Source: an uncultured Syntrophobacteraceae bacterium (GTDB lineage Bacteria; Desulfobacterota; Syntrophobacteria; Syntrophobacterales; Syntrophobacteraceae). From it: a DNA stretch of 28,003 nucleotides. The DNA is taken from positions 1 through 28,003 of the forward strand of contig CALBZH010000346.1 of NCBI GenBank assembly GCA_937889795.1. Reading direction: 5' to 3'. This document shows, piece by piece, positions 1-28,003 of the stretch; position 1 is the stretch's first letter; each line of letters opens with the position of its first letter. The translations under genes and the position numbers were made by a program. Below the pieces are notes generated by a model. The model searched no databases, was not told the DNA's origin, and saw only the letters and a list, made by a program, of their open reading frames with translations.

Positions 1-53
1 GCATACGAGATATCCACTCGTGACTGGAGTTCAGACGTGTGCTCTACCGATCT
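1..53 (+). other. Illumina sequencing adapter (contamination)
   Basis: Bases 1-11 match the end of the P7 flow-cell oligo, 12-19 (ATCCACTC) sit exactly where the 8-base sample index belongs, and 20-53 match the 34-base read-2 primer/adapter with one mismatch at position 46 (A for T). Genomic DNA therefore starts at about base 54. An open reading frame that begins at base 37 inside this stretch is artificial at its N-terminus. Confidence 0.97.
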
Positions 54-96
54 TCCGGAGCCGCTCGTCCAGTCCAATGAGTATGGAGAGATACGA

Positions 97-672
97 ATGA
101 AAGTGGTGGCCATCAACGGAAGTGCTCGAAAAGACGGTAACACGGCAATCTTGCTCGGGTACGTGCTGAAGGAGCTGGAGCAGGAAGGGATCTCAACGGA
201 GCTGATCCAGCTTGCGGGGAGCAAGATCCACGGCTGTCTGGCCTGTGGGCAATGCTGGAAGAACAAAGACGGAAAGTGCGCGGTCGACAATGACGTGCTC
301 AATCGTTGCCTCGGGAAGATGACGGAAGCCGACGGCATCCTTCTCGGCTCCCCCACCTACTTTACGGACGTGAGCACGGAAATGAAAGCGTTGATCGATC
401 GCGCAGGCTTTGTTGCCCGCGGTAACGGTGACCTGTTCAGGCGCAAGGTTGGTGCCGCCGTGGTGGCGGTGCGTCGTGCGGGATCGATACACGTTTTTGA
501 TACGATCAACCATTTCTTTCTGATCAGCCAGATGATCGTTCCCGGCTCCATTTACTGGAACATGGGAATCGGGCTTGAGAAGGGGGACGTGGAAAAGGAC
601 GAGGAAGGGATCAAGACGATGCAGGTTTTGGGGCAGAACATGGCCTGGCTGCTCAAGAAGATCCGGGCGTAG
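97..672 (+). CDS. Iron-sulfur flavoprotein (NADPH-dependent FMN reductase family)
   Basis: A 191-aa flavodoxin-fold protein. Residues 1-16 carry the FMN phosphate loop typical of the family (NGSARKDGNT). Cysteines 47, 50, 53 and 61 form a compact CX2CX2CX7C motif, the [4Fe-4S] ligand pattern known from the archaeal and clostridial iron-sulfur flavoproteins, so the protein probably carries both FMN and a cluster and transfers electrons in the cytoplasm. The GSPTYF motif near residue 85 is the second flavin-contact loop. The start at ATG 97 is chosen because GGAGAG lies at 85-90 and the family begins with this beta strand; an upstream in-frame ATG at 37 lies in adapter sequence and must be ignored. 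Physiological partner unknown. A hairpin separates it from the next gene. Confidence 0.88.
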   Translation: MKVVAINGSARKDGNTAILLGYVLKELEQEGISTELIQLAGSKIHGCLACGQCWKNKDGKCAVDNDVLNRCLGKMTEADGILLGSPTYFTDVSTEMKALIDRAGFVARGNGDLFRRKVGAAVVAVRRAGSIHVFDTINHFFLISQMIVPGSIYWNMGIGLEKGDVEKDEEGIKTMQVLGQNMAWLLKKIRA

Positions 673-704
673 GTGAGTGGGCTTCTCGGCGGGAATCGAA
701 GAGA

Positions 705-729
705 GACCGCTTCCTTTCCGGAAGGGGTC
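705..729 (+). terminator. Hairpin after the flavoprotein gene, possible terminator
   Basis: Bases 705-714 pair with 720-729 (10 positions, one G/G mismatch at 709/725) around the 5-base loop TTTCC. It lies 33 bases after the stop codon at 672 and before the DUF4126 gene. There is no U-run on the plus strand, so intrinsic termination is uncertain; it may be a processing or rho-type site. Confidence 0.35.
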
Positions 730-760
730 GAAACGACAATCCTGAACATTGGCGGGAGTG

Positions 761-1792
761 ATGGACGTCATCGCGAAGCTCGGCATGGTCTTGGGCCTGT
801 CATTCATATCAGGCATCAATCTGTATGCCACCGTTGCGGTGGTGGGCTTCTGCAGCAAGTATCACTTGATCGAGGGACTCCCTCCTGAATTCGGTGTCCT
901 TGGGCATGACGCCGTCATCTTTGTCGCGGTCCTCCTCTATATCCTTGAATTTCTTGTTGATAAGATCCCGGGGATGGACACGCTGTGGGATCTCTTGCAC
1001 ACCCTCATCCGGCCCTTGGGCGGGGCAATGCTGGCGCTGATTCAAGTGGGTGAGGCGTCACCGGCTCTTGAGGTGATCGCCTTCATGGTGGGGGCGAGCA
1101 TGGCTTCCGCGGCCCACGTGTCGAAAGCGGGAGTTCGTCTGATCATCAACACGAGCCCGGAGCCGTTCTCAAACATCCTGGTCAGTCTGGCCGAGGACGT
1201 GGGGGCCTTCGGACTTGCCTACATGAGCCTCGCTCATCCGCGCATCCGCCTGGTCATCACGGTGCTGCTGCTGGGACTCCTCGCTTTTCTCATGCCAATG
1301 ATTCTCCGAACCGTGCGGATGCTGTTTTCGGCCATCTTTTACAAGGTCAAATGCTACCTCTGGAAAGAGACTGCCTGGACCATGGCACGCGCGGTTCCGT
1401 TTCAGCTGGATGCCTATTTTGAGCAGCAACGGGAGTCGGGAGAAAAGCTTTTATGGACCGGGCCGGCTTTTGCCGTGCGGCTGCCGGGAGCCCGCCGGTC
1501 GACAGCGCTGCAGGTGATGATCACCACCAAAGCCATCCTCGTCCTTCACCGCCACTGGTTTCGCAGGCAATCCCTGAGGCTCCCCCTCGAGGATCTCGAA
1601 TCGCACAAAACCTATCCAGGAATGCTTCTCAATAAGTGGCTCTTGCGTACGGTGCGCGGAGACTGGATTTTCCAGATCTACCAACCCCTCGCCAAGACGC
1701 TTCCGCAGGACTTGAAAGGAGAAGTCGACACTCGTGACAGAGCTCTCTTCACGGCCGCTGAGGACGGGTTCACCCAAGCGCCGGGCGTCTGA
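761..1792 (+). CDS. DUF4126 membrane protein with PH-like C-terminal region
   Basis: A 343-aa inner-membrane protein. The first ~185 residues match the DUF4126 pattern as I know it: a GINLYATV segment, then LPPEFGVLGH, then the VDKIPGMDTLWDLLHTLIRP signature and several hydrophobic helices up to a strong one around LVITVLLLGLLAFLMPMIL. The rest is soluble: from about residue 230 it shows a beta-rich pattern (LLWTGPAF, ITTKAILVLHRHWF, LRLPLEDLESH, GDWIFQIY) like bacterial PH (bPH-type) domains. ATG 761 is taken as start; in-frame GTG 758 and TTG 749 are alternatives and no well-spaced ribosome binding site decides. The 3' end overlaps the first GTPase gene by 59 bases, so the two are probably co-translated. 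Function unknown; the context suggests a membrane partner of the GTPases. Confidence 0.8.
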   Translation: MDVIAKLGMVLGLSFISGINLYATVAVVGFCSKYHLIEGLPPEFGVLGHDAVIFVAVLLYILEFLVDKIPGMDTLWDLLHTLIRPLGGAMLALIQVGEASPALEVIAFMVGASMASAAHVSKAGVRLIINTSPEPFSNILVSLAEDVGAFGLAYMSLAHPRIRLVITVLLLGLLAFLMPMILRTVRMLFSAIFYKVKCYLWKETAWTMARAVPFQLDAYFEQQRESGEKLLWTGPAFAVRLPGARRSTALQVMITTKAILVLHRHWFRRQSLRLPLEDLESHKTYPGMLLNKWLLRTVRGDWIFQIYQPLAKTLPQDLKGEVDTRDRALFTAAEDGFTQAPGV

Positions 1793-3476
1793 GAGGTTTT
1801 GGGACGACATACGCTGTCCCGGGTTGTCACCGGCGCTCGATGAGATTGTCCGGTTGAGTGCCGTCCTGCCAAAGAAATGGGCGGTTCGAGCCTACAAGCG
1901 GGCTCGAGACCGTGCTTGGGTGCTCTTTGTGGGAGGAACGGGTACCGGGAAGTCGACGCTGTTCAACGTTTTGTGCGGCAGCGCCTTGAGTGACACAGGG
2001 GTGGAGCGTCCCAAGACCCAGGGGCCGATCGCTTTCGTCCATCGAGACTGTGCTCTTGGGGAGGGATTTCCGTTCCCCGAAGTCCAACTTCGCCAAGCGA
2101 GCCCCGAAGCAACCGATCGGCTTCCGTTACAGGGGAATCCCGGACAGTTGTTCTGTGTGCACCATACGGAAGACCGGCTTGTGAAGATCGTGCTGGTCGA
2201 TACCCCTGACGTGGACAGCCTCGAAATCCGAAACCGTTTGATCGTGGAGGACCTTTACCTGCTGGCTGATTTGGTCGTGTTTGTCACCAGCGAGGAAAAG
2301 TATGCGGACGACATACCGTTTCAATTTCTGAAACGAATCCTGGCGGAAGACAAGCGGTGCACGGTGGTCGTGAACAAGTCCGGTGCGCTGCTTCAAAACG
2401 AGGATGTGCACGCATCGTTTGCTCAGCAAGGGGTGACGCTCCCCGCGCATCGCTTTTGGATCCTTCCCTTCGCTGTGGGGAAGCCCCAGGATTGTCTGCC
2501 GGGGGATCCATCATTCCGGGCGATGCTTGCCCAGCTCCTCGAGGATCTGGATCCGTCGGGTGTCCAGGATCTGCTGCGGCACGAGCTGTCGCGCGCCCAT
2601 CGCGAGCTGGCGACGGAGACACTCCGTTTGGTGGAGCTCCTGGGAGTCGAGGAGGCTGCGGGCAAACAGTGGCTGGAGCATCTGGACGTCTTCTTCAGGT
2701 CCTCGTGTCGCACGCTTTTGGACCAGCAGGAACGGCACCTCACCGAGGAGCATCGCGAAGCCATCCAGAGGGAGATTCGGAAGCTTTACAGCCGTTACGA
2801 CCTGCTTGGCGGTCCGAGACGCGCCCTGGCGCAGCTGGTTCGGGCTCCGCTTCGTGCCTTGGGCCTCGTGGGCGATTCGAAGAGCGAATCGCACCGGGAG
2901 TCGCTTCTGCGCATCCGAGAGAGAATCGACCTTGGTCCTATACAAGCCACGGTGGATGGCTTCAATCGGTTCGTGCTGGAGAAGCTTTCCCCCCGGACGG
3001 AGATGGCGCCGCTTTATCAAAGGCTTCGCGATCCGGCACTGGCCCTCACACAGGATGCCGTGAAGGAGATCGTCTGGGAAGAGCAGGAGCGGCTGGCGGG
3101 GTGGCTTGAAGCGACGTTCGACGAGCTTGCCCGCGGGATTCCCAAAAGCAAGGAATGGGGGATCTATTCCACGTCGATTTTGTGGGGGGGCCTGATTCTG
3201 GCCCTTGAGACCGCCATTGGTGGCGGCATCACGATCCTGGAGGCAGTCCTGGATTCCGCCATTGCGCCGTTCGTGACGCGGGGCGCGGTCGAGCTTTTTG
3301 TTTACCATGAGCTCCAGCGCATTGGCAAAGAGCTTGGCGAGCGCTACCGTGCGGGATTGCTTGCCGTGCTGCAGAAGCAACGGGACCGTTACGCGGATTG
3401 TCTGGAATCGCTCTTGACTCCGGAATCCGTTCTAACGCAATTGCGATCGATGGGCCGGGATGCACCCGCGCAGTGA
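1734..3476 (+). CDS. Dynamin-like GTPase A of a tandem pair
   Basis: A 580-aa P-loop GTPase. G1/Walker A is GGTGTGKST with K73 and S74; G3 is DTPD at 156-159; the G4 position is NKSG at 214-217, which lacks the Asp of canonical NKxD that confers guanine specificity. EKYAD at 188-192 recurs at the same place in the next gene. The remaining ~350 residues are mostly charged helices with heptad-like character, and a hydrophobic patch (about 480-515, WGGLILALETAIGGGITILE) could insert in the membrane. Length, N-terminal G domain, helical stalk and hydrophobic tip fit bacterial dynamin-like proteins, but a close family name is not certain. GTG start at 1734 is preceded by AAAGGAG at 1715-1721 and lies inside the preceding gene. 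Part of an apparent four-gene operon. Confidence 0.82.
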   Translation: MTELSSRPLRTGSPKRRASERFWDDIRCPGLSPALDEIVRLSAVLPKKWAVRAYKRARDRAWVLFVGGTGTGKSTLFNVLCGSALSDTGVERPKTQGPIAFVHRDCALGEGFPFPEVQLRQASPEATDRLPLQGNPGQLFCVHHTEDRLVKIVLVDTPDVDSLEIRNRLIVEDLYLLADLVVFVTSEEKYADDIPFQFLKRILAEDKRCTVVVNKSGALLQNEDVHASFAQQGVTLPAHRFWILPFAVGKPQDCLPGDPSFRAMLAQLLEDLDPSGVQDLLRHELSRAHRELATETLRLVELLGVEEAAGKQWLEHLDVFFRSSCRTLLDQQERHLTEEHREAIQREIRKLYSRYDLLGGPRRALAQLVRAPLRALGLVGDSKSESHRESLLRIRERIDLGPIQATVDGFNRFVLEKLSPRTEMAPLYQRLRDPALALTQDAVKEIVWEEQERLAGWLEATFDELARGIPKSKEWGIYSTSILWGGLILALETAIGGGITILEAVLDSAIAPFVTRGAVELFVYHELQRIGKELGERYRAGLLAVLQKQRDRYADCLESLLTPESVLTQLRSMGRDAPAQ

Positions 3477-3524
3477 GATGCTGCGGTGGTACGTGCCTTC
3501 CGAGCCGACATGCATTAGGTGACA

Positions 3525-5261
3525 ATGAGCAGACACATCCAGGAGCTGCGAGCTGAGCTCAAGCAAATTCGACGCGTGCTGGAGGAAGGCACGCTTCTGG
3601 CGCATGATCCGGAGCTCAACCGCGCGCTCGCCCTAGGTGTTGATGAAATCATCGAGAAGGCTGAGAGTGAGGTGTCAGGAAACCTGCTGGTGGGGCTCGT
3701 TGGCGGGACCGGCGTGGGGAAATCCAGCCTGACGAATGCGTTAGCGGGGCACCCGGTTGCCTCGTCCAGCCACAGACGCCCGCATACGGAACGGGTCCTC
3801 CTGTATCGACACGTGTCAAGCGTGCTGCCATCGGTTATCGCGGACCGCGTCGATCTGCTTCACGAGATTACCCATGATGCGGAGGCTATCGCGCAAATTG
3901 TCCTGTGTGATCTCCCCGATTTCGACAGCATCGTCCCGTCGCATCGCCGCCATGTACTCGATTTCATGGGCAGCCTAGATGTCCTTGTCTGGGTGGTGAC
4001 ACCGGAAAAATACGCCGACGGCAGCTTATACGCATTGCTTCAGGAGGTACCCAAATCGCAGGGAAACTTCGTTTTCGTGCTGAACAAGGCCGACCTGCTC
4101 TTCGAATCCGTTCCGCCGAGCGAAGGCTACGATCGGTTGGCGCGGGTGAGCGGTGTGTTCGCGCAGCACCTGACAAGCCATGGAATCGACTCTCCGGTGA
4201 TCTATTGCGTTTCTGCGGAGCAAATGCTGGAAGAGAAGACTGCTGCGCAGTGGAATCAGTTCCCCTTATTTCGAGACTTCCTGTTTCAGCGTCGGGAGGT
4301 TAAAGAGATTGCCGCCATCAAGTCCGCCAACCTGGATGTCGAGAAGCGTTCCCTGCTTCGACAGCTGGATGCTGAGATTCTGCGTATCAGGAGTCTGGTG
4401 GATGTTCTGGATCGTTTCGTGCGAGAGGTCGAGCGGGACCGAGCCGATTGGGTGCAAGTGGGGCAGCGTGCGATCCGGAGCTGGGTCTTCGGGCTCCCCC
4501 TGGAGCAGCTGGCCAGCCAGCGGAGTGATCCCGGGCAGACCTTGGCGGGGCCCGCCCTGTTGATGGCAATGTTGGCCCGTCGTTTTGGGGGCTCAAGCGG
4601 AGAGGGGTATCCCGTGAAGGTGGAAGTGGCTGGCTGCCCTGAGCCGATCGCTCCGCTGGCCGGACTCCGCCGCGAGCTGGATCGGTTCGCGGATCGCCTG
4701 ACACAACGCTTGCTGCAGGCTAAGCTGCCGCAGACGCTGATCGATGAGATTTGGCGTGATATCGGCATTGAGGATCGATGGGCGCGACTGGCGCGAGGCT
4801 TGGAGGAAACGACGGATGCGCTTGTTTTGGCGATGCTCGTTAAGCGGCGACGTGGATTTCGGTTCCTCCAGCGCATCGTTCATGGCAGTCTATATGGTCT
4901 GTTCGTGGCTTCTCTCGCTCGAGGCGAGCTGCTCAGCGCGGTGGTGCAGAGACCGAGCGTGTCCAATCTTCTGACGTTGTGTGTCGATCTGCTCTTGGGG
5001 CTTTTTCGGGCCACGGGCGTTGCGGCCTTAGGAAGCTTGGTCATGCTTCAGCTTTTTCTCGGGTGGCGATTTTTTCTTCGTCATAAGAAATGGTTGCAGC
5101 ACCGTACGCAACGGTTTATAGAGACTCTCGAACAAGCTCTGGTCAGGGTTTGGGAAAGCGAAATGGATGAGCTTTTGACCGCGTGCCGAAGGGTTGCTGC
5201 CGGCAGAGGAGCGACTGTGGAGCAGATCGAAGGGCTGAGGGGAGCAGGGAGAAAAGAATAA
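3525..5261 (+). CDS. Dynamin-like GTPase B of a tandem pair
   Basis: A 578-aa P-loop GTPase paralogous to the preceding one. G1 is GGTGVGKSS with K66 and S67, G3 is DLPD at 129-132, and G4 is a canonical NKAD at 187-190. The G3-to-G4 distance is 58 residues in both proteins, and both have EKYAD between them (161-165 here). A helical region follows, then two hydrophobic segments near residues 465-520 (LLTLCVDLLLGLFRATG, ALGSLVMLQLFLGW) that probably make a membrane hairpin. ATG 3525 has AGGTGA at 3517-3522; GTG 3519 overlaps that site and is less likely. The gap to GTPase A is 48 bases. Paired bacterial dynamins (for example the Leo and Campylobacter pairs) often act as hetero-oligomers; that this pair does so is inference. 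Confidence 0.84.
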   Translation: MSRHIQELRAELKQIRRVLEEGTLLAHDPELNRALALGVDEIIEKAESEVSGNLLVGLVGGTGVGKSSLTNALAGHPVASSSHRRPHTERVLLYRHVSSVLPSVIADRVDLLHEITHDAEAIAQIVLCDLPDFDSIVPSHRRHVLDFMGSLDVLVWVVTPEKYADGSLYALLQEVPKSQGNFVFVLNKADLLFESVPPSEGYDRLARVSGVFAQHLTSHGIDSPVIYCVSAEQMLEEKTAAQWNQFPLFRDFLFQRREVKEIAAIKSANLDVEKRSLLRQLDAEILRIRSLVDVLDRFVREVERDRADWVQVGQRAIRSWVFGLPLEQLASQRSDPGQTLAGPALLMAMLARRFGGSSGEGYPVKVEVAGCPEPIAPLAGLRRELDRFADRLTQRLLQAKLPQTLIDEIWRDIGIEDRWARLARGLEETTDALVLAMLVKRRRGFRFLQRIVHGSLYGLFVASLARGELLSAVVQRPSVSNLLTLCVDLLLGLFRATGVAALGSLVMLQLFLGWRFFLRHKKWLQHRTQRFIETLEQALVRVWESEMDELLTACRRVAAGRGATVEQIEGLRGAGRKE

Positions 5262-5264
5262 GCG

Positions 5265-5474
5265 ATGCCGATCAAGATTCTGATGGTCATAGCGGTGCTG
5301 GCAATTCCACTGGTGCCAACATTTTGGGCGATCCTAGACATCCCCAAGCGTTCGTTCCCAACACCGAAAAAGAAGGTCATATGGTTCTTCACCGTATCAA
5401 CCCTGCCGTGCATCGGTGCCATCCTCTATATTCTGATCGGACGGCGGCAGACCTTGCCGCTGCAGAGTCCGTGA
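5265..5474 (+). CDS. PLDc_N-type small membrane protein
   Basis: A 69-aa peptide with two hydrophobic helices (about 4-24 and 38-58) separated by a short polar stretch. The pattern FWAILDIPKR followed by KKVIWFFTV, LPCIGAILYILIGR is that of the PLDc_N family (the membrane anchor that precedes cardiolipin-synthase catalytic domains), here as a stand-alone protein. It starts 3 bases after the stop of GTPase B, so it is translated from the same message; a weak AGGGAG lies at 5246-5251. Anchor or assembly factor for the GTPases is the natural guess but unproven. Confidence 0.75.
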   Translation: MPIKILMVIAVLAIPLVPTFWAILDIPKRSFPTPKKKVIWFFTVSTLPCIGAILYILIGRRQTLPLQSP

Positions 5475-5497
5475 GCGTGACGTGAACTGTTCGCAAT

Positions 5498-5527
5498 ACA
5501 GCCCCAGTGAAATGAGCTTCGGGCTGT
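5498..5527 (+). terminator. Hairpin between GTPase cluster and ppiD
   Basis: ACAGCCC at 5498-5504 pairs perfectly with GGGCTGT at 5521-5527 (7 bp, 16-base loop) and is followed by TTTA. It sits 24 bases after the PLDc_N gene. The stem is short for a strong intrinsic terminator and the loop is long; partial termination is possible. Confidence 0.35.
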
Positions 5528-5570
5528 TTAGGCGTGGCTGACAACGTGCCGGAAGGAGGCTTCTGCTCCC

Positions 5571-7472
5571 ATGCTGGGTCTTTTTAGAAAACACGCGACA
5601 TCATGGCTGATCAAAGTGGCATTTTTCCTCATCGTGATCGTGTTCGTCTTCTGGGGCGGATACTCGTACAAGATGAAGGAGGAAAATAAGGTTGCCGTTG
5701 TGGATGATTCCTACATCAGTGTCGGGGAGTACGACCGTGCTTACTCGAACCTGCTGGAGATGTATCGACGGCAGTTGGGGGGTGCGTTCTCCGATGAAAT
5801 GATGAAGAGCCTGAACCTCAAGAAGCAGGCCCTGGATATGTTGGTGGAGCGATACGTCCTGCGCAGGGCTGCCCAGCAACTGGGGTTTGTGGCATCGGAC
5901 CAGGAGATCCAGCAGCGGATCCTAGAATTTCCAGTTTTCATCCAGGATGGCAAATTCGACCAAAGACGGTATACGGCGCTGCTGCAGCAGAACCGGCTGA
6001 CTCCGGAAATGTTCGAGCACCAGATCGCGGACGAGATCAGTGTTCAGAAGGTCGAATCGTTCGTAAAGCGCAGGGCTTCTGTGACGGATGATGAGATTCG
6101 CGGTGATTTCGACTCCACCTTCGGACGGGTCAAGCTCGCGTACGCGCTCTTCGATCCAAAATCCTACGAGTCGCAGGTGAAGGTCGATGCAGACAGACTC
6201 ATGGCCTATTATCAAAATCACCAGGACGACTACAAGGAGCCCGAGAAGCGTAAGCTGGCGTATGTGCTGCTGAAGTTTGCGGATTTCGGGAAGAGCGTTG
6301 CCGTGACGGATGAACAAGTTCGGCGCGATTATGAAGACAACCTGGCGAAGTACCATCAGGAAGCCGAAGTCAAGGCGCGCCACATTCTGTTCGAGGTGAA
6401 AGAGGATGCACCCGAAGCGGAAGTGGGCAAGGTGAAGGCCGAAGCGGAGAAGGTCCTGGCCGAGGCCCGCAAAGGGGCCGATTTCGGGCAGCTTGCCACC
6501 AAGTATTCGAAAGACAGTGGCTCCGCCAAACAGGGAGGGGAATTGGGCTGGTTTGGCAAGGAGAAAATGGTTCCTCCGTTTTCCGAGGCGGCCTTTGCGC
6601 TGAAGCCGGGTGAGATTAGCGACTTGGTGCGCACCCAGTTCGGCTTCCATATCATCAAGGTGGAAGATGTCCGACCCGAGAAGACCAAGTCGTTGGAGGA
6701 AGTGAAGTCCGAAATCGTTGCTGCGATTCAAGACGAGAAGGGGCGTGAGAGTGCGTTGGACAAAGCTCGCGCTTTGGGTGACATGGCCTTCGCCCACAAA
6801 GACCTCGATAGAGCCGCAAAGGCTTTCGATCTCACGGTCACCGTTCCCGAGGGAGCCGGATTTGCTCAGACGGACAAGCTCCCTGGTCTCGAAGCCGCTC
6901 CCCCGACCGTAATGGGTAAGCTCTTCACGCTGCAGGATAAGGACGTGAGCGATGTGATGGATGTGGGCTCCGGCTACGCCGTCTTTCAGGTGCTGGCTAT
7001 TCAGCCGCCAGAGCCCAAGCCCTTTGAAACCGTGAAAGACTCGGTGGAAAAAAGTTACAAGACAGAAGAGGCGCGCGTGTTGGCGCAAGCGAAAGCGACC
7101 GAGCTCTTGGATGCAGCCAAGAAGAGCGGCAGTCTCGAACAGGCCGCCAAGTCAGCCGGGGCCGAGCTGAAGCAGACGGGCGCGTTTTCGAGGCGGCAGC
7201 CGGATAAGGATCTCAAGTTTAGGGGAGATGGCCTCAATGCAGTGCTCCAGCTTCAGCTGGACCACCCTTTCCCCGATTCTCCGGTTCAGGAGCTCAGCAA
7301 TCGCTATGTAGCCGTCCAGCTTCTTTCCAGGGAGCCTCCTGATGCGGACTTCGAGAAGGAGAGCCCCACAATCGCGAAACGGATCCTGCAGCAAAAAGAG
7401 AACAGCTTGTGGCAGGCATGGCTGACTGCCGAGAAGGAAAAGGCGAAAGTAAGAATTATCAAGACCCTCTAG
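5571..7472 (+). CDS. ppiD: PpiD/SurA-type peptidyl-prolyl cis-trans isomerase
   Basis: A 633-aa membrane-anchored periplasmic foldase. Residues ~12-31 form one N-terminal transmembrane helix after a basic start ([11 protein letters not shown]), with the rest in the periplasm. Residues ~35-170 are a SurA-N-like chaperone region ([27 protein letters not shown]). A parvulin domain covers ~266-360, with the hallmark [20 protein letters not shown] and FGFHIIKV motifs. The C-terminal ~270 residues form the second chaperone lobe seen in PpiD. Length agrees with E. coli PpiD (623 aa). AAGGAGG at 5553-5559 precedes ATG 5571. It helps fold outer-membrane and secreted proteins leaving the Sec translocon. 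It is separated by a hairpin from the GTPase cluster and converges with the yajD-like gene. Confidence 0.93.
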
Positions 7473-7511
7473 TCCACTGTTGCGTGTCGAGTCGCGGGTG
7501 GACGTTTCGCC

Positions 7512-7844
7512 TCATTTCTTTGCCTTTAGCAACTGATCGAGTCCGGCAAAGGGCTTGTGAGTGGTCGTTGGAGCACGATCGTCCCCCGGGGTCGGCTCGT
7601 CCGCCCATTCCTCGACCAAGTATCGTGAATGTTCGTTGTCGTGACAGTAAAGACAGAGAAGCTCCCAATTGCTGCCATCGAGGGGGTTGTTCTGGTGGTT
7701 GTGATCCTTGTGGTGGACCGTGAGCTCACGGAGTCTCTTTCCCGAGAACTCGCGTCCGCATCGTGCACAGATCCAGGGGAACAATTTGAGCGCACGCTCT
7801 CGATACGTTTTTTCGAGCTCCGTTGGGGTTCTCCTCTGTGACAT
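7512..7844 (-). CDS. yajD: YajD-like HNH nuclease-domain protein
   Basis: A 110-aa protein matching E. coli YajD along its length: a helix with KTYRERALKLFPW, zinc cysteines C26 and C29 (CARC), the core RELTVHHKDHNHQNN (H44, H45, H48, H50), then GSNWELLCLYCHDNEHS with C64 and C67, and a conserved tail KPFAGLDQLLKAKK. HNH domains bind zinc and usually cut DNA, but the substrate of YajD is unknown. The reading frame is open further upstream to 7943 inside the neighbouring gene; ATG 7844 gives the length of the family, with AGG 8 bases upstream. It is the last gene of the minus-strand run and lies 47 bases after the rlmN-like gene. Confidence 0.88.
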   Translation of the reverse strand: MSQRRTPTELEKTYRERALKLFPWICARCGREFSGKRLRELTVHHKDHNHQNNPLDGSNWELLCLYCHDNEHSRYLVEEWADEPTPGDDRAPTTTHKPFAGLDQLLKAKK

Positions 7845-7891
7845 CGTCCTGCCTTTCTTCTTTTCGTCCATGCCTGCTGCGGGCTTGGCTT

Positions 7892-8923
7892 CTACGAAGC
7901 GAGTGTGGCCCCCAGCTGCCCGCATCCTGCCATAATCTTCCACCCGTGGGAATGCCGAACCCGAGTGAACACCTTCCCGTCCGTCAGCCAGGAAGCGAAC
8001 TCGTGCACGTGCTCGGGGGAGGGACTTCGATATCGTGACCGCGCGTCGGCGTTGTACGGGATCAGGTTTACCCTGACGGGAGGGAGATCGACAAGGTAGC
8101 GAATGAGCTGTAGCGCGTTCTGTCTCGAATCATTGATCCCCGCGAGCAAGACATATTCGATGAGCACAACTCCGTCTCGCGCCAGGGGGAAGCCGCGTAA
8201 AGACTCAGCAAGCCGTTCAAGGGGGAACGTTCGATTGATGGGCATGAGTGAGGAGCGAAGACGATTGTCGGCGGCATTGAGCGAGACCGCGAGTCTTAAC
8301 TTGCTCAATCTCAGAGCCGCCAGCTTGTGGAGTCCCTCGACGTGTCCTGCGGTTGAGAGCGTCATATGGCTCAACGCAACATCGAATCCGCGCTGATCGC
8401 TCAGAACGCGCACCGCCTGGAGAACCTGGTCGAAGTTGTCAAGCGGTTCCCCCATGCCCATGAAGACAATGTTGTCGATCCGGTAACCGAGCGCGAACCG
8501 AGCCGCATGAACCTGCCAGACGATCTCCTCGGTTTCGAGGTTGCGAGCGAAGCCGATCCTGCCGGTTGTACAGAATGTGCACCCCATTCGGCAACCGACC
8601 TGGCATGAGAGGCACAGGGTGGTACGACCATTGCCGGGGATGATCACGGATTCGATCGTGAGCCCGTCGTGAAGCGTCGAAGCAAATTTCACAACGCCCG
8701 CGTCTTGCTGCAGGGAGACAATGCGACACGATGGAAATCGCACATCCTCTGCAAGGCGAGCTGCGAGTGCGGGCGAGCGCAGGAGCTCTGGTGCCTCGGT
8801 AAACGAGTCGTTGCCCTTCTTGAAGATCTCTCTGTAGATGGCTGCGGCGTGGTGGAGTCCCTTGCCGTAATGCCGGTTCATCTCACGAGCGAGATCACTG
8901 CACGTCAGTGAGAAGAGCCTCAC
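7892..8923 (-). CDS. rlmN: RlmN/Cfr-family radical SAM rRNA methyltransferase
   Basis: A 343-aa protein. C111, C115 and C118 (CX3CX2C in SCQVGCRMGCTFCTTG) bind the radical-SAM [4Fe-4S] cluster; GMGEP is the SAM-binding strand; ARNLETEEIVWQ, LSTAG and LIPYN are further RlmN/Cfr motifs; C334 in GCGQL corresponds to the C-terminal cysteine that carries the transient methyl-protein intermediate. The expected reaction is C2 methylation of A2503 in 23S rRNA (and A37 of some tRNAs). The GTG start at 8923 overlaps the stop of the upstream kinase gene by four bases (GTGA), with GGAGG at 8931-8935; a TTG at 8944 has no support. Some motifs differ from textbook RlmN (SHGWKIMAG in place of the usual SRGxDIxAA), so it could be a paralogous family member rather than the housekeeping copy. 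Confidence 0.85.
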   Translation of the reverse strand: MRLFSLTCSDLAREMNRHYGKGLHHAAAIYREIFKKGNDSFTEAPELLRSPALAARLAEDVRFPSCRIVSLQQDAGVVKFASTLHDGLTIESVIIPGNGRTTLCLSCQVGCRMGCTFCTTGRIGFARNLETEEIVWQVHAARFALGYRIDNIVFMGMGEPLDNFDQVLQAVRVLSDQRGFDVALSHMTLSTAGHVEGLHKLAALRLSKLRLAVSLNAADNRLRSSLMPINRTFPLERLAESLRGFPLARDGVVLIEYVLLAGINDSRQNALQLIRYLVDLPPVRVNLIPYNADARSRYRSPSPEHVHEFASWLTDGKVFTRVRHSHGWKIMAGCGQLGATLAS

Positions 8924-11136
8924 CTGGCGCCCTCCATTTTCCAATCAGCATCCAGCACCTGTCGGACGGTTTCGCTCAGCTCTTTCACGGAGAAGGGCTT
9001 CGGAATAAAACGGACACCTTGTTCAAGAATACCGTGATCGGCAATCACTTCTGCCGGGTAACCGGACATGTAGAGGCATTTCAGTCCGGGCTTGATTCGG
9101 GTGAGGCTATTGGCCAGCTCGCGTCCGTCCATTTCGGGCATGACCACATCGGTAATCAGCAGGTGAATGGCCTTGTCGAAGTCCTGAGCGATCTCAATCG
9201 CCTGGCGAGGGGAGGACGCGCTGAGAACCGCATACCCCAGGCGTTCGAGAACCGCCTTGCCAAGATTGAGGATCGCCTGTTCGTCTTCCACGATCAATAC
9301 GGTCTCCCTTCCCCCTGGGGGCTTGACCTGGGACGTGGGGGGCTGGTATTGCGCGCCCTCTCCCAGGAATCGAGGAAGGTAGATCCTGAAGATCGTGCCC
9401 TTGTTCGGTTCGCTGCTCACGTTGATGAAACCCGCATTTTGCCGGACGATCCCGTAAACGGTTGCCAGCCCGAGTCCGGTGCCCTTGCCTACCTCCTTCG
9501 TCGTGAAGAACGGTTCGAAGATATTGCTGAGGATCTCCGTGCTCATGCCGGCTCCCGTGTCGCCCACTGAAAGCAGGACAAACTCCCCTGGGACCATTTC
9601 GGGCATGAGGCCGCGATGGGACTCGTCAAGGACGACGTTTGCTGTCTCGATTGCGAGCTTGCCAAAACCCGTGATCGCGTCACGAGCGTTGACGGCAAGA
9701 TTGGCCAAGATCTGGTCAAGCTGCGACGGGTCCATCTTCACCTTCCAAAGGGGCTGAGCCGGCAGCCAAGTGAGCTGGATGTCTTCGCCAATGATTCGCT
9801 GAAGCATCTTCAGTGTGCCCTCCACGGCCTTGTTGAGGTCCAAGACCTTGGGGCTCACGGTCTGTCTGCGCGCGAACGCGAGCAGTTGACGCGTGAGCTC
9901 AGCCGAGCGCTGGGCCGCTTTCTGGATCTCGACAAGGTCAGTGTAACGTGCGTCTTCCGGATCCGTCGACTCCATGGCCAATTCGGCATGCCCAAGGATA
10001 ACGCCGAGCATGTTGTTGAAATCATGAGCCACGCCCCCGGCAAGACGCCCGATCGACTCCAGCTTCTGCGCTTGCAGCAGTTGGGATTCGAGCATTTCCT
10101 GCTCTTCCTGGGCTCGCTTCCGTTCCGTGATGTCCATGTGCGTGCCGACCATTCTGAGCGCCCGACCATTCGTGTCACGCTGCACGGCCCTGCCTCGCGC
10201 CAAGACCCACCGCCAGGAGCCATCCCGAGCCAACATGCGAAGCTCGGCTGAAAACGCGGGCTTATCTTGGCGAATGACGGCTTGGCTGGCACTCAAAGCC
10301 GCTTCGCGGTCTTCCGGATGAACCAGATCGAGCCACGTCTTCAGATGACTTGGGAGCGTACCGCTTTCATAACCGAGCATCTTGAAATAGGCTGGGCTGT
10401 AGTATACTTTCCCTGTGCTCACGTCCCAGTCCCACAAACCGTCGCTTGTGGCTTCCATGGCAAGGCGGAAACGCTCTTCACTTGCCCGCAGGGCCTCCTC
10501 AGCGCGTTTGCGATCCGTTTGGTCGTTGCCAATACAAAGGAGCTCGACGACCTGACCGTTCTCGTCCCGAACGGGCTTGTTCGTCCAGGCGACCCAGACG
10601 CGCTCGCCACTGCGGCGCATATTCTCGTTTTCGTTGATTGCATAGCGTTCCGGCTGCATTCCGATGTTGCGGATCATGGCGCGTAGGTCGCGCCCTGAGC
10701 TGTCCACCTCCGGTACGATGGTCCCTATAACGTTCTTTCCCAGAATTTCGTCGCTGGTGTAGCCGAAAAACTCCTGCGCGAATCGGTTGAAGAACCTGAT
10801 CCGCCCCTCCCTGTCCCGTCTCATAATGATGCTGTTGGCGCATTCAACCAGCTCTTCGTACCTGGCTTCGGTTACCCTGAGCGCTTGCTGGGAGCGCTGT
10901 ATCTGCGCTGCGCCACGACGGATGAGCACATAGAGCATCAGTGCGGTCGCAACGACGTAGCACCACCCCTTGATGATGGCGACGAGGGTGAATATTCCGG
11001 GGTCGGGGACCAGAAGCTCGACCAGCTTGTCTGACAGCAATATCCAGAGGACACCAACCGCAAGGTAGATGGTGGTGATCTTGAAGGGGATCAAAACGGT
11101 CTGGCTGGCTGCTTCCGTCGCGTTGACATTGTCCAT
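8920..11136 (-). CDS. Hybrid sensor histidine kinase (2 TM, 2 PAS, HisKA, HATPase, REC)
   Basis: A 738-aa membrane sensor. Two hydrophobic helices (about 17-37 and 49-72) bracket a very short extracytoplasmic loop. PAS domains cover about 88-212 and 220-340, the second ending in the PAC motif ([21 protein letters not shown]). HisKA holds H371 in GGVAHDFNN; the ATPase domain has the N box NARDA (483-487), DTGAGM (526-531) and GTGLGLAT (552-559). The C-terminal receiver has D663 in [13 protein letters not shown] and K713. The HDFNN H box is typical of PAS-rich kinases without a cognate DNA-binding regulator. No response regulator or output gene is nearby, so output must pass to an unlinked phosphotransfer partner or the receiver is autoregulatory. 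Its stop overlaps the rlmN-like start, implying translational coupling. Confidence 0.92.
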
Positions 11137-11188
11137 GGGCCTCGTCTACTCCAGGCTGAGTCTCCGGTGAAGGTACCCGATGCGGCTC

Positions 11189-11812
11189 TCAATGCAAGGA
11201 AGCGCTGTTCCGCGAAAGGAGCTTGTCCCAGATGGCGCGAACCTGTCGGGCTGTCTCCTCCAACGTGCCGGAATTGTCGATGATGAGGTGTGCAGTCGCT
11301 CGTTTCTGGTCGATGGGAAGCTGAATGGTGAGTGTCTGCTCGGCGGCTTCTCGAGTCAGTTTGTCGCGCTGCATCAGTCTGAGGATCTGAATTTCGGCTG
11401 GAACGTATACGAGGATGATGGTATCGAAACGGCCTTCCATGCAGGATTCAAAGAGCAAAGGGATGTCGAACATCAGTGGTGTTGTGCGTTCTCCCCGTCT
11501 CCACTCCTCCCACCGTCGCTCCATGGCCTCAAAAATGAGTGGGTGAAGGATTGCGTCAATGTCCTTACGGCAGGTGGGGTCACGAACGATGGCTTCACGG
11601 AGTCTCTGACGGTGAAGAGCCCCCTCGCGGTCAAAATAGCTCTCGCCCAGATAAGCCCTGAGCTTGCGCCAGCCCAACGACCCGGGTGCGACCACTTCGC
11701 GGGCGATCTGATCGGCGTCGACGATTATCGCTCCAAGGTCCTGAAAAAGAATTGCCACGGTACTCTTCCCCGTGGCAATTCCGCCTGTCAAAGCAATTCT
11801 CTTAGGCTCCAT
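11189..11812 (-). CDS. coaE: Dephospho-CoA kinase
   Basis: A 207-aa P-loop kinase that phosphorylates the 3' hydroxyl of dephospho-CoA, the last step of coenzyme A synthesis, in the cytoplasm. Walker A is LTGGIATGKS (G10-S17) and the CoaE signature VDADQIAREVV follows with D32 and D34. HPLIFEAM near residue 90, the Walker B-like strand LMFDIPLLFES and the lid QRDKLTREAAE are all present. Length is normal for the family (about 200). It lies between the small exported protein and the sensor kinase on the same strand. The Shine-Dalgarno is weak (TGAG just upstream of ATG). Confidence 0.95.
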   Translation of the reverse strand: MEPKRIALTGGIATGKSTVAILFQDLGAIIVDADQIAREVVAPGSLGWRKLRAYLGESYFDREGALHRQRLREAIVRDPTCRKDIDAILHPLIFEAMERRWEEWRRGERTTPLMFDIPLLFESCMEGRFDTIILVYVPAEIQILRLMQRDKLTREAAEQTLTIQLPIDQKRATAHLIIDNSGTLEETARQVRAIWDKLLSRNSASLH

Positions 11813-11858
11813 GTGCTCAAGTCATTGACTGCCGCTCACCGCCGCCTCAAGCAGCCGG

Positions 11859-12239
11859 TCATTCGTCAAGCAGGTTTCCCAGCGGGCGACAGAAGGTATA
11901 CATGTACGGTTTCATCAGCAACTGACGATGGACGCGATCCCAGGTGCACGAGGTCGTGGCCCAGGGTGCGGACACAACCGTTCCTGCAAACCCTGCCACC
12001 ATGGCGGCAAGGCTCAGGGGTCTCATGACCGCCGCGTCAAAAATGATCGCCTCAGGAGGAGGATCGTCGATCGGCTCTTCCTCGAAGACCGCCAGCTCAG
12101 GGGTTGGCGGGCACCCCGGTTTGGTGTGTCCCGTCGTGAACATCGATCTTCCAAAATAGTCCGCCGCCGTGCAGGCAGGCACGACCACCCCCGTGATCAC
12201 AAACGCTGCTACCAAAAGCACGAGCAATGTCCGTTTCAT
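11859..12239 (-). CDS. Small exported protein of unknown function
   Basis: A 126-aa protein not recognised as a known family. Residues 1-26 form a signal sequence (MKRTLLVLLVAAFVITGVVV) that ends in PACTAAD; this may be a signal peptidase I site or, with the Cys, a weak lipobox. An acidic, proline-rich stretch follows (FEEEPIDDPPPE), then a second hydrophobic segment (LSLAAMVAGFAGTVVSAPW) that could be a membrane helix, and a C-terminal region with two cysteines. ATG 12239 is preceded by a GGAGGGG site; the frame is open further upstream to 12290 but that part lacks a start signal and overlaps sufB. It lies between sufB and coaE with gaps of under 50 bases, so it is co-transcribed. Confidence 0.72.
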   Translation of the reverse strand: MKRTLLVLLVAAFVITGVVVPACTAADYFGRSMFTTGHTKPGCPPTPELAVFEEEPIDDPPPEAIIFDAAVMRPLSLAAMVAGFAGTVVSAPWATTSCTWDRVHRQLLMKPYMYTFCRPLGNLLDE

Positions 12240-12286
12240 GATAGCCCCTCCAGTTAAGTTGGATCCCCTATGAACAAGCCTCTTCC

Positions 12287-13513
12287 TCACATAACGTCTT
12301 TCTCACTCATTTCAATAGCCTTGTCAATCTCCGCCTTGAGCTGTGGCGGCAGTCCGGGGACATCGACGCTCAAGAAGCCGCGCACGATGGTTGCCACCGC
12401 CTCATCTTCCGTAAGCCCGCGGGACATGAGGTAGCAGATCTCCTCCTGCGCGATCTTTCCGACGGCAGCCTCGTGAGACATTTCCACGCCGTCGACGTGC
12501 CCTTCCAGTTCGGGCACGGCATAGATCAGCCCTCCTTTGATGATGAGACCCTTGCATTCCAGGTGCGCCTTGATTTCAGGAACCTCCCCGATCAGGTGCC
12601 CCCTCGAGATGATCCGTCCCCCGTTGCTAATGGTCCTGGCAACGATCTCGGCTCGGGTTCCGGGCTTCTTAAGATAGACACGCCCGCCGACATCATATTC
12701 GGATCCGGGGCTGCCCACGATGATGCTGTTCAGGCGGGCCACGGCATTTTCACCCACTAGGTGCGTCGTGGGGTACATCTGGAGGGTTCGACACGGCTTC
12801 ATGCAAACGTAGTTATTGAGAAAAAGGCCTCCAGCCTCTACTTGGGCCACCGATCGGGGTCGCACCACCATGTCTTCCGCCCAGTTGTGAATCATGGTGA
12901 AGCTGAGCTTGGCGTTTTTCTTAATATAGAATTCCGAGATGCCTACGTGCGCTCCCTTCTTTGAATGGGGCGACGTCGAGCACCCGGTGATGACATGAAG
13001 CTCCGAATCTTCTTCCGCGATGATGATATTGTGAACGTTTTGCTGCAGCCCGTTGGTATTGATATACAGGCAGGCTTGAATTGGGTAGATGCTCTTGGCG
13101 CCGGGCAAGGCTCGGATAACGTAGCCGTTGTGCAGATTCGTCTCCGCGGCGGCCGTGTATTTGTCGGCATCAACGGAAGCCAGCTTCCAATAGTAATCCC
13201 GGATCCAGTCGTGCTTTTCCAACGCCTGGCGAATCGGGATCACCTCGATGCCTTCCTGCTTCGACTCACAGTGAATGACGGAAGTGTCCTTCTGAAAGAA
13301 AGTTCCGCCGCGTCCCTCTTCGGTGACGTCCACGCCAGCCAGAAGAAGCCGCTGGACCTCCTCGTCCGGCAAGGTCTTCAGCTCTTCATCGCTCAGATAT
13401 TCGTAGCTTTCGGAAGTCGTTCGAAACCCCATCAGATCGATATCGGGACCGAGGGGCGCTTTCTTGTCCAGGGCTTTGGCCGCTTGTTCTTTCAGCTGTT
13501 CTCGATCGTACAT
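12287..13513 (-). CDS. sufB: SufB/SufD-family Fe-S scaffold protein (minimal SMS/SUF type)
   Basis: A 408-aa member of the SufBD family, the scaffold partner of the SufC ATPase in iron-sulfur cluster assembly. The right-handed beta-helix core is seen as repeated strands (ELHVITGCST, VGISEFYIKKNAKLSF, NSIIVGSPGSEYDVGGRVYLK), and the C-terminal helices carry the family signature SHEAAVGKIAQEEICYLMSRGL and EAVATIVRGFLS. It is shorter than E. coli SufB (495 aa) and seems to lack the cluster-binding cysteine in the GDKCGAHTFP loop of that protein. ATG 13513 is preferred, with GAGGA 9 bases upstream; ATG 13522 abuts that site. The start lies within the end of sufC (22-base overlap), implying coupled translation. 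Confidence 0.9.
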   Translation of the reverse strand: MYDREQLKEQAAKALDKKAPLGPDIDLMGFRTTSESYEYLSDEELKTLPDEEVQRLLLAGVDVTEEGRGGTFFQKDTSVIHCESKQEGIEVIPIRQALEKHDWIRDYYWKLASVDADKYTAAAETNLHNGYVIRALPGAKSIYPIQACLYINTNGLQQNVHNIIIAEEDSELHVITGCSTSPHSKKGAHVGISEFYIKKNAKLSFTMIHNWAEDMVVRPRSVAQVEAGGLFLNNYVCMKPCRTLQMYPTTHLVGENAVARLNSIIVGSPGSEYDVGGRVYLKKPGTRAEIVARTISNGGRIISRGHLIGEVPEIKAHLECKGLIIKGGLIYAVPELEGHVDGVEMSHEAAVGKIAQEEICYLMSRGLTEDEAVATIVRGFLSVDVPGLPPQLKAEIDKAIEMSEKDVM

Positions 13514-14256
13514 CGCACACATTCCTCATATCCAACTTCGCTGATGCAGCGAAAGATTTCCCTCGGATTGGTGCTGCAGCTCATCACGCCATTGAACAGC
13601 AGCTGCCCTTTGTCCACGGCGACATAATCCAGAATATGTCCCGTGTGAGTGATGATGAGGCCCATCTTGGTTCGATCCCGCCTGACCTGCAGCCGGGATT
13701 TGGTGGCTGTCGCCGAGCACTCCTTTTCAAGCAGTCTGGCGATGGTTTCGCCGACCAAAGCGATGTTCTCAATGTCGACCCCGGATTCCGGCTCATCAAA
13801 GAGCATGAGGTCGGCTCCCTGGGACATGAGCTGGAGGAGCTCGGAACGCTTGATTTCCCCGCCCGAGAACCCGGCGTTCACGTCCCGGTCGAGGAAATTC
13901 TCAAAATTCACTTTCCGGGCCAAACCCTCCACATCCACGTCGCTCCGGGCGCAGATTTGAACCATCTGCCGGGTCTTCAGGCCGTGAATGGTGGGAGGAC
14001 GCTGATAGGACATGCCGATTCCCAAACGGGCTCGCTCGTCGATGGGAGCGTAAGTGATATCCACCCCTTTGAAAACGATTTTGCCTCCCGTGACCTTGTA
14101 CTGGGGATATCCGACGATGGTCATCAACAGGGAGGTCTTGCCCGAACCGTTGGGTCCGAACAGAACGTGGGTTTCCCCTGGCTTGATCTCCAAATCAATG
14201 TGCTTGAGTATGGTTCTTCCTGCAAGCTCTACCTGAAGATCTTCGATCAAAAGCAT
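13492..14256 (-). CDS. sufC: SufC-type Fe-S assembly ATPase
   Basis: A 254-aa ABC ATPase that powers the SufB scaffold. Walker A is GPNGSGKTS (G34-K40), Q loop YQRPPTIHG, signature FSGGE (130-134), Walker B LMLFDEPESG with catalytic E155, and H-loop H204 in LIITHTGHILDYV. An insertion of about 19 residues (about 180-198, ECSATATKSRLQVRRDRTK) lies between Walker B and the H loop compared with E. coli SufC. The C-terminus YEECVRC has two cysteines typical of archaeal/anaerobe SufC. GGAGGGGC precedes the ATG. No sufS, sufU, sufD or rrf2-type regulator gene is adjacent. Confidence 0.93.
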   Translation of the reverse strand: MLLIEDLQVELAGRTILKHIDLEIKPGETHVLFGPNGSGKTSLLMTIVGYPQYKVTGGKIVFKGVDITYAPIDERARLGIGMSYQRPPTIHGLKTRQMVQICARSDVDVEGLARKVNFENFLDRDVNAGFSGGEIKRSELLQLMSQGADLMLFDEPESGVDIENIALVGETIARLLEKECSATATKSRLQVRRDRTKMGLIITHTGHILDYVAVDKGQLLFNGVMSCSTNPREIFRCISEVGYEECVRCTIENS

Positions 14257-14367
14257 AAGAGCCCCTCCAATATTCTAGGCATGCGGAGCAACCCGTCACC
14301 AAGATGATGGATTGCATCTGGCCCGGATGTTTTTCGCCCAAGCTCCCTCAAGATGAGTATTTGACTT

Positions 14368-14396
14368 CTTATAATCGTTCACTCATTGCGGTGCAA
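14368..14396 (-). promoter_or_regulatory. Candidate sigma70 promoter for sufC operon
   Basis: On the minus strand TTGCAC (14396-14391) is separated by 17 bases from TATAAG (14373-14368), a 5/6 match to the -10 consensus. It lies about 110 bases upstream of the sufC start, in the 166-base gap after the solute-binding-protein gene. The -35 match is weak (3/6). Confidence 0.4.
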
Positions 14397-14422
14397 CCGA
14401 GAAACTTAAGCTTTGTAGAGAC

Positions 14423-16045
14423 CTAACGATATTTGATGCGCATTGCAGGCACCCACCATTCCAGGGGAGCCAATCCCATTGCGTAGACGTTGACGTCTTC
14501 AAAACGTCTATGAACAGCCATGAGTGCCTCAAGGGTGAAAAGAAAGGTGTAAGGTTCTTCTTCGTGCACGATGGCATGGAACCGATGGTACAAAGCACGA
14601 CGTTTATTTGCGTCAAATTCCTGCCTGGCAGTTTCAATAATCTGGTCGGCTTCCTGGTTCTTGAATCCGACGAAATTGGATCCTTTATCGGCCTGTGAAG
14701 AGTGCCAGATCTGAAAGGGATCGGATTCCCAGCCCATGCTCCAACCCAGCGTGCAGGCGTCGAAATCCCGGTCGTCGATGCGTTGGATGAAAACCGCCCA
14801 TTCCAACCGCCGGATGCTCATCTTGATCCCCACGCCCTTCAGATTCTCCTGAAGAATGGTAGCAATCTGCTCGCCCGTCTTGGAGCCGGCCGAGACCAAG
14901 AATTCAAAGTCAAAGGCTCTGCCGTCTTTGTCGAGGATCCCGTCCTGGTCGTGATCTCCCCAGCCGGCTTCCTTGAGGAGGAGCAGAGCTGCTTTGGGAT
15001 CAAACGGATAGAGGGGGATGCTCTGGTCGTAGTCCGGGCTGTTGATGTAGAAGGGACCGGATACGACCGTACCCAGTCCAAGCAGCACCTTCTGGAGGAA
15101 GCTCTCACGATCCATGAGCATGGTCATCGCTTTTCGAACCCGCTTGTCGCTGAAAAGCGCTCGGCGACCATTCCAACCGATGTAGCTGTAGCTGGGCAGA
15201 TAATACTTGAGCTTTCTGAAATCATCGTTGAAGCGCTTGGACTGTGTTTGCCTGGCCCATTGAATGGGTCTGAGGCTCATCATGTCCAGTCCTCCCTGTT
15301 TGAGCACCTGGAAGGCTGCGGTGGGCTCGGTAATGATCTTGAAGACATGACGGGTGAGATGGGGCTTCTTTCCCCAATAGCTTTCGTCACGGACCAGCAC
15401 GATCTCTTTGCCGGTGTCCCACTTGACCAGCTTGTAGGGACCGGTTCCCACAGGCAGACGCCCGATGGGATGTTTGTTGAAATCGTCGGATTCCTTGAAC
15501 AGGTGAGCCGGAACAATGTTGATGCCGCCGCAGAAATCCAATGCGCGATAATAGGGGATGCGGTAACGGTAGCGAACGGTGTAGTCGTCAAGTAGCTCAA
15601 CGTTTTCGATGTCCTGGTAATAATTGCGCAAATGTGGCGCGTCCACCTTCGGATCCATGATGCGCTCGTTGGAGAAGACGACATCCCGTCCCGTGAAGGG
15701 ATGACCGTCCTGCCACTTCACGTGCTTTTTCAGGTGGAAGACATACGTCAGGTGATCGTCCGAGATTTCCCAGGAATCCGCTAGCTGCGGCACGAGCTCC
15801 ATGGTTCGCTCATCGCGCTTGACCAACGATTCGTAGATGAATTCATTGATGCCGGACGCATACGCGTCGGTGGCGACAATCGGGTTCAAGGTGGCGGGCT
15901 CGGCGCTCAAGTGATGGACGAGCCAGTCACCATCCGTGGGGACAGTCGCTTCCGGGGACATCGTCGTTTGTGCGAGCAGTGGGGCTGCGGCCACCAACAG
16001 GAGCAGGAGGGCGCTGAAAGCCCTGGATCGCGGGTGCTGGCTCAT
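14423..16045 (-). CDS. Peptide/nickel-type ABC transporter solute-binding protein (SBP_bac_5)
   Basis: A 540-aa exported binding protein of family 5 (DppA/OppA-like). Residues 1-26 are a signal peptide (FSALLLLLVAAAPLLAQ). The mature part has the family marks: LSAEPATLNPIVATDAYA near the N-terminus, a YVFHLKKHVKWQDGHPF segment, VVFSNERI, GTGPYKLVKWD, and FSDKRVRKAMTMLMDR in the lobe-2 region. It should capture a peptide or similar ligand in the periplasm and deliver it to a membrane permease, but no permease or ATPase gene of that type is adjacent on either side, so the partner is elsewhere. GAGG lies 8 bases upstream of ATG 16045. Confidence 0.92.
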   Translation of the reverse strand: MSQHPRSRAFSALLLLLVAAAPLLAQTTMSPEATVPTDGDWLVHHLSAEPATLNPIVATDAYASGINEFIYESLVKRDERTMELVPQLADSWEISDDHLTYVFHLKKHVKWQDGHPFTGRDVVFSNERIMDPKVDAPHLRNYYQDIENVELLDDYTVRYRYRIPYYRALDFCGGINIVPAHLFKESDDFNKHPIGRLPVGTGPYKLVKWDTGKEIVLVRDESYWGKKPHLTRHVFKIITEPTAAFQVLKQGGLDMMSLRPIQWARQTQSKRFNDDFRKLKYYLPSYSYIGWNGRRALFSDKRVRKAMTMLMDRESFLQKVLLGLGTVVSGPFYINSPDYDQSIPLYPFDPKAALLLLKEAGWGDHDQDGILDKDGRAFDFEFLVSAGSKTGEQIATILQENLKGVGIKMSIRRLEWAVFIQRIDDRDFDACTLGWSMGWESDPFQIWHSSQADKGSNFVGFKNQEADQIIETARQEFDANKRRALYHRFHAIVHEEEPYTFLFTLEALMAVHRRFEDVNVYAMGLAPLEWWVPAMRIKYR

Positions 16046-16102
16046 GCTTCAAAACCTCGCTCATGTGCTTACTTGGGCTTGGCTCGCTGCAGCGGGAATT
16101 CC

Positions 16103-16138
16103 GACATAAGCTGCCCAGATAACATCAGTTGCCCGGAT
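16103..16138. repeat. Two-copy 18-bp tandem repeat upstream of the binding-protein gene
   Basis: GACATAAGCTGCCCAGAT (16103-16120) is followed directly by AACATCAGTTGCCCGGAT (16121-16138), with 14 of 18 identical positions. It lies 58-93 bases upstream of the minus-strand start at 16045, where an operator for an activator or repressor would be expected. A related stretch (CATCTGGCCCGGATG) occurs at 14315-14329 in front of sufC. Confidence 0.45.
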
Positions 16139-16210
16139 GGGGCTCGATGGGCTCGTCTTTAGCACAGCGCTTGCTCAGGGAAAAGCAGTTAATGGTCGGG
16201 GATGCACGGG

Positions 16211-16252
16211 AATAGAAAACCCCTTTCAAAGCCTGCGACGCTTCGAAAGGGG
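16211..16252 (-). terminator. Rho-independent terminator of the 77-aa gene
   Basis: On the plus strand CCCCTTTC (16220-16227) pairs with GAAAGGGG (16245-16252), one A/C mismatch follows, then AAGC pairs with GCTT around a 7-base loop. Read on the minus strand the hairpin is followed by TTTTCTATT, a good U-tract. It lies about 46 bases past the stop of the minus-strand gene ending at 16299 and separates it from the binding-protein gene. Confidence 0.82.
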
Positions 16253-16298
16253 CCATTAGGGTGGCGTCAGTTGGTCTGATGCTGGCGCCGCTGACGTG

Positions 16299-16532
16299 CT
16301 ACAAGCTATTGACGTCAATATTTCGGATGAACAGCTTGATCTGATCCATCCAACGCTCCAGCTGCTTTTCACGTTCTGCGTCCGCATTGTCCGCCTTTGC
16401 CTCTCTCGTATCTACCGTCGCGGAATTCTGGATGGTCGTCGCATCTCCGTTCTTTGAATCCAGCCCCCCTGACGGGATCTCGGTTCCCAAATAACGATCC
16501 AACTCGAGTGCTTCCATTTTCCGTGAGATCAT
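16299..16532 (-). CDS. Small hypothetical protein (77 aa), monocistronic
   Basis: Not recognised. A 77-aa, acidic, soluble peptide with no signal sequence. The middle (GDATTIQNSATVDTREAKADNADAE) is low-complexity and probably disordered; the C-terminus (EKQLERWMDQIKLFIRNIDV) looks like an amphipathic helix. It is very likely real because AGGAGGAG lies 3 bases upstream of ATG 16532 and a good intrinsic terminator follows its stop. The 5' flank is the most AT-rich stretch in this part of the window, as expected for a promoter. Neighbours give no functional clue. Confidence 0.68.
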   Translation of the reverse strand: MISRKMEALELDRYLGTEIPSGGLDSKNGDATTIQNSATVDTREAKADNADAEREKQLERWMDQIKLFIRNIDVNSL

Positions 16533-16884
16533 GTTCTCCTCCTAACTTACTCGTTTACCTCACCACGGACATACAGTAATCATGCCATATATCCAAGTAA
16601 AGCATCTGTGAAGTATGATAGTGTTAAGGACGGAATCGGTGCTCCCTGTGCAAGGGATCCGCAGCCCGCTCCCATGATGGGATATCGGCCAAGGGGCATG
16701 CGGTCTGAAAGGGCTTGCCTCTTGTCCGCGCGGCGGGTATCAACGGATCGGGCGAACGGGTGGAATAAGGGATGCGACGAAAGGACGGGCAGTGAGGAAT
16801 AAACAGCCGACGATTCACAGAGAAGTGCCGCCCTCCGATGAATGGGTGGACCACCGCGGCGATTGCTGAAGCGGATTCCTGGAC
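16533..16884. other. Divergent intergenic region of 352 bases
   Basis: It lies between the minus-strand 77-aa gene and the plus-strand small gene/cbiK pair. Bases 16533-16640 are AT-rich and probably hold promoters for one or both sides; TATGAT at 16614-16619 is a 5/6 match to a -10 element on the plus strand but lacks a good -35 box. Bases 16640-16884 are GC-rich with several short inverted repeats. No convincing gene was seen. Confidence 0.4.
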
Positions 16885-17067
16885 GTGAGCTTGCGTCTTA
16901 GAATCGTCCGGGCGGACGAGACCTTCAGGATCATTTGCACTCGGGAGCAATTGGACAGAATGAAACGGGTCATCTCCCACAACGGGGGTGTGGAGGAAAT
17001 CGAACGGGAAGAGGCGGATGCTGTCTACCTCCTCATCCGTAAGGCCTCACCAATCAAAGAGGAATGA
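16885..17067 (+). CDS. Small hypothetical protein (60 aa) upstream of cbiK
   Basis: Not firmly recognised. The 60 residues alternate as beta-alpha-beta: RLRIVRADETFRIICT, then a helix REQLDRMKRVISHNG, then EEIEREEADAVYLLIRK. The closing VYLLIRK strand is reminiscent of the second half of TusA-like sulfur carriers, but the CPxP motif of that family is absent, so this is a weak resemblance. GTG 16885 has no good ribosome binding site; TTG 16891 with GGA at 16881-16883 is an alternative. Its stop is one base before the cbiK ATG, and the cbiK ribosome binding site lies inside it, so translation is probably coupled. Confidence 0.55.
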   Translation: MSLRLRIVRADETFRIICTREQLDRMKRVISHNGGVEEIEREEADAVYLLIRKASPIKEE

Positions 17068-17068
17068 A

Positions 17069-17893
17069 ATGGGTGAAGATGTGACGGAAGCCCGGCGGCC
17101 TGTCGTCCTGTTGGTCGCCTTTGGAACCACTATTCCGGAAGCGAAGGTGGCTTTTCGTCGAATCGAGGAGCGAGCCAGGGAAAGATTCCCGGACGCTGAG
17201 GTTCGTTGGGCCTACACCTCGAAGATCGTCCGAAGGCGACTCGCCGCTCAGGGCACGGATCTGGATTCGCCTGAGATCGCCCTGGCCCGCCTCATGGACG
17301 AAGGGCATCGCGAGGCGACGCTCCTTTCGCTGCATGTGTTCCCCGGCCGGGAATTCCACGACCTGAATCACAACGTTCAGCTGTTCTCGAAGATGGCCAA
17401 AGGGCTTGCGCGCCTCCCCCTGGCCAAGCCCTTGCTTTCCTCCTACGAGGACCTGGAGCGGGTCGCATCGGTACTGCTCGATCATCTTCCCGCGGGCCGC
17501 GGACGGAGCGAGGCGGTGATCTTGGTCGGGCACGGCAATCAGGCCCATCCAGCCGACATGGTCTACACGGCCATGGCGCATGTCCTGAGCCGGCGGGATC
17601 CCTTGGTGCTCGTTGGGACGATTCAGGGAAAGCCGGGGATCAACGAGATCGTCTCACAATTGCAGACACTCGGTGTGACGAAGGCCTGGCTCATGCCGTT
17701 CATGGCCGTCGCCGGGGAGCATGCTCGAAAGGATATGGCCGGTGATCAGCCGGCAAGCTGGAAGTCCATCCTGAGCGCCCATGGCATCGAGTGCCACGTG
17801 CAGCTCAAGGGATTGGCTGAGATCCCGGCCGTCGTGGACATCTGGCTGGATCACCTGCGCGAAGCGGCTTCCAGGGCCACCGGCGTCGAGTAG
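17069..17893 (+). CDS. cbiK: Anaerobic sirohydrochlorin cobaltochelatase (CbiK family)
   Basis: A 275-aa class II chelatase that inserts cobalt (or iron) into sirohydrochlorin, on the anaerobic cobalamin and siroheme routes. The N-terminal VVLLVAFGTTIPEAK strand-loop, H155 in ILVGHGNQAHPADMVY and H218 in MAVAGEHARKDMAGD are the family's hallmark sites; the two histidines hold the metal. Between them the family has a GTVEG-type motif whose Glu is a third ligand in the Desulfovibrio enzyme; here it reads GTIQGKPG with Q186. No signal peptide, so cytoplasmic. ATG 17069 follows GAGGA at 17059-17063; the frame is open upstream to 16988 but that part duplicates the preceding gene in another frame. 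The 3' end lies antisense to the QueG-like frame. Confidence 0.92.
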   Translation: MGEDVTEARRPVVLLVAFGTTIPEAKVAFRRIEERARERFPDAEVRWAYTSKIVRRRLAAQGTDLDSPEIALARLMDEGHREATLLSLHVFPGREFHDLNHNVQLFSKMAKGLARLPLAKPLLSSYEDLERVASVLLDHLPAGRGRSEAVILVGHGNQAHPADMVYTAMAHVLSRRDPLVLVGTIQGKPGINEIVSQLQTLGVTKAWLMPFMAVAGEHARKDMAGDQPASWKSILSAHGIECHVQLKGLAEIPAVVDIWLDHLREAASRATGVE

Positions 17894-18616
17894 CTGCAGG
17901 GCCCCGAACGTGCAGTGGGCAACGCAGGCGTGACATTTCTTGCCCGCCTTGACCAGGCAGAGCTCCCGCGCCGGGCGCGGCGTGGTCGGGAGCTCCAGCG
18001 TAGTCACCAAACTTCCCAATCGTCCGCAGCAACCGGAAGGGGTGATCAGCCAGTGGTGGCTTCCAAAGGTGCCAAGCCCTGCGATGTAAGCAAGATGCTT
18101 GTGCGACCATCCGCTCACGAGCTTGCTCTCGTCGAAATTATGGGTCGCCGGCGTGGGAAAAGCCTTGCCCCCCCGTTCGACGACCGCTGCTTCCAGGTCT
18201 AGGTTAATGGCTCTGATCAGAAGGTTGGTGGAGACATAAGCCTGCGCCCAGCTGCGCGCAGCCATGTCACCGGCCTCCGCGTTTTCGTGCCCGAGCCACC
18301 GCTGAAACGGAAGGAAAAAGACGACAACCGATCGGGCATCCGGAAGCAAGTCCCCGGGGAGGGCGTGGGATGCATCCACGACCTGGCGCAGTGAAGCGAA
18401 GAGCGGGTCACTTGCATCCGCGACCGCAACGAGAGGCTCTCGCCAGTAGTCGGGTCCTCCCGTTTCGACGTTCCAGTCGGCCATCGTTTTTTGGATCGTC
18501 TCTCCAAGCCAGGGGAGTGACAGGGATGATTCGTTGAAAGACGTGCTGTGCATGCGATCGATCTCCGATGGATGGTAGCGTCCTTGAGGCGCTCCAAGAA
18601 ACAAGTTGTCTCCCAT
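17654..18616 (-). CDS. QueG-like 4Fe-4S protein, C-terminus apparently lost
   Basis: A 320-aa frame related to epoxyqueuosine-reductase-like iron-sulfur proteins. The recognisable part runs from LPWLGETIQ through ARSVVVFFLPF, SWSHKHLAYIAGLGTFGSHHWLI, GCCGRLGSLVTTLELP and the cluster motif CX7CX2CX3C (CLVKAGKKCHACVAHC). Family members normally continue with a second cysteine set; here, just after CTFGALQLLDA, the frame passes the cbiK stop (17891) and its last ~80 codons are antisense to cbiK with no family likeness. Either the gene lost its 3' end by deletion, or an assembly join removed it. ATG 18616 is preferred (AAGGGAG 4 bases upstream); GTG 18649 is an alternative. Function therefore uncertain and perhaps lost. 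Confidence 0.65.
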   Translation of the reverse strand: MGDNLFLGAPQGRYHPSEIDRMHSTSFNESSLSLPWLGETIQKTMADWNVETGGPDYWREPLVAVADASDPLFASLRQVVDASHALPGDLLPDARSVVVFFLPFQRWLGHENAEAGDMAARSWAQAYVSTNLLIRAINLDLEAAVVERGGKAFPTPATHNFDESKLVSGWSHKHLAYIAGLGTFGSHHWLITPSGCCGRLGSLVTTLELPTTPRPARELCLVKAGKKCHACVAHCTFGALQLLDAGGPGSRFAQVIQPDVHDGRDLSQSLELHVALDAMGAQDGLPACRLITGHILSSMLPGDGHERHEPGLRHTECLQL

Positions 18617-18745
18617 CAGCTCCCTTGATATCTTCGAACCGCCCGACACTCGAAGGGCCGCTCACAGGGATTGCGCCTGCGCGCGCGTCAGTTTTGCGTC
18701 AAGCTTTCCCCGGGGACGGCAGCGGCTGTACCAGGAGGCAACGGA

Positions 18746-19198
18746 ATGAATGAATCGAGCCAACGTGACGTTTCCGTTCACGAAAGACGAGCACGACGCT
18801 GGGACCGCTGGGTCACGGGCGTGATTGTTCTCCTTCTGTTCGTCCCGCTTCCTTTCGCACGGTTCGAAAGCTGGCCGGGCGGGCAGGTCGTGGCAGACCA
18901 TATTATCACGCCTTGGAGCCGGTTCCGAGTGTGCTACGCATCCTTTCCGGACGGTCATCCTACCGAGGAGGCCTTTGAGTTCACCTGGAAAGCCAGAATC
19001 GTCCCGGGATATTCCTCGCCGGTTCTGCCGGGATTCCAGCCCATTTCTCCCCCGCTTCTCAAATGGCAAAATGGCCCCGAGACGGAGCTCAAGGAGGCCT
19101 TTTACCGCGGCGACCTCCTTCGTGTCACGACCTCGTGGCAGCCCGTTGTGCTCTGGCCGTTCCGCCTGGGTGCCAAGATCTTGCCCCGTCAGCGATAG
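18746..19198 (+). CDS. Small membrane-anchored protein of unknown function
   Basis: Not recognised. A 150-aa protein with a basic N-terminus (ERRARRWDRW), one membrane helix (about 23-38, VTGVIVLLLFVPLPFA) and an outward-facing domain of about 110 residues rich in aromatic residues and prolines (TPWSRFRVCYASFPDGH, EAFEFTWKARIVPGY). AGGAGG at 18733-18738 precedes ATG 18746 by 7 bases, which supports a real gene; the frame is open upstream to 18671 but without a ribosome binding site. It is divergent from the QueG-like gene and convergent with the LPG-synthase-like gene. Confidence 0.65.
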   Translation: MNESSQRDVSVHERRARRWDRWVTGVIVLLLFVPLPFARFESWPGGQVVADHIITPWSRFRVCYASFPDGHPTEEAFEFTWKARIVPGYSSPVLPGFQPISPPLLKWQNGPETELKEAFYRGDLLRVTTSWQPVVLWPFRLGAKILPRQR

Positions 19199-19289
19199 GC
19201 GTACAGACCAACTGCTTGGATCGACAGACCGCTGCGCAAGGCGATGCTGCGCATCGGTCCGTCGAGCATCACACTTCATTCCGCTTCGC

Positions 19290-20357
19290 TCATTTCTCCG
19301 AATGGCTATGCTGAGGAGGCGCTCGCTCGGGCTCCGGCTGTTCCCGGGAAACGAAGAAGTGCTGGAAGAAAAAGAGGCTTAGGAGCAAAGGCAGGAAGAA
19401 ATAGGTGGCCCGATAGATGAGGGTCGCCATGAGGGCTCGGTCGTAATCCAGACCCATGAGGTAGAACGCTCCCGCCATCGATCCTTCCATGATCCCGATG
19501 GACACCGGTGTAATCGAAAAAAGGCCCGAAAAGATTCCCACGGAAAAGCCCACCATCAGGACCCGATCCTCCAGCGGGTAGTGAATGGCCATGAAGGAGA
19601 ATTTCAGGCACAGAAACATCGTGAGCCAGTCGAGCAGGGCGAACAGGGCCGGAGCGAGCAGCGAGCGGCCGCTCCCGACCACCAACGTCATGCTTTCATT
19701 GAAATTGTTGAAAAACGAGTCGGCCCGACCGAGCTGCCTCCAGCGCGCGTTCGGAAAACGCGCTGCGACTCCCGCGAGCAGGCGCCTGATGATGCGCCAG
19801 CCACTCAACCGGAAGGACCTGTTCACGATGATCTGGATCGTGCCCCAGGTCAGAACAAACGCCACGAGGAGGATAGCGGCCCCCACCTCGATCTGCCTGC
19901 GGCTCAGCTTGTATTCGCTGTAGAGGTAGAAGAACCCCAAGTAGACAAAGATCACTGCCACGGTATTGGTGAGAAAGCCATGAATGATGGATATGGAAAG
20001 GGTGTTGCTGGCGGGCACCTTTTCGCGTGATAGAAGGTAGACTTTCACCGCCATGCCGCTGAGACCTCCAATGGCCATGACGTAATTGATGGTTGCAGAA
20101 ACAAAGGCGATGCGTGAGGAAACCATGAAGCGAAACGAAAACCCCATCCCCGTCAACAGACAATGCAATACCGCCGCAATGCTGAGGTAGCTGAGCGCAC
20201 TGGCTGCCACCGCCGCCGTCCCCCACAAGGGATCGATGTTCTGGACGTTCGCGAGGAGATTTTTCAGGTCGGCTCGCCTAACCGTTTCGAATAGCATGAA
20301 AAGACCAAGACAGGCAGTGAGCCAGAACCGCTTTTGTCGCAACAGGCTTCCGGTCAA
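19290..20357 (-). CDS. LPG-synthase/UPF0104-type integral membrane protein
   Basis: An approximately 355-aa polytopic protein with about eight hydrophobic helices, matching the lysylphosphatidylglycerol synthase transmembrane family (flippase half of MprF; also AglD-like). Typical features are INYVMAIGGLSGMAVKVYLL early, LDWLTMFLCLKFSFMA, and the C-terminal SITPVSIGIMEGSMAGAFYLMGLD with RATYFFLPLL. There is no soluble aminoacyl-transferase domain, so a lipid-translocating or lipid-linked substrate role is likelier than LPG synthesis. The start is uncertain: TTG 20357 has GGAGGGG just upstream, while the frame is open to TTG 20456; no ATG or GTG suits. It diverges from the carboxyltransferase gene. 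Confidence 0.82.
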   Translation of the reverse strand: MTGSLLRQKRFWLTACLGLFMLFETVRRADLKNLLANVQNIDPLWGTAAVAASALSYLSIAAVLHCLLTGMGFSFRFMVSSRIAFVSATINYVMAIGGLSGMAVKVYLLSREKVPASNTLSISIIHGFLTNTVAVIFVYLGFFYLYSEYKLSRRQIEVGAAILLVAFVLTWGTIQIIVNRSFRLSGWRIIRRLLAGVAARFPNARWRQLGRADSFFNNFNESMTLVVGSGRSLLAPALFALLDWLTMFLCLKFSFMAIHYPLEDRVLMVGFSVGIFSGLFSITPVSIGIMEGSMAGAFYLMGLDYDRALMATLIYRATYFFLPLLLSLFFFQHFFVSREQPEPERAPPQHSHSEK

Positions 20358-20487
20358 CGGGCCCCTCCGTTTGCACCTTTGACGTCGATTCGCCTCCCTT
20401 CGACTTCGACCAAGCCTGGCCGAAACATACCAAAATGGTGGGACGTTGTGAAGCAAATGAGGTGCTCCCGAGCAAGGGGGAAAGCGC

Positions 20488-20515
20488 TTGACATGGGTCG
20501 GGTAACCATTAGAAT
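20488..20515 (+). promoter_or_regulatory. Sigma70-type promoter of the carboxyltransferase gene
   Basis: TTGACA (20488-20493, perfect) is separated by 16 bases from TAGAAT (20510-20515, 5/6). Transcription would start about 60 bases before ATG 20585. It is the best promoter match noticed in the window and lies in the divergent gap with the LPG-synthase-like gene. Confidence 0.7.
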
Positions 20516-20584
20516 GCCTCGGATATTCAGAAAGGGGGGCCAGCCAGGGTCTCGCACCATGTATACATCGGAGGAGAAGCTGAG

Positions 20585-22138
20585 ATGGGAAGAGTTGCGG
20601 ACAAGATCACTGAGCTCCAGGAGCGGGAATCGAAGATCAAACAGATGGGTGGTCCCAAAGCCGTTGCACAGCAGCATGAGCGCGGCAAGCTGACTGCGCG
20701 GGAGCGTTTGGACCACTTTTTCGATCCTGGCAGCTTCCGAGAGCTCGACATATTCGTCAAACACCGTGGCACCCTTTTCGGCCTGGACAAGGTGGACATC
20801 CCGGCCGATGGCGTCATCACCGGGTACGGGACGGTTAACGGTCGGCAAGTTTTTGCATTCTCACAGGATTTTACGGCTCGGGCAGGGACCCTCGGTGAGA
20901 TGCACTCCAAGAAGATCTGCAAAGTGATGGATTTGGCCCTTAAAGCGGGAAAGCCTTTCGTTGGCTTCAACGACTCGGGTGGTGCCCGCATTCAGGAGGG
21001 GGTCGATGCCCTATCGGGCTACGGCCAGATTTTCTATCGGAATGCCATCGCCTCCGGGGTTGTCCCGCAGATATCGGCCATCATGGGGCCTTGCGCCGGT
21101 GGGGCGGTTTACTCGCCGGCCATGACCGATTATGTTTTCATGGTCAAGAATACCAGCTACATGTTCATTACGGGTCCCGATGTCATCAAGTCCGTTCTGG
21201 GGGAGATCGTGACCCAGGAAGAGCTGGGCGGCGCCATGACTCACAGCTCGAGGAGTGGTGTGGCTCACTTCGCCTGTGAAAGCGATGCGGACGCCATCGA
21301 CCAGATCAAGAGGCTCCTGAGCTATTTGCCCGACAACAACATGGAGGATCCCCCCGTCGTCATCACCGACGACGATCCCAATCGCATTGCTCCGGCTCTT
21401 GATTCGATTATTCCGGACAACCCCATGGGGGCCTACGATATCAAGGAGCTGATCCGTGCCGTCGTGGATCAAGGGGAGTTTTTCGAGATCCATGAGAATT
21501 ACGCCATGAACATGGTGATCGGCTATGCACGGCTCAACGGACGAACGGTCGGCATCATCGCCAACCAGCCAAAGGTGCTCGCCGGTTGTCTCGACACGGA
21601 CTCCTCCGACAAGGCCACCCGTTTCATCCGTTGCTGCGACGCCTTCAACGTGCCGATGCTCACCATCGCGGATGTGCCGGGCTATCTGCCTGGAAAACAG
21701 CAGGAATGGGGCGGTATCATCCGGCATGGCGCAAAACTGTTGTGGTGCTACTCGGAAGCCACCGTGCCCAAGGTGACCCTGATCGTCCGCAAGGATTACG
21801 GTGGATCGTACCTGGCCATGTGCTCGAAGGACCTCGGCTCGGACTTGGTTTTGGCCTGGCCGACGGCGGAGATTGCGGTCATGGGAGCCGAAGGGGCCGC
21901 CAACATCATCTTCCGTAAAGACATTAACGAGGCGCCCGATCCCGTGGCCAAGCGGCAGGAGAAGATCGAGGAGTACCGCAGCCTCCTTTACAATCCCTAC
22001 ATTGCGGCCTCACGCGCCTACATCGACGCCGTGATCCTCCCGTCGGAGACCCGCCCGCGCCTGATCGAGGCCTTCGACATCTTGGCGTCCAAGCGCATGG
22101 CGCTGCCGCCCAAGAAGCACGGAAACATCCCCATGTAG
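20585..22138 (+). CDS. Acyl-CoA carboxyltransferase subunit (PccB/MmdA type)
   Basis: A 517-aa carboxyltransferase of the biotin-dependent family (propionyl-CoA carboxylase beta, methylmalonyl-CoA decarboxylase alpha, transcarboxylase 12S). N-terminal marks are HERGKLTARERLDHFFDPGSF; the acyl-CoA site has FNDSGGARIQEGVDALSGYG and IMGPCAGGAVYSPAMTDY; the C-terminal half has VPGYLPGKQQEWGGIIRHGAK and VMGAEGAANIIFRK. Length fits (about 515). It moves CO2 between biotin and propionyl-CoA or a similar acyl-CoA, a step in propionate metabolism. No biotin-carrier or biotin-carboxylase gene is next to it, so which complex it joins cannot be told. GGAGGAG lies 8 bases upstream of ATG; own promoter at 20488. 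Confidence 0.93.
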   Translation: MGRVADKITELQERESKIKQMGGPKAVAQQHERGKLTARERLDHFFDPGSFRELDIFVKHRGTLFGLDKVDIPADGVITGYGTVNGRQVFAFSQDFTARAGTLGEMHSKKICKVMDLALKAGKPFVGFNDSGGARIQEGVDALSGYGQIFYRNAIASGVVPQISAIMGPCAGGAVYSPAMTDYVFMVKNTSYMFITGPDVIKSVLGEIVTQEELGGAMTHSSRSGVAHFACESDADAIDQIKRLLSYLPDNNMEDPPVVITDDDPNRIAPALDSIIPDNPMGAYDIKELIRAVVDQGEFFEIHENYAMNMVIGYARLNGRTVGIIANQPKVLAGCLDTDSSDKATRFIRCCDAFNVPMLTIADVPGYLPGKQQEWGGIIRHGAKLLWCYSEATVPKVTLIVRKDYGGSYLAMCSKDLGSDLVLAWPTAEIAVMGAEGAANIIFRKDINEAPDPVAKRQEKIEEYRSLLYNPYIAASRAYIDAVILPSETRPRLIEAFDILASKRMALPPKKHGNIPM

Positions 22139-22146
22139 TCGTGAGA

Positions 22147-22188
22147 CCGGTCCTGCGGAGCCTTGCGTGATGGGTGACGCGGGACCGG
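22147..22188 (+). terminator. Strong hairpin after the carboxyltransferase gene
   Basis: Bases 22147-22157 pair with 22178-22188 over 11 positions (one G-U) around a 20-base loop, 8 bases after the stop codon. No U-run follows, so it may act as an RNA-end stabiliser or a rho-assisted terminator rather than a classical intrinsic one. Confidence 0.42.
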
Positions 22189-22377
22189 AAGAAATGCCGC
22201 TCCGGACAACTCCCCAGCGTCATTGCCATCCGCTGTTGTCTGTCTTGTCGTCCAGTGGGATACTTCAGAAAACCAGCTCCTTCGGCGGGATCGCGCTTGC
22301 GGTACGCAGCGGAGAGGAGTACTCAGCCACCGGTGCCAGGTCCTGGAGGGAACCGGATTCAAGTCCCGTTGTGGGGG

Positions 22378-23082
22378 TCATGGCTCGCCCTCGGAATGGG
22401 ACGTCCTTAGCTCGCATTTGGCCGTGGAGTAGTCCAGGGTGCAGCAATGATCCAGCTGATAGAGGACGAAGACCAGAGTGAGGCTGCCCAGGAACATCCA
22501 TACCGGTCCGAAGAGCCAGAGGGTGACCACCACGGAAAGATAAAGGGCTCGCATTCCCACCGTATAGTGTATCATCCCCATATCCAATGTGTGGGCGATG
22601 AATTCCGGTGTCATCAGATGGTTGCAATCCGGGGGGACATTGATCATGAAGTTGACCTGGTTCATGTAACGAATGGAAAGGGTGAAGCTGAAGAAAGCGA
22701 AAAAGAAGTGGACCATCAGGAGCATGAGCTTGGCCATGAACAGCGTGCGCATCCTGGAGAACATGAGCGTCAGATCGAACGGAATTTCGGTGACGTGCTC
22801 GGGCTTGAAGACGAAGCTCAGGATTCCCAGCCCGAGAATCATGGACGTGGATGCCAGGAAGCTGGATGCCATGATCCAGTTGCGCAGGGTCTGTACCGAA
22901 AGGATGTCCCTTCGCTCTCGAATGATGGATTCGACCCAGATGTGGCGCATGTGTTTGGTTACCCCCAAGTAGGTTTGGAAAGGGGCCTGTCGCACCTGGT
23001 AAAGCCAGTAAGCGTGGTACGAGGTCAAGACGAAGAAAGTGGCCGCACCGAAAACGATCTCAGTCCAATGGATCTCGCCCAT
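22378..23082 (-). CDS. DUF599-family membrane protein
   Basis: A 234-aa integral membrane protein. The N-terminal helix ends in SYHAYWLYQVR, followed by FQTYLGVTKHMRHIWVESI, then RDILSVQTLRNWIMASSFLASTSMILGLGIL, which is the DUF599 signature as I know it. At least four hydrophobic helices follow, with the C-terminus cytoplasmic. GAGGAG lies 5 bases upstream of ATG 23082. The function of the family is unknown. It converges with the carboxyltransferase gene across a 239-base gap and diverges from glgB. Confidence 0.83.
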   Translation of the reverse strand: MGEIHWTEIVFGAATFFVLTSYHAYWLYQVRQAPFQTYLGVTKHMRHIWVESIIRERRDILSVQTLRNWIMASSFLASTSMILGLGILSFVFKPEHVTEIPFDLTLMFSRMRTLFMAKLMLLMVHFFFAFFSFTLSIRYMNQVNFMINVPPDCNHLMTPEFIAHTLDMGMIHYTVGMRALYLSVVVTLWLFGPVWMFLGSLTLVFVLYQLDHCCTLDYSTAKCELRTSHSEGEP

Positions 23083-23285
23083 GCATGCTCCTCGATGCCC
23101 AGTAGAAATGATGACGCCTTCAGAATTTCCCTTTTTCGAGGGACCTCGTTGGACTTGGTGTCTGCCCGCGGCGTCGTTCAGTTCATGTTCAACGTATTCT
23201 TTCAGTTTCCCGTGTCGATGACAAGACTCGCATTCTGCACGGCGGCAGTGGACGAGCGGACCTAAACGAGGGGGAGGTGGTCAGC

Positions 23286-25223
23286 ATGGAGAAGATGATG
23301 ACGAACGTGATCTATGGGGTCAGTCTCATGACTGAGTTTGATGTCTACCTCTTCAAGCAGGGCAACCATTTTCACCTGCATGAGAAGCTTGGGTCGCACC
23401 TGATGGCGGTGGATGGTGTCGAAGGGACGCTCTTCGCTCTCTGGGCGCCCAACGCTAGGGAGGTTTCCGTTGTTGGCGATTTCAACGGATGGATACCGGG
23501 GACGCACTATCTGGGAGCCCGAGGGGACGATTCCGGCATATGGGAAGGCTTCATTCCCGGCGTCGGGCGGGGGAGTCTTTACAAGTACCACATCGTGTCC
23601 AAGGAAAACGAATACAAGGTGGACAAGGGAGATCCGTTTGCGTTCAACTGGGAAATTTCTCCGAAGACGGCCTCCGTGGTGTGGGACCTGGAGTATCACT
23701 GGAACGACTCGGATTGGCTTCGAGACCGGCACAAAGTGAATTCCCTCGGTGCTCCCTTCTCCATTTATGAAGTTCACCTGGGATCGTGGCGCCGCGTGCC
23801 GGAAGAGAACAAGAGGCCACTCACCTACCGAGAGCTGGCCCAATCCCTCCCCGGATACGTCAGGGACATGGGTTATACGCATGTGGAGCTTCTTCCGGTC
23901 ATGGAGCATCCCTTTTATGGGTCGTGGGGATACCAGACCCTCGGGTATTTCGCTCCCACCAGCCGTTACGGGACGCCCCAGGATTTCATGGCCCTGGTCG
24001 ACGCACTCCATCAGCAGGGCATCGGGGTGATCCTCGACTGGGTGCCCTCGCATTTTCCCAATGACGAGCACGGTCTCGTCTATTTTGACGGGACACACCT
24101 GTTCGAGCATGAAGACCCGCGGAAGGGGTATCACCCGGAATGGAACAGCTGCATCTTCAATCACGGTCGTTACGAGGTCCAATCCTTCCTGATCAGCAGT
24201 GCACTCTTCTGGCTGGAGCAATTCCATGCAGATGGACTGAGAGTCGACGCAGTGGCCTCCATGCTCTACCTGGACTATGCGAGAGAGGAGGGGGAGTGGA
24301 TCCCCAACCCTTACGGCGGAAAGGAAAATATCGACGCCATCCATTTTCTCCGGCGCATGAACGAAGCCCTCTATGAAAAACAGCCGAGCGTGCAAATCAT
24401 TGCGGAGGAATCCACGGCCTGGCCCATGGTCACACGTCCCACCCACGTCGGTGGACTGGGGTTCGGCATGAAGTGGAACATGGGGTGGATGCACGATACG
24501 CTGGATTATTTCTCCAAAGATCCCATCCATCGGAAATACCACCACAATCAGTTGACGTTCAGCATCTGGTACGCTTTTTCCGAAAACTTCGTCCTGGCTT
24601 TGTCCCATGATGAGGTGGTCCATGGCAAGGGCTCCCTCATCCGAAAGATGGCCGGCGACGACTGGCAAAAGTTCGCGAACCTCCGACTGCTCTTCGGCTA
24701 CATGATCACGCATCCCGGCAAGAAGCTTTCCTTCATGGGGTCGGAGCTGGCGCAATGGTCGGAGTGGTACCACGAGGAGAGCCTTGAGTGGCATTTGTTG
24801 GAGATGCCGTTTCACCAAGGGGTACAGAGGTGGGTAAGGGAGCTGAACCATTTGTATCGCAGCGAGCCTGCCCTCTATGAGCTTGATTTTTCGGGAGAAG
24901 GATTCAGCTGGATCGATTGCGGCAATTGGGAAGAAAGCGTGGTCAGCTATATCCGGAAGGCTCGCTCCAACAGCGACGTGATCCTTGCCGTATGCAACCT
25001 GACACCCGTTCCGAGGCACAATTACCGGGTGGGAGTCCCCAGCGGGGGGTTCTGGAAGGAGCTCATGAACAGCGACGCCAAGGAGTACGGGGGAAGTGGC
25101 CAGGGGAACTTCGGAGGGGCCGAGGCCGATTCGATCCGTTTCCATGGGCGTGACCATTCTCTGGCGCTGACGCTGCCTCCGTTGGGCGTGGTCGTCTTGA
25201 AAAAGGACGCGGATGGGAAGTGA
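23286..25223 (+). CDS. glgB: 1,4-alpha-glucan branching enzyme
   Basis: A 645-aa GH13 enzyme that cuts an alpha-1,4-glucan chain and re-attaches it by an alpha-1,6 bond during glycogen synthesis. A CBM48-like N-terminal domain covers about 40-125 (FALWAPNAREVSVVGDFNGW). The barrel has YEVHLGSW, the nucleophile D321 in DGLRVDAVASM, acid/base E374 in IIAEEST and D442 in LSHDEVVHGKGS; their spacings (53 and 68 residues) equal those of the E. coli triad 405/458/526. It lacks the extra N1 domain of the 728-aa E. coli enzyme, as in many other bacteria. GGGGAGG at 23271-23277 fits ATG 23286; GTG 23277 overlaps that site. No other glycogen gene is adjacent. Confidence 0.96.
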   Translation: MEKMMTNVIYGVSLMTEFDVYLFKQGNHFHLHEKLGSHLMAVDGVEGTLFALWAPNAREVSVVGDFNGWIPGTHYLGARGDDSGIWEGFIPGVGRGSLYKYHIVSKENEYKVDKGDPFAFNWEISPKTASVVWDLEYHWNDSDWLRDRHKVNSLGAPFSIYEVHLGSWRRVPEENKRPLTYRELAQSLPGYVRDMGYTHVELLPVMEHPFYGSWGYQTLGYFAPTSRYGTPQDFMALVDALHQQGIGVILDWVPSHFPNDEHGLVYFDGTHLFEHEDPRKGYHPEWNSCIFNHGRYEVQSFLISSALFWLEQFHADGLRVDAVASMLYLDYAREEGEWIPNPYGGKENIDAIHFLRRMNEALYEKQPSVQIIAEESTAWPMVTRPTHVGGLGFGMKWNMGWMHDTLDYFSKDPIHRKYHHNQLTFSIWYAFSENFVLALSHDEVVHGKGSLIRKMAGDDWQKFANLRLLFGYMITHPGKKLSFMGSELAQWSEWYHEESLEWHLLEMPFHQGVQRWVRELNHLYRSEPALYELDFSGEGFSWIDCGNWEESVVSYIRKARSNSDVILAVCNLTPVPRHNYRVGVPSGGFWKELMNSDAKEYGGSGQGNFGGAEADSIRFHGRDHSLALTLPPLGVVVLKKDADGK

Positions 25224-25275
25224 GGACCTCGGCCATACTGCAATTGAACAAGCATCGCGTTTGGAGAAATCGCCA

Positions 25276-26460
25276 ATGAAGCCCTTGCCTCTGACTCCAA
25301 TCCACGGGTGGCTGGTTGAAACAAGACGCGCACTGCACCGGATTCCCGAGCTTGGGTACAGGGAGCTCAAGACAGCCGCTTTCATTGCCGAGCAACTGAG
25401 GGCGCTCGGAGTGGAATGTCGAAGCGGGGTTGGCGGAACCGGGATCGTTGCCCGCATCAAAGGGCGGCGGCCGGGTCCGACCCTTGCCCTCCGAGCGGAT
25501 ATGGATGCGCTTCCCCTGCAGGAGCAAAACCAGGTCGACTACCGATCGGAGCATCCGGGTGTCATGCATGCGTGCGGTCATGACGGGCATGTGACGATGC
25601 TGCTCGGAGTCATTCGGACCCTGGTGGACCAAGCATGGCATCGGGACGGTGCTGGCTCAAGGGTCTTCGTCTTTCAGCCGGCCGAGGAAGGGGGGGCCGG
25701 GGCTCGAGCAATTCTGGATTCCGATGTGGAGGAGCTCAAGGACGTCTCGGCGTACTTTGCGGTGCACTTGCATCCCGAGCTTCCCGCAGGCCAGGTCGGG
25801 CTTTCCTTGCGCGTCAGCAACGCGGCGTCCGATGCAATCAAGATTCGGCTGACCGGGAAGGGCGGACACGGGGCGCAGCCGCATCTGTGCGTGGACCCCA
25901 TCGTGGCCGGAGCCCATTTGGTCACGGCACTCCAGAGCATCGTCAGTCGAAACGTCCATCCCCTGGACAGTGTTGTGCTCACCATCGGCCGCTTTCGGGC
26001 CGGGACGGCTTCCAACATCATTCCGCAGGAAGCGGTGCTGCAGGGGACCCTGAGAACGCTTGACGAAGGGGTTCGCAGCAGGGTGCTGGCGCGTTTGGAG
26101 AGCATTGCGCGCGGCGTGGAAGCCAGCCACGGTGCTCGAGTCAAACTGACCGTGACCCCCGGTTATCCGCTTCTGGTGAACGATGAACATGCGGCCCGGT
26201 TTGCGATGGAACGGGCCCGGGGTCTGCTCGGACCGGAGTGCGTTCACGAAGAGCGGCCTCGCATGGGCTCGGAGGATTTTGCCTACTTTCTCCAGCGGGC
26301 GCCCGGGGCATTGATCCGGCTCGGGTGTCATGATCCGAGCCTTGGGTTTCGGTACGGCCTTCATTCACCCTGTTTCGACATGGACGAGCGCGCTTTGGAT
26401 GTGGGAGTGCTGTTGTTCCTGGATCTCTTGGATCACTACGGGTCTGGGACCGATAGCTGA
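25276..26460 (+). CDS. M20-family amidohydrolase/peptidase
   Basis: A 394-aa di-metal hydrolase of the hippurate/N-acyl-amino-acid amidohydrolase type. Marks in order: RRALHRIPELGYRE at 17-30, LRADMDALPLQE at 72-83, metal ligands C100 and H102 in HACGHDGH, catalytic and metal Glu 137/138 in QPAEEGG, VHLHPELPAG, the dimerisation domain GKGGHGAQPH, and MGSEDFAYF near the end. It removes acyl groups from amino acids or small peptides in the cytoplasm. ATG 25276 matches the family's usual start; ATG 25213 (AAGGA upstream, overlapping glgB by 11 bases) would add 21 poorly conserved residues and cannot be excluded. It follows glgB closely, so co-transcription is likely. Confidence 0.92.
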   Translation: MKPLPLTPIHGWLVETRRALHRIPELGYRELKTAAFIAEQLRALGVECRSGVGGTGIVARIKGRRPGPTLALRADMDALPLQEQNQVDYRSEHPGVMHACGHDGHVTMLLGVIRTLVDQAWHRDGAGSRVFVFQPAEEGGAGARAILDSDVEELKDVSAYFAVHLHPELPAGQVGLSLRVSNAASDAIKIRLTGKGGHGAQPHLCVDPIVAGAHLVTALQSIVSRNVHPLDSVVLTIGRFRAGTASNIIPQEAVLQGTLRTLDEGVRSRVLARLESIARGVEASHGARVKLTVTPGYPLLVNDEHAARFAMERARGLLGPECVHEERPRMGSEDFAYFLQRAPGALIRLGCHDPSLGFRYGLHSPCFDMDERALDVGVLLFLDLLDHYGSGTDS

Positions 26461-26946
26461 TCAATCCTGGAGCCGAGGCGGACCCGTTTCGCGGAGATCG
26501 AATCGCCGTCCACGGATCACCAGGTAGAAGTGGCCCGAGTCATGGTCCTGGGCAAGGTACTTGGCCAATTCGTAGTAAGCTGATTTTCCGAATCGGGCAG
26601 GCAATTGGCGGGATGTTGCATGGGTGTAGAGGGCAGCCCCTTCTCGGCCGACCGTGAGTGCTTCCGCATTGAGCTGCTCCCGTCTTCCGTCCTCCAATTC
26701 GATCTCCACGCCGAGAAGCGCGCCGTCCTGGGTTACCTCAACGTGTACGTACCGAATCCAGATGGGGACATCCGCAACTCGCACCGGATGGACTTCGCCT
26801 TCACACCGAACGAAGAAGGCGCCGTGGCGGACAAATAGGGAGCGGCTCAAAATCCGGAACAGCTCGGGGTCTGAAACGAGGTTCCCTTCGCAGAACCAGC
26901 GGCCAAACTCATCGATATGGTAATCATAGAGATGCTGCTGGCTCAT
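26461..26946 (-). CDS. DUF1285-like protein
   Basis: A 161-aa soluble protein. The segment IDEFGRWFCEGNLVSDPELFRILSRSL followed by GAFFVRCEGEVHPVRVADVPIWI resembles DUF1285, in which a conserved WxxEG-type motif precedes two beta sheets, but the match is by eye. The rest (VTQDGALLGVEIELEDGR) is beta-rich. Its stop codon abuts the stop of the M20 gene with no base between, on opposite strands. It lies 22 bases after the SH3/anchor gene and is probably co-transcribed with it. Function unknown. Confidence 0.7.
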   Translation of the reverse strand: MSQQHLYDYHIDEFGRWFCEGNLVSDPELFRILSRSLFVRHGAFFVRCEGEVHPVRVADVPIWIRYVHVEVTQDGALLGVEIELEDGRREQLNAEALTVGREGAALYTHATSRQLPARFGKSAYYELAKYLAQDHDSGHFYLVIRGRRFDLRETGPPRLQD

Positions 26947-26968
26947 GGCCGGAATGCTTCAGGCGGTG

Positions 26969-27640
26969 TTAACGGTATTGGGGTTTGCGTCTGCGCTGCA
27001 AGCGCCCGGTGACGAGACCAATGGCCCAGCCTCCGGCCAGCACCGCGGCACCCGCCATGAACCATGTGATGTTTTGGGAGAGCTTCAGGTTCTCGTTCTC
27101 TTGGAGGAGGGCCTGGTTGGTGGCCTGGACCGATGACAGAGCTGCCTTGGTCTGATCAAATTCCTCTTTGAATTTCATGTAATTGGCAGAGCCGCTTTTC
27201 AGGGCCTCATAGCTGGCCTCCACCTTGGCGATCTTGTCCGATAGGTCCTTTTCGCGCTTGGCGAAGTCTGCCTTTTCTTTTTCCATCGCCTTGATGGCTT
27301 CCTTCAATGACGCGTTCTCCAATTCAATCCCCTTCGACTGCACCTCTTCCGGGGACTGTGCGGTGAGAAACCTGGAAAGAACCCAGCCCACACGCGAGTC
27401 CTCGGGACCATCGAACAGCCGCACCTTGCTCCAATCATTGCGTGTGGTGAGCACTTCCAACCCCGTGCCGGGCGGCAACATTCTCATGACCCTGTTCTGG
27501 GTGCCGGGACCACTGCGAAAAGCGATTTCGTGGGCTTCAGTCACATAGGACTTGGCCGCCCAGCTAGGGGTCGAGCCGAAAAAAAGAGCTCCAAGCAACA
27601 ATACTGTGCCAATAATGACGTACGGATTGTAGCGTCTCAT
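26969..27640 (-). CDS. SH3-domain, coiled-coil, membrane-anchored protein (TIGR04211/YgiM-like)
   Basis: A 223-aa envelope protein. Residues 1-28 are a signal peptide (YVIIGTVLLLGALFFGSTPSWA). A bacterial SH3-like domain follows at about 30-95 (FRSGPGTQNRVMRMLPPGTGLEVL, WSKVRL, GWVLSRFL). A long coiled coil spans about 98-188, then one membrane helix (about 192-213) and a basic tail RLQRRRKPQYR inside. This order is that of the YgiM/TIGR04211 family. SH3_3 domains usually bind cell-wall peptides, so a role at the cell wall is inferred. GAGGAAAC lies just upstream of ATG 27640. It is the first gene of a two-gene unit with the DUF1285-like gene. Confidence 0.87.
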   Translation of the reverse strand: MRRYNPYVIIGTVLLLGALFFGSTPSWAAKSYVTEAHEIAFRSGPGTQNRVMRMLPPGTGLEVLTTRNDWSKVRLFDGPEDSRVGWVLSRFLTAQSPEEVQSKGIELENASLKEAIKAMEKEKADFAKREKDLSDKIAKVEASYEALKSGSANYMKFKEEFDQTKAALSSVQATNQALLQENENLKLSQNITWFMAGAAVLAGGWAIGLVTGRLQRRRKPQYR

Positions 27641-27870
27641 GCCGTTTCCTCTTTGAGCTCAGGGTATCTGAGCCGTGGCAATGAGAGGATCAACGCTGCC
27701 CGCTCTCGCACTGTCCATGGAGCCGGCTTGCTTCAACCGCTTCTCGCAATGACCGGCGCCTCGAGCTGGAGGAGGCCCTGTATTTTTCCCCTCGAAACTG
27801 CTAAAGAGTGCCTGAAAATATGGGGGGCGATGTCCGTTTTGCCGGCTCTCCACCCCGCTTGCCACACAAC
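27641..27870. other. Gene-free stretch near the right edge
   Basis: No convincing gene, RNA or terminator was seen here. The part next to 27640 should hold the minus-strand promoter of the SH3/anchor gene. Short frames in it lack ribosome binding sites and family likeness. Together with the possible partial gene to the right it spans the last 363 bases of the window. Confidence 0.4.
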
Positions 27871-28003
27871 ATGGCAACGCACTGCGTCACCCGGTGCGCG
27901 AGTGGCGGCATTATAGATGCACTCGTTAGGGCAGGCAAGGAAAACCGGGCTCTTGCTGAAGCCGAGCGGATGAGGCTGGAATCACACGTCGGCTTTCTGG
28001 AAT
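27871..28003 (+). CDS. Possible partial gene running off the right edge
   Basis: From ATG 27871 a frame stays open to the last base (44 codons). Its latter part (IIDALVRAGKENRALAEAER, then MRLESHVGFLE) has the look of a real, charged helix, perhaps coiled coil. No good ribosome binding site precedes the ATG, so the true start may be downstream. No family can be named from so short a piece. Confidence 0.3.
   Translation, partial: MATHCVTRCASGGIIDALVRAGKENRALAEAERMRLESHVGFLE

Follow-up and report, generated by a model that had tools for sequence, protein, structure and literature searches.

A candidate dynamin-like GTPase pair and an adjoining predicted membrane-anchored PH protein in an uncultured Syntrophobacteraceae bacterium

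Bacterial dynamin-like proteins (DLPs) are known to occur in pairs, as the initial annotation of the present locus rightly stated (PMC6104087). The arrangement typical of such pairs, two paralogous genes side by side, is found here too: the paralogy of the two GTPases, g2 and g3, is shown for their G domains, and their homologues are adjacent in 20 of 24 genomes (gap -122 to +286 bases, figures that take the first possible start codon). The DLP genes of Campylobacter jejuni (Cj-DLP1 and Cj-DLP2) likewise lie side by side, and their fold class (5owv/5oxf) is shared with g2; however, the term 'PH domain' is absent from the main text of the paper describing them (PMC6104087). Mitofusin/Fzo1 and the Nostoc BDLP, the leading structural matches of g2, have no built-in PH domain, and BDLP1 and the mitofusins carry a hydrophobic tip where classical dynamins have theirs (PMC4159319). 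The present system differs from them in having two distinct subunits encoded in tandem, a DxPD motif and a PH domain that is contributed by the gene next door. Streptomyces DynA and DynB, compared by description only, are also two partner DLPs, of which DynB is membrane-anchored, but the partner reported for them is SepX, not a PH protein (PMC8748795); the present family does have a tandem in an actinobacterium, Nonomuraea. Classical eukaryotic dynamins also combine a dynamin-type GTPase with a PH domain, a combination achieved here by gene linkage. Unlike in those proteins, the PH domain has been added on a separate, neighbouring membrane protein, and the GTPases retain a hydrophobic segment of their own. 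No PH-partnered bacterial DLP operon was found in the open-licence literature, and nothing relevant by title on dynamins of Desulfobacterota.

The window (the whole stretch of DNA analysed, 28,003 nucleotides) carries four confirmed open reading frames on the plus strand, g1 to g4 (Table 1), and their coordinates bear out exactly the four packed genes first described, with a 59-base overlap between g1 and g2, a 48-base gap between g2 and g3 and a 3-base gap between g3 and g4. The start of g1 is placed at an ATG, within a longer ORF from a TTG at 749; this internal Met is the start in most aligned homologues. g2 starts with GTG and encodes 580 aa. For g3, the ATG gives 578 aa, the length of each of its two closest homologues, and a GTG at 3519 gives 580 aa. 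All four look like real genes: g1, g2 and g3 are matched over 99-100% of their length by their closest homologues, and 13 aligned g4 sequences have 17 invariant columns. Promoter and terminator signals were not clearly above those of shuffled sequence, and no RNA families or tRNAs were found.

Table 1. Features of the locus, in window coordinates
Feature	Position	Strand	Description
g1	761..1792	+	Membrane protein: DUF4126 domain, predicted PH domain at C-terminus
g1 DUF4126 membrane domain	782..1294	+	Residues 12-182 of ORF from 749; Pfam E 2e-47; hydrophobic segments
g1 PH-like domain	1388..1738	+	Residues 214-330; seven strands in predicted model
g2	1734..3476	+	Dynamin-like GTPase 1
g2 G1/P-loop	1932..1955	+	GGTGTGKS; kept in 120/120 listed homologues
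g2 G3 position	2199..2219	+	DTPDVDS; DxPD instead of DxxG
g2 G4 position	2373..2384	+	NKSG; without the Asp of NKxD
g2 hydrophobic helical hairpin	3153..3275	+	Residues 474-514; hydropathy; proposed membrane tip
g3	3525..5261	+	GTPase 2; G domain paralogous to that of g2
g3 G1/P-loop	3702..3725	+	GGTGVGKS; kept in 120/120 listed homologues
g3 G3 position	3909..3929	+	DLPDFDS; DxPDxDS in 120/120 listed homologues
g3 G4	4083..4094	+	NKAD, canonical NKxD; NKxD in 120/120 listed homologues
g3 hydrophobic segment	4968..5078	+	Residues 484-520 of ORF from 3519
g4	5265..5474	+	PLDc_N protein, 69 aa; two hydrophobic segments, no catalytic domain
g5	5571..7472	+	PpiD/SurA-like peptidyl-prolyl isomerase; SurA_N_3 and PPIC domains (Pfam)

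Pfam recognises Dynamin_N (1.7e-7, above its cut-off) and MMR_HSR1 in g2, MMR_HSR1 (2.7e-6) and Dynamin_N (2e-5, below its cut-off) in g3, and PLDc_N (9e-8) in g4; for the GTPase family, no NCBIfam model scored over its cut-off. Searches of g2 and g3 against solved structures, by single sequence or by profile, returned no close relative, and the profile matches were mostly short P-loop stretches (Era/Der-type GTPases, IRG, Toc34 and similar proteins). The two proteins differ from the solved DLPs in this undetected sequence kinship and in the replacement of DxxG by DxPD. Beyond the G domain, the predicted model of g2 shows a helical neck, in which the N- and C-terminal segments come together, and a trunk, and the leading Foldseek matches include mitofusin/Fzo1, the Nostoc BDLP and 5owv/5oxf. 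The N- and C-terminal helices fall in the structurally aligned region beside the G domain. The predicted model of g2 and its matches thus show, outside the G domain, the dynamin-like fold that the initial annotation expected for both GTPases, and g3 may have a dynamin trunk as well. Similarly, the two had been called paralogous, which holds for the G domains; beyond these, profile comparison alone does not show paralogy (E 0.026, probability 1.9), and whole-length homology, which the comparison without G domains did not bear out, was dropped. The proposed membrane tip of g2 consists of helices H474-497 and H499-514 in the predicted model, partly under pLDDT 50. A hydrophobic window near the C-terminus is present in 27 of the 33 aligned g2 rows, where confidence in the g2 model is low, and in all 34 aligned g3 rows.

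The G1 motif of both GTPases has the form GxxxxGK[ST], and the assigned G2 threonine is invariant (Thr95 in A1 and A4, Thr90 in A2). DxxG is the usual G3 motif of GTPases but is not decisive for fold. Here DxPD takes its place in all listed homologues of g2 and g3 (240/240) and in 111/111 locus proteins; g2 and g3 are therefore named dynamin-like by fold, not biochemistry. The Asp of G4 is found in 19/120 listed homologues of g2.

The C-terminal domain of g1 has the seven-stranded sheet of the PH fold in the predicted model (mean pLDDT 80.6), with no more than a short helix 312-315 and a low-confidence helix 328-334 where the C-terminal capping helix would be expected. The PH-like domain first proposed for g1 is upheld by this model and by its structural matches, the top one being the bacterial PH (PHb) protein 3hsa, with which other PH domains are tied. 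Pfam detected no PH domain on g1 itself, so that the assignment rests on the predicted model; among 33 members scanned, one matched bPH_3 below the cut-off (E 0.018). One basic residue, in the beta1-beta2 loop, is conserved. By single sequence or profile, no close relative of g1 was found among solved structures. DH-PH exchange factors also appear in the fold-match lists, but no DH part is claimed, because the match rows span residues 214-330. Other PHb families have been described as putative membrane proteins whose PHb lies inside the cell (PMC2817789). In g1, unlike in PHb proteins (DUF1696/PF08000), the PH domain shares one chain with DUF4126 and is linked to a GTPase pair. No relevant paper on DUF4126 was found in the open-licence full-text literature.

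The explanation that accounts best for the whole, and one that we consider somewhat better than an even prospect, is an inner-membrane machine in which g2 and g3 form a heterotypic mitofusin-type pair and g1 acts as a PH sensor in trans. It takes as its basis what was computed, namely the genes, their pairing, the predicted g2 and g1 PH folds, the difference in motifs between g2 and g3, and the link between the PH extension and the pair. In each GTPase, the G domain would be accompanied by a helical neck and trunk, and a hydrophobic segment at the C-terminus would anchor the protein in the inner membrane, on the cytoplasmic face. Their G domains would most likely pair, across or along membranes. 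Since g3 keeps the full guanine-specificity motif, which g2 usually lacks, the main GTPase is probably g3, with g2 as a partner that would complete or regulate it. From an anchor of several membrane helices, g1 would expose its PH domain to the cytoplasm and, as the built-in PH domain does for animal dynamins, sense lipids or act as a recruiter for the pair in trans. The machine, which in this clade may be coupled to two further membrane proteins, g4 (PLDc_N) and g5 (a PpiD-like chaperone), would bend, tether or patch the inner membrane. Putative GTP hydrolysis, heterodimerisation, lipid binding and contact between g1 and the GTPases would all be part of this mechanism.

The four genes had been expected to travel together. 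They do so in 10 of the 24 GTPase-bearing genomes, where g1, g4 and g5, as a fifth member, all accompany the pair, and not in the other 14, where only the GTPases were found (g1 and g4 not found, g5 not found near the pair); four loci carry a g2-like gene without g3. The GTPase pair is therefore a wider unit than the four-gene set, whose distribution is narrower. Such a pattern would also fit an arrangement in which quality control of membrane proteins is the task of a separate unit, made up of the PH-DUF4126 protein, the PLDc_N peptide and PpiD, that happens to share its operon with an unrelated GTPase pair, as would one genome with g4-g5 and no GTPases (G263) and one locus with the pair, g4 and g5 in which no g1 was found (L010). 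We nevertheless regard this arrangement as rather unlikely, given the position of g1: DUF4126 with the PH extension lies directly upstream of g2 in 8/8 cases, short DUF4126 proteins occur in GTPase-bearing genomes in 0/14, and in two further genomes the same place is occupied by the PH part alone. Moreover, where the cluster is split (G284), g1 stays with g2, apart from g4-g5. In none of the genomes searched was the PH form of DUF4126 found away from these GTPases.

An accessory role in cell division, in which the GTPases resemble Streptomyces DynA/DynB and stabilise the division ring at the membrane while g1 is a septum-placed anchor, seems improbable. DynB, the partner of DynA, has two transmembrane segments and works together with SepX, a membrane protein (PMC8748795), and in the Nonomuraea tandem (L081) the matches to the g2 and g3 profiles follow each other as they do here, with the same DxPD motif. 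A g2-type match was also found in 26 of 149 Planctomycetota genomes (7 over full length), a phylum described as being without ftsZ (PMC4164004). However, no division gene was recognised among the scanned neighbours, and most of the 297 and 149 genomes searched lack the family, which would not be expected of a core division factor.

Phage defence or abortive infection, suggested among possible roles in the initial annotation and reported for Bacillus DynA, which gives population-level phage resistance (PMC8844932), is very improbable and was rejected as first choice on PADLOC and a viral-contig scan: PADLOC, run on g1-g4, gave weak matches only (g3-LeoA, E 3.3e-6, best stretch residues 142-294; g2-LeoBC, 0.0043), no relative was confirmed when viral contigs were scanned by pattern, the neighbours covered by Pfam were read as genes of metabolism, transport and the envelope with no defence gene recognised by name, and the pair keeps its order from phylum to phylum, as opposed to the scatter of a mobile defence island.

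For the proposed inner-membrane machine, envelope upkeep or repair is our first choice of physiological role, weakly held. Given paired dynamin-like GTPases and an adjoining membrane-anchored PH gene, the locus may encode a bacterial machine for membrane remodelling whose lipid sensor sits on a protein of its own. Tentatively, it could be the first bacterial system of dynamin-like proteins to be recognised as having a dedicated PH lipid sensor in trans. It would build on mitofusin-type DxPDxDS GTPases, a family that spans several phyla and is usually in tandem, with full guanine recognition in g3 and with g2 as a degenerate regulatory partner; we hold this wider claim as possible rather than probable. 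If true, the arrangement would allow a natural test of the way in which dynamins came to have a PH domain. If g1 and the GTPases touch, it would offer a simple bacterial system in which deletion of one gene separates dynamin recruitment from remodelling. The DxPD motif and the split into canonical and degenerate subunits provide a direct test of labour division in heterotypic DLPs, and the relatives in Planctomycetota make the GTPase family worth testing in that phylum.

Planctomycete ORFs upstream of the pair (e.g., L047 5969-6928) were considered as fusion partners and rejected, as they look like shadow ORFs; they cluster with each other and with GTPase frames, and the one scanned had no Pfam match. 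Neighbours in other lineages include an ABC transporter, a CDP-alcohol phosphatidyltransferase, LptF/G or an M16 peptidase, and no function is drawn from these apparent lipid or envelope links, because they differ from lineage to lineage. The fifth gene of the same conserved cluster, g5, which was absent from the initial annotation, adjoins g4 in all 10 genomes that carry the PH partner.

The plus-strand cluster comprises a DUF4126 membrane protein with a C-terminal PH-like domain (g1), two dynamin-like proteins (DLPs; g2 and g3) and a 69-aa PLDc_N protein (g4), followed by a PpiD-like protein (g5). The order of the first four genes, with their overlap and gaps, is exactly that of the initial annotation. 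The gene preceding g1 in the window, of the FMN reductase family (37-672), is without a match across the 66 loci listed, and the close relatives that carry a source name are Syntrophobacteraceae metagenome genomes.

Genes of the DLP cluster and the gene that follows it
Gene	Product	Positions	Strand	Spacing and domains
g1	DUF4126 membrane protein, PH-like domain	761-1792	+	
g2	dynamin-like GTPase	1734-3476	+	59-base overlap with g1
g3	dynamin-like GTPase	3525-5261	+	48-base gap after g2
g4	PLDc_N protein	5265-5474	+	3-base gap after g3
g5	PpiD-like protein	5571-7472	+	96 bases after g4; SurA_N_3 and PPIC domains

Paired bacterial DLPs are already known, as the annotation had it, and so are bacterial PH (PHb) domains on membrane proteins (PMC6104087; PMC2817789). 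According to the LeoA paper, BDLP1 and mitofusins carry a hydrophobic tip in place of the PH domain (PMC4159319). Searches of an open-licence library turned up no description of a PH membrane protein linked to two DLPs; as far as those searches show, the parts are therefore known and their linkage is new.

Among 297 genomes sampled from the phylum that includes Desulfoferrobacter, the g3 profile (A2) identified 24 carriers (E<=1e-25). The g2 profile (A1) identified 23 genomes (E<=1e-30), all among these 24; the last carrier, G249, has a weaker g2 (95 bits) adjoining its g3. With gaps measured from the first possible start codon, g2 and g3 are neighbours on one strand in 20 of the 24 (-122 to +286 bases), while 2.2 kb separates them in G114 and they lie on different contigs in three (G110, G170, G284). 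Domains found in the ORFs of the G114 gap (L093 7098-9225), a resolvase (3.8e-19) and a TnpB/Cas12f1-like TNB domain (4.6e-18), suggest an IS607-type insertion; both GTPase frames are still open. In G284 the cluster is split, with g1-g2 on one contig and g3-g4-g5 on a second one, both within contigs rather than at their ends; the split in G170 looks similar, but both pieces lie <2 kb from contig ends.

The PH extension of DUF4126 is associated with the pair. The g1 profile (A3) matches 22 of the 297 genomes at E<=1e-20. The match extends through the PH domain in eight, always immediately 5' of g2 (gap -56 to +21). It ends between profile positions 186 and 230 in 14 (open frame 206-267 aa), and the 24 carriers include none of these 14 (Fisher's exact p = 3e-6, kinship uncorrected). 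Two further carriers, G081 and G114, have a 160-164 aa gene upstream of g2, not among the A3 alignment rows, whose match to A3 is confined to the final part of the profile (positions 176-309 and 181-296; 41 and 35 bits); a hydrophobic segment was looked for in these two proteins and none was found. Since they match the PH part only, the PH domain rather than DUF4126 looks like the constant part of the partner.

The proposal that the four genes travel together held for 10 of the 24 carriers, namely the eight with full g1 plus G081 and G114, in all of which g3 is followed by g4 and g5. In the other 14 the GTPases alone were detected: profile searches found g1 and g4 nowhere in these genomes, and none of g1, g4 and g5 lies near the pair, several contigs ending close to it. 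Of the 297 genomes, 11 have the close g4 type (E<=1e-33): those 10 carriers, several of them already represented in the query profile, and G263, not represented there; the other 35 of 46 g4 matches are far weaker (E 9e-18 or worse). In G263, where a GTPase match is absent, g4 adjoins g5 (L109 4920-7049), and g4-g5 may thus be a unit of its own.

Among 26 deltaproteobacterial loci (L001-L025, L064), 19 contain both GTPases and eight have the PH partner by g2 (L001-L004, L008, L017, L018, L064). L010 has g2-g3-g4-g5 without g1, and its upstream neighbours, on the opposite strand, gave no PH match. Seven loci are without g3: L019 and L020 end before any g3 could show, L008 has none in 2.9 kb downstream, and L021 and L023-L025 have a lone g2-like DxPD GTPase with no g3 within the fetched flanks, possibly a single-subunit version. 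In L023 the g2-like gene is followed by M16-peptidase and HflX-type GTPase genes (by Pfam; same clusters in L024 and L025). A phospholipid-synthesis enzyme, CDP-alcohol phosphatidyltransferase, occupies the position of g1 before g2 in L012 (7306-7953; by Pfam) and L013 (2557-3171; same cluster).

The usual G3 motif of GTPases is DxxG. In all 240 listed homologues of g2 and g3 the G3 position instead reads DxPDxDS, and DxPDxD[STG] is kept in all 111 proteins from the window and the deltaproteobacterial, planctomycete, Omnitrophota and Hydrogenedentota loci. The P-loop (G1) is present in 120/120 listed homologues of each subunit. G4 is NKxD in all 120 for g3, and its Asp is found in only 19 of 120 for g2; in many Planctomycetota both subunits depart from the G4 consensus (NMVD-like or NQ-type, and QTHA-like). 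In the Campylobacter DLP pair, contact between the G domains of the two partners is needed for GTP hydrolysis, and the proteins together tether membranes (PMC6104087). By analogy, g2 and g3 would form a hetero-oligomer anchored by their own hydrophobic segments, with g3 as the presumed main GTPase, which g1 might recruit or tune via its PH domain. The PLDc_N peptide and PpiD-like chaperone of the clade gene set point to the inner membrane, its outer face included, a pointer tempered by the occurrence of g4-g5 alone in G263. Envelope repair is weakly favoured as the physiological role, and division support is the second choice.

The pair also occurs outside these genomes. Two consecutive GTPases were found by profile in 29 of 41 loci from Planctomycetota, Omnitrophota and Hydrogenedentota (L026-L063, L065, L066, L073) and one in 12, some at contig ends. 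With a g2-type profile from planctomycetes, 26 of 149 Planctomycetota genomes gave a match at E<=1e-20 (counts of g2-type matches alone), seven at full length and 19 in the G-domain region only. With A3, none of the 149 yielded a PH-bearing DUF4126 protein, the one weak match covering the DUF4126 part only. In eight Planctomycetota loci (L047, L055, L058, L059 and others) a fused solute-binding/permease transporter gene (Pfam on L047) comes after the pair, and in L047 and L055 it begins before the second GTPase gene has ended; an ABC-ATPase cluster gene comes next in several. In Nonomuraea gerenzanensis, a stretch with no annotated feature in the table (L081 3302-7677) encodes a tandem of GTPases that belong to this family and keep its order, with overlapping stop-to-stop frames and the DxPD motif in both proteins; a link to Streptomyces DynA/DynB is possible. 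When 90 proteins from 45 loci were placed on a tree, the 'upstream' and 'downstream' labels needed two changes, against a mean of 30.3 in 500 shuffles, which fits an old duplication whose gene order has been preserved. Deep in the tree, branches are long and their placement is weak, and the upstream proteins of Phycisphaerales/Omnitrophota and of Nonomuraea group among downstream ones.

Elsewhere in the window, a SufBD-core protein and ABC ATPase pair lies at 12287-14256 (-), and genes assigned to the same clusters are found in synteny 3' of the DLP genes in L001, L003 and L004. Opposite strands carry two long overlapping ORFs, 23262-25460 (-; 732 aa, no Pfam match at 1e-5) and 23277-25223 (+); probably no more than one of them is genuine.
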